From Diploscapter coronatus (Eukaryota > Nematoda > Chromadorea > Rhabditida > Rhabditidae), in assembly GCA_964036155.1 (NCBI GenBank), contig OZ038422.1, positions 1,612,001-1,676,000 of the forward strand: DNA of 64,000 nt, given 5' to 3'. Below are positions 1 to 64,000 of the stretch, in pieces. The translations under genes and the position numbers were made by a program. The notes beneath the pieces were generated by a model that ran no database searches, was not told the origin of the DNA, and saw only the letters and a list, made by a program, of their open reading frames with translations. How positions within the stretch are numbered: position 1 is the first letter of the stretch; each line of letters opens with the position of its first letter.

Positions 1-763
1 TAAAATTCGCCAAATGTTTGTTCCCTTCGCTATACTCCCTAGCATGAAATGTTGTGAGTTTTATGGCTCACTGTAGTTGCCACCTTCTTGTTGTTATCAT
101 TCTCATTTAAAAAAAATAGTATGGAAAGAGAAAAAGTGGTAACTACCCTCGTTTTCCACGAATTGCAACTTTTCGAGTTTCTCAGAACCTCCCATCATTT
201 TCAGCGCTCACTATCTTACGCTGCCCAAAAGCATAATGCTAAGAAGGATGTCTCTCTTCATGGTGGCGTAGTGAATAGTGAGTTAGATTTTGCCTTTTCT
301 TGAGCGATGAGGATAGACCGTCGGCTGGGAGAATGCAGAGAAGCGCGAAAAGCATTGCAATTTGTGGGAAAACGGAGATACAAGAGTCGAATTTTGCAGA
401 TAGTCGAAAAGTCTCGCTCGTAAAAATGAAACGACTGTGTTGTGTTAACTGATAACGAGGTATTGAGGGGATTAAAATGGGATATAAAAGATGTGGATTC
501 GCAAAAAAGCATGGATATCAGCACTGACAATTAACGCTGAGACGCATCTCGCGGAAGGCAGGGAATTCGGGCGAAAAAACGCTCCCATCGGCGACGAATT
601 TGGCTGCTTGAAACAGGGCATTTCTCGGGAGGGAAAGGCGAAAGTGAAAAACGAAAGCCGAGAACGCATTGTGAAAGCTGCCTGGCTGACCACAGTCACG
701 CACTTTTTTCTCCTGAACACCCCCTCCTCAGTCATTTTCATCCATCCCCTCATCCGTCGTCTT

Positions 764-767
<4 letters not shown>

Positions 768-800
<33 letters not shown>

Positions 801-927
801 CTCCATCCCGTTCCACAATATCTCCCCATATCTCCATATACACCCTTATCTATGCCTTTATCTGCCTCCCCACGACTTTCCCGTGTCCATTTTCGCATTT
901 CCATTCAAAAATCCCCCCCCCCCCCCC
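768..927. repeat. CT microsatellite and poly-C tract
   Basis: A run of about 12 CT dinucleotides is followed by pyrimidine-rich DNA and a run of about 19 C. It also inflates the overlapping open frame on the + strand, which is low-complexity and not a convincing gene. Confidence 0.85.
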
Positions 928-2057
928 CCATCGGCCAACCTAACCCATTCCACATCTCAACCGTCCTTCCTCCCCTTCGAACGCGAGAACAGGATTTCAT
1001 CCGATGCCCACAATGAAAGGGCGCGCATATGCAGCATGCAGCGCTTTTTGACGCACATTACACGCATTACGCAATTCGGAATTCGAAATGTGCAGAAGAA
1101 GCTTACGAACAAACACAACAATACTTCACCCTTCACTATCTAGAATAAAATTTCTATGGTTTAATTTTTTCGATTAATATATTTATTCAAAAGTGTTAGA
1201 CTTTTACGATTTAGAGTAAATGAAGTAGTCGCATATGAGAAATCGATGTTGATTTATTTGCTTGTACCGAAGTAGTAGACAAATGCAATTGGCAAAATGA
1301 TAAGCGATGCAAATCATGGCAATACAGAGGGGACAAGGGATTTAACCAGATCAGCCACATCGCCTTTTTATTCCTTTATTCAATCGTTCTTTGCCTAGTT
1401 AAGGCAAAAGGCAAAAACATTCGCGCGCGCCACGATCGGATCAATTAGCATAAGACGAAAGGATAAAAAAGAGGAAGAGAACGATAAATGATGCAGAATC
1501 AGAATAGCAATAAGTTATTAGAATCGGAATCGAATATGACTACAAATGCAAGAATACCACAATGACAATATAATTCGAAATGTAATCTGTTAGCCCAATT
1601 AAACTTAACAAATACACATTTTTATTTCTGCTAATTTTATCATTTATTATATAAAGGGCAATTATTTTCTAGCATTTTATTTCAATTTAAATAATATCTA
1701 AAATAAAACCCCGAAAAATAATTGAGCATCCTTATAAACACTCATTCGTGCAATGCGGCATTTTGCACGATGCATGAGATTCTCGTACAACACGATGCGC
1801 GCTTAAAAGGCCGTTCAAAATTAGCATAAAATAGAAATTTAGGTAAAGATAGTGCATAATTTATATTCTAAAAATTCGAATAAACCATAAAATTAAAGCT
1901 ATCGATTTTCGGCAGCGATAAATTTCTATCCAAACTTTAGAAACTCTTTCATCAAGGCCTTCCCATAGTTAAGGAGGAGAGCAATGTTCAATTATTATTT
2001 TCAAAATTTGACCGTAGAGTTTCGATTTTTCTTATTAAAATCTCATTTTAGGATCTT

Positions 2058-2169
2058 GTGCCCGAATCCACGAAACTCTCGGAACCCTTTCTATAGGAAC
2101 CTTCCGACGAAAAGAAGGTTCCTATAGGAAAGTTTCGGACAGTTCCGAGAGTTTCGTGGATCCGGGCAC
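2058..2169. repeat. Palindromic repeat, family A, copy 1
   Basis: A near-perfect inverted repeat: the left arm has ATCCACGAAACTCTCGG and the right arm has CCGAGAGTTTCGTGGAT. Inner arms share GGTTCCTATAGG-type sequence. A second copy lies at 19125-19225, so this is a dispersed family able to fold into a hairpin. It has no coding capacity and looks like a MITE. Confidence 0.85.
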
Positions 2170-2280
2170 TGACCTGTTCAAACAGACCGAATTGAGCCTA
2201 GGACAGAAAAAAGTTGAAATTCGTCAAGCGTTTCAAACAAGTCAACGAAAAAGTCGATTTTGGACTCGATAAAATTATTG

Positions 2281-2286
2281 TTTATT
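2281..2286 (-). terminator. AATAAA poly(A) signal of the daf-36-like gene
   Basis: AATAAA on the minus strand, about 15 bases after the stop codon at 2302-2304. This is a very short 3' UTR, as is common in nematodes. Confidence 0.6.
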
Positions 2287-2301
2287 AAATTAATAACCAT
2301 A

Positions 2302-4465
2302 TCAAAAGTCATTCAAATCTTTCGGCTGATCAGAAGAATTTCCACATGGAAGAATAACTGGAGAAGTTTCACAGTAAAATTGGCGTTTAAACCAACTAAA
2401 TTGCATTTTTTAGAATATATTTTATTCTAAAAAGGTACCTTCTAAACTTATTAATCGGTCCGTCATTTGGAGCCAATAATGGCGACTTTATGAAAGTCTT
2501 ATTTGACCAGATATGCACATCCCTTTCGAACTAAAAACGCCGTTTAATTTGAAAATTATATTATCTCTACCTGGCTAGTCTCCGAATACATGAAGAACTT
2601 GCAGAATGCCATGTTTATATTCGTATAGAATTTAAAGGTAGCCTTTTGCAGTAAAGGCTCTATCGGAGTGACGTGGTGAAGACAGATCGCTTCCCCGAAA
2701 GCGAATTTGAATTTCATGTGGACGATGCCGGGGCCGACCTTGGGGAAGTTAGCATATCTTTCAAGTTTTGAGAAATTACTTGTTCAGCCCTCAGAAAACT
2801 GTCCGAGCCAGGTATCGGCCATCCCATGAACTGCATGTATTGTTTCAGATGCATCACACCAATGTGCTTCTTAAATAAGCCATGTTTTAATTAGTTACTT
2901 TTCAAAATAAACCCACCTGATCCTCCAAAGAGAACCACTCTCCGCTCCAGGTATGAGTAACTTGGAAGATATTCTCCAAGGACAAATCTATGCTATTGAT
3001 GATATCTGAGCCTTCGTTGGCTCCAATCCTATGCAGGAAATTCAGATGGGCAAGATCAGCACCGTTTTCCGGGATTTCTTGCTGGTGACAGAGGACCTGG
3101 ATTTTAAAATTCTCGGATAAAGTTGCGAATTCTAGCGCTTTATAACCAAAATGACAAAATGTGCTCGTAGCTGAAAGTATACCTCATGCTGACTCCGTCC
3201 GGAAGCCCTCCAAACCCCAGATTCGATTTTGTCGAACTTTTCCGGCTCCCAGGAAGGACTTTCGCCAGAGGAATGGAACCACAAGTAGATGTGTTTATTC
3301 CTCTCGATCACAGGCCAGGTAGCGATTTTCGCGTTGATCTTATGGCAGTCACCGCGACTGTAAGGAATATCGACCAGAGCGCCTGAAGCCGCATCCCATT
3401 TCCAGCCGTGGAAAGGGCATTGGATCTTATTGTTATCGACTACCTGAAATAGTCACATTTTATCCAAATAAGCCAAAATCTTTATCTCCAGAAAATGAAG
3501 AAAAACTGGTACTCTTCCATTTCTCAAGGAACAACGATTTTTTCGCACACCAATCATTAAAAAATGCTATTTTGGCTCGTACAAGAATAAATAAAAAATA
3601 TTTGGACCAAGGTTGTTCGGAATTTCGGAATCGGAGTCAGAATTAAATGTTCTCACGACTCGGAATCGGAATTCCAAACACACCTGATTTGGATCAATTC
3701 TCGACTGGGAAACAAAATTTGTACAGTTTACCCTGCCTCCACTAGAAAAATTCGCTCCCATATGTAAACATGTCGGATTCGTCACGTAAACTCTGCTATC
3801 GTGAGCACGGACGGCCAAAAGTTGCCTTCCTAGGAAAAAATTATCATTCAGACTTCTGTTTATCAGTGCACTTTGCACTCTTCTCTAATTTGTGAAGACA
3901 AAGAATGAATTTCGCATATGAGAACTCCCGGATGGCTTTCCATTTGGGAAGTCACATTTGTGATATCTGACCATGTTTCACAAGATATAATTATAATCTA
4001 AACTGGACTTACCTAGGACGAAGACGTCTTTCATAGACCCTTTCGGCAGCTCTTCTGACTCTAGAATCATGTACCACCCATTTCCAAAGGCTGGTGGTAA
4101 CTCTCGGTTTTCGTTATTTCGTTTCAACCCTCTGATTCTCCGTATTTTCGCTTCTTTCATGGTACTCGAAGTCTAAACTATCAAATGGTAAGGCTACCAA
4201 AATTTTGTAAATGTGCCTCATGTTCCTCAAAATTGAAGCCCAAATCATGTCTGGTACATCGTCGATCAAATGGTCTTACTGCAATTTGGTAAAGAATAAA
4301 ACTTTGCAGAATAAATATGACAGTGACATATTGCAGAGTTAGAAGTTGTAAATAGACCGGTATAGAAAGAATATTAACTAGGAAACCCATGAAGTAGGCA
4401 TTGAATATGATTAATGACAACAGTCGATATAAAACTGCCAAGGATATCGAAGCTTGGTAGAACAT
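2302..4465 (-). CDS. daf-36: Cholesterol 7-desaturase, Rieske oxygenase (DAF-36/Neverland family)
   Basis: Predicted 442-aa Rieske non-haem iron oxygenase. In nematodes and insects this family converts cholesterol to 7-dehydrocholesterol at membranes, the first step towards dafachronic acids or ecdysteroids. Exons (minus): 4280-4465, 4013-4172, 3732-3829, 3183-3443, 2917-3096, 2780-2869, 2571-2738, 2439-2530, 2302-2395; all phases agree. The N-terminus has two hydrophobic segments (about residues 7-30 and 40-60). The Rieske cluster ligands are visible as CLH (in TCLHMGAN) and CPFHGW. The catalytic iron motif is visible as NGADLAHLNFLH (N/D..D..H....H). The C-terminus carries the family signature FERDVHIWSNK. 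The start at 4465 is chosen because a TTTTCAG acceptor lies just upstream (exon from 4472), consistent with trans-splicing. An internal Met at 4160 would lose the membrane anchor. Family assignment is sure; the exact N-terminus is less so. Confidence 0.94.
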
Positions 4466-4831
4466 ATCCAATCTGAAAATATACAAGTTTGATGGATATA
4501 TGAAGATTGAGAAAATCAATACGCTTCACCTAGATTCGCTTAATAGTGAAAGTAAGATTGAATGAGATGGAAATTGTGAACAGACTAAACGAAATGCAAC
4601 AATGTTAGAATGAATAAAATCGAGATACATAAGAAGTTAAATATGGGAGTAGCAGTGATAAATGGTTAAATTGAAGGTGCACGGCATGGAATGATACATT
4701 CTGATAAGGAGATCAAAATATTCTGAAGTCAGAAATCAGATTTTAATTTATTTCGCAATTATATCGGTCATAACGCAAAGTTTAAACGAAGAAAATGATA
4801 TTAGACCCAGGGTTGTTGGTAGTATATATTA

Positions 4832-5038
4832 AAATATACTAATGGTACGTTTAAAGAGAATGAAAAGAAAAAATAGAAAGAATTGAGTAGTAAGCAGAGA
4901 AAACGGGGAAAGCGAGAGGGCGCGTCACTCTTAATTTAATCTGGTGCAATTTCCTCTCGCTTTTTTGTTTTCCCTGCTCTCTATTCAACTCTCTCTATTT
5001 CTCTTTTCATTTTCTCTAAGCGTACCGTTAGTATATTT
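4832..5038. repeat. Long inverted repeat (MITE-like)
   Basis: Terminal inverted repeat of roughly 80 bases per arm. The left arm begins AAATATACTAATGGTACG and the right arm ends CGTACCGTTAGTATATTT, with purine-rich then pyrimidine-rich inner arms. No ORF inside. I found no second copy in this window. Confidence 0.8.
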
Positions 5039-5704
5039 TGTATATACTAAATATCTGAAATTTAGTTTATACATGGATAGGATTTTGAAAAATTTTAATT
5101 AGAAATAAAAGCGCTTTTCATTTAGAAAAGTCAAAAAATCTTCAGTTCAATATAATCTTTTATTCATAATCATTTCCCGTATTTCAATATATTGTAATTT
5201 TGTTAAGCTCGCCTACATATATAATGAAATTCAATAATATAAATAAGAAATATTTGCATAATAATCGAATATGACTGGAGCAGTGAAAATGCACTGGATT
5301 TTTGAAGATCATTCCGAAGTTTAAATAAAATGTTGAAGAAATCATGACCTTTCTCGACCCGAATTGGTATTTGTTTCACAAAAATCATATAATTCATAAC
5401 ATCTAATAATTATCGATCGGAATCATTGAGATACTTGACGAATTTCATAAATGCTCAAATGATAATGGTAATGTTTTCTGATCTTCTATTTAAATTGCAT
5501 GCTTTATTTTCGTCAATTACCATTTGAGCGCATTTGCAGAAGTTATTGTTAATTTACTTGACCTGTTAATACAGGGTGAGCAACAAATCTAGTCCGCTTT
5601 CGATTTTCTTTTGGAAATTCATTACCAAGATAGTAGTGACGAAAACTTTCTACAAAATTGAATATTATCTTCTCCAATACCAATGATACCCATTTGGCAT
5701 GAAT

Positions 5705-5710
5705 TTTATT
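5705..5710 (-). terminator. AATAAA poly(A) signal of the gar-3-like gene
   Basis: AATAAA on the minus strand, about 67 bases past the receptor stop codon at 5777-5779. Confidence 0.5.
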
Positions 5711-5776
5711 TTTTAAAGCTTCAAATTAAAATATGAAAAGGCCCAGACTTTATGATCACCCTGTATATAATGGTAA

Positions 5777-8700
5777 TTATTGAATTTTCTGGAAGTTTCC
5801 TCTCAGCATCCGCGCAAAAGCCGATCTGAATTGTCTGTTTGCCAGGGCGTAAGCAAATGGGTTTCCAGATGAATTCAGGTAGCACATGTAGTACGATAGA
5901 GTATATATCGCTGAGGGTATGCACTCGCCCTTGCAGAAGCCATATACTGTTGCCTAAACGTTCATATTTCTTTCTCAATAAAGAAATGATGCTTACCATA
6001 ATATAATATGGGGACCATAAAATTGCGAAAAATCCTACGATGAATGTAATCGTTCTGAAATCATTGTAATAAAAATGATGACTATTCTTAAATTATATGA
6101 CACTATTACAGAAGAAATGGACGAAAATGCATATCATATTCTAGAAAATGTTCTTTTTATACTATTTCGTCATACCCCTGTCTCACTACATATGTATCGG
6201 TATATCATTGAGCAACTCTGAAAAGATATCCCGATATTCCAAAGAGAAATAGTATCGAAAATGGAGAGAGCGAAAGTTTCCCTACCAGTCTTGATATGCT
6301 GGAATACCATTTCCGAATGGCATTATTGATAAATAAAATCTGAGAGAAAGAAGCGATTTTAGGGCAGTCTCTCTTCCCTTTTAGCGTGCTATTTATCGCT
6401 TTTCTAACCACTACAAATAACCGCGCATCACTTTGCACGCCCCTCCCAGATTTGGGCATCAAGAGTAAATAATTTGATAAAGTGACTATTTATAAAATTA
6501 TACCGAAAAGCCTTGTGCGCCCTTTTCTCGGCCCTGGTCTGTTTGCGGCCCCTCGTGAAGATGTTGATCGGGGCAAATATCGAGGTGATGATTCGCTCTC
6601 GCGTCATCGACGTCGAAATCGATGACACTTTCCGATGTCTGCTAAACAATTTATTTCTTCTTCCTTCTTAAATTTCGAAGAATATTTTAAACAAAAATAT
6701 CTATTCTATATTTTCCATTGTAACTATAGCATTTAGAATCGTACCTATTTTCAATTAGTTTATATTTTCAGAACTTTGTAATAGCTTTGAAAAGTATTCC
6801 TCTTACTATTTTAAAATACCAATCTTCTCTCTATAATTATGACATTCACAAATGTTCTATTTTTATTTAGGCTATATATATATATATATATATTTTTTTT
6901 TTTCAAATTTTTATAATTTATCATTTTCGTACCCCTGCGCAGTCAGCAATGTGTCCGTCTTCTGCTGTTGAGCATTGTCCCCATTCGGCAGCGCCAAATT
7001 GTCATTTTGCTGCTGTGTTACAGTTAATTGGGGCACTGTTAGTCGATTTCCAGGCCGAATACTGCTTCTGGTCGATCGTTTGAAGTGTTCCGTGTCGGAG
7101 GAAGACGATCTAAAGTGAAGTACACCTTTATTATCGACTTTTATTACGCTCATATAAAGGATCTCTTGTATATATCATCAGAGATGTCACCAGGCACAAA
7201 AAGGTGTACCTGTACCTTAACTGTTGGCATCTCTGTATATCATTGACTTTGAATGACAAATACAAGACCCCGGGTCTTCTAATTCTAAATCCTTACGAAT
7301 CGGAACTACTGCTCCGCTCCCGTCTGGTGCTCTTTCCCCTCTCCAGTGCCCTGGCAATTCTCCTCTTGACGGACATCACCCACCGATCAGATCTTCGAAT
7401 CTCTCCTCTATCAGGAGGTCCCTAAAATAAAGGATTCGGCCCTCTGTGATTTACAGACGAATGGCAGACACAAACGGTTTTTTTTCACATTTTCCGCGTT
7501 TTCTACATTCTCTACCCTCCCTATCCGTCTGTAAATGCAGGGAACTATAAGATTTTTGACAATTAATCAAAGAAGTACACTAATTAATAAAGTAGTACGA
7601 CAATATGTCATGTATGAATACCGTAACTTATAGATAAGGAGTAAAGGTTGATGTAGAGAAAATCTTTCCCCCCATATCATTTCGTAGATTGTAGTGTTAC
7701 GAATTTTCCAGATTGCCGATAATATCAAATTAAATATGCCAGGTATTTTAATGAAATATCATTTCCGTAATCATAAATCATACACCGTACTACTTTTCTT
7801 TTACTTGCTGCTTCTTATCGCAAATGTAAACTGACTGGATTATTAGCCTCAACAGCTATAGAAGGCACATTTTCCAAGGGTTTTTGAGCTATTCTTCTAG
7901 GTGTTCCATGTGGAGATTTAAATGATTTGTCTCGTTTGCTCTTCTAAATTTAAAATATTCGTTTTATCGTTATTTTATTTATTAGTAACGCGGAAAAGGC
8001 GATCGTCGAGAGCTAAGGTACGCAACGGAATTTCTCTAACTCGCTCCACTAGACACTTTCTTCGAAGGGATGAAAAAGCGTGTCTAGAGCCTGCGCATAC
8101 TCCCTTGAGCTCTATATGCTCGAATAACCGCCTCTTCGTGCACTAACGATAATTGTAACTACCTTTCGATATCTCCTACTACTCCTAGTCCTCATAATAA
8201 CCGAGGCTCCATCCGAAACATTGCTTGAATCGATCCGCTTCAGGGAATCTTTATCATTGAAATTTAGAACGGAGTTTAGCTCATCGTCGCTAAAATGTTC
8301 CATACGTTTTTCGATTATTAAGCATTTTACCTGAACATCCTTTTTAAAGAGTCGTTTTTATCCTCTTCATTGTTATGCCCTTTCAGCGAATGGTTTGACG
8401 TTATGCTTCTTCGAGAGTGATTTGACCTAAAATTAAAATGCTGCATTGTTTTTTTTTTATTTATAATAAAAACCTGATAGATAAGCGATTCTTCGTCCCT
8501 CGGTTGATCTCTGGTCCTCCAGCTTCGTCCCTTTCCTGATGGCTCAATAGGGAAACTCGTTCCATTTCACTTTCCCTCCGAGAATTCGCTGCCGTTGGAT
8601 AGGGTCCCGGCACGAAGTTGCTCTCGTTACTTTCCCTAAATTATTATTGCTTAAAAGATAATTGAATTCATGCAATGCGCATAGTTTTATGGGTGTGGTC

Positions 8701-11700
8701 CTGCTCTTCTTTCATTTTTTCTATTCAGAAAAGAAAGAGAGAATAATGTCATTTTATTCAACAAAGGTGATAAAAAACCATTTCTTCCATTTTGTTTAAA
8801 AAGAGACGAGAAATAGGCCCGTCCAGAAAACTGCGCATTGCATGGATCATTGTATCCCGTCATTTAATGATAGGAAATTCTTTTCGGTTCTCTATTTTAT
8901 GATATTTCGTTTGCGCTAAAATATGGGTAATCTGAAGATAATTCGCAGCTTCGTATCCAACGAAAGAGTACGAGAAAAGATATCTTCCTACCTTGCCCTA
9001 TACTCTTAACTATGGGCTACGAAGCTGCGGACTATCCAAATTGGCAGAAATATGATGGAGAAATTGAATAAGAAATGAATTTCTCAGCTAATGGCAGAAT
9101 GTGTGCGTGTAGATTGATACCTCCTAAGCGCAAAACTCCGCTCTTCCTCGATGACACACAAATTGGGTTCAGATTCAGTGTTGCCCGAGCCCTGCAAATA
9201 AGCATTGTGCCTAATCATCATCCATCGACCAACAATGTTGTGTGGGTTTACCGCCTGTGTTGTCGTCGTTGTTTGATAGCCACTGTCCCTCTGCTCTTTC
9301 TGAAGTTGATGCAGACGCTCTGCCTCTTCTTCCTTCTCGGCTCGAGATTGCAGCATCAACGATACTCCGACCTAGAATTATTGTTTACTTAGCAATTATA
9401 AACCAACTATAACACACAGATCTAATCAGACTTTTAGTCAGAATTAGAAATTTTAAGGGAGGGGGTACGCAAAAAAATTTTGGCTAAAGCTCTGCCTATA
9501 TATCTGATTTTATAAATAAATGATTAAATATTCCTATTTAAAAAGTACATTATTTAGGTCTGCCATAATTAATGTTCAGATTTCTTTAAATTCGCCTCAT
9601 TTCCGTGTTATTCTTTCAAAAATCGAATTAGGCGATGATCCATTGTAAGTGGAATATAATTTATCTCGATCATCTCTATCTCCATCCCTCCCCTCGCTCT
9701 AGGCTTATATCCATTTTCCCCGTCCTCAACTCGCCTCCAGGCGAATATCAAAATCGAATCAGCTCGTTTCGGCCCTATTTTCGCATTTTCGCGCATCTCA
9801 ACTCTCAAAGGACTCGGTTGCTGAGAGAAGAGGTCACAAATGATCGCAGAAAGTGCTGAAAATGTGCTTGACACGAGCAAAGAAAAGTCCCCTTCAAGAA
9901 AAAGGCAGACGAAATTCAGCTGCAGACTTTCGACGGAAACTAATTCAACACGCGCAAAATGTGTGCATCTATTGTCAAAGAAACGATAAATAACCGCAGC
10001 TCATGCGAAATATGCTCTGTTGATAAATGTTGCTATATTGGGATATTCAATATGTAGAGCCACAAAAATCACTATTTAAAATTTTTACCTGAGTTCCAAG
10101 CCTCTGACTGAGAATCAGAGCGATATGTCTTCGCTCTTTAGCTTTAGCCTTCTTTTCGAGATTTTTAGCGGCCTGATGTATGCCCTAAATCATATAACTT
10201 GAGGACTAAATTTAAATTTGTAAAACTACTTTGTACAATATTAACATCGCTATTAGTGTCGTCCAATAATAAGCCACATACATACCTAAATTAAATGATT
10301 AACTTGTGATATATTTAAGAATAAAATTACCCATATTAACATAAGGATTTGACAAGAAAGGCGCTGAGCATTCGGCATTGCCGTTCATACTGAAATGAAT
10401 ATCTTCAAAATGAATTCATTAAATCGTAGTTTAAGCTTAAAATCAGGCAAAAATGGTGATGGATTATTGATTAATGTATCTCATGCTCAGTTTGCATATT
10501 GCTAAAGGCTATAAAGTGTGCTTTTGAAATGTGCAGGAAAAAAGAAGCGGAAAGCCAGAGTGATGCAGTGTGTTTACCGATTCGAATGCGGTTCTTCCCT
10601 GAAAAGCTTCCCTCTAAACCGCGAAGAATATGAAACATATATGAAACTCAAAATATTATACTATTGATTGGAGAGAACGTCGATATTCAAAAATTACGCT
10701 ATTCGTTTCTCTTCTACGCGACTCATTATTTCGCTCCTCCAACATTCGATCTCTAATTGTAGAATGAATATATCGACTTTCTCTCCAATCAATGATACTG
10801 TGCGAAAGAACTATAATTATTGTAAACTAAAATATGTGATGTCGCAGAAACACACAGTGCTTTGGTTTGTCTGACGAGGAGTCATAAAAGTTTTTTAAAA
10901 ATCGATTTTTGAAAAATCTGCTGAGATGGAATTGTAAAGAATAGCTGTAAGAGCTTTGGCGAAAAAACACTTTAGAAAATAACGGAAGGATGAATAGCTC
11001 TATTCATCTTTCTAAAAGTGACACCGGACGACAGGTCAAAGCACTGTGAGTAAAATATAATTCTGTGATTGAAACTGGTGATTTATTGATTTTATTCTAA
11101 TTTTCAAAGCGAATAAATTATAACCTGGAAGAGCCTCCGGTCATGGCCTTCCAACCGTATATCATGATGCCGAATATGATGGCCGGTATGAGCCACGACA
11201 ATATTATGCACATCTGCGTTTTCGAGGGACTCTGCCACTTGAGATATTTCGCCGTATGGCACACTTAAAATAGAAAGTTTAGCCTTAAAATCAAATTTTT
11301 CAAGTTTACCAGATAAATATCGGTCTGCAGTGATCAATAGCACTGTCAAAATCGATACGAGACATAGTGTATAGTCCAAAAATAGCCATGTTTCACAGGC
11401 TATACTTCCTAAGGGCCATCGCTCGCCTGAAAATGGTATTTAAATTGGAATTTATCATATATTCATTAGGCTTAAATCTATATGATACCTTATCATTTTC
11501 TAAGATATTTCTTATGATAAGTCGTACAATAAAATTGTTTCTTCTTCTTCTTCTTCTTCTCGGATTTTCCTTTATCCCCTCCCTTATTCTTCAAGTTTTC
11601 CAGTCATTTGGTTGATTTTGTCAGCGGTGTGCATTAAGTGCATCGAGATTAATGGAAAATGGGCAGAAAAGAGCTGAGTCAAATGAAGGGGAACTTATAA

Positions 11701-13606
11701 TTTAGAGGAATAAAGGAAGTTAAGCCTTATTGAGGAAAAAGCGAATTGAAGAGGGAGGACTCGAGACTCGGGATTCAGGAATTCCGACAATGGGTCACAT
11801 TCCTGGAAATGAATTCCGCAAAAACGCGGCATTTAGATCAACTCATATTAAGTTTTGCAAATATTTAGTTCAAAATTGGCATAATTTGAGGTTTGAATAT
11901 GCTAATTTTATAAGATTCCAAAATAAATATTTGATCATTCTATCAATTAATTTAATTGAAAATTAATATATCGTTGAATTTAGATGCGATATTATTATAA
12001 ATTTTCACGAGTTATTAAATATCAAGAGCAGCATACACTGATTTTAAATGCTATTTTAAGATAGCCTCATCATAGCCTTTATTAAATGACAATATATATT
12101 TCATGTGTTTGCAGGAGTATGGCTTTGACATGACTCTATTGCTTAAGTAAAACCTAGAAAAATTGGAGAATAAATCAAACGCAAAGGTGGCCTGTTGGTT
12201 AGTGAACTTAAAGGGGGAAGGGATGAAAATCGAGAAGGAAAGGAAACTGCAAATGACAGCTCGATTTAAAGGACCAGAAAGGGGGGAATACACGAAGAAG
12301 GAAATCACAGAACATTAAATAGTAAGTGGATCCGAATGTATGTATATTGATGCGTTCAAGGAATTGTCAGTGGATAAATGTTCTAGGAATTTCGAAATTA
12401 GCATGAAAAAATAAATATTATGCTAATTTTCGCATTAAATAGCTTATTGAATTATTCAGTATTATTAATATTTCTTCAAAACTATTTGAGTCTACACAAT
12501 TCGATACTATTTTATGGGCGGGGGTCTTCTATTTATCCCTATTTTAAAAGGGCGAGAAATATCACGCTCACAAAATTCTGCAGATTGCATAATTTCGCCT
12601 ATCTCAGAAATCGCGATAGCTTGATCGTTTTGAGAGTTCTCTAACTTCAACATATATTTTTATCCCAAATTTTACAAAAATAGCTGAAGAAAGGTAAATA
12701 TTAGAAGATGTAATATGCGCTTAGAACGGATTATTGCATCCTTCAGGATAAACCCATAAAAGGAAGCATTTTTAACAAGAAGAGAAAAAAAATCTTGCTA
12801 ATTTTTCGTGCGTAATATTTCATTTGAGGTGCGGAAATAGACCAGTAAATGAGCAAACGTTAATCCCTCTGCATTGCACGACTCACAATCAGGCAATTAC
12901 CAAATGGTGGAGTTTTATAGCTAGCGATAAACAAGAGGGTGAATTTTGAAAGAATTAGTATGGAAAAATATACTCCGCCATATAGTAATTGTCCCCACCC
13001 AACTCACCATTTAGCACATAGACGGTGAAGAGCGGAAAGCCTTCGATCCCAATTATAAGGTCGGAGAAGGCCAGCGAGACGATGTAACGGTTACTCACCT
13101 GCAATTTTTGTCAATAAAATATTAGAAGTTGGTGAGAAAGTTCTGTCATATTCAACTGTTGTTTACAACTAGTCTACTCCCGTGCTTATTCAAATTAGAT
13201 TCAAATGAAGCTTGGCTATTTTGCACACATCGCCAAGATAAAGTACACCTCACTAACTTCATCAGGATCGTTCTTCGCTTTGTGATGAATAAGGGAAATC
13301 AAGAAAATGCGAATTTCTACAGAACTTTCTTACCAACCTATTGAAGGCACAAGTCTTCCATTAGAAATAAAAAAAACTACAAGACCTGTTTGCTAATATT
13401 CCGTTCCAATTTGTAAGCGGCTATAACCATCGCATTGCCTATGATTGTCTCCAGACTCAGTACAATTATCACCAGCCAAACGATGATCTGCAAATAATGG
13501 ATTCCAACGCTCTAAATCATAAGTGCGGCTGTAAAACCTGGACGATGACACTGTAGGGCGAGTTCCAGCTCGTGTCCGCTATCGATGACGCGTTGTGAGG
13601 AATCAT
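5777..13606 (-). CDS. gar-3: Muscarinic acetylcholine receptor (GAR-3 type GPCR)
   Basis: Predicted 679-aa seven-TM acetylcholine receptor of the plasma membrane. Exons (minus): 13538-13606, 13386-13487, 13008-13098, 11310-11426, 11125-11263, 10331-10389, 10230-10285, 10089-10184, 9121-9371, 8474-8635, 8331-8426, 8163-8289, 7297-7421, 6933-7109, 6504-6641, 5997-6054, 5777-5953; every junction is phase-consistent. Visible: TM1 with GNAMV, TM2 with SLAFSDLIIG, TM3 with LDYTLCLVSILTVLLITADRY (D122-R123-Y124), TM4 HTAKYLKWQSPSKTQ, TM5 YYWTTLIAMLILYK, a third intracellular loop of about 390 residues (212-600) rich in Ser, Gln and basic residues, TM6 FAILWSPYYIM, and TM7 with NPFAY (652-656). TM3, the TM3-TM4 segment and the start of the loop closely match C. 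elegans GAR-3 as I remember it, more than GAR-1/2, so the symbol is likely but inferred. Length is close to that family. Several introns carry MITE-like repeats. Confidence 0.93.
6431..6470. repeat. Dispersed short repeat with CACTTTGCACGCC core
   Basis: The stretch CACTTTGCACGCCCCTCCC followed by AGATTTGGGCATCAA recurs almost unchanged at 35980-36020. Here it lies in an intron of the receptor gene. Nature unknown. Confidence 0.55.
6873..6892. repeat. TA microsatellite
   Basis: About nine TA dinucleotides followed by a T run, in the intron before the receptor exon at 6504-6641. Confidence 0.9.
7440..7542. repeat. Inverted repeat, family B (CTGTATTTACAGACG), intronic copy
   Basis: Termini are CCCTCTGTGATTTACAGACG and CGTCTGTAAATGCAGGG; the inner sequence is pyrimidine-rich. 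Related copies lie at 57495-57579 and 62491-62582. Here it sits in the receptor intron between exons 7297-7421 and 8163-8289. Confidence 0.8.
8940..9036. repeat. Inverted repeat with CGCAGCTTCGTA arms
   Basis: Arms CGCAGCTTCGTA (about 8944) and TACGAAGCTGCG (about 9018). The internal sequence resembles the elements near 23766, 24566 and 48311, which share a CCATA/GTTAAG-like block and GGTATCTTTTCC-like motifs. Located in a receptor intron. Confidence 0.65.
10662..10797. repeat. MITE-like element, family C, copy 1
   Basis: Terminal inverted repeats TATTGATTGGAGAGAACG and TCTCTCCAATCAATGATA bound 136 bp. The interior carries TTTCTCTTC and ACTCATTATTTCG blocks shared with copy 2 at 16916-17063. 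No coding capacity. It lies in a receptor intron. Confidence 0.85.
12892..12993. repeat. MITE-like element, family D, copy 1
   Basis: Inverted termini GGCAATTACCAAATGGTGGAG and CTCCGCCATATAGTAATTGTCC. A second copy is at 25161-25265. This copy lies in the receptor intron and ends 15 bases from the exon edge at 13008. Confidence 0.85.
13129..13338. repeat. Inverted repeat filling a receptor intron
   Basis: Arms TTGGTGAGAAAGTTCTGT and ACAGAACTTTCTTACCAA bound about 210 bp. It occupies most of the intron between the TM1 and TM2 exons (13099-13385). No second copy seen here. Confidence 0.8.
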
Positions 13607-13670
13607 TTCAAAATTTCCCAATCAAATTAGCATAGAAAATTCTCCAGAAAAAATAGTGGCGACAAAATCT

Positions 13671-13861
13671 AGGGAGCACTCTCGTTAGACGAAAATAAAT
13701 TTTAGGATAATAGGTCGCGAAACGAAATCATAATTATGGAGTCCGCTGTGCGCAAACGTGACTTTTTATAATGGAATGTTAGGGGTGGAAATTTATTGCG
13801 AGAAAATACTGAGGGCAGATCGCAGGCGGTTGGTTTCTGGTGACTGTCCTCTCTAGGTCTG
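13671..13861. repeat. Diverged member of the AGGGAGCATTTTCGTC repeat family
   Basis: Left end AGGGAGCACTCTCGTTAGACG plus GAAAATAAA, right end GACTGTCCTCTCTAGGTCT. Compact relatives lie at 36499-36580 and 51654-51735. It begins close to the receptor start codon region. Confidence 0.55.
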
Positions 13862-16800
13862 GGAACATAGAATATTTCCGAACCTAGTGACGACGAAATT
13901 GAACATATCCGACTCGAAACTCGACATTTTTGGATATGGAGGGCGGAAAATGATACAAAATTGAAAGCCTTAGGGATATTGGTGGCTATGCTAGAATGTT
14001 AGGACTATGGGATGAGCCAGGCAGCACAATTTGGGACCGAGCGGGAGGAGCGCTCGCATAAAATGCATGAAATGCAGTCAAAACGAGTAAGGGTAAGCCA
14101 TATAAAAAGTAGCTTAGAGGGATAACTCTATCAGAGGGGGAGAGAGAGATGGCAGAGAGGAAGAGACAAAGCGAACTCACACTCACAACTTTCTGCAGTC
14201 CTGACAATGCATAGGGATGCAACACATTGCAGGCTGGCAAATCCACTCCCACTCGCTAAATTTCCGGCATCAGCTGAAGAAACACCTTATGAAGAGGGAT
14301 TAGCATTAGGATTTTGCGCGAAATTGATTCAATACTATGTTAAGTATTGTTGTATCTCAGGCATTTTTTTTTCTCTATGCCTCATCATGTGAACAGAAAC
14401 TATACATTATCAAATAAGTTTTAACGCAAAGCCCTGATTGTTATTCGAAATGATGAAAGAACTGGGGATCGATCCACTTATTATAGATTTGATTAAAAAT
14501 GCTATGTCTGAGAAACTACATAAGAAACCAAGCATTCATTACTTTAGAAAGAGAGACTTAATTTATGCAAAATGAATGTATGCCTCTCCGCTCTCTCCAG
14601 ATCTCTTATTTGTCTGATATTCCAGAAACTCTCGTAGACGGTGAAATTTCGCGAAACATTATCTTCTCGTTATTATAGCGTAATGCAAATATCACTTACA
14701 CAGCAAGAAAGCTATGATATGAAACATGCAAAACTGTAAATGAATATTTTAGAATTTGAACTTCTATTTTTGGAGAATTATAAAAATTGGCTGTCAGATT
14801 CGAATTGAAAATTGAGCTACTCGGAAAAAATGAGATGTAAAGTTTGAAGATGAGCATAAATAGGCAGGCATGAACTGAAGGCAAAACGCAGAGCCCCTTG
14901 AAATTCGACGAGATCAGACTAAAATTAAAGACGGCAAATATTGACTACACTAAAATGTGTAGTTATTGGTAAAGGATAAATCTGATAAAGAACGATAATC
15001 TTAAAATGAATCAGAAAGACAATGATGCAGTGGGAAAGAGGCAAAAGGATAAAACTGGATATATTAAAAGGGAAGATAAAGCTCATGAGCTCCCCTTATT
15101 GAATCACGCCTAATCGGGAACATTTCTGATATACGACAAACGCTAAAGAAGCCCTGCGATAAAAATACACTCAAATGATAAATTGTAGTGGGATTTTGTT
15201 ATTGGAGCAGATTTACTAATATTTAGTACAGCGAAACTTCCTTAGAGAGGAGAAAATGTATGCAAGACAAGTTGTAAATGAAATGCGATAGGGCTGGAAG
15301 GACGGACAAGCAGAAAAAGAGGGGAGGGAGGGAGGAGGTTTCCATAAATGTCAATGAAGGAAAATGGAAGATTAGGAAAACACAGATTTTCGAAAGTTCA
15401 TCTACATACTTTAAAAATATTAGAAATAATATAGTTTTTTTTTTTTTAATTTTGGAAGATTTTAAAAATAACTAGCCTGAGGAATGGTACAAGACAGAAA
15501 AAAATGATGTGCAGCTATGGGCAGTACTACTTTTTCAATTTCCCTAAAATGATATCGATAAAAATGACCTTTTCAGTAAGCTCTTCAAAGCATGGATTGC
15601 CTTGTACTGAAACGGGATGCGGGAAGGGGGAATATATATGAAATAATCGAGTTAACCACGGAGGGGACAAAGCAAAGGAACGCGCACAGCACACAGATGT
15701 GTAAGACAGGGCAGATTTGAGGGATTCGAGTGAATAAAGCCTGGATATGGGCATAGGGAACATATAGGAATGGCTGCCGGGCTGAATTCAGCCCCTGAGA
15801 AACAGCAGATATGTTTCTTCTCACATAATTTACGCATTTGGATCACGAACCCCAGCAGTTATTTTATTCGCTAGCAAAAGCAAGAGAAGTTTATTAAAAG
15901 TCCACCAGAGCTAAGGAGCATTTGAGTCTGGATTTAAAAATATACGGGAGGTAGGTTGTAGGCGTGAAATTTACGTTATGGCTTCATTGTGAGTGGTTTT
16001 TTTTTTTTTAAATCCAAGCATAGAAATGCAAAATTGTGAAGGAATTATTACAGATGATATATCGCACGACCATTCTGATTTAAGTCCAGGATTGTCGGCA
16101 AAGAACTCGCTGATGAATGTTTATAAACACTCATCACATGATAAAGCATGGGAAGGACAAAATTGGTTATAATATTGAGCACGTTATACCAGATAAAGAT
16201 TTACACTCTGCCGAAGGCCCTGCTTAAGTCTTCCCTAGGTCTGGAGTTCACAAAACACGAGCCACAAAAATCGCATTCGAAAAAGAGAATTTGTAATTAA
16301 TTGAATTTTGAATCTGACATATGATGAAAATAAGGGGGACTTTATTTAAATCATATTAGTACTAACATTCCGAGAGGTAGTCTGCTTAGATAGAGAAAAC
16401 GCGAAATTCAACCAGAGATCTGCGAAGAGGAGAACACAAATCACGAAAATACTTAACCCAGGCTCAGGAAAGGGGAACGGATGAAGTATGGGTTGGGGGT
16501 GGAGGGCTAAGTTCCACCCTCTCAGCCAGGAAAACGCACATCTATCTTATGATTCCAAGATTCTTTTTCATGAGCGCCTGAAGAAGTCTCAAATCTGTCG
16601 TTGACAAGTCAAGAAGTCTCGAGTTAGAAAATGTGAATTGCGTAGATGGGTTGGAATTCCCTGGTGAATTGTGCGAAGATTGGCAGAATTAAGCGGAAAA
16701 TAGCGCGAAATGAACTGGTTCTTGACAAACGAAGAGAAAATGAGAATATTTATGTTTGCCGCTAATTTTATAGACAAGACTGTATTTATCACTACTTTTA

Positions 16801-16915
16801 ATGAAAGAAAGTCGTGAGCTTTTCAAAACCAAAGAGTGAAAATTAATTGTATTTGCCATTGTTTTCAAGATATAAGTGATCTTCATAGTTTGAACGATTG
16901 CGAAAAGTCGAGCAT

Positions 16916-17063
16916 TATTGATTGGAGAGAACGCGTCGATATCCAAAATTACACACTATTCGTCTCTCGTTTCTCTTCGACGTGACTCACTATTTCGTAT
17001 CCTCCAGATTCGATTTCTAACTGGCTGAATGAATACCGAGACTTCGCTCTCCAACCAACAATA
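16916..17063. repeat. MITE-like element, family C, copy 2
   Basis: Same left terminus (TATTGATTGGAGAGAACGCG) and interior blocks as 10662-10797. The right terminus is diverged (CTCTCCAACCAACAATA). Confidence 0.8.
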
Positions 17064-18932
17064 CCCACAGAAGAAAGCATAATTTACAAGTTAGGTAAAA
17101 TGTAGGGGGTGGCCTTGTCTGAGGAGATTTCCAGGCCCATATTTCTGCGAGAGACTTGGATTCGTCGCTTACCGATAGGGCCGCTCTTTCTCTCTGTGTG
17201 CGCGACAATCGTTTTCTGCTTGACGGAACACGAAATGGGAAGCCAGGCAAATGGAGCTCGTAGTCTAAGATGAAGCTGGAGGGAGAAACCAGCAGCCGAA
17301 ACACCGCAAATGGAGAATCAAAGTGAGGGGGGAAAGACGAAGGGAGATGAAAGGGGGAAAATGGGCCAGAAGAATTGCTGATGCCATATTCGAGAATCGC
17401 GGCGTAGAGAGGCACAGGTAGACACTACTTATCCCTGAGGATATCTGAGGATATTTTGGGGATTTCCGAAATCTCGTAGAAAAATCTAGAGTAAATTAGA
17501 AACATCGGTCCTCTGCAGTTCCCATTCTCTTTCTTTTCCGTGCTATTTTTCAAAAAAAAAAAAGAATGAGAACTATGATGGTCAGAAATATCGATACAAT
17601 TTGGATCGATATATCGCGTTCATGATTAAACGCGAAGCACAATGTGAAGGTTTTTCTTCCAAATCGATGTCGCAATATTATATGGTTACCGAAAATTGTT
17701 GCGTAACTAGAAATATCGTTAAATTCTCGAGACAGTCTTGTATTCACGATAAAAATGATGAATTCAAGATAAGGAACATTTAACGGTGTTTCTATGCTAC
17801 CGAAAATTACTGTGTTTAGTTTTGTCTTCACTTCAAAAGAACACTCTGGAATCGAGTCAGTCATGCAAATATGGACTGAGAAAGAGTGCAGTTTCGATTT
17901 CAAACCCCCCTACAAAAAAGCAAGTCAAACAAACGTGTCAAGTGATTTTCGTGCTTCCGGAGAAATACTCGAAACGAGCAAAATTCAGATTCGTTTTATT
18001 GAACGTTTCAGACGAAATTAATTGAATTGAAGTAGCCTGTCTAAAAACGAAATGTAGCAAATTGATAAGCGTAGAATTTCGATTTTCGATAATTTCTTGT
18101 CGACGGGTAGAGTAGGTAGGAGGCTTCTTAGCTCAGCGAATGCAGTATTGAACGACTCAACCCGGATGCTGCAATGTCTGAGTCCGAATTAATAACTAAC
18201 GAATCACGTAAATCTGCACTTAACTTCAAATATGCTCTAATAGTAACATAAAGCGAAAATTTACCATTGAAACACGTTTCAAGTCAAGTCCAGATTTACA
18301 CATTTCAATTTCAAATTCACCGCTCCCTCGTCGCATGCAGATTCCTGTATTTGGGAGTGGCTCGGCGTCTTTTCCTCCTCTCCGCTTTCGTCAATCTCCT
18401 GTACTCCTTCTCATCGAAATCATACGTCAAGTATGCTAATTTATCCGAAAAATTCATCTCGAATACGAAAATAATAGCAAGGATTTTAGAAATGTGAAGT
18501 CCAGTTTTCGGCGAATAAGAGAGCCAAACCCAGAGCTTCCTCTCGAGCTTTATTGCTCATCCCGCTAATTACATCATCAAATTCCTTTCATCCAGCGACA
18601 CCCAGCCCATATGGGACAATAAAGAGTTCCCATTCCAACGCATTTCAGGAAAATATCGAATATACAATGTTTAAAATACATATATAAAGAAAGGAATTAT
18701 AAATATCATTACCTAGCTTGACGTATTAAAAAAACATTTTTAATAACTATTTAGACAAAGAAAATGGACCCATTATTCATATCGTGACTAAGATCATCAA
18801 TAGAACCCTATTCATTTCCTCTTCTCGCTTCAATAGAACCCTAGACAATAGTGAAATATGTCTTCTATGATTTATTGATTAATTTATTATATTTGAGATT
18901 TTTAGGTAAAATAACTTAAATTTAGATAAGAA

Positions 18933-20202
18933 ATGGAAAATCCAGTAATGGTCAACAAAAATAGCGATTCATTTGTGAGGATTCTACACAATCGAATGCT
19001 GCAGATTATTTTGTTGATATTGTGCGTCGGCAAAATTGTATTCGCCTCGTTTGTTTTCCTGACTCATTTACAATTGGCTAACGAACTTATCGTTACCGGG
19101 GATATAGTTTTTGAGGTAAATCCAGTGTCCGTGGGAATCCACGAAACTCTCGGGACCCTTCTTATAGGAACCTCCTAGCGGAAACAAGGTTTCGGAGGTT
19201 CCGAGAGTTTCGTGGATCCGAACACAAACCTAGACAGACCTTAAGCCAGATCGTTCGAGCGTACACCCCCTCCTAAACCAAAATATTCTGCCAAAGTTTC
19301 GTGGCGCGTACCCCTCCCCCATAATTTTTCTTACTGGCTGAAGGTATGCCTAGGCATGAGTGAATCTAACACATTAGAATCCCCTATCTTTTATGTGATT
19401 GATCTTCCAATTTAAACGAGTCTTCTATTTTCAGGTAATAGTCTTCATATTCGGCTTCGTCTTTATTATTTTCAACAATCAACACACAATTCTGCTTCTA
19501 GTCTTCCTCTACGCCGGGTCAATTCTAAATGAAATTCTGGGAATTACATTTTCGACGAAGAGCAAGCATATCAGGGACTACAACTTCATGATCAGTCTGT
19601 GTCTGTTTGAGCTCATTGGTAAGCAAACTATAGAATCGTTTTGCCTAAATGGAGTAAAAGTGAAGACGGATCCCGAAAATTGAAACTGACTTTGTTTATC
19701 AGGTATAATTTTCCAATGAATTCCATCTGTTTTAGTCTCAGCATTAATCTGCCTATTCGCCCTCCAGCATCACAGGAATCTATCCAAAGTGTGGAGAATT
19801 ATGTAAATCTCACAATAGCTCTTTTTTCTTTGCTGTTTTATTTATGGATTTCGTGTATGAATGAAAGCTATATACGTAGTAGAAATGAATTGAAAAGTGC
19901 CTGTATAACATGCGCAATTTGTAAGCGTGAAATGCCTTGAAGTGAAAGAACCATGACTCAACACTATCTTGAACAGAAGTTTGAAGCAAAGAAAGCCTCC
20001 CAAATTCGAAAACAGGATCATTCTAGCCAATGCGCTGCCGACCAATACAGCCTACTCTCGTATTTCGAGTAAGTATACCTTTATTAAATAAAAATCGGCA
20101 TTCTTTATAGAATACGAAATATTAGGGAAAATAATATTTGTCACTCTTTTTCACTATCATACCATAATCTATTTAGTATATGTGCCGATGGGCTTCCTGT
20201 AA
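18933..20202 (+). CDS. Four-transmembrane protein A, unknown function
   Basis: Predicted 205-aa integral membrane protein. Exons: 18933-19115, 19435-19618, 19736-19802, 19977-20068, 20111-20202; phases agree and the chain ends in TAA. Four hydrophobic segments are visible: LQIILLILCVGKIVFASFVF (about 23-42), VIVFIFGFVFIIF (62-74), TILLLVFLYAGSILNEI (79-95) and CLFELIVSALICLFAL (about 115-130). A basic tail and a last weakly hydrophobic stretch (IIYLVYVP) follow. No domain is recognised. Intron 1 contains a family A palindrome at 19125-19225. The neighbouring gene at 20460 encodes a second small four-TM protein 257 bp downstream on the same strand, so the pair may be tandem paralogues or an operon. 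No AATAAA is seen just after the stop. The exon 3 and 4 acceptors are the least certain. Confidence 0.72.
19125..19225. repeat. Palindromic repeat, family A, copy 2
   Basis: Arms ATCCACGAAACTCTCGGGAC and CCGAGAGTTTCGTGGAT, as at 2058-2169, with a shorter loop. It starts 10 bases into intron 1 of four-TM gene A. Confidence 0.85.
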
Positions 20203-20459
20203 AAGCGGTACACTAGCAAAATAGGGATAAGGGTAGTTCGGTGGGTCAGGCTAACTTTTCTAGAAATACTCTGCACACATGCTGCTCATCACTTTGAGCC
20301 CAGCACATAGCCTACCTTTCTCTACTCCTTTCCCTTGGATGCAGCCATATAGATTTGACAAGTGTACGGACTTTTACAAGAAGCCGTGTCGATGTAACTA
20401 TTGAATTGTTTTTGCGCCAGGTTAAAACAAAATCAATTTAGGAGGCAAAATGTTGTGGA

Positions 20460-21070
20460 ATGAAACCAAAAGCAATTCTACTGACATTATCGTTCATTTC
20501 ATCGATTTGCACGCTTGGACTCTACATTTATTTCCTATTTTGGGGACCGAGGAGAGGACTCGTGATTTTGTGGCTATCTTTCCAGGTAAATGGAATCGGA
20601 ATATCGTAAAAGTTCGCTTGAATTATAAGATTTCGATTTCTTTGATTGCATTCATTGGAGCTTGGCTGCACTGTAGATGGATGCTATGGCTGATAATGGT
20701 TGCATATGTAAGTGTCCAGTTCGAAAAATGTAATAATCTGAATAATTCATTTAGGCAGGTACAATGTGCGTTTACATCGTATTTACCATTTTAGCTCTGA
20801 CTTCATATTTCGGTAATTTTGCCAAGGAGAAATTAAAGATTTACTTAAAATTATAGACGAATTTTCCTCGAGCCAATATTATCAATATCTTTATACTTCG
20901 AGTGGAATTCAATTCCAACAGCATTGCTACTGGTTTGCTGGAGTTTTCGGTCTCGAAGCTTTCGGTAAAAACAGTCTAATTCTCAAAAATTACAAATTAC
21001 AAATTTTTAATTCTCAGAATCCTTCCTAATCTGTGCCATGGCGTTTATATGTCTGAGATCAAAAGTTTAA
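20460..21070 (+). CDS. Four-transmembrane protein B, unknown function
   Basis: Predicted 140-aa membrane protein. Exons: 20460-20585, 20630-20707, 20755-20812, 20857-20964, 21018-21070, all in phase, ending in TAA. Hydrophobic segments: AILLTLSFISSICTLGLYIY (5-24), LVILWLSFQISISLIAFIGA (34-53), GTMCVYIVFTILALTSYF (about 70-87) and ESFLICAMAFICL (about 124-136). A polar loop with Tyr, Gln and Cys lies between TM3 and TM4. The start is the first ATG in the hydrophobic frame. Upstream codons in this frame read EAKCCG, and an acceptor (AATTTAG) lies just before them, so either a trans-splice site or a missed 5' exon is possible. A short frame MQPYRFDKCTDFYKKPCR at about 20339 would suit, but its phase does not join. 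No family is recognised. Confidence 0.72.
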
Positions 21071-21119
21071 ATGTTGATATCTCCACATGTATTCTGTTTT
21101 GCCTAAATGTGTATATGAA

Positions 21120-21125
21120 AATAAA
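21120..21125 (+). terminator. AATAAA poly(A) signal of four-TM gene B
   Basis: AATAAA 50 bases after the stop codon at 21068-21070. Confidence 0.6.
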
Positions 21126-21500
21126 GACATTTCTTATAGTTTCAAATATCCGTTTTGAGTTTCATAGTTTCATTCACGGTGAATTGCGTTTTTCGCTTCA
21201 AATGAGCCCATCCTTTCGGGGCTTTCTAGACCCCGCCCCCTTATCTAACTTTTCATTGCGCCGCTTCTTTTGGGTGAAAATACTGAGAAATTACTCGAGA
21301 ACTCGAAATTCATCTCTTCCTTTTGACTCTAAATGCAATTATGAAGCAGCCCTGTTGGGCGCGGCGAGAAGTAGATATAAATCATTTCGCTCGTTTAGTT
21401 TCTGATTCCGAATTTAGATTTAGATATATAGTCTTGGAGCTGGTATCTTTTCAATTCAGATCTATAAGCTCTATACTAAGATAGATTTTTAAGGTAAATG

Positions 21501-21594
21501 CAGCCATTTGTATTCTACACCCACTTTTTGAGAGGAGAGTAGAGGGAAGAAGGTAGGGAAAAGAAAAAAGTGAGTCTGGAATACAAGAGGCCGT
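21501..21594. repeat. Inverted repeat, family E, copy 1
   Basis: Left arm TGTATTCTACACCCACTTTTT, right arm AAAAAAGTGAGTCTGGAATACA. A sharper relative with the same CACCCACTTTTT core lies at 52056-52138. Confidence 0.75.
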
Positions 21595-22586
21595 AAAATG
21601 TTATCTAAATGCTTCTTATCAACCTCTTTGTGCATGTTTTTTTAATAGAAAACAATTCCATACAGCCACCATCTTATATATGCAGTTAGTTCTAGTTTTA
21701 GTCTTAGATTAGATTCAATTTTGGAGCCGAGAATATTTTGAATTGTTCGGATTCCTCTTCCATTTTAGCCCATTCTTCAATTTCTCTATGCTCCCATTGT
21801 TTTCCCCTATCAGCTAATCGTTATCTCTGCATATCCTGCTATAGCCCTATCTCTCTATCACTGCCCTACCTGGTCTAAAGCTTAATCCTCCTCCCGTCTC
21901 TTTTGAATGCCCCTTCCTTTTCGGCTTTCCCTGCCTATGCCATTTCATTGCTGCTCCCTAATTAGTGCTCTTCATAACTCGTCGATCTGATAGGGCTTTT
22001 GGCCAAGTGGGAATCTCAGTCTGAAGAAAATTCGGTAATTCAGAGATTTTCGAACGGATATTTTGCATGCCCAGACAAGGGAATAGGCAATTTACCTAAA
22101 CTTTATCGCTTAAGAACAAAACACGGTGTTTTAGGATGACGTAATGCTGTGTCCAGGCACGATTTGCAAGCTGAAAAAACGCGAATCGCAGCGAGAATTC
22201 AATAAATGGTCAAAAGCTGCCATCACTTTCAAAGGTTAGATATATTTTAAAATCGAAGACTCCCCAGATTATTAAATAAAAGACTGGTATTATATTTCAA
22301 GATTCATAGTATAGCCCTCCATATTATCTCCACTATCAGCAATCATTTGCACTGGTCAGGCATTAGGATTCCTCATGTTTCTCATATATCTTATAATAGA
22401 AGTTCTTCTAAACCAAATAAAAGATCATGGCCTTGTATTTCAAGCCATTTGGTATATAGTCTTGTATATCCCCTTTATGACTAAGGTTTCAAATCGAGTT
22501 CCCTTTCCCACACTTCTCTAAGCACGTGCCCTGGGTTGTTTTCATGCTCCTCTCGCGAATTTTTGTATCCTTCGGCTCGAATTGTC

Positions 22587-22880
22587 GTAGGCCGATTCGC
22601 CCGACTCAAAAGAATTCAAAGCGCTGTGCCAAGCAAGCCAGGCAAATGGTTTGAAATATCTAGATTAATCCTCGCAATTTGTACGCCAAATAATTGTACC
22701 ATTCGCCCTATTTCTTTCTTGTTCTCATACTATTTCGCACAGAAATAAGGGCGAATTTTGCAAAATGGCAATACAAAGCAACCTGGAAAATGTAGGCCGA
22801 TTCGCACCGATTCAAAAGAATTCAAAGTCCTATGCAAAACAAATGGTTCGAGAAGCTATATTAATCCTCAATTTGTACGC
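22587..22880. repeat. Direct repeat pair, about 205 bp period
   Basis: Two copies (22587-22687 and 22792-22880) share GTAGGCCGATTCGC, AAAAGAATTCAAAG, GCAAATGGTT/ACAAATGGTT, ATTAATCCTC and AATTTGTACGC in the same order. The intervening DNA is unrelated. Unknown element. Confidence 0.7.
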
Positions 22881-23765
22881 ATGGCCTTATAAGCTTTATA
22901 TCCTTTGAAAATAGCGAGGAAAATAAGAAATAGTGAGGGAAGATGGCAGCCAAAGATAATTCGCTCTTTCTCTGCTCACAGTTAAGGTAAATGCAGGACG
23001 TTTCCAAGGATAATGCGTGTAAGCCGTGTGTATGGGAAGTTATTGTATTATTTACCTCATTTCTTCCTTTTCTACATACTACTTCAGAAATAAGGATGGA
23101 TTTGACAGATTTGCAAAGCTGTATTTAAATACAGGAGGCCTATTTATCAGTTTGGACTCGATTTTGTGTATCCGAGGTGCGTTGCTACGGAACCCCTCTT
23201 TCATAGTCAAAAGCAGTGCCTCGCGCTTAACAAATAGCCAATCAACCAAATAAACCAATCCCTTCGGAGGCAAATTAGCCTATTCTTGGAAGTATACATA
23301 GATAATTTTCAATTTTCAATCTGAAAGATAAAGCTATTTTTACACGATAAATTGGTACAGTTTGTTAATTAAAGAATTCAAATAAATTAGGTTTTCTCTT
23401 AGGAAAGTTCTTTCAAATGATAAATTGATGCACTTTATTACTACTAATTAAAGTTTCAAAAATTTCGTTTTTTTCTCAAAAATTGTATCTTCTGCTCCCC
23501 GCAAGGAAAACTTTCATCGTTTTTGTCGCCGGAATTCCAATTTTCCCATCGAATTCGAAATTTGGAATTTTGAATTCGGGCGGGCACAAGGAATCTCGGA
23601 TCTCTCGGTGAAATTCCAAATGCGCTAAGGGGCAGGGGGCACTATTATTAATGGACCTGAATAATGCATGCTTTGTAAGGGGTCTGCCCAAGGGCCAGAG
23701 AGAATTTAGATATCAGGATATCCGAAGATTCGGGGCTAATTTGGAAATAGCGTCAATTGGGAAAA

Positions 23766-23870
23766 CTCAGTTTCGTAACTTCGTAGCCCATGGTTAAAGA
23801 CAGATTATAGAGGAAGGTATCTTTTCCTACACTATTTCGTAGGTAACGATTTCTCCAGGTTGGTGGAACA
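23766..23870. repeat. Decayed inverted repeat (GTAACTTCGTAGCCCATGG)
   Basis: GTAACTTCGTAGCCCATGG with GTTAAAGAC and, inverted, CACTATTTCGTAGGTAACG. Related to 24566-24640 (CGTTACTTCGTTACCCATAG) and 48311-48515. Confidence 0.55.
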
Positions 23871-25160
23871 ACAAATGACACAAAGCGATGAAATAGCATT
23901 GAAAATGAAAATTACTGGATATTTTTCACTTTTCCCTATACTGCTTCGCATAATTTACTATCATGCTGCCAAATAATTTGCAAATCGCCAATTTTAGAGG
24001 AAATTTGGGATGATTGCTTAAATCTGTGCAGATGAGCTACCCGAAACTGTCAGTTGCAGGCTATATCTAATCGAATGGAGGAAACATTTTGACACTTTTT
24101 GACAGCCCATTTTCAGCTTAATGCAATCCTCTATGTACTTTAACCTAAAATCCAAAATATACGAATATTTATCAGATTCTCTTATTTTGAGCTGTGGCGC
24201 ATTTAGTCACTCATTTAGTGGAATCGTAGTGGTAACCAGGGGCCAAATAGGAGAAATCTCTCAATCATTTCCGTATCGGGCACTAATCCTTCCTGCTCCC
24301 TTCAATTTGGAAGGGGTTGCATTTAATTCAACGACGAAATTTTGTCATCCCAGGTAATCCCGAGAAAACCGGACATATACGAAATCCTCTAGTGAAATTA
24401 CAATTACCAGCCAAATATCATCCATTTACCAAGCTGAAAATGAAATTATCATACACTTTTCGCATACTCCATCACATGCTATATTTCATTTGTATTTCTA
24501 TCATGCTATCCTGTAGTTTCCAAATTTCCCACCCACGTTGTGAAAATGGCAATTTAGATAATTCGTTGTTACCTCGTTACTTCGTTACCCATAGTTAAGG
24601 ATATAGGGGCAAGGTAGAGAGGAAGATCTTTTCTCCATACTATTATTGAGTGTAAGAAAGTAGATATTGCATACGCCTTGCAATTCTCCTCTGCTAAGCC
24701 TAACCCCCCGAGAAATAGTATATGTTCCGAAGATATGAAATAAATAACAAAGGAGAGGTAGAAGAAAAGAGCGAGGAGAAGGAGGAGACGTGGGCCGTGC
24801 AAAAGCAAGTTGCAAAGAGTATGTAGTATTTACCTCTTCACATGCTATAATACTTCATAGGCAACGGATTATTCCGGTTGGCTATAAAAATAGACTAATT
24901 TTAGAAATTGAGCTGAATTTTGCCAGAAATCACAGTCGGCCGAATTTGCTCGTCTCAAAGAAAAGCCGTCCAAATCCCCCAGAGACCGGGTCCCCGAATA
25001 GACGAATAGGCCCCGGGCACAGGACTGAGGGCTGAAGGAGCCACGCGTTAATTAGTTTCGTGTGATTGCGCGAATTGAGAGTTGAGACGCGGGCCTTTAG
25101 GCACAAATTGAAAACCAAAACAGCAACAATATCCTTCAGGCGGCAATTTGGAAAGTAGTC

Positions 25161-25265
25161 GGCAATTACTAAATGGCGGAGTGTGTGCCTTTTCCACCGT
25201 ATTTCTTTCCAATTTCATCCACTCGTCTATCTTTAACTATAGCACTCCACCATCTAGTAATTGCC
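25161..25265. repeat. MITE-like element, family D, copy 2
   Basis: Inverted termini GGCAATTACTAAATGGCGGAG and CACTCCACCATCTAGTAATTGCC, with family copy 1 at 12892-12993. Confidence 0.85.
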
Positions 25266-28200
25266 AAAGTAGTCGCGTCGTTACATATGAAATATCATGG
25301 TGTATTATTGTTAGGGCACATACTTGTTTCCTACGCCAATGCTTCGTATGGTAACGACGCAACTATGAAAATTTCGGGTGCGTCTAGACCATCCCGCCTT
25401 TCATAATAGTCCTTTGGAAAAGTGGAATAAGGCTACACACATCCTAACATTTCCAAGCTGTTCTTCAATTTGCCTGATTTTTAAGCTAAAGTCCTCTGCA
25501 TCGCCCACAAGTCTCGTGTGTTTGAAGTGCACTTTTTCAGTCTTTTCAAATCCTTTAAATCGTACATACACAGATGCGGGGAGAGATTGGGACGTTTTCG
25601 GTTGATTACCTCGGGCTTCGTCTCTTTTACCCGTTACCTTTCGTCCCTAATGATTAGGTGTCTCGCATATCTGTGTGCCCTTCTCATTGCCTCTATTTAG
25701 GGAGCAGTCAACCAACTGCCTGACAGCTCTCTGCTCTCTATCAGTAATCTGGCATAATGAGCGTCCCTTTCCTCCTTTGGCCTAAAGGATTTCATATACC
25801 CACATATCCCAGACTCATTTCCAATGCACATCCCCTTGTCTTCAGGATTTCCTTCAGTACCTCCCATTTTGTTCTGAATTTATCATATACTTTTCAGTTT
25901 GTTAATACTTTTCTCCCAAAGGATGGAAAAGAAAGGCACCGTTCGGGAGAAAAGTAATCACTTCTAATCGTTGAGGGGAAAGTAAGTAGTACTCATTTCA
26001 AATCTTTCCTATATCCACTCGGATCGGAAAAGCGCCCATTCTTTCCAATTTCTCAATTTGTTAGTTACATGGAAACCTGAATTGCCCTAATAAGCAATGC
26101 TCTGGTCCTGATTACCTTTTCCCTACCTTTCCAACTAGCATTTCCACTAATTTGCCTGCCCCGACACGATTTTATTATCCGGTCGAATCTAATAAATATT
26201 CGCCCAAAGCCTTAGACACTTGTCATTTGTGACTTTGAGTATCAAAATCTCCATTTATGAAACCTATGTAGCAATTTTGCGAATTTGATACAGACATAGG
26301 AAAAGCTTTAGCCCGATTCTCTTACCTACCCTTCTTATGCTAAACTTCTGTCTAAAATCTTGCTGCGCACCCCCTCCCATATAGCTTTTCGTTCTGGCTG
26401 TGAAAGTCTGTCTATGCCTGAATTCATATGATGAAATTTTGTGCGAGTCTTCCTTGTTTGTCTTGATTTTACCTTATTTTCAAAACTTTCAACTTTGGAG
26501 CTCAAAAAGTCGGCCGGAAACCACGTCAAATTGAAGAGAAGGGGAAAGAGGAAATTCGCGCGAAAACAGCTATGCATCTCGTAATAGTCATCCTCCGGTT
26601 CGCTTTTCCATTACTTTCATCACTTTATACATCATCATAATTTTCATATCATACCCTCAGTTTACCTCTTCAAATGTGGCATGACTAATTTGCGACTTAA
26701 TTTATAATTTAATTATCTAATTATGTTTTGTTCCGGTCGTATTTCTTGCCTTTTTATGTCTGGCCCTTTCCCCCTTTTCGGCGGCCACCGTAATCCTTCA
26801 GTTTATGTAGTCGAGTAGCTCTTTGGGGGAGTACAAGTGGGCGGGGCCTAGTCCTTCCCAAAGCCCTTCTTCCTTCACTGGACCAAATATGCACTCCCTC
26901 GAATAAAGAGAAGTCTTGTAGGATCTGCGAGCAAAGCATGATGGATCAGGGCTAAGAATATAATCTATGAAAAGAGTCTTTTACTCCCCCGGTGCTCAAA
27001 ATCATCTTCGTCATTCAGACATCCAAAACGTGGGATTATCGCAAAAATCTCGGAAAAATTATCATCATTTGACAAAGAGATTGCCGTTTTCTAATCCTAA
27101 AACCTAAAAAAGAATACACCCACAAATGATATCATCATCATTCTTCTTTTTTTTGTACCCTATATTTCTCATCAAATTTCCGTTCCCCTCCAATTTTCTC
27201 GCTTCTTATTCCTCTTTCACTTCCGCATTCTCTTACGCTTCTTTTCCCAGTGACATACAGCTAAAAATGAGATGTGATGACAAGCAACTTTGGCATAATA
27301 GTAGTGAGTTGAGTGTAAGCAAATCGACTGGCAAAGATGCCGACTTTCTCCACTAGGAAAATTTTTGGCATAATTTGCTTCAAACGCAAGAAAACGCCTG
27401 AAGCTAAGGGGAGAGTGAAACGTAACGAGAAAAATTTGAGAGTGCGGAAACTTGGTGGGAAATACAGGGTATACTGTAGTCCCATTTTGGTAGTTTGATC
27501 TTTCGCGCGGCTACTTCTGACTCGGGGCTATGTTGGCTATGTTTTCATCTGCCGAGAACTTAGGGACGTATCCTTCCTTCCTTCCTTCGTTTCCGAACAT
27601 TTCGTTACTTTCCTTAGTAGTGCCCTTGGCATTTCGCTTCTCTGTGCTCTCTTCATTTTCAGTTACCTCTAGCCGGGCTTTATCCTGGCATCCCCTATTT
27701 ATTATTCAACAAGTGCGCACAGGGTATCTCTCTCTTAAATGAGAATGAAGAGTATCTCTTCGAATAAGAAGAGCCGAATCTTAGAATGAGAATATGTGAA
27801 ATAATAAGATGAGATATCTGAATGATGAAAGAAAATGGGGAGTAGACGGGAAGCAAGTCAGGCAGAAAGCTGTACTTCGCCATTTATTCTGGTCAAAATC
27901 GACCTAATAAGACTCATAAAATTGACATATTTTGAGAGTTCGATAAGAAATTTGATGTCCTAAAAGGCAGGAAAAAATGCTTCTTCGAAAATCTCTCAAC
28001 TTAGTGAAATAGTATACAGGATTAGGGAAGGATAGGGAATATGTAAGGGAAATGCTCTCTCATTTCTGCGTACTATCTCATAAAGTGGTGAGGTTGCGAG
28101 ATTTCCGAATTACAAAAAACGGAAAAAAAAGACTTGGCCTGTGTGAGTTGGGAGTAATATTTGAGAATTAGTCATCCCTAGGCTCGTTTTGGATAAATAG

Positions 28201-28393
28201 ATCTTCACAATTTGACACTGCCAAAACGATTCCCCGAAATTTGATGTGTGCCCTGACATTAAATTGCCTCTAACAATTTGGGGCAACGGCCCCAATAGCC
28301 TCTCTTGCCACCTCAGGCCTTTCGGCAATTATCTCTGCGCAGTTTGAGAGAGAGTCTAATTAAAATGTCCTAGCCGGGACCACACCAGAAGCC

Positions 28394-28520
28394 CGAAAAA
28401 TTTTGAACCGCATAAAAAGAGATAGCATATCTTATCGGGAGACGTAAAGAAGATATGCTCTTTCTCTTTATATATATATATATTACACGCTATCTCGTTT
28501 CACGCGGTTCGAAATTTTGC
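28394..28520. repeat. Inverted repeat with AT core
   Basis: Arms CGAAAAATTTTGAACCGC and GCGGTTCGAAATTTTGC, inner arms AGATATGCTCTTTCTC-like and GAGATAGCATATC, with a TA run in the loop. Confidence 0.75.
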
Positions 28521-29003
28521 AAGTCTGAAGGGGCCCAAATGATTGCTTTTTAATTCCTGTGATAGGAGCGAGTCATAATTCGACGGCGAAATAGAAAGGG
28601 AATAGAGAAGATTTCGAGCTAGAGGACCGCCAATTAAAATTAATGAAGAAAGGGGAGAGGAATTGAGGAATTTGGGAAAGAGGCCTGAAAATGGCGAATA
28701 ACAGAATTCCAGAATTGAGCTGGGGGAAGTCAAAACAACCAACAAACCACAAGTTTTAGGGAATATTTTATGGGGAAAGAAAAACATATTCTAAACACTC
28801 CAATTTTAACGATTCGTACACTTCATATGTGTAAAATGGTCACATTTAAGGCTACAGTAACTCTGTTTTATTGATTGATTTGCGAATTTTATGAAAATGT
28901 TAGCTTCTAGCGATTCTGTACATCTTACGAATAAAATGAACTAATTTAAAGCGACAGCAATCCGAGCTTTATCGATTGAATTTGAACAAGTGAAATATTT
29001 CAG

Positions 29004-29114
29004 GCCTCGAAGCGATATCCGAGTATTTATTCGAAGAACTTCAAGCGGAATCTTCATTCAACCGGAACCACGAAATCCATCAAGTTGAAGCGGAAAAATC
29101 AGAGACACTAGAAG
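29004..29114 (+). other. Possible extra 5' exon of the mbr-1-like gene
   Basis: TTTCAG acceptor, then an open acidic frame (LEAISEYLFEELQAESSF and onward) to a GTGGGT donor. It ends in phase 1. Joining it to the next exon would need a weak acceptor (GTGAAG at 29234), so inclusion is doubtful. Confidence 0.35.
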
Positions 29115-29212
29115 GTGGGTTTTTTACGCCCCTAAACATAAGCGCGTGCGGTTTTATTTTCATTCAAAAGAAGGGGAGGAAAAAGAAAAGTCAAATGAAT
29201 TAGTCACCCTTT

Positions 29213-32200
29213 ATGCTCAATGTAAAAAGTGAAGAGAGAGGATGTTACTTTACTCATCCTGGCATAATACAAAAGTGCTTGAGGCGCGTACCATATCAAA
29301 TTAGCCGAAGCGACATTGTCACAAATTGCGGCTTAAAGTCACACAAAGACTTGAGTAGAGTAATTTCAGACTTTGACACAAACCAGCTATTGGAGCTGTG
29401 CTACGCCTGTCACAAGTACTATCAATCCACCTATCCCGATCTTCCTAATCAATTTAGCCAGGTAAAAACTGCGATATTTTGTGAAGTGCAGCTTTTTTAG
29501 AAGAAAACGGGGCGGAGTTAGTGGTATTCACCAGTTTCTTACAATTCAAACTATAAAACAATTTTAGTTTTCCTGTGAAGTCCAGCTTTTTCATACGAAA
29601 AATTGAATTTTACAACCTTTGCCAAGTTGTCTGTCAATTTGCATGGTGCATTATTGTGGCGTTGAATGTTTTCCTGACATTTCTCCCTGCTTTTTCATCA
29701 TTCTGTGTGCCCCTCGCTTCGCACTCCAATCACCTTTCAAAATCTCGAATTCGAATTGCAAAAAGAACGCAAAATTGAGCAGAGCAGAAAGTGTCATCTT
29801 CTTCTTCTGCATTTTCCATTTTCACTGTGGCCCTCTTTAACTTTACACACTTCTCTTCTCGAAAAATACCATCTCGTGCCAGCGTTAACCCCAATCTTCA
29901 CTTCATTTTTCTCTAACTGTACGACTTTTTATTCCATCACTCAATTTGATCTGCTCTTAAAAATATCATTACTTTCTATGAAGATCATCTTCTTTCTATG
30001 TTTCTTCACTGTGGTCTGTAAAACTTTTTTGTTAATTCGACCACTAAACCACTAAATTTATTCGTCTTTCAGATTGCCCTATTTTTAAACACCATTATTT
30101 TTTGTGAAGATCACCCTATCTCTATTGTTTTTTCACTTTGATCCATACAATTTTCATGCCATTAGTCAATCTAAAATCTGTTTTGTTTTTATAAAATTGA
30201 CCAATTTTTCCAAAAATTGAATCTATTTTCCTTGAAATCAAATGGGTTTGCCTAAAACTTTATGATGTCTACAAATTACGCGAATTTTAGCAGCAGCAGC
30301 AACCAAGGACGATGTCAATCGACGACGATTCCTGTGCAGTGGGTTCGTCATCTTCGACCTCAGGTCCAAATGCAAATTATCGCAATCCCCGTCTAGACGC
30401 ACTCCGATCAGTCTCTTCCTCGGACACCGAGGGCAGTCAATCGACTTCTCAAACCTCCCCTCTGATTTCTCCATTCTCGCCATTCGGCAGCCCTCTATTC
30501 AATCAACAGAACCTGCCGAATCCTTGTAAGATTTTATTCCATTTTGACTAAAAATGTTCAAAGATATGAAAGATGATAGCGTCTTGTAATCGTCTAACTT
30601 TTGGTTATTAATTTCCCGAGTTCTTGTAAGCTAACAAATTTCGCCTGCAAAAAGTAATCATAAAGAAAGACTATAAAAGTTCGCCTACTCATTTTCCCCG
30701 AACAATTGGCAAAACGGAAATCGCTAGATTTATCCAAAAAAAAAGCTAAGCCGATCTTCATCTTACGGGTCTAATGCGCAAGATGATCACTTTCCAAGCG
30801 TCAACAGCGCAGATATGTTTTCGATAAGTCTGTTCAAGTTTCAATTACAAACTCACATCATTCACAAGTCCCCCTATGATATGGAAATTGTTTTCATTCA
30901 AAGTTTGCGGTAATTTGATTTGGTCGTTCTCTTCCATTCTTGTTAAGTCCTGTTCTCGCACCTGCATATATTCAATACATATTCATGCGCATTGCATTCC
31001 TTTCTTCTCAAGAGTCTAACCTACCGTAGTTTCGGCGAGTTTTGGCCACACCCCCTAAACATACACCCCTCTCCCCACTCTCCATCACATTGATCCCTTG
31101 CCCTGTAATTTGATTTCTCCAAACCCCAACTTGCCTTTACCTCTTCCCCTTCGAAACCAAGCCTCATTTGTAATCTTCAAGTCAATGCTTTAATGAGTAG
31201 AATATGTAATGTCAGAATGTCACACCGAGTTATTGAATTTTGATGTGTCTTGGAAGAAATAAAAACGCGGATGTTTTGCTTTTAGACGAGCGAAAAAGAC
31301 GCTGCCGGAATTCTTTGAGTTCGCTCACTTTTTATGTGAATAGATAGACGCTTCTCTTCAAATTTACACAGTCAAGACAGAAATTTTACGAAAATACTAA
31401 GCTTTTAGAAACATTTTGGCTCATTTTGAGAGATTTCATGAAATTTATTAATTCCTAAATAAAGCCAAAATTTTCAAAAAATTCCAAATGATCAATTTCA
31501 GACGACTTGATGGCGTCCTGCAATTCCTCTGAGCTTCAGCAGGTCATCTCAGCTTTAATGTCTCCGCCCTTCCCGCTGATGCCTCTCTCTGCAGAAGTGC
31601 AGAGACTTCTTCTGGAAAATCGTAAATATTATCGTCAATGACCGATGACTTGAGACAAAATACATCATACACAAATAGTCGTCTAGCTCATTCTTTGAAT
31701 ATGATGATGTAACAATAATAATAGCGTAACGTCTGTGTTGCAAACAAGACGCCAATTATTATGCATCAAAAGACTGTCATTTATTTGGTCTCAAATAATC
31801 AGCCGTTGACAATACGATCAATCCAAAATTTGACTTTAAGTTTCAGAGCTCCCATTGACGCCACCAGCAAATTTACCTTCCATCTGGAATCTACCCATGC
31901 TGATGCAGCTACAGCAACAAATGGCTCAGGAAATCTCGGGAAATTCCGCAAAAATCAAATCGGAATCTGAGAGAAATGAGGAATTCCCGCTAGATCTCAG
32001 CAGCACCGTCAATTCCGACGTACAAACAAATGATTTTTTTCGCCTTTCTAAGTAGGCAAATTTTTAGGGAACCACCCCATTGAATTGCGATGCGAGTTTT
32101 CTGGAGAATTTGATGCAGCAAAATTCGGCTGAAAAGAACGACAGAAAAAGGCCTTTCGAGTGCAGCGACAAATCGAGGTCTTCTATTGAAAATGATTATT

Positions 32201-35200
32201 GTCAAAAATTCCAATTTTTGCAAAAAAAAAATTACAGTAGTCCCGATTCGGTGAAGAATGGCTATGCAGCGAAAAGGAACTACAGTCCGATGGACCTGGC
32301 TGCGGCAGTTGATGATATCAGATGCGGAAAGTTGGGAACTAGGAGGTTGGAAATTCGTCAAGTTCGGCCTCATGTATTTTTACTCCACTTTCTGGAAAAT
32401 AGCAAGAGGAAGAGGAAAAACGGAGGGTAAAAAGTACAAGAGGCCCAAATTTCACCTTTTAGTTATCAAAAATTCAGTAACATTTGCAAAAATCGTAGAA
32501 GTTCTTGAATCTATTATTGATAATCGATAATTAAATTTTCACCCATTATTATTCGAAAAAACAACCGACAAAATTTACAAATATTTCGAAAATTCAACTT
32601 CTTTCCGCCTACACAAATATCTCGGAAAATCTAAATTCTCTCGCCCCTCTAAAATATCAACAAACAAATTGACATCACGAAAAAATGCGCAGCATTTGAA
32701 AAATGAATGATATTGATTTTAGGGCGAGTGTGGTCTACGGAATTCCTCGATCCACGCTGAGGAATAAGATCTACAAAATTGAAGCTGCTGAGGAAGTCGC
32801 AGGAATGGTCAACACCAGCAGGTATAACAATCGCAAAATTAAAGAAAAATTAGCATAAAGATAATAAAATATTGATACACATTATTATGTTATATTTAAG
32901 CCTATGGTAAAGGCTAATCAGAGTTCAAAAATTGTTGTATGAGAAAATCTTCCATTTCACAAACTAGCGCGTTTCCCCAAACATCTCATACCTATGTCAT
33001 TATCACTCTTCACTAGATGCAATAAACGCGATCATTAAAAATCAGCGTGTTCAATTTGAAGAGTGGAATCAGAGTCAAGTAAAGGGGAGTTTTTTTTCTC
33101 GAATTATTGCCCTGCATTCGACCACTATTGAGCGAATCGCGACCAGGAAACGGGGCCAAAATATCCTACTAAATTAATTAATTTCAATTTTTCAGAAGAC
33201 GAAAGCCCGGAGGCCAGAGTTCGGCAGAGAAGAAGATCGCTGACACCATTGAGAGGGAGAAGAGGTATTTTCATAAATTGATAAAAAAAACTTATATTTT
33301 ATAAAATTATTATTTAAAAATCAATAAAAGTGATAACAAAAAACTGATAAAATTGCTATAATTTAAGAAAAAATCGATAAACCGATGAAGCAAATTCAGA
33401 AGCATTTCTATCACGTCAAACCGCAGCGTTCGTCACTCGGAGGAAAGGGAATCGTCGGATTTGACGCCGCCACCGATGGAGACGATGCAGATCCAGCAGA
33501 ACGAATCCAATGAATCACCAAATTCGAGCGAGCCTCCGCCGAACAACTCGCTGAATCTTCCCCCGAAAAGCCTACTTGAGCAACTAGCATGTAAATATTT
33601 TAAAATTATTAAACATTCAAATTAGATTCAATCAGATCTAGGCAATGCTTAAGCCAACATTTTCGTACATATTCCCCGTTTTTAGTCCAAATTATCCACT
33701 AAAGTCTGGTTTGCGTACTCCCTTATATATCAACATTTTATAGCAAAAATTTCTTTTTGCGTATCCCTTTCCTATATTTCTCTAATTTAGCTGAAAGTCA
33801 CCCTAGATCTGTCTAGATCCGAATTGAGCTCATAAATTTGAATTATGATGATTACGATTTCAGCAGGCCTCGATCTAGCAAGTCTTTCTATGAATGGAAT
33901 TTCTTCTCTCTGGCAGAACCTTTTCAATAATCAACCGGTATGACTAGGAAAAACACTTATGAGCTCCCTTTTCTTTTAACTTTAGATGCCCTTCAAATCA
34001 GATCCGATGAATTTTGTCAACGCAACTAATGGGAAACACTCTTCAAATTCGTCGTCGAACAGCCAAAATGGATCTGGAGAGGATTGGAAGAAAAGCCGGC
34101 CTAAGAGAGGACAATATAGGTGAGTTTGGCTATTTGAAAACCTCAAGCCCTGAAGCCATGCGAAATAGTGCATGGCTAGGGGAGGGTATTGGAAGGTACG
34201 GGTTTCTTTTCCCATGCTATTTCGCATGACTTGAGGGCTTATAGTTTCCAAGTTACCGATGAATTTTGAAGAAATTCGTATCTTTTCACCCATATCCTTT
34301 TATATTTTCGATTAAAAATCAGAAAAAATCTAAAACTTTGGTGCTGGTATCTATTTTAGGTCGATTTGTTTAAGTAATTTAAAAAAAAATTAATACTAAT
34401 AAATTTAGGAAATACGATAAAAACGCCCTGGATGAGGCTGTTCGTAGTGTTAGAAGAGGTGAAATGAGTGTTCACCGAGCGGGCAGCTACTTTGGAGTGC
34501 CACATTCCACGCTGGAATACAAGGTAAGGAGAAATTAGCATCGTTTTGAAATATCGTAAAATCGAAAATAGAAGTCCGTGGATTTCTATTTTCCAAGCCC
34601 AAATTTTTGAAAAATTCAAATTTTCAAACCGTCATAACACCTCATTCAATGAACGTAATCACTTCAAATCAAGACCGAATCCACTTTACACATTCGAATA
34701 AACATTATAAAATACTTTCTGAGATTATTTGAGTTGAGTAATAGGTAGTTCTGGCATTTTAGGGGCTAGACTTCTAATTTAGGAGACCTTTGATTTTGAA
34801 TTCTACGATAGCATAAATTTCAGGTGAAAGAGAGAAACCTTCTAAGAAAGAAGAAAGATCCTTTATCTCAACCCACTTCGAGTACAGGAGGTATCGAAGG
34901 CCTCTCAGCTGCAATGACTTTGCCCCTGCCAGCCAACTTGCAGGTAGCATCATTTAAAATTGTTTAAGATTTTGAGCTCAAGTAAACATTATTGTCCTGA
35001 TCAAACGAAGTGACAGATCGTGTGTTGAACATATAATCATGAAGGAAATTTTTAAATTACTGAATGACGAAGTCTTTTCTCGTATTTGACGAAATGACGG
35101 AATTATTTTTTTCTACCCTGTTTCTTCCGCCCTTTTCTCTCTAATACGACTTTCCGTCATTTTGTTATTCGCATTTCGTCGCTCCGTCATTTAAAGGTTG

Positions 35201-35356
35201 CCAATTATGAAGCATAAATAATGCTGAGAATGATTTCAGAACACACCCGATCTCCAAGCCACTCTTTGCGCCCAGCCAATGTCGATATCATTCGAAACCT
35301 CGATATCCGAAGACGGTGCCAAACAATTCCACGTCCCCTCGTTCGTTTCTGTTTAA
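29213..35356 (+). CDS. mbr-1: MBR-1/E93/LCOR-type psq transcription factor
   Basis: Predicted 657-aa nuclear transcription factor. Exons: 29213-29461, 30291-30525, 31502-31621, 31847-32019, 32068-32345, 32723-32821, 33196-33264, 33400-33590, 33864-33937, 33986-34119, 34409-34523, 34824-34943, 35240-35356; all phases join. It has two pipsqueak helix-turn-helix domains: psq1 around 331-375 (GKLGTRRASVVYGIPRSTLR, split across two exons) and psq2 around 542-590 (GEMSVHRAGSYFGVPHSTLE, then the basic KERNLLRKKKD). A PLDLS motif at 249-253 is the classic CtBP co-repressor docking site, shared with E93 and LCOR. The N-terminus has a Cys/His-containing block (ERGCYFTHPGIIQKC and LLELCYACHKYY) followed by polyglutamine and Ser-rich stretches. 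In C. elegans MBR-1 acts in neurite pruning, and E93 in insects is a steroid-response factor; a role here is inference. The start is uncertain: 29213 is the first ATG of the first exon, and upstream exon 29004-29114 may belong to it. Confidence 0.88.
29951..30155. repeat. Decayed direct repeat in an mbr-1 intron
   Basis: Two copies about 120 bp apart share a pattern of TTAAAAA/TAAACA, ATCATTACTTTCTATGAAGATCA versus CCATTATTTTTTGTGAAGATCA, and CACTGTGGTCTGTA versus CACTTTGATCCATA. A weaker relative is near 29560-29590 (CCTGTGAAGTCCAGCTTTTT). Confidence 0.5.
31987..32001 (+). other. CtBP-binding motif PLDLS in the mbr-1-like protein
   Basis: The codons read Pro-Leu-Asp-Leu-Ser inside exon 31847-32019, preceded by acidic residues and followed by Ser-rich sequence. 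It matches the PxDLS docking consensus for the co-repressor CtBP. Confidence 0.85.
34137..34240. repeat. Inverted repeat, family F (ATGCGAAATAGT) in an mbr-1 intron
   Basis: Outer arms CCCTGAAGCCATGCGAAATAG and CTATTTCGCATGACTTGAGGG around an ATGG/GGAAAAG-type interior. Relatives: 57056-57165 (sharpest), 54413-54500 and a half copy near 58630-58690. Confidence 0.75.
34993..35195. repeat. Decayed element with AACGAAGTGACAGATCGTGTG end
   Basis: The left end AAACGAAGTGACAGATCGTG is the reverse complement of the right end of the element at 61393-61567. The interior has ACGAAATGACGG and CCGTCATTTTGTTATTCGC inverted segments. It lies in the last mbr-1 intron. Confidence 0.6.
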
Positions 35357-37058
35357 TTCCCACAAGTTGTTCAATTTTAAACTCCACTTAAATATGAAGT
35401 TTTAGCATTTTTATCATGGCTACTCACAGGTACTGAAAAATCGTACCTGCACCTTTTACCCGTAGGTAGTCCTGACTTTTTTATTTACACATTCCCACAT
35501 CCTGTAATCATTATCTCTGTGAAAACAAATAGCATTTGAGTTGCCAAATATTAGTTTAATATCATATTCAATTAAGTCATATCTAAGCTTTAATTATCAT
35601 GCATATTCAACTATTAAATTACGCCAAGAATGCGACATATCATATGTACAGTTTTGAATATCACACGATTTTTATCCATATCGAAATAAGCTTTATATTT
35701 GATGAGACTTTGTAATGATTATTAACTTTTCCGAAAATTCGAAATTCGAATAAACATTCATGTTTGTATTTGGCGATCATTAAAACTTAGCATGGTAGTA
35801 ACATTCAATAATGCATATACTTATTAAATACAGAAGTACGGCATATTTTAGTCATGTAAGTGTATAAAATTGGAAACATGTAGTCATTTTGTTTAGAATC
35901 AACGTATAGCTTTATTTAAATGCAAACCCTAGTCTCTGCCAGGCTAAGAAAATTTACTTTCTAGCCACTAAAATCGCTGTGCACCACTTTGCACGCCTCC
36001 CAGATTTCGGCATCAACAATAATGAGCTGAAAACCTACGACACTTCGTGCACATTCATCGTTCATTCCTTGTATTCTAATTTTTGCAACTTTTCTAGAGA
36101 TTTTTATATTAGTTTATTTTTACCAGAGATTGATGATAATTCCATGTTTTCAAACACAGTACGAAACATTACTTTCAACGTCAAAGATAAGGCTAATTGA
36201 AATCCTTGATTAACATTCATTGCCATTGCTATATAAATTCTCAATATCTCAAAATGTTGCGATTTGGACTCACTTGACATAATATTTGCACAAAAACCTT
36301 AGACTTATCTGATTCCCAACGGGAGAACAACTTTTCGGCGTTTACATGACAACTCGAATATTCTGGGAGATTCTAATTAACAAATAATTCGGTTATCATA
36401 CGAAAATGTTCATATTCAGTATCGTGAGATCTACACCAACCAGCTTCAACTTGTAAGAATAATGGATAATTAATTCGAATTAATTAACTCCAGCCCAGAT
36501 TTAGGGAGAATTTTTGTCAGATGGAAATAAACTAGAGGGTAGGTCGCAAGGGCTTTCTGACGATAGTCCTCCCTAGGACTGTATTAAACTGAAATTAAAT
36601 AGATTGACGTCATGAAAATGATAGAGAAAATGTCTCATCATCAATCAGGTAGTGAAAAAGAGATTGACTGAGAAGAAAATACAATGGCTATTTCAGTGAA
36701 ACATCGAGAAAATAAGAAAAATACGCTAACATTGATACTGCCAACGAACAATATTATGTTTTGAATACGCTCAACAACTGTTCACAAGAAATCGATTCTA
36801 TTTCTGCTATATATCTTGAAGGGGTTACTTTGAAATTCATTAATGGGTTGAAATTACTATAAAATAAATATTGGATTTGGTTACAAAATTTTCGAAAGAA
36901 AATATTTTAAAGAATGTTTATTTCAGCTATAATTATCCCTTATCGTTACTGAATATTTTCGAGAGTTGTCTTTATCATGTTTATTAAAATTAAATTATTA
37001 TTTCACATTTTATTGAATAAAATTTCCATATAAAATCTGATATTATTATAATCAAGCT
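35357..37058. other. Intergenic region, mbr-1-like and Hsp70-kelch 3' ends
   Basis: Convergent genes meet here. It holds a copy of the dispersed CACTTTGCACGCC repeat (35980-36020) and a family G repeat (36499-36580). No exon seen. Confidence 0.6.
36499..36580. repeat. Inverted repeat, family G, copy 1
   Basis: Left TTAGGGAGAATTTTTGTCAG and right CTGACGATAGTCCTCCCTAG, with the shared middle AGGTCGCAAGG. Copy 2 is at 51654-51735, and a partial copy is at 50717-50800. Confidence 0.8.
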
Positions 37059-37063
37059 TTATT
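37058..37063 (-). terminator. AATAAA overlapping the Hsp70-kelch stop codon
   Basis: The last codons read ATA AAA TAA AG, so the TAA stop is embedded in an AATAAA hexamer. If it is used, the 3' UTR would be very short. Confidence 0.4.
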
Positions 37064-40000
37064 TTATGTTAATTTCTCCGACTTCTTGCCATTTATTCGT
37101 TTGTGGATCGTATTCCTCGATTGAATTACAAAAATTTTCAAATCGTTTTTGAAATCTGTTAACAAATATTTCGTATAAGGGTATGCAAAATCTCAGCTCA
37201 CCCTCCGATTGCATATAATTTCCCGTTAGCGACAATGAGCGAATGATCTATTCTTGCATAATTCATATCAGCGATTTGAGAAATTCGACTGTCAACTCGA
37301 GCTGAGGGGTCGAAACACAGACAGGATTTTAATACACCATCACTACTAAATATATAATGATAAATTATTTATCATACAAAATTAACAACAATCGTCCTTC
37401 AGTCATGTAAATTTTTCCATTTAGCGATGCAACTCCGAAAGAACGTCGTCTTTCTGGAATCTCTCCGATTTCAATCCATTTCTGTTCATCGTCTGATAAT
37501 CCATATATCTTTCTACTTCCCCAACCATCAATAACTGAATATCCATAATTACAATAATGAATATGCTATAATGTGACCGTATAAACTTTCATCGCATGTT
37601 ATTGTTTGAGGAAATATAACTGAAAGAGGAAAAGCAGGTCCTGTTTGCCATATTCCGTCTATTAAAACCTGAATAAATTATTTCATCGATTTTCCTTCGA
37701 TCTTCTTACATTAACTCGATTCGTGCGTAGATATGTTTTAGAATCCTTTCCACCCAAATAATACAATTTACCTTTGAAATAAGCCACAGATGCATCATTA
37801 CGCCATTCAAGAGGATCTGGACCTGCAAAATTCTTTTGAATCGATCATCAATGGATTTGTTGATAAGACCTCTTGAAACCATTCGAGTATTAAAGTCAAA
37901 TATTTCAAAGAATTTACTTTCGTTGCCAATTGCAAAAATCTAAAATATGAGAAATTATTCAAAATAACGAACATAAGAATTTACTCTATCCTTTGTAACT
38001 ACTACTTCGTGTGTAAAATAAAAATTGTGAAATTTTATAATCTCTTCGACTGAGTAGGCATATGAATTGAGCAGGCATATTCTTCCTTCATCTTTATCAT
38101 TATTTGGATAATAAACTAAATTATTACGAATCGTTTCAAAGCCTCTTACTTAGCCTTTATTTCTATTTCTTACAATAAAATAAAACTTCACGCGAGTTAT
38201 TGAGTGAACTGTCTCCACCAATTTGCAAATTAATTTTTCCAACTTTACGCCATTTATGCGTTTGTGGATCGTATTCTTCGATTGAATTACAAAAATTTGT
38301 ATGTAAAAGTTGTTGAAATCTAATTGTAAGTTAACACATATTTCGTATAAAGATATGCAAAATCTCAACTCACCCTCCGATAGCATACAACTTTCCGTTA
38401 GCGACAATGAGCGAATGATGATATCTTGCATAGTTCATATCAGCGATTTGAGAAATTCGACTGTCAACTGGAGCTGAGGGATTAAAACACAGACAGGATT
38501 TGAACAAATTAGGATGGCTGAATATATAATTATATATTATTTATCATACAAAATTAACGACTCCTGTCCTCCAGTTATGTAAATTTTTTCATTTAGCGAT
38601 TCAACTCCAAAATAAATATGTCCTTCTGGAATCTTTTCAATTTCAACCCATTTCCGTTCGTTGTTTAATAATCGATATATCTTATTACTAATAAGTGTAT
38701 CAATAACTGAATATCTATAATTACAATAATGAATATGCTATAATGTGACCGTATAAAATGTCATCGCATGCTATTGTTTGAACGTAACGAATTGGATAAG
38801 GAAAAGCAGGCCCCGTTTGCCATTGTCCATCTATCAAAATCTGAATAAATTAGTTCATGGACTTCCATTCGATCTTCTTACATCAACGCAATTTGATCCA
38901 CCCAAATAATACAATTTGCCCTTGAAATAAGCGACAGATGCACCATAACGCCATTCAGGAGGGTTTGGACCTGTAAAATTGTTTGAATCGATCATTCATG
39001 GATTTGCTGATAAGACCTCTTGAAATTTGTCGAGTATTCAAGTCAAATATTTCAAATGATTTTTTAAATGAGCAAAGTCCAAAAATCTGAAGCTTAAGAA
39101 ACTATTCAAAATAACGAAAGTGAGAATTCACTTTATTCTCTGTAGTTGCTACTTCATATGGCCAGTACCAATTATGGAATTTCGTAATATTTTCTATTGA
39201 GCCGGTACATGAATTGAACAAGCATATTCTTCCTTCAGGTTTATCATTAGTTGGATAACAAACTAAATTATTACGAATCGTTTCAAAATCTCTTACTTAG
39301 TTTTTAACATAATTTCTTACGATAAAATAAAATTTCATGCAAATTAAATTTTCTGACTTCATGCCATTTATTTGTTTGTGGATTGTATTCTTCAATAACT
39401 CCACATAATTTTATCGGGCAGTAAGAACTATCACTTTTCTCAATATTTTCAAATCTAAGTTAACAAATATTTCGTATAAAGATATGGAAAATCTCAGCTC
39501 ACCCTCCGATTGCATACAATTTCCCGTGAGCGGCAATGAGCGAATGATGATATCTTGCATAATTCATATCAGCGATTTGAGAAATTCGACTGTCAACTGG
39601 AGCTGAGGGGTCGAAACACAGGCAGGATTTTAATACACCATCATCATCACTAAATATATAATAATACATTATTATCATACAAAATTAACGACTTCTGTCC
39701 TCCAGTTATGTAAAAATCTCCATTTAACGATTCGACTGAATAGTTATAACGCTTTTCTTCAATTTTTCCTACTTCAACCCATTTTCGCTCGTCATCGGAT
39801 AATCGATATATTTTTCCACTTTTATAACCATCGATTACTTAATTTTTGGCTAATATTGCAAAAAAAAAACTAATAAAAACCATATAGTTGTTCATTACAA
39901 GTGACTGGCTGTAAAAATTCAGCTGAAAGGGGGAAAGCAGACCCTATTTGCCATTTTTCATCTATTAAAATCTGAATAAATCATTCCATGGACTTTCATT

Positions 40001-40417
40001 CGATCTTCTTACATCAACTCGATTCGTATTTTCCCCTGTTTCAGGATCCCTTCCACCCAAATAATACAATTTTTCTTTGTAATAAGCGACTAATGCACAT
40101 CTACGCCATTCAGGAGGATTTGAACCTGTAAAATTCTTTGAATCGATCATTCATGGATTTGTTGATAAGACCTTTTGAAAGTTGTCCAGTATTCAAGTCA
40201 AATATTTCAAATGATTTTTTAAATGAGCAAATTCCAAAAATCTGAAGCTTAAGAAACTATTCAAAATAACGAACATAAGAATTTACTTTATTCTGTGTAG
40301 TTGCTACTTCAAATGGCCAATACCAACCGTGAAATTTGGCAATCTCTTCAACTGAGCAGGTATATGAATTGAACAAGCCTATTCTTCCTTCATATTCATC
40401 ATTATTTGAGTATAAAT
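37059..40417 (-). repeat. Three tandem copies of a seven-exon kelch cassette
   Basis: Unit 1 exons: 40287-40417, 40172-40241, 40013-40125, 39881-39971, 39693-39837, 39503-39649, 39321-39454. Unit 2: 39132-39262, 39017-39086, 38882-38970, 38750-38840, 38562-38706, 38374-38517, 38174-38319. Unit 3: 37985-38115, 37870-37939, 37710-37822, 37578-37668, 37390-37534, 37202-37345, 37059-37155. Exon lengths run 131/131/131, 70/70/70, 113/89/113, 91/91/91, 145/145/145, 147/144/144 and 134/146/97. The period is about 1150 bp. Introns are also recognisably the same, for example GTAAGAAGATCGAA...TTATTCAG in all three. Confidence 0.92.
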
Positions 40418-42523
40418 CTAAATTATAATAAATTATTGAATCTTTGATTCAGTTAAATTTATTCCTATTTTTTTACAATAAAACAAAATTTGATGCGAAT
40501 TATTAAATGAACTGTCTCCACCAATCTGCAAATTATTGATATTCTGGGATAATTCATTGATTGTATTGTTAATCAATGGCATTTCAACTCCTTTCTGAAA
40601 TTATAACTTCAATCTTAGTAATGAATTATTTATTTTCAAACCCCCAAAGCATCTGCAATAATCGCAGCTCCATGCGCTATAGCTTCGTCTGGGTTTATAT
40701 CGAACTGAATTTTGGAATTACAAAATTTATTCTTTATATCCTGTTCAATTTGAGGTATTCTTGTCGATCCACCAACCAAAATCTAATTATTAAAACTAAA
40801 TCTAGAATTTAAGATTTATAGCTTTTACCACATGATCGATTTTCTCTGATGACAATTTTGCCATATTCAAAGCTCGATCGACAAATTTTATCGCTCTTTC
40901 AAATAAATCGTTGCACAACTCATTAAATTTCTCCTTGGTTAATCTGACATTAATTTCAAGATCATCGTTTATATCCAGCTAAATTTATAAAATAATGATA
41001 ATCTTATGAAATTGTTATTTTCACATGAACATCAACAGGATATTGCGAGAATGACAACGATTCCTTCGCTTTTCGACATTCAATTCTCAATCGCTTTAAT
41101 AGTCTAGGGTTCTTGTAAACATCATAACCTGGAGATGAATTGTTGAATTCATCAATCACAAATTTCATAATTCTGCTGTCAAAGTCTTGTCCTCCTAAAT
41201 TCTACATTTATAATTTGCAAAATCAAAAATCAACCTAAGTGAGCATCACCAGTAATGGCCTTAACGTTGAGACTTTCGTTTTTAATTTCAGCAATGCTTA
41301 TGTCGAGGGTACCTTAGATTTAAATTATTTTAGAATTCCAAACAAAGTCTGGAAACCTCCTCCAAAATCGAAAACAAGAAGTTTCGAATTTCCTAATTGA
41401 GCCTTCTCATTATAAGCGATGGCAACAGCCGTAGGTTCTTGCAACAAACATTTCAACTTCAGCCCGGCTAATTCAATCGCCTTCTTGGTTGCCGTGATTT
41501 GATCAGAATTGAACATCGCTGGCACAGTAACTACCGCTTCGATCACTTCTTGGCTTTTGTATTTCTGAAAATTAAGAAGACTTTGTACATGATAAGAATG
41601 TAAAAGAATAAAATTTAGAGTGCAGAACAAGAAACTTGTTAGTTTTCAGCATTTGTACGGTAAATATTACCTACGTCACTATTTTGCAACATTTTCCAAA
41701 ACTAAAAAAACTTACTTCTGTCTGAGATTTCAAGCTCTTCAAAATCTCGGCGGAAACTTCCTCTGGTCGAATAAATCTTTCATCTGGAGTTCCCTCGTTC
41801 AAAATATATCCAGCACAATTCTAAATTTCTTAATTAATTTGGCCAAAATGAATTTTTTCTACATTTCTGGTGTCTGCATTGAACGTCCATAATTGTCTAT
41901 CATCAGCAATCGGAAGATCATTCAAAACATGCCATCCGAGTAAGCGCTTCGAATCTGAAAATTCTTAATTCCAATAAAATCAGATATTCCAGAAGTTGTA
42001 TTGTCGTATATAGTTATGAATTCCTTGAGATTTTTGAGTTCAATTATGAGCAACGCCGACAGGCTAACGATATGTGGGTGCAAACATGACATTCTTTATC
42101 GATTTGCCCTAAAATGATCTAAACACTTGCCATAAAGAATATTCGCCATATCGGTGTTGCAGTCCAAAGCTGGATTTCCAACCAGAATCTCGCCATCGTT
42201 AAATGCCACTACAGAGGGTAGAGTATTCCGGCCTAAATTTTCATATTTTGGAACTCTGAAAATGTAGCAATATCACTAATGTGAAAAAATGTGAAACTTT
42301 TTCGATGATAGATGGAAAGTTGTAGCCCTACCTTTCCTACCCAGCATTATTTCATAGACTTACATTACTACTGTATCACTTATCAAAAGTGCAAAACTTC
42401 TTGAATATTTATTAACAATTTATTGATCTTACCATCATCACTATGAATCGCCATAGGTCGATCATTTTCTATAATTGCAACGCACGAATATGTCGTACCC
42501 AAGTCGATGCCAATATATGCCAT
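37059..42523 (-). CDS. Hsp70 nucleotide-binding domain fused to a triple kelch propeller array
   Basis: Predicted 1230-aa protein, 31 exons, every junction phase-consistent. Hsp70 exons: 42433-42523, 42131-42232, 41863-41954, 41716-41820, 41357-41564, 41235-41312, 41025-41194, 40829-40978, 40642-40782; chimeric exon 40477-40594. Hsp70 ATPase motifs intact: GIDLGTTYS (5-13), K67 in DSKRLLG, E173 in LQEPTA, VFDFGGGTLDIS (194-205), [12 protein letters not shown] (333-344). There is no substrate-binding domain or EEVD tail. [11 protein letters not shown] (380-390) resembles the start of that domain (GVMTPLI.RNT), then the kelch sequence begins. Three kelch units (419-695, 696-967, 968-1230) each show YYLGG, YITGG and YAIGG-type double glycines and W-containing strands, and each could form about six blades. 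Alternative: an unspliced intron after 40642 reads GTTTGA, giving a TGA stop and a lone ATPase domain of 380 residues, with a separate kelch gene from the Met at 40582. The fusion is favoured because GVE, upstream of that Met, still matches the family. Expression and client are unknown. Confidence 0.85.
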
Positions 42524-44203
42524 CTAATTTAATTAATTAAAATATTTCTTTCAAGAAAGGATAAAGAATGATTACATTAATATGGAATCTCTTGAAAAGA
42601 AAACGATAATCTAAGAACTTGAAACGTTTGCCAGATATTTGATAACATGGGCAAGACTAAAAATTTTTTGAACGAATTGTCAATAATAAAGTAATATTTG
42701 AATAATAAAAATGGAATAACGACACAATTTCGCACTTGAAACATTCAAATTTTATTCAAATAATATAAGGATCGACAAAATAATGTAATTTACAGTATTC
42801 TACTGTCTACCTTCATGATATTTCGGTTAGAAGACAAGACAAGTCATGTTCCAAACACATAAATGTGTGATAGTCCTAACATCTTCTGTCAACTTATTTA
42901 AAAGCAAATAGCATTTATTGTCGGCTTTTATGACTATGAGAGAACCTTGAATTTCGAGTCCGCAAGCTCCGCTCACTTTGCGAAGCAAAAATTGGTTCTG
43001 GGACCGTTCGAGAGTTAGTCGTTAACGAAATTTCGAGAAAAATGAATTTCTGAAACTCCAAGGAGGTTCCACATGATTATATCTTGTATGTATAAAATTC
43101 GTTCATTTTTATCATGCAAGTTGTCAAACGATGTATATTTTTATGAATTATTTTATCGATAAAATCATCGACATTTTGTGTAATATATACACATGTATGA
43201 AATACGTGAAATAACCCGCTAGAATGATAGTGTCCAATGGTACGCAAATCCAAATATGGAGATGAAAGGAAATCGATAAATATATCTGATAACACATGAC
43301 TGAGAGTGAAAAAAGATATCGTATCATGCCAGATTTGAAATTGTAGGGATTTTTGTCAATTATAAAAAATCAAACATTTTAGATAATTTATAAAAAAAAA
43401 TCCCCTGAAATATATAAATTGATAAAAAATTCAATAATGTCAAATTCATTCTCGAGTCCTTGTCGATTCACGGCGACTTCATGGCTGCAAAAATTTTTGG
43501 GGTCGAAAATTAGGAATTAAGAAAATTATGGGCTAAAACTGACAAAACTGACTAAAATAGAAATATTTGAGGCTTTATTTTTAAATTGCAACATTGAATT
43601 CACGCAAGCCGATAAGACTGGAAATCTATCATCTCGTAAGAATCTACTCGTGAAATTGCACATAAAATACGGGAAATGTGTCACGGAGATCGGATATATT
43701 CTAATTTATAGAATTCTAATTTATAGAATTTTGATTTGAAAATTCAGGAGGAAATAATAATTATTTTAATGGTCGAGCATTAGAATAAAGACTAGAAAAA
43801 CAGAGGAGCGTTAATGTAAATGGAATTTGAACATTTCGTGAGGTACTGGGGGCGATTAAAATGAGATTTTCTTTCAAGATTACTTTTAATCACCCCGGAA
43901 CCCATATAGAGCAGTGTGGCGTAATTTAGAGGCATTTATGAAATTGCAAGGAAATGGCAATATTATTCATCTTCTTTTAAATTTCATCTAGAATGGAAAA
44001 GAGTGAATAGTATTGTCAATGATATGAATAAATATCCGAAATAACAACAACTCTGAGCTTTCATAATCATTTAGAGAAATCTTAAATTGATGAAATCGCA
44101 TATCTTATAAAAGCAATATAACTACCGTAATTTAGCCAGAAATATTTATATGTAGTATTTCTACTCTTTTCTAACTGCTGAATTATCATTTGTGCACGCA
44201 TTC
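42524..44203. other. Upstream region of the Hsp70-kelch gene
   Basis: About 1.7 kb between the daf-4-like 3' end and the Hsp70-kelch ATG, both minus strand. A TTAG acceptor abuts the ATG (AAATTAG then ATGGCA), consistent with trans-splicing. I did not see a clear heat-shock element by eye. A hairpin is at 43842-43901. No exon seen. Confidence 0.55.
43842..43901. repeat. Short hairpin
   Basis: GGTACTGGGGGCGATTAAAA pairs imperfectly with TTTTAATCACCCCGGAACC across a loop of about 25 bases. Confidence 0.6.
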
Positions 44204-47200
44204 TCATAATGACACCATTTCAACACCAACAGTGTTGCTTCGATTCAGATTCTTGTGGCCTTTTTTCTTCTTTTTGTTGGCAGAATTTCGGCAGGAGTCG
44301 TTGAGCAACGGTCGTTCCGCCTGACATTGCAGAAAATTAGTCATGAGTGACTTTTTAAGTCATTAAATTGAGGTAGAATTAATGCATGTATCCTTTAGAG
44401 CAGGAAGAAAATTTACAGAAATAAATTTGATACCTGATCAAGATCCACGGTCTCCTCTGTCGTTTCACACTTCCCGATGTAGATGTAGGCGTTACCATTC
44501 CAATGCACCTTCTCGGGTTGAATAAACGGAACGTCTTCGATCAGAGGACTCTTCCGAGATTCCGCTTCCTCGTTGATCGTTTGGACTATCGCAGATGTTG
44601 GCTCTGGAATCCGACTCTTTGAAAGTTAGCAAGTTAAAAACTTTTGTTTGTACCTCGAGCCCTATGCACCGCAGCATGACTGTGCTTGACGATGCCGTTC
44701 TCCTCTGACTGACTGCTCGTTGCGCTCGACGAGAAAATTGCTGAATCCTCAGGAGCAGAGCTCTGAGTGCTGTGCGTCGAGGTTGACTCCTCCATTTCTG
44801 CTTTAACGTACCCGTTTGGGGTCGTCTTATTTTCCTCGATACCTTGTGGCATTTCTTCAGCTTGAGCCGCCGAGATTTTTGTTTTCATGATGGTCGTTCC
44901 TGGTTCTCGGGCAAGGATGTACGACATGGTCATGCTCTGGTCGTTGAGGATGTTGTCGATGCTCACTGCCTTCGCAGGCTCCTGCTTTCGCTTAGCAATT
45001 TGTGCTCGATTCGGTAGCCCTGACGCCGCTCGATTGGCTAGAGCAGAATTCGATTGTCGAGGAGGCGGCAGACTGGTTGGCGCTGGCCCATCGGGGAGTT
45101 TGTGAAGAACGGTTCTGGGGTTGATGCCGACTGGAATGGCTTCGCGCCATATCGATGGGTCGTCCTCGATTTCGATTATTTCAGGCTCAGGGATCTGGAA
45201 GAGAAATTTGAGCCATTTCCACCTGATGTGAAATATAATCGAATACCTTGTACAAGTCCTCTTCGACATCGTTATCTTCTAACTCGACGATGGATTCGAG
45301 GTGACGGCGATCTGGGGACCACCGCTTAGCGCCCACTCCAGTCTTCAGCGCTGAAACAATACTGCTGAAATTTCAAAGAGTTAAAAGTACTTTACCATGC
45401 ATTCGATATCCTCTCCTCTTTGCAATTCCCAAGAGTTTCTCGAGAGCATTTCTAGCAGTGATCCTTGCGTCTGCTTCAGTCTCCCACATCTCTGTGACGA
45501 CGTTGCTCATTTCGACGAGGATCTGAATATTCTGGTTACTTCGTTAAATTTGGTTTTAAAAATACTGGTGTCATAAGCAGTTCCATCCTGAATTCGGGTC
45601 TGGTTTTCCGACCGACAACTATCATTCTCATGTCGCCGAGAGTCGGGACCACACCGACTTCTTCTTCGAAGGGCATTTTGTACTCGGGAACAGAGCCCTC
45701 ATCGTCTGCCTCAGTTCGGGATAGAATTTCCCAGAGCACCTAAAATTAAGTGAATCGAAAGGAAATTGTAGAAAGTGCCTTACCAGAGCAGTAGCGTAGA
45801 CGTCGATCTGCTTGAATGCAGACGAAGTGAACTCTTGTGTCGCTTCGAGCATTTCTGGGGCCATGTAGCGGCGAGTGCCGACCTAAAACAAAATATGACT
45901 CCCTTGATTCTGCAAATAAATTGAAGCTTACCAGTGAAAGTTCGGTCTTGTTCGCCGATCCATGCTCATATTTGCAAGCGAGTCCGAAATCTCCCAAGCA
46001 GGTGGTCAGATCACGTCGAATGAGGATGTTCTTGGACTTGATGTCTCTGAAAAAATTTGCCGTTCGTTAAGTTATCTCGAAGGTTGAATTACCTGTGAAC
46101 AATCATCGGCTTGACCGTCACTCCATTCTCATACTCCTCGCTGTGCAAGTAGCTAACAGCAGACATTATTTCGATGCACATCTTCAGCGCTCGGACTGGG
46201 ACGTATTGGAAGTCCTTCAAGTGATCGAACAAGCTGTGATTCTCCATGTACTCTGTGATGATCCACAGTCGATCTTGTTTGTCGTCATAGCCCAGGAATT
46301 GAAGAATGAATTCATGCTTTTGAACTCTCAGGATTTCGTATATCTCCTGAAATCATCGATAAAAATCCGATTGGAAGAGAATACAAGTGCCTTTTCAGTC
46401 TTGTAGCTCTCGACGCTACACTTGTCGTTAGCGAAATGCTGCTTGATGGCGACGACCATCCTTCCTTGGGGTCGTTTCCATTCGCCTCGGAATACCTCTC
46501 CGAACCGACCTCGGGCGATCGACTAAATTTAGATCTTTGAAAACGTTAGCTCGAATCAAGTCTACCGTAAACTCATTGATGTCCAAATCATCTGTGGTGC
46601 CGCCTCCGATCAAATCATCCAACAGTTTCTCTTTGGTATCCGTAGCGACTACCAATTTGTCCTATAATTGAACAATAGAAAATCAAGTTTATTTCAAAAT
46701 TCGATGCCTTATGCTTGCTCTGTCGGTCCTTCAGCCATTTCTTTAGGTGCTTATAAAGACATATTGGAAGTATGCACACCAAAGATAGGCAAATCGGGAT
46801 GAGTAGTCTCGGCAAAAACCAAAAGAGAAACTCGTTCTTCGAATAGTCTGAAAATTGTTTGCTAAATATTTGACATTCTTCTTCAGATCTAGTAGGTTTT
46901 GCAAAGAGGATGGGTCAAATTTAAATTATGGCGAAAATGGATCTTTCTTATTTTCAATTGAACACACAAGAGTATCGAATTCTTCTTCCGTAAGGGTCAT
47001 TATAGGGGTTGGCGGGGTCGTAGTGAATGAATCCTCGGGCCATTGATAATAATTGGGGTGGTTAAATATTTAGCTAGAGTAATTGGCTAGACAATTAGGT
47101 TGAAATTACCGAGTTGTTCTTGATCGACGAACAAAGTGGTGTCCCTTTTGTCGGGGGGCAAGAGGTAGACGAACTGATTGCAGTTGGTGGATCTGCAGCA

Positions 47201-49476
47201 GCAATGATGCCACCCATTACTGTCCGCGGCGCACTGCAATTAGACGATTAGCTGGGGATTAAATCTAGATTAAATGAGGGACAAAGCGGAGATAATTGCG
47301 GTATAATGGGCCGCGCGGAATGATTTTCGAGTGCTCCATTGTGATAAACAACGTTTGCTCGTTCTTGGTCAAAGGTCTTTCAAATAACATTCCTACTGTA
47401 AAATCTTGGATTTCGACGAACAGATAAAGGTAATTGAGAAGGTATAATGAGTTGATACATGAGAAAAAGAACCTTCTGAGTGGTCTTGATTGGTAAATAA
47501 TGCCAATTACTGGTCAAAGATCGAATGGTTCGTGATTCATATAAATCCTCACCTTCGCGGGATTCTCCCCGTTCTTCTCGTCGTCAAAGCTACATTCTCC
47601 TACGATTGCGTTGTAGTACCCCCAGCAGCCTCGATGAACAATGCGCTCTTCGGAGATGGGCTTTTCGGGCTGGTTACCGTGCTTAAATGTTCAAAATTGT
47701 CCCGTTCAGTCCTATTTTTCTTCCTATTAGTAAAGTAGCATGAAATAACTCAATGAAATTTGCTTTTTTTAAAAGCCCGTGAAATATTTCAGTAGATATT
47801 GTAGCACTGCCTTGATTAAATGCTTCTTCTTTCTTTATAAATTCAGTTTTTCATTCGTATAAATCTGTACCCAGCACAAGTTCTTTGAATTTCTTGATTT
47901 TCATGATTATCGCGGTTAGTTTACCTTGACGATGGATAATTGTATCACGTGAAAATGTATATGGGGAGAGAGGAAGCTTGTGCCCTCTAACTATGTATAG
48001 AATTTTAGTTGAAAACTTGATTTTGAATAAAATTCTAAATCTTTACTTCATTCGCATGATCGACGGGTTGGAATACAGCGATACAGGCTGGGACTTGCTG
48101 ACTGCTTTTGGCATAACATCGGACAGATCTTTCATATTCTGCCAACAACGACGTGTTTATTGTTGCTGAGTGTGTACCGTTGTTTACCTGAATTCGAATT
48201 TTCTTAGTTTTCCATCGAGAAATGTTTGACTATGCTAACTTTAATTATAAGTTTATTATCTTCATTGATATGTCGTACGAAGTTGAACTCCCATAGTCCA
48301 TACCAGCAATTTGGATAATTCGTTACCCCGTTACCCATAACTAGAGGCATAAAGGCTAGAATTCGCAAGCATCGGCCATTTTTTGAAGCAAAGATCGGTG
48401 AAATGTTTATTCTCGCTAATTAGGCAATTTCATAAAGTCACTTGCAAACCCTATAGAGCGAAGTAGGAAGGAATTTTTCCATGCTACTTAGTAGGCAACA
48501 AAGTAACGCATTATCCTGGCTGCCGCTCATACCACAAAAGTCAATATGTTTTTATTCATTCCTCAGCGATGATCTAATGAAAACTTATCTACAGGACAAT
48601 AACCAAAGTCCAATTTTTATCTTTTTCATACATATATTAATCAGAAAAATCGTGATTTGATCCGGCTTTTTTATCAACTTCGTATATGATCTGTGTCACT
48701 CACCAAACATAGAATGTATTTTTTGCCGTCTTCATCTAATTTCATGCCGAGCTGTTTCTCCTTTTCCGTTAGGCCCAAGTAAAGAGTATATGGATACTGT
48801 AAAATCGAAGTCAATTTCGCATTATGAAATTAAAAATCTCTGGAAATTTGTTCTGAATCGTCATTTCCCTTATCAATATTTTTGCAAATTTGATGCCGAA
48901 ATGGGAATTTTTGTGGAATTTCAAAATTACGAAACAAAATGATAAATTATAATTGTTCTCTCAGGATTACGTAAACACACAACGATTGAGAATTAAAATT
49001 ATGGTTTTGGGGAATCATTGTTTGTTTTTACTTGTACTACTGATTCATGGGTGTGTACACAATTTTGTGGCATATTTCTTAGGAAGGTAAAATTGATATA
49101 ATGGTCAACTTTTAATTTCTTGATAAAGGAAAATGTTATTCAGATAAGGAGCAAATTAAAGGTCTTTCATAATTTAAATCTCTCACAAAACTTATTAGTA
49201 TGCAAAGTATTCTCATTGAAGGATATGATAAAAAATTTTGTCTAAGGTAAAATCCATTTCTTACATTAAAAGCATTTGCATCATGAATTTCCTTGATAAT
49301 TAGCATCAAAACTTCCTTACCTGGAATTTATGTCTGGGTTTTTCGGTGGTGAATATGTCTGATGATGGGGTGCCGAAATCTGCGAGATTTGCCTCGATTC
49401 TGATAACGATCAGGCTGATTCCCAAAAGCAGATAGCAGGTTCTGATTGTCCAGCTCGATCTCAGCTTCCAGACCAT
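44204..49476 (-). CDS. daf-4: TGF-beta/activin type II receptor Ser/Thr kinase (DAF-4 type)
   Basis: Predicted 905-aa type I membrane receptor kinase. Exons (minus): 49321-49476, 48704-48796, 48047-48187, 47553-47681, 47110-47233, 46708-46847, 46566-46661, 46385-46522, 46093-46346, 45932-46046, 45784-45882, 45566-45739, 45396-45522, 45247-45350, 44654-45194, 44434-44603, 44204-44320. A signal peptide (CYLLLGISLIVI) leads into a Cys-rich ectodomain (VRCYAKSS, HRGCWGYY, WHHCCCRSTNCN) that matches the activin-receptor fold. One TM is at about 224-246. Kinase motifs: ARGRFGEVFRG, VAIK (K320), HRDIKSKN (423-430), DFGLA (443-447), GTRRYMAPE. MPFEEEVGVVPTLGDM is typical of type II receptors. A long C-terminal tail (about 640-905) is Ser/Glu-rich and ends in a Lys-rich patch. 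Type II identity is clear; the DAF-4 symbol rests on it being the only type II receptor in C. elegans. The intron after 46708 has a GC donor. Confidence 0.92.
48311..48515. repeat. Decayed inverted repeat in a daf-4 intron
   Basis: Left TTCGTTACCCCGTTACCCATA, right TACTTAGTAGGCAACAAAGTAACG. It belongs with the elements at 23766, 24566 and 8940. Confidence 0.6.
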
Positions 49477-50125
49477 TTTCCCCGATCAATCTATTGACAA
49501 TCGAGGTGATTTCAGAGAAACTAGAGGGCTACCCTCAAAAATGTAGGAATTACGAAGGCTGCCCTCGAAAAATTTAGGAATATTGGTGGGGAGGGTTGCC
49601 CTCAGAAGGTTGGGGGCAGCAGCGTTACGACGGAATTGCGTTCCTCCAGAGCCACGACTAGTCGTGCGTAAGAAGCTCAATTTTAAAAGATGGAATGATG
49701 AGCTGAAATATACAATGTTTAGGATTCAAAATATTTGTTAAAAGAAGAAAAAACTATTAGGGTCCCAATGAACTTGAAATTTTAAAATTCGAAATAGGAT
49801 GATGAACAGACAAAAGGTTCAAAATGGTAACTTTCGGTATATTTTTGATAAATAGTCATTTCAATTTCCGCAACAAACTCCAAGCGCATAAAAACGTTTC
49901 AAATGAAGAATGCTCCTGGAAGAATGCGATATGAAAGTTTCATGCGGAATAAGTTGCGAATTAATATGAGAAAAGAGACGCGCGCAATTCCAAAAGTTGA
50001 GAGTGATTGATAAAGATGCAAAAAATAGCCTGGCGTCATATAATCAACTAATAATAATTTATAGAAAATTAGACGACTCCTAGAAACATTCATGACGATC
50101 AACTATGTCAATTGAAAAGTTATGG

Positions 50126-50437
50126 AAATTAGCATAGAGATAAGAATCTTAATAAAAAATGAATGAAAATCAGCCTTAATGGTTGAAGTAAAATATAAAA
50201 TTAGCATAGCAAACAAAAAGAGGGAAGTAAAACCTTATAACTCAGCAGTAATAAGCTTTTCATTCAACTTTAGAAAATATGACGAGGATCAGCTTTAGTT
50301 CTGCAAGAAAAGTGATAAAATTACCATAAAAATTTGAACAACCGAGGAGATAATTAAATTAGTATAAAGTTTCAATAAAAATTGTGAAGATAAACTTTGA
50401 TTTTGCAGAAGAGTGATAAAATTAGCATAAGGAATCA
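50126..50437. repeat. Decayed tandem array with AAATTAGCATA units
   Basis: AAATTAGCATA or close variants recur at about 50127, 50200, 50319 and 50420 with an AAATTAGTATA near 50356. They alternate with blocks like GATCAGCTTTAG..TTCTGCA and AGAGTGATA. The unit is irregular, roughly 60-120 bp. The same 11-mer occurs singly elsewhere in the window. Confidence 0.6.
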
Positions 50438-51653
50438 AAGGTTATCGGGGAAATTTTGCGAGAAAAGGCGATCAAAATGATACGAAATGAAGTATCTAAA
50501 ACACTAGGAAGAATTATTTATCCCTTTCTCTTTCTCTCACTTTGCTCTAGCGCTCTAACTACTTATCTTTTCAACATCGACCTACAATTCCTTCTTCTCT
50601 TTCTAACTTTTTACTCTTCCAGAACTCAAGGAACGATATGATATGCGAGAAAACGTGGGTTGCGACTTCTTTTATTTTCATTTCCGAAAAAAGTCGAGAA
50701 TTTCTTGGAACAATTAGTACTCCCTACAGACTTAGAGAGCATTTTCGTCGGATGAAAATAAACTATAGGTAGAGGCCACAAGTCTATCTTTGTTAAATGT
50801 CGCAGAATATCAAACGCTTCATTATCTGAAAGTCCGTATTTGCCAGATTCGAATTCTTTTAAATTTCCCAAAACGATTTATTCTACGCGAAGTTATGGTC
50901 ATCTGAGGTGAGCGCGCCGTGTCCCTCCTTTCTTCCTAACTCCACAGTCTAGCTATTTTCTCATTTATCCTGTAGGCTTTTATAAAGGGAATTTTGAAGT
51001 ATCACCAAATCTGATCAAATATTACAATGTTAAGGAAGTGTTAAGTTATGAAAACATTACAAACCCAGCTCCTTAATTGATTCGAAATTAATTCTGATTT
51101 CGAAATTTGAATCGAATATATGAGAAGCTTGAGTAAATTACCACTTTCGAGGATGATATTTGAAGATTTCGCAATCTAGCGAGATTTGGTGATAGCGATA
51201 GTTGGATGAAAATAACTAACGTGAAAAGTGAAGCGTCAGAGAAGTGATTCGATTAACCAGATTATGAAAGTAATATTGGTCATGGGATTTTGATTTTCAT
51301 ACATAAGTAGATATGCTTCAGAAAATAGAATCTAGCCTTAAAAAGATAAATATCGTAATATTGTAACTATTTCTTAGGGAAAAAGTTTTATATAAAGTAA
51401 TTGAAATTTGATAAATTATTGCGTGTTTCAAGATTTATTGTATAATGAAAAAACGCGAGGTGATAATCACTGTTCGTTCTAACAATTTATTATACAAGAA
51501 ATAAAGAAACGTACAGAATTAATTTTTTTAAATTTATTAACCAACAAACTACAATCTATAGTGCCCATAATAATAATAATAATAGAAAAAAAAAACCTGT
51601 AAAAATACGAATTAGGACAACCTGAACTAGGCAGACGTTTAGTCCAAATGAAG

Positions 51654-51735
51654 ACCTAGGGAGCATTTTCGTCTGACGAAAGTAAACTATAGGGGGTAGG
51701 TCGCAAGGGGTATCTGACGATCGTCTTCCCTAGGT
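51654..51735. repeat. Inverted repeat, family G, copy 2
   Basis: CCTAGGGAGCATTTTCGTCTG at the left and GACGATCGTCTTCCCTAGG at the right, with the middle AGGTCGCAAGG as in 36499-36580. Confidence 0.85.
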
Positions 51736-52055
51736 TTAAGCACAACGTAAACATGTATTTAGAATATATTCTGTAGCTTAAATATTTTGAAATGGAACCT
51801 GAAAGTGGCATCAAAATAAAAGTGAAAAAGTTATATTTTAAAATCTCATAATTATCTACTAGGTCTAATTAACTGCCCCTAAGCTTTATCTCCGGTTCCC
51901 CGGTGGACCTACAAATTTTGTTGCAGCATCGCTCTTACTGGTTATGAGAATAATTCTTTACTTTTTCAATTTTTCACGCAGATCTCCAGTTCTCCCTAAA
52001 ATTTGAATGTATCAACCCTACCATTATACGCGCGTTAGTTAGTTCATGTCTCGGG

Positions 52056-52138
52056 CTAGCCTTTAGTATTTCACACCCACTTTTTTCTTTTCCCCTACTC
52101 TCCCCGCAAAAAGTGGGTATGGAATACTAAAGGCTAGT
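52056..52138. repeat. Inverted repeat, family E, copy 2
   Basis: Near-perfect arms CTAGCCTTTAGTATT and AATACTAAAGGCTAG. Inside these, CACCCACTTTTT pairs with AAAAAGTGGGT. A relative is at 21501-21594. Confidence 0.9.
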
Positions 52139-52953
52139 GAAGACACGGAGACATTGCTAATCCTGCATGAAAGAGTCAGTCGGTATGAGATTTCCCTTTC
52201 CTGATTCGTCCAAGAGAGGCATAATAAGAAAGAGATATTTCGTTTTGCTTTCATTTATCTGACCCCCTCTCACTTGGGAATGACCGCAATTCTTCACTCT
52301 CTGCTTCTCTGCATCCTCTCACTTTCCCTTTGAAGTTTTCGCTTTCATTGTTTTCCTCTAACATGCACTATTTCCAACACATTGCGCATTTCTCAGTCCC
52401 TCTAAAACTGTTCATTTCGCCGCTTTTCCTTTCCATTTTCATTTACGATTTCCAAATTAACGTTATTTCTGCTAAAAAAATTCCTCACGTCTTGTTTATG
52501 CTTAGCATCAGATGCTGATAATGTTATCACATTTAGGCAGCTATTTTTGTCCATCATTCATTGATAAAATCTCCCTTATCTTTTATCAGTTTCGAAGGAA
52601 TTTCTCTAACTTTCACTTTGAATTGTTAGAATAAAAAGCGTGAAGTCATTTCTCTTATTAGACTGCAATTATATAATTTCACTTATGAGAATGATTGTTA
52701 TCGCTATATTTCTATTACGCCATGTAATCATTTCACCTTTAGATAACGCATGAAGGATCACATTTCTTATTGTTAGATTTCACGTTTACATACAAATTGT
52801 TTTTATCGCCAGATTGATATTATATCGTTCTTCATCTTACTTTTAGATTCTCTTAAAATAATTGTCATGTAATGTGTCATTTAATAACTGATTAAACACC
52901 AGATTACATTCAAATAATTATTGTTCTTAAATTTCAATAGTTCAAATTCCAGA

Positions 52954-55900
52954 ATGCGTCTACACGCATTTCTTCTGCAATTTCTGTTCCACCTAACTTG
53001 GGCTCAATTCGACCTGTTCTCCTCGCAGCAAACGATGGAGGAGATTTCGGATCAGTTCGGAATGAGCAAGGCCTTGGCTGCTTGGGGCAAGGTCTTCAGG
53101 CGGATTTCCAATCGGCATGATCCTAGATAGTTAGTCACTTTGTAGAAATTATCCTATTTAAAACCACCACCGTGAAAAGGGTCCAAAGAAAAACCGACTT
53201 GTGGAGGCAATTTGTAAAAGTAGCCACATAGTCCCCCGAAAAATAATTATTTTTCACAAAAATAGCATCTATAAGAGATCTTTCCCACATACTATTTTGT
53301 TCAAAATCGGTGCCTTTCCGGGAGATGCATGGCTACTTTTACAGATTATCGCTGCGAACGTTTTATTCCCTTTAAACATCTTATATCGAATGAATGAAAA
53401 TATTATTCGCCTCACAAATAAAGCGCTGAACCAAATAAATGAAAAGGGATCAATGTTCAAGCTTTTCCACGTTCGAAAACAGTCGATTTAATAAAATGTG
53501 TAATTTAAATTAATGGCCCTAAATAGTATTTATGATATACCATTTCCTTAGCATTTGGCATGTAAAAATGATCATAAATAGGTAATGAGTTTGAATCTAT
53601 AATTTACTTCGGATTGTTAAAATTTAAGCAATGACCCCAGCAAACTTCGAGAGTTCACGATATCTCCCAAAGTCCCAGAAGGCATCGATCCAAATTCATT
53701 ACGCAAGAAGAAAGGGGAAATCATCAATGAAAAACTGCTCAATATTATCTTGCCTAGGTAAATTTTAACTTAAACTTTTAAGATTGATTTTTTTGTAGGA
53801 TAAAGGGCGAAGACCCGTTCCCAACTACAACCACTACTGCGACTACAACAACAACTACAACAACAACTCAGAAACCAACGACTAAACCTAAGCCGAAGAA
53901 ATCTAAAAAGGCTAAATCGCAGAAGAAAACTACTCCTTTGCCTCAGGATGATACTGAAATAACTGAGAGCGAAGGAGAAGAATACCCTGTCAGCTATGAA
54001 GAAGAGTCTGAAAACGATGCTGACGAAGAGGTCTATTTAGGTTTATTCAACAATTTTAGAAACTTATCGAATTTTTAGGAAACTGAAAAGTCTTCCAAGA
54101 CAAGCACCTCGGAAAAACCGGTTGGTTGAACTTTTTGCCCTTATTTGAGAAAGTTTGTGTGCAAATAAAGCTCTCGCTTGTGGATTTAGACTGAAACAAC
54201 AAAGACGACAATAGAAACAACGACGACGAAACCGGTTTCTGAAGACTCGGCGACGAAAATGACAACTACGACGGTAAAAGAGCCACAATTCACTGTGGTC
54301 TTCCACACCCAAAGGCAGCTGAAAGAGGAGGAAGCCAAAATTGAATCGACTATTCTGAGGTACCTAATTTATAAAGGATATCTGGAAAACCATCTGACAT
54401 CATAACACATGGTACATGCGAAATAGTATGACTACGAAAGAAGGTGGGCATGTCCCGAGTATGATATTTTGCTTGTGTCATGTGGCTTCCAGGTAGTCAT
54501 TTATAAAACATTGTTTTTCTGAAGTTAAAATATCAAAATATCAGGACTCATAAAACCAACTCAGGGTTAGAGTTAATTCTGTATTTTAAATCACTGAATA
54601 TAATTACAGAATGATCAATGAAACCGTCAAAGAGAAGGAGAAGATCACCTTAGAAAGCAGTACTTCATCGACGCCAATTTCAAGCACCCCATCTACAACG
54701 AATAAGCAGGATGCAACCACGGCAGTTAACACCGTCCCCGCTTCTGACTCCAAGATCAACGTCACGACAACGACAACTACGGCAGCTCCGAAGAAGAACG
54801 AATCTATTTCGGACGTCAAGATTCCTGGAGTCAATATCAGAATTCCATCGGAGCCCATTAAATTGGAGAACAAGCCCGAGTACATCAAGAAGTTGGAAGA
54901 GTTGTATCTGAATGAGTCACGACAAGTCGAAAAGTTGCTAGCTCCGAGTGAAGTCGAGAAAGTCGATAACGAAACCGTCATTGCTGGGTTGTCGAGGAAA
55001 AGCAATGCTGAATTGGAGCATCAATTGAAGGAAGAGGCTAAGAGGGTATGGCTAGATTATACACTGTCTCACGTTTATTAACAACCAGTACGGATAGAAT
55101 CAGGACACATGAAAGAGGCAAAAATCGATACCCGTAATCCTAGACATAGATTTTTAAAAGTTGAATTATCATTTCCATTATATCAAATTACAGTATATTG
55201 TTATTATTTTAACTTCATCTAAATGGGGTGCACAGACTAATGACGTTGCTTCCGATTGTTAATAAACACAATATTGTGTCACAGTAATTCTTTGAAATAA
55301 GAATATTTTAGCTGCTAAACTTGTTGGACGTCGAAAAGGAGCACGATCGAGTGAATTACGATGCTTTTGAACAACGTCAGAAAGAAAGAAATGCCGCTAG
55401 AAACAAGATCAACGAATTCCTACAGAAAATGGGTAAAATTTGAAAATTTTCTGGAAATTATCGATTGTTCTGAATGTAGAAAATCTCAACGCGATTCTGG
55501 CAGCGAAAGCAGAGACGAAGAACAAAACTGAGAAGGGAAAGGCTCAGGGCGTGAAGATCATCACCGCAAATTTAACAGTTGAAGATCCGAAGAATTCAAC
55601 GACGACAACAAAGCTGATGACGACGTTGAAAATGACTTCTGAATCCTCAACGACAAAAATGACGACGACAGAGAAACCAAGTACTACTGTATCTGAGAAG
55701 AAAAGCAGTCGGGTACCATATTCATTTACTATTAAGCACGTGGATTAAATTGAATTCTGTCCAAAATGTTAAGAGCTGTTGACATTTTAACTTTGAGTTA
55801 AAGTTAACTTGAAGTACTGTCAATGACCGCTTACTTGGGATAAAATAAAAGAGATTAAACTTTGATTCATAGAAATTATCGCGTTGTTTGAAACGAATAT

Positions 55901-58900
55901 ATTACATTCCATCGATTCGAGGAATGACTTTGGCGACTATTCGATATTACGCAATACACGTCTTGCATATTCGAACTTGCGCGTCGTTTATTTTATCCCA
56001 AATGACTGCTATTGACAATATAAGACAACAGTTAATTTAATTGCAGGAGGAGACAACGACGACAACAGATTCGAGCAAATTGCCCGAGGCTGAAGAGGAA
56101 GAGGAAGAATCGTCATTCAGTCAGGGAACGTCGGAAGAAGACAACGAAAACGGCGAAAAGAATCCGTCGGCATTCATCGCTGAAGGCAGCACGGAGGATA
56201 GCGACGAAGAAGCTGAAACATCTGAGACTGAACCCGAGAAAGTAAAAGAGAAAAAGAAGGACAAGAAAAGTGACGAGGAAGTGAAAAGTAAGCCGATCTT
56301 CACGCAATTGCAAGTTGATGGCATTCTTTTAGAAAATGGTTAACTATGTGTTCATATGGAAATTATCGATTTTTCATCATTTTGATTGGTTTTTATATTT
56401 TAGTGCGCTCGATGAAAGAGAAGAAGAAAAACAAGAAAGACAAGAAGAAGCGAAAGAAATCGAAAAAACATCATTCTGATGCAGCGAAGATCCCCATGGA
56501 AGACGAGCCTGCGACCACGCAAAGCACAACTTTGGCTGCTGATATTGGGGAAAGCAATTCTACCGCACCGAGTACTGGATCGACTGTATTCAATTTGAAT
56601 GTAAGATTATTCGGTCACTTAAAAAAGCTCACGATAACATTACGCATGGCCAAAGCTAAACAGTGCGCACTTATAACAACGATATATATCTCCTACACTA
56701 GTTTTGTTCGATATGTCTCATGTGGTTTTCAAGTTGCCGTTCTTCGCAAAACTTATTTCTTGATTATAATTTCAGGCCAACGCAAATTCCGAGTCAAACC
56801 CCAACATAGCCAACGTGATAACTCCCGTCGTAGGCATTCTGGATGGAATTTCACCCATTCTTCTCCCATTATTAAGCAGACCAAGGGTAGGAAGCCGTAA
56901 ATAAAGCTGATCTTCATCGAGCATCTCTTAGGTAGTGGCATCGGGGTCGAGAACTTATACGCCTGAGCAGGACTCTGATAGAGACGTCAGTAGATACGGT
57001 AATGCGGCTGCAAGAGGAGTGCAGACTTATGACACTAAAGGTTTGAAATTAGAGCAACCTGAAAAGTAGTTGCATGCGAAATAGTATGGGAAGAGAATCT
57101 TTTCCCTCACAAATCCTATACTATTTCGCATGCAAACCGATGCTACGATGCAACTATTTCTCTAATTGCCGAAATTAGCACAATTAATCAGTTTTGAATG
57201 ATCCTTCAGACCCGTCAGATAGCGTGGACGCAGAAAACTCGCTGATTGGTTTCGGAACTCAAATTGCTAGGGAAATTCTGGCACCTGGATCCATGAAGCG
57301 AGATCGGATGTTGAGACAGAAGGCTATCGAAGTTGCCATTGAAGAGGCTAAGAAGAAGAGCAAAATCAATGCGGTCATTTGATTACTGTGGTTTTAAAAT
57401 AGAAGATTCCTTTTAAACTATAAAAATATAAAACCATGACCCCATTTCTTAGATATACTTATGAAAATATAGGGCCATGTGCATTGTAAAAGCCCCCTGT
57501 ATTTACAGACGGCTAGTTCTTCTTACTTCTCCGCTTTTCCTACATTCCCTGCCCTCTCTATCCGTCTGTAAATACAGGGAACCTACTATAAAGTATAAGT
57601 TAAAAGACTCCTTAAAAAGTAAAAATAAGAAGGACATGGCCTTCTATTCTTAGGGTGGAACTTTTCAGGACAAATTCGTCACCGGAGCTCCGCTAGACCT
57701 ATCGAACTCCGATCAAACTACAAATGAATCAGAAGCGATTGCAGAAAAAGAACGACTCAGACAGGAGATGTTGAAGAAACGAGAAGAAGCAAGGGAACAA
57801 CGGAAAGCTTTGAGGGAAGAGAAAAAGAGGAGAAAGTTAGAAAAAGTCAAGAAATACGACGAAGAAATGCCTCAGGAAGTAATTTTAATGGGGGAAAAAC
57901 TCATGCGGATCAACAACATTCAGACTGCACCGAGCTATTTGCCTCCGTACTTCGTCCCCCCTCCAAAGGGATATTCGGGACCTCTGGCTCCGCCTCCACC
58001 CCCACCAGAATTCCTTACCAAAAGCAAAAAGTCGACTCCCAGAAGTAGGAAGAATGGTCTATTTCGATATTATGTTCCTAAATTTATGCAATTTGATCGA
58101 AACTTATTTAAAAAAAAAATCTTAGCATTTAAGTCTACGTGTCGAGTTAAGCATTTTTAATTGAATAGCTAATTCTGAAGTTTTCAAATTTGAACAAGTT
58201 TTCTAAAAACGAAACAATACTTTGAAGATTGTAGTCGAAATATTGAAATTCAGAAGAAGTAGCCTATCCGATCCCGATCTCCTATTCGAACCAAATGTCG
58301 GGAGGGTCGTTTGGCAGCCCGAATCGAAGAGGGCCTTCTTCAGATTACCTGACTGTGGACGGAGCCTCGTCTCCGTCAGCCAACGCCCCTTATTACGAGC
58401 CACGAATTAATGAGCTCAACGAATTCCAGCAGTCTGTCAGACATGAAATTCCCAAGTTCAATGGTAAAATTCAAATAAAAACTTCGATTTTTGGCAACCT
58501 GCAAAGACGCAGTCATTTTTAGTGACTAGAAAAGCGAAAAATAGCACGCGATAAGGAGAGACTGGCCTAAAATCGCTTCTTTTTCCCTTCATTTTCTACC
58601 TCTCAGATTTTGGCATCAACAATAAAGGAGGGGAATCTTTTCCCTAACAAATTCGATACTGTTTCGCGTGCAACTACTTTCCAAATGACCGTTTTTTTTT
58701 AGATTTTATTAAATTCAGATAAGGACGTTGGCTATGAACAAGGTAGAGCAGGAGTGAAATCAGCTTTTGCTGACGATTCAGGGCTACTGATGGACAGACC
58801 TATGCCAGGTATCATTTACAGGATGCGCTAAATGTCTGGACCACTTTTGCTCTTATTTGAAAATTCCATCATCAGGATAATAGTAGCTAAAATTGAAGAA

Positions 58901-59560
58901 AAAAAAACTCAAAAATTATAATCTCCAATGCCAATGCTGCTCTAATTTTATTCATTTACCCATGAATTTGCAATTTGTTCAGTCTCGAATTTTAATGCAA
59001 AAGCGGCCCGAACTTTTAGCGCACTCTGTATGGTTAGATTAAATTAAACTAAAATCCGAGATAAAATAATTTAAATCTGAACTTATTTTTTATGAATGAA
59101 ATTTAAGAGAAGATCGAACTGCCACCGGCGGAGGGCTTCATGCATCCCGCACTGGAAGTCGTGCAGCAAACCAGCCAAGAAGAGGTCCCAGCCTTCATGG
59201 TCGATCAAAATAGCCAAACGCAGAAGGATAGTGGATTTGGGGGTAATTTTTTTTTCGAAACTTCACTTCTTCCAGATATATAGATCATACTTATAAACAC
59301 CCATAGTTTTATAATAGTGCGCCTTTCCTTTAAATGTGATACTTAAAAATGACATTTTTTGCAAATATTACCTTTTTTAGAAAGGTGGCATTTAAAAATT
59401 CGACACATATATTTTTGTAAAACGCGCTCTTTTCTTAAAAAGGTGCAACATTGAAATTTGTTTATTTACAGGTGGTATGCGTCCGTCAAAATCGTTCGAA
59501 GAAATGGAAAGTGATAGCGACAAGAATGGCTTCTCCTTCTATGAGACTAAACTCCATTAA
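52954..59560 (+). CDS. Secreted Thr-rich, charged low-complexity protein, unknown
   Basis: Predicted 1108-aa secreted protein, 18 exons, all in phase: 52954-53129, 53629-53757, 53799-54030, 54079-54120, 54190-54359, 54610-55045, 55312-55432, 55480-55712, 56047-56338, 56404-56600, 56776-56886, 56932-57040, 57210-57373, 57654-58044, 58254-58463, 58719-58808, 59108-59242, 59472-59560. The start is chosen because an ATTCCAG acceptor lies 2 bases upstream of the ATG and a signal peptide follows (LHAFLLQFLFHLTWA, cleavage likely near 17). Poly-Thr tracts, likely O-glycosylated, alternate with Lys-rich (KEKKKNKKDKKKRKKSKK) and Glu-rich blocks. There are coiled-coil-like helices (YIKKLEELYLNESRQVEKLL; EREEAREQRKALREEKKRR-type) and a Pro-rich block (PLAPPPPPPEF). 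No domain or Cys framework is recognised. The pattern suggests an extracellular-matrix or cuticle-associated scaffold, but that is inference only. Confidence 0.78.
53210..53346. repeat. Inverted repeat in intron 1 of the secreted-protein gene
   Basis: Arms TTTGTAAAAGTAGCCA and TGGCTACTTTTACAGA bound about 137 bp of unique sequence. Confidence 0.75.
54413..54500. repeat. Diverged family F repeat
   Basis: ACATGCGAAATAGTATGAC at the left and a worn inverse (TGTCATGTGGC) at the right, in the intron before exon 54610. It matches family F at 57056-57165. Confidence 0.5.
57056..57165. repeat. Inverted repeat, family F, best copy
   Basis: AGTTGCATGCGAAATAGTAT at the left and ATACTATTTCGCATGCAA at the right. 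An outer TAGTTGCAT / ATGCAACTA pair extends the arms. It lies in the intron between exons 56932-57040 and 57210-57373. Confidence 0.85.
57495..57579. repeat. Inverted repeat, family B, best copy
   Basis: CCCTGTATTTACAGACGG at the left and CCGTCTGTAAATACAGGG at the right are exact inverses over 18 bases. The interior is pyrimidine-rich. In the intron 57374-57653. Confidence 0.9.
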
Positions 59561-61265
59561 TTGGATTTTGATTTGATTCAATTTACTTTAGGCTTTTTTT
59601 TAATAATTGTGATATAACTTGATGAGACAGGTACTCGAATAATGCATTGCAATAATTCTTTCTTTTGATCTGACAAAATCTATTGTGCAATACTTGCCAT
59701 ATTCTTCTTCACATCATTCCAAATTTGAGTTTCTTATGCAAAATGTTTCACTTTAATAGACAGCTAACGTTTTTGTTAGGTAATAAGTATAATTCCATTT
59801 TCATCCCAACAGTTTCGAAATTATTGTATAGAAATGTCTTACTCTAATAATAAATCGTTAATAATGTTAATGGATATATGATACATATTATAATTAGGAG
59901 TATCTTTTTCACTTTGATAATACTTTGAGATTGTGTAAAATTTGTCACTTTCGAAATAATAAACGGCTAATAATTGATATGATGATAAATGCGATAAATG
60001 AAGATAAACATATTCTCTTCAACGACATTCGTTGGCAAGAAATAAATCATCGCGGAAAGGCGAGGATTCGGTTGCCAATTCCATGGGGCACTTCGGTTAT
60101 CGCGTTCTTTTTCTTTCCCTACTATTCTCAAATCTCTTCAAATCCCGCAATATTTCTTATCTTTCTCAATTTCTCGGATCTCTCGAGTATCGGAGATATT
60201 TTTCTTTCTTTCTTTTTCGGGATTTCTCAATCCTCTCGAAAATGCACTATATTTCCTTCTTTCTTCATTTTTCTGCGCGTTCGCGTTATGCAGTTCTCGG
60301 CTTATCTGGTTTTTGTGGTGGCGTCTCCTTTTCCTGCCTTCCCGTCTTTCTTCTTGCCTTGTCTCCCTGCAGCCGATGACCGCAGAATTCAGCATCTACC
60401 GGTCGGTTGCCCAAGTCTTCGAGAGAAAACCTTTCTTCCCCTCGGCCGCTGTCCTCCCACCTCAGCCCTTTTTCCCATCCCGAACCACAGCCATCAAAGC
60501 CACGCCCACTCAGCGTTTAAGTCACTCTTATCTCGACGAACAAAAGCCCTCAGCAAAATTTTGAGGATATCACAAATCGATACGCGCGCCTCATTTTTGA
60601 CTCGCTAGTTTTTCGAGCGTCCACCTTTTAGGGTTTTCATGAAGATCAGTTGTTTAAGTGGGAAAAGAAGTTGGTCTTCACAAAATTATATTTTTTGCGT
60701 GAATAAGAATTTTCTACGTCACCTAAATCGGAATTTTCGAATTCCATAGGCCTTTCGTGGTCGCCTCCCCAATTTAGATCAAATCTCATCGAAATCCACT
60801 CATCGATCATCTCTTAATTATTTCCTTTCATATTCTGAAGTCTTATGTCACTCTGCCTTCCTTTAATCTCAGGATGTCCTTCCGCAGGCTAAACTTCACC
60901 TCGTCATGCTTCATTGTCAGATTTCGCCCATCTTCTTTTCTTTTTCCTCAGATAAAAGGAGAAAGATATTTGCGTTCTGGACATTTAATCCCTACCTTTC
61001 TCTTTATACAAACCGACGACATTCCTTATTACTTTTACTTTTAAGCTTAGAATTTGATTGATTCGACCCTCTGCAATTCATCATCCTCATTTTGCAAAAT
61101 GCGCCAGACTTGTCAATTCACTACACTCTTAGTCCTAAAATTTGATCAATTTTACAAATCAGTGATATTTTCCAGATATATAGTTTTAACATTTTAATTT
61201 ATTGATTTCAGCCATTTGTGCCTGCAAGATAATTAAATAAGGTAGTGGCTCGTAATTAACAAAAC
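59561..61265. other. Intergenic region upstream of the collagen gene
   Basis: Contains an AATAAA at 59849-59854, a possible distal poly(A) signal for the secreted-protein gene. A pyrimidine-rich stretch at about 60100-60560 has long but unconvincing open frames. A TTTCAG at about 61210 could be a trans-splice or 5' UTR acceptor for the collagen. A small candidate ORF is listed separately. Confidence 0.55.
60376..60564 (+). CDS. Candidate small ORF (62 codons), doubtful
   Basis: An ATG follows a CTCCCTGCAG acceptor-like sequence and opens a 62-residue frame beginning MTAEFSIYRSVAQVFE, continuing with Pro/Phe-rich sequence and ending TGA. A Met-containing hydrophobic frame just upstream (MQFSAYLVFVV) could supply a signal peptide through a splice, but I cannot define one convincingly. 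The base composition is pyrimidine-biased, which can create open frames by chance. No family recognised. Confidence 0.2.
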   Translation: MTAEFSIYRSVAQVFERKPFFPSAAVLPPQPFFPSRTTAIKATPTQRLSHSYLDEQKPSAKF

Positions 61266-64000
61266 ATGGGTTCTCTCGACCCAACGAATCGAGAGCAGCA
61301 ACTGAGGAGGGAGGCTGACAGGCTCAAGGCCCTAGCCATTGCAGGTATGCATCACTCATATTTTTCTCTTGTATCGGTCAAATGAAATAAGACAGTTCGT
61401 GTGTTAAAGAGCGCCGTTGCGAGAAATGCGCGTCACAGCTATGCGCACAAAGAGGGCGGCTAGAGCGTAGAGAAGAGAGTCAGCAAGGGATAATAGAAAG
61501 AAAGTGGTACGCAACTTCCTCTGCCTCTCTATTTTTCAACATACGATCTGTCACTTCGTTTGGCCAGAACAATAGCAATTTGGAAATAGTATGATTTTTA
61601 TTACATGAAAATTCGAATAAAGCAAATGGCGCTAGCCATGTACCGAGTTGCCTGGAATAGTTTTAATCTAAAATCGTGTAAATTATGCCATTTACAATTT
61701 ATCTTTATCCTCGGACATATGAAACCCCCTAATCTTTCAGGCATCTCGATATCCGTCGCAGCGGCCTTCTTCTGCATTTTAATGGTGCCCTTCATCTATC
61801 GCCATATTCAGCAAATCCATTCCTCCCTACAACATGAAGTCGAGTTTTGCATAGTAAGTCTTCTAATGAACTAATGAATGTTGTTCTTTTAAAGAACGAG
61901 ATTTATCGTGGCGATTTGAGATAATCGTCAATAAGATTTTCCTTCCCTGCCTGCCAAAAAAATCGAAGATGAAGCGAGAAATTTTTTCTACTTAATCCCA
62001 TTAGCGTCTTATGACATGAACGCCTGCAATTTAACGCCATCCATAAAGACAGAGAAAAAACAGTGGCGATTATCTGTTAAATTGTCGTCCAAAAATTTAA
62101 TACGATAAATAATTTAAACAAAAATATGTTCTAAATTCACTCTGGCTTTAACTAGTACTTTTACTAGTTGTATCATCTTTTGGATTTCAGTTACGAACTG
62201 GCAATTTATGGAATCAAGTAGGCAAGCCGGGAGAACAAATTCGAAGAAAACGACATCTCGTCAATAATAATCAATACCAGGGATATGCCGCTAGTTATGG
62301 AGTAATCTAAACTTATCGTCATATTCTAAACTGAATATCTGAAATTTTCAGGGCTATCAAAGTATGCCAATCAGGCCTATGCCACAGCCTGTGCCTATGC
62401 GACCTGTCTATCAGCCATACATGCCCTATGGGCCTCCACCAGTCAACCGGCCCGCTCCGCCTTACTTCCCACGTCCGGGTAAGGAAAAACGGTCCCCTGT
62501 ATTTGCAGACGGGTAGAAAGGGTAGGAGATGTAGGAAAATCGGAGAAATGATTAAAAAGGGCCGTCTGTAAATACAGGGTCCAACAAAAACTTTGAATTA
62601 GATTAATATTTGAGTTTTAAACAACTAATGCGAATTATGAGCCTTATGATCTCACGACATAAGATGCAGGCAAAATAAAATAGATTGCGATATATTTTCT
62701 TATACACTTTTTACATGCCTCGTATCATGATATCTAACATTTCATAAGATGGCTAAAAACGAATATGATTTCAGTGCAACAAACCACTCAACCTCCATAT
62801 GTCTATGACACAACCAGGAAGACCAAGGTTAGTTAATACTTGATGATTTGGTAGGACACGATGTCATAGTCATTTGCAATCGGAAACAGCGTCATTAGCC
62901 TGCGCACTCCATTTGCATGAAATTGAAATGATAGCAATATGCCGTAATTTGATGTGATAATATAGTTTTGAACAATTGAGACTATAAAATCTTAGTTCAG
63001 GATTGGTTATCGATTTTTTCCTCTTTCATGCATCCCGATTTTACCTTGCTGATTGTTACTAAACACATGAGACAGTGTGTCTGTGTTGTGATAGAAGGGA
63101 TGATGAGTTGATCATACATGGGATAAAATTGAGTGAACATTTGAATGACGCAAAGCACATTTACAGGCTCCTCCAACGAGTCAACCCGCATATGAAACTA
63201 CGTTCACTCATACACATACAGAATCTGATAGCCGGGAAAAACCGTACACTTCCTACGAAACATTCGAGCCTCGAGGCAGAGAAATGGAGGAGATGAAGTA
63301 CGAATCCAGGGAAACCTACCCCTCGGAGAACGTCAAATATACGACCACTCCTAGGATCGAACAGAGTAGGTTTTAGGGGCTTCCTGTATTTACATACGTC
63401 TGTATTCATAGGAGAATATTAGGGTTAAATTTGAATAGGAAGCATAGGGAAAAGAAAAAATGGTCGCCTATAATTACAGCTGTATGTGTATGCAAACCGT
63501 ATATAAATAGAGGGGTCAGATTTAGGCTAATTTTTAAAAGTCGTGTAACATATAACTTCGTTTTAAAAATGTTATCTCCGCGTCATTATAGACCACCCTA
63601 TTTTGCGCGTCACGACACTGCAATATTTCAAAATGCCCAAAATTTAGAAATGATTAAATTTAGCATAGTTTTATGAAAATTCAGACCAGATGCAGTGCGG
63701 ATGTGGCATAGGACCACCAGGAAAAGCGGGAACAAACGGAAGGGATGGAAGGGTAAATTTAACAAACAAAAAAGCTGGTCTTCACTAGAACATACAAAAT
63801 AGGACGGTCATGACGGTCAAGCGGGTGAAAATGGTCTTTCCGGAAAGGACGCAACGCCCCCGACGAGAAGGCAGCCAATGATGGAGTTCTGCTTTGTTTG
63901 TGAGCCCGGAGGTACAATTGACTAATTTCTATTAAGACTTTGAATTACGTTTGCGTCTTTCAGAACCGGGTCCTGAAGGTGACATTGGCCAGAAAGGTCA
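61266..64000 (+). CDS. Cuticle collagen, truncated by the window edge
   Basis: Exons: 61266-61344, 61741-61853, 62191-62301, 62352-62478, 62775-62827, 63167-63365, 63685-63752, 63803-63911, 63964 onward; phases agree. The N-terminal nematode cuticle-collagen domain is plain: a short basic cytoplasmic head, one TM (ISVAAAFFCILMVPFIY), the helix QIHSSLQHEVEFC, then RTGNLW. A subtilisin/furin-type site RRKR follows. A long non-helical region rich in Pro, Tyr, Thr and Glu leads to a Cys pair (QCGCG), a short Gly-X-Y run (PPGKAGTNGRDGR and onward), a second Cys pair (FCFVC) and the start of the next Gly-X-Y block (GPEGDIGQKG), where the window stops. The protein forms part of the exoskeleton. The pre-helical region (about 150 residues) is longer than in many col genes. 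I do not assign a specific collagen. Confidence 0.95.
61393..61567. repeat. Inverted repeat in collagen intron 1
   Basis: Left GACAGTTCGTGTGTTAAAG and right AACATACGATCTGTCACTTCG are imperfect inverses. The right end matches the element at 34993-35195 in the opposite orientation. Confidence 0.65.
62491..62582. repeat. Inverted repeat, family B, copy in collagen intron 4
   Basis: Left TCCCCTGTATTTGCAGACGG, right CCGTCTGTAAATACAGGG. The interior is purine-rich, that is, opposite in orientation to the other two copies. Confidence 0.85.

Follow-up and report, generated by a model that had tools for sequence, protein, structure and literature searches.

Diploscapter coronatus carries, on the minus strand of a 64,000-nucleotide stretch (the window), exons resembling an Hsp70 ATPase followed by exons resembling kelch repeats. 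This arrangement raises the questions of whether the exons belong to one gene and, if so, what the encoded protein might do. Taking the sequence comparisons as a whole, our best explanation is one NBD-kelch gene, which quite probably belongs, with its three propellers, to a large family of non-chaperone adaptors.

Gene model and domain order

Our independently rebuilt gene model consists of 31 exons that encode 1233 amino acids, from an ATG at 42523 to a TAA at 37059 (Table 1). All 30 exon junctions are phase-consistent, which bears out the single reading frame proposed in a preliminary description of this DNA. The encoded protein begins with an Hsp70 nucleotide-binding domain (NBD) only, and continues with three kelch units. 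The preliminary description was correct that the NBD is complete, but nine exons encode it rather than ten, as exon 10 is a joining exon. The 21 kelch exons without a stop that were described correspond to exons 11-31.

Table 1. Features of the NBD-kelch gene (window coordinates)
Feature	Position	Strand	Remarks
NBD, residues 1-379, exons 1-9	42523-42433, 42232-42131, 41954-41863, 41820-41716, 41564-41357, 41312-41235, 41194-41025, 40978-40829, 40782-40642	-	Pfam, PDB, paralogs
Intron 9, 47 nt, NBD/kelch joint	40595..40641	-	Has TGA and AATAAA; sequence common to 3' part of HEL-kelch intron
Exon 10, joining exon	40477..40594	-	19 residues, then NLQIGGDSS...; shared with kelch genes whose N-terminus differs
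Kelch unit 1, exons 11-17	39321..40417	-	Kelch_1 6.7e-18; six blades by eye count
Kelch unit 2, exons 18-24	38174..39262	-	Kelch_1 1e-22; KLHL20 chains 6.3e-26
Kelch unit 3, exons 25-31, through stop codon TAA	37059..38115	-	Kelch_1 3.2e-20
Stretch without counterpart on homologous chromosome: NBD and ~175 bp upstream of its ATG	40641..42697	-	

The NBD matches Pfam model PF00012 with 358 bits (8.4e-107), and its best PDB match is an Hsp70 NBD (E = 1.3e-85). Because the Pfam match is confined to profile positions 2-376 of 599, the protein has no substrate-binding domain, as previously described; judged by this profile extent, the interdomain linker and lid are absent as well. In their place are kelch units, each with Kelch_1 and Kelch_6 matches above the Pfam cut-off and each with six blades when counted by eye. 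This substitution had also been proposed before, and the paralogs discussed below strengthen it. Among PDB matches to unit 2, designed propellers rank first, followed by KLHL20 (the best natural match), NS1A-binding protein and KLHL12. KLHL-type proteins (KLHL20, KLHL12, KEAP1) thus resemble this family in their kelch units, but we found no BTB or BACK match at E values up to 1 in the four protein pieces scanned with Pfam, and an Hsp70 NBD or a HEL-type module stands in front instead.

The joint between the NBD and kelch units

A TGA lies two codons past exon 9, together with an AATAAA, and both are followed by a strong acceptor and an ATG in exon 10. For this reason, we at first took seriously the possibility that two neighbouring genes, conceivably of one operon, are present: an NBD-only Hsp70 would stop at the TGA and use the AATAAA as its poly(A) signal, and a kelch gene trans-spliced at 40594 would use the exon-10 ATG. 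Operons are known to give rise to falsely fused gene models, and rare SL1-type operons with next to no spacing are described in a portion of PMC7986045. Of 20 copies, 17 also keep a stop at the second unspliced codon after exon 9, which could be expected of a genuine gene end. However, a gap of ~50 nt is shorter than the spacing that this source quotes for C. elegans (c. 100 bp) and for other nematodes (medians of 111 to 981 bp), and AATAAA occurs in 4 of the 30 introns of the window's own gene. When these introns are compared by a leave-one-out matrix, the donor of intron 9 ranks 11th and its acceptor is the best.

Paralogs argue more directly for a single gene. Of 42 DNA matches to window positions 40450-40800, 41 span the joint; only the best 40 of 331 candidates were scored, and the count is a lower bound on places rather than a fraction of all NBD copies. 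As the joint recurs at about forty places at least, the join looks real. In all 20 loci that were read, the equivalent of intron 9 is 40-47 nt long, opens with a GT donor and ends in an AG acceptor that keeps the phase, the AG being partly by construction since acceptors were chosen through an AG-plus-PLI motif. (L048 and L051 are omitted from this junction table, as their pieces contain no exon 9.) The exon-10 ATG is at codon 5 in 7 of the 20 loci and missing there in 13, and 7 of 20 lack any ATG up to codon 25 of exon 10 and therefore cannot start there. Moreover, L019, L020 and L040 have no immediate stop, and AATAAA is present in only 9 of the 20 joint introns. The stretch containing the stop and AATAAA is itself intronic in the HEL-kelch genes L052, L055 and L056. 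(L053 and L054 represent the same place as L052, and L051 is not counted because no HEL was found in it.) On the evidence from paralogs we dropped the two-gene reading, which we regard as very improbable. The comparisons likewise appear to contradict separate kelch transcripts from ~40594, an outcome that the preliminary description had considered.

The first ~59 nt of exon 10 are unique, and kelch-repeat sequence follows (blastn repeat edge at 40535). The 19 unique residues do not significantly resemble the Hsp70 substrate domain in HMMER searches or a shuffle test. A relic of this domain was considered on the basis of 10 residues compared with GGVMTxLIxxNTTIP, but was rejected as unproven (shuffle p 0.20-0.75; no HMMER match).

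The Hsp70 domain and its possible role

The NBD is identical to DnaK at 156/376 positions. It is nearer to HSPA1L (149/369, 40.4%) than to a presumed HSPA13 sequence (118/375, 31.5%), and signature columns resemble that presumed sequence in 21 cases versus HSPA1L in 52. Orthology with HSPA13 is therefore not supported. HSPA13 (STCH) is similar in having an NBD without a substrate-binding domain, and reportedly keeps most J-domain contact sites (both from part of PMC9691929), but the window's protein differs in carrying kelch units.

The lengths of exons 2-9 (102, 92, 105, 208, 78, 170, 150 and 141 nt) are identical in all 10 projected NBD copies, including that of the window, which is more than chance. 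The reading frame is open in nine of nine copies, with a median dN/dS of 0.20 (range 0.13-0.26, 36 pairs). L022, whose exon 1 is misprojected with a frame offset, is excluded from the dN/dS and residue comparisons. Judged from these substitution patterns, the NBD is under purifying selection.

These data bear on whether the gene is a decaying or unexpressed duplicate that arose by repeat-driven copying and makes no functional protein. Such decay would be consistent with the multi-copy, dispersed distribution of NBD-kelch genes, a dispersed repeat just downstream, the lack of an NBD at this locus on the homologous chromosome, and NBD copies with no recognised tail (L034, L036, L038). In addition, L014 has AA rather than AG before exon 5, which suggests possible damage to one copy or more. 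However, all 31 exons are open at the window's locus, the NBD is open and constrained (dN/dS ~0.2) in the nine copies, and the checked ATP-site residues are intact, so decay seems decidedly unlikely.

All 16 positions that we take to form the Hsp70 ATP site are kept in the window's NBD, and K70, E171 and T199 are kept in nine of nine copies. From these kept residues, the protein is predicted to bind and hydrolyse ATP. By comparison, only two of eight interface positions (listed contacts of the substrate domain or J-proteins) are kept; Y145, D148, R151, R167, I168 and D326 (DnaK numbering) are changed. All of these except I168 are changed in each of the nine copies, K155 is kept, and N170, presumably a coupling position, differs in all nine. 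Relative to the background (113/186 kept), the drop at interface positions reaches only p = 0.064.

Canonical Hsp70 proteins (HSPA1, HSPA8, BiP, DnaK) share with this protein an NBD with ATP-site residues, but they have the linker motif, substrate domain and lid that it lacks, they have no kelch units, and most of the interface residues checked are replaced in the window's NBD. The kept ATP site would fit a functioning heat-shock chaperone, or an adaptor with ATP-gated kelch binding as in Hsp70, and so would the published Hsp70 expansion in Diploscapter, where 'Cluster III' comprises 59 genes and its growth is read as heat adaptation (part of PMC6872716). However, the missing linker, substrate domain and lid, together with the five replacements found in every copy, make this unlikely; portions of PMC7289447 and PMC4595643 describe a role for R167 and its partners in J-protein stimulation and in allostery. 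The protein is presumably not a chaperone. The 'ATP-switched adaptor' of the preliminary description is only partly borne out: the ATP-site residues checked are kept, but because the protein lacks the linker and has changes at six of the eight interface positions, a classical switch cannot simply be assumed.

We infer function from anatomy alone. The ATP-binding NBD would serve as an invariant head, and partner choice would fall to the rapidly evolving kelch propellers, such that the family might constitute a repertoire of binding adaptors with one common nucleotide-dependent head. It could have originated when an NBD became joined within an intron of a kelch gene that already existed. Candidate roles for the head are dimerising, docking a nucleotide-exchange factor, or serving as a nucleotide-holding scaffold; we tentatively favor a nucleotide-held docking platform as the most likely. 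On this view of the family, an Hsp70 ATPase head has been removed from the chaperone cycle and set on a diversifying binding domain some forty times or more, and the family would offer a natural experiment on whether the Hsp70 motor is able to power anything besides peptide clamping.

Copies, alternative heads and kelch divergence

On the homologous chromosome, the locus has a HEL N-terminal module and one kelch unit, with HEL-module exons at C2:1596876-1596092 (about 0.78 kb) where the window has its NBD stretch. The HEL module has no significant match in Pfam or PDB. Different N-terminal modules at one kelch locus on two homologous chromosomes would make evolution by exon exchange directly observable. 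With a chance approaching even, a fast-evolving kelch set is spliced via one conserved joining exon to exchangeable heads (Hsp70 ATPase or HEL-type module), with homologous chromosomes differing at one locus, and the Diploscapter 'heat-adaptation' expansion would then be largely a non-chaperone ATPase-kelch family. Cluster III, compared by description only, likewise represents a large Hsp70 expansion specific to one lineage, in a matching kind of genome; the words 'kelch', 'nucleotide-binding' and 'substrate-binding' are absent from the main text of PMC6872716. Hsp70-domain counts behind claims of nematode heat adaptation may include proteins that are unable to hold a client.

L021, L033 and L041 are NBD copies with tails of other kinds. 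Among the matches listed, coordinates place a kelch match downstream of at least 3 of 37 NBD ends and upstream of at least two; searching for the junction directly points the other way. No NBD relative was found among the viral contigs searched, and a prokaryote collection yielded three weak kelch-like bacterial loci; neither result bears on nematodes.

Three propellers are not typical of NBD-kelch copies: 8 of 10 others examined stop no more than 15 codons from where the first kelch unit ends. Median dN/dS is 0.45 for kelch exons 11-15 versus 0.21 for the NBD, and is higher for kelch in 10 of 10 pairs (5 loci). These pairs include L020, a doubtful projection whose exon 11 contains one stop and has an edge other than AG; when the four L020 pairs are set aside, the kelch values are 0.43-0.63 (six pairs). 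Excluded from this comparison are L014, L018, L019 and L022, in which one exon length differs, and L021, which has no kelch tail. By this measure, the kelch portion evolves faster than the NBD.

In the kelch units, divergence is lower in introns (JC 0.115-0.141) than in exons (0.203-0.221); constraint, gene conversion and selection are all possible reasons for this difference. The dispersed repeat directly downstream of the window's gene is ~320 bp long.

Domain organization of the gene

The gene was rebuilt on the minus strand as a 1233-residue frame of 31 exons whose 30 junctions all agree in phase, which upholds a preliminary description of an Hsp70 nucleotide-binding domain (NBD) in one frame with kelch repeats. 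That description gave the NBD ten exons; nine stand, and the tenth is a joining exon that is partly kelch repeat. In a PDB search, the solved structures closest to the NBD are Hsp70 NBDs (best E 1.3e-85). A Pfam scan of the gene detected no PF00012 match beyond profile position 376 of 599, in agreement with the claimed loss of the substrate-binding domain and lid. The 21 exons described as three kelch propellers are exons 11-31, which form three units with six blades each, counted by eye. For unit 2, the only unit searched, KLHL20 is the best natural solved relative, ranked below designed propellers. Intron 2 is a GC-AG intron with donor GCAAGT, and paralogs vary, with GC or GT donors after exon 2 or exon 3.

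Features of the gene and related sequences (window positions unless stated; the window lies on C1, whose homologous chromosome is C2; L numbers are genomic loci with NBD, HEL or kelch copies)
Feature	Position	Strand	Remarks
Whole gene	42523-37059	minus	exons 1-31
Hsp70 NBD	exons 1-9, residues 1-379	minus	PF00012, 358 bits, profile positions 2-376 of 599
GC-AG intron 2	42130-41955	minus	
Intron 9	40641-40595	minus	
Exon 10, NBD-to-kelch joining exon	40594-40477	minus	first 59 nt unique within the window, remainder kelch repeat
Three tandem kelch units	exons 11-31	minus	each ~270 residues; DNA ~80% alike between units
Kelch-unit introns and exons compared	37059-40417		
Dispersed repeat, ~320 bp	36581-36900		immediately downstream of the gene
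Right flank with protein kinase gene	43600-48600		
Rhodopsin-family receptor fragment	11104-11439		PF00001
HEL module	L052 2003-2624 (C2:1.596 Mb)		N-terminal on kelch genes, ~135 residues
Tandem pair of NBDs	L039 54-2979		

One gene or two at the NBD-kelch joint

A strong initial doubt was that two genes lie here in an operon-like arrangement, the NBD gene ending after exon 9 and the kelch gene starting in exon 10. A TGA and an AATAAA lie immediately 3' of exon 9, and exon 10 opens with a good acceptor and has an ATG at codon 5, features that would suit an operon. Among 20 loci, a stop is the second unspliced codon after exon 9 in 17, and AATAAA occurs within intron 9 in nine. The portion of PMC7986045 available mentions rare SL1-type operons with almost zero spacing, but the intercistronic distances it cites exceed the ~50 nt at the joint: they are c. 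100 bp for C. elegans and, for other nematodes, have medians of 111 to 981 bp. Medians in a second study, by its own measure, are 467 (C. elegans) and 1289 (Brugia) (PMC7704054, partial text). Moreover, intron 9 resembles a real intron (47 nt; donor ranked 11 and acceptor ranked 1 among the gene's 30 introns), and AATAAA is not special to the joint, being present in 4 of these 30.

Intron 9 is GT-AG, 40-47 nt long and in phase in all 20 loci read closely, where the AG is partly by construction because the acceptor was picked by motif; donor, phase and missing ATG are free of this. The exon-10 ATG is present in 7/20 loci, and the first 25 codons of exon 10 contain no ATG in 7/20, so the kelch part cannot start in exon 10 at the latter. 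In three genes that carry HEL, another N-terminal module, ahead of kelch (L052, L055 and L056; HEL, exon 10 and kelch each confirmed), TTTGAAAATAAATAATTC or a near variant lies 5' of the same exon 10; both the stop and the AATAAA thus belong to the intron and were brought by the kelch gene. The paralog joints and ATG-less copies of exon 10 thus favor the single NBD-kelch frame originally claimed over a separate kelch gene. Judged from these sequences, window-type NBD-kelch genes very probably form a real Hsp70-NBD/kelch fusion family, each with the architecture of one gene. The fusion probably arose by insertion of the NBD into the intron ahead of exon 10 of a kelch gene, with the seam producing a new donor. 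One group of copies (L019, L020, L022 and L042) has a different intron-9 sequence, so the joint is old or had multiple origins.

Literature searches, covering listings of open-licence papers, showed no Hsp70-kelch fusion. A Halicephalobus mephisto study, as far as its text was available, interprets a Diploscapter cluster of 59 Hsp70 genes as heat adaptation (PMC6872716); the words "kelch", "nucleotide-binding" and "substrate-binding" are absent from its main text.

Copies and exchange of modules

The assembly comprises 169.7 Mb in three contigs, two of 87.7 and 82.0 Mb, and the Diploscapter coronatus genome is described as 170 Mbp, diploid, with 2n = 2 (PMC5483258, partial text). The window flanks are collinear with C2:1.589-1.602 Mb, mostly at 90-93% identity, with short pieces at 82-88%. 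In addition to the partner at C2:1.6 Mb, further copies of the right flank lie at C1:61.1 Mb (96%) and C2:57.2 Mb (93%), which makes it a duplicated segment. At the matching place, the C2 kelch gene has one unit and exon 10 (KGIEIPLLNN...), with ~0.78 kb of HEL exons, read by eye, in place of the ~2.06 kb carrying the NBD. Neither Pfam nor the PDB gave a significant match to HEL. Its first exon occurs at at least 82 places (best 150 of 244 candidates scored); among the 82 listed, a listed kelch hit lies 0.3-3.5 kb downstream at at least 10 and upstream at at least 3. A proline-rich tail replaces kelch after the NBD at three loci (L021, L033 and L041), and NBD copies at three loci have no recognized tail. 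From the HEL-kelch genes and the NBD copies with other tails, heads and tails seem to have been exchanged between these genes.

An NBD-plus-kelch query has essentially full-length DNA matches at six other places (L014, L015, L016, L018, L019 and L020; 81-85% identity) and near-full-length matches at L017 and L022. All lengths of exons 2-9 are identical among ten NBD copies, including the window's own, and the acceptors before these exons are AG in 79/80, the exception being AA before exon 5 of L014. A query of the joint itself was covered on both sides in 41 of 42 matches; because the best 40 of 331 candidates were scored, there are at least about 40 joint places, a figure that does not give the share of NBD copies with the joint. 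Among ten other NBD-kelch copies, eight (L014, L015, L016, L018, L019, L022, L024 and L026) end within 15 codons past the first unit, L017 runs into the next unit, and L020 is unclear; three propellers therefore look like an elaboration. An exon-10-like piece separates the tandem NBDs of L039, where no kelch match precedes the second.

About 36 of the 42 matches listed for the ~320 bp repeat are further copies (best 40 of 2044 candidates scored), and several of those listed lie near NBD or kelch loci elsewhere in the genome. This repeat may mark how NBD/kelch genes spread.

Retention of the head and divergence of the propellers

The window NBD keeps 16/16 of the active-site positions checked (DnaK numbering). 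K70, E171 and T199 are kept in 9/9 copies; Y145, D148, R151, R167 and D326 are altered in 9/9, with K155 kept. Of eight positions that contact the substrate domain according to the available part of a DnaK mutant study (PMC4595643), the window NBD keeps two, versus 113/186 others common to DnaK and HSPA1L (p = 0.064). The J-domain HPD motif points towards R167, which also pairs with the linker (PMC7289447, partial text). The window protein is without linker, substrate domain and lid. From these absences and the changed coupling residues, we conclude that the Hsp70 clamp cycle was lost and that a putative nucleotide-binding head remains. The ATP-switched adaptor first proposed is thus partly supported: the active-site residues checked are intact, but the absent linker and the replacement of R167 and other coupling residues make a classical switch uncertain; a non-chaperone adaptor function is likely.

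The NBD is open in all nine projected copies (L013-L021), with median dN/dS of 0.20 (range 0.13-0.26, 36 pairs), L022 being excluded from both figures. For kelch exons 11-15 the median is 0.45, above the NBD in 10/10 pairs (5 loci), and values are 0.43-0.63 in the six pairs excluding the doubtful L020. Among the window gene's three kelch units, dN/dS is 0.52-0.71. By these values the head is held and the propellers drift or diversify. Introns of the kelch units are less diverged than exons (JC 0.115-0.141 versus 0.203-0.221), and exon change is in patches; gene conversion, constraint and diversifying selection are candidate explanations.
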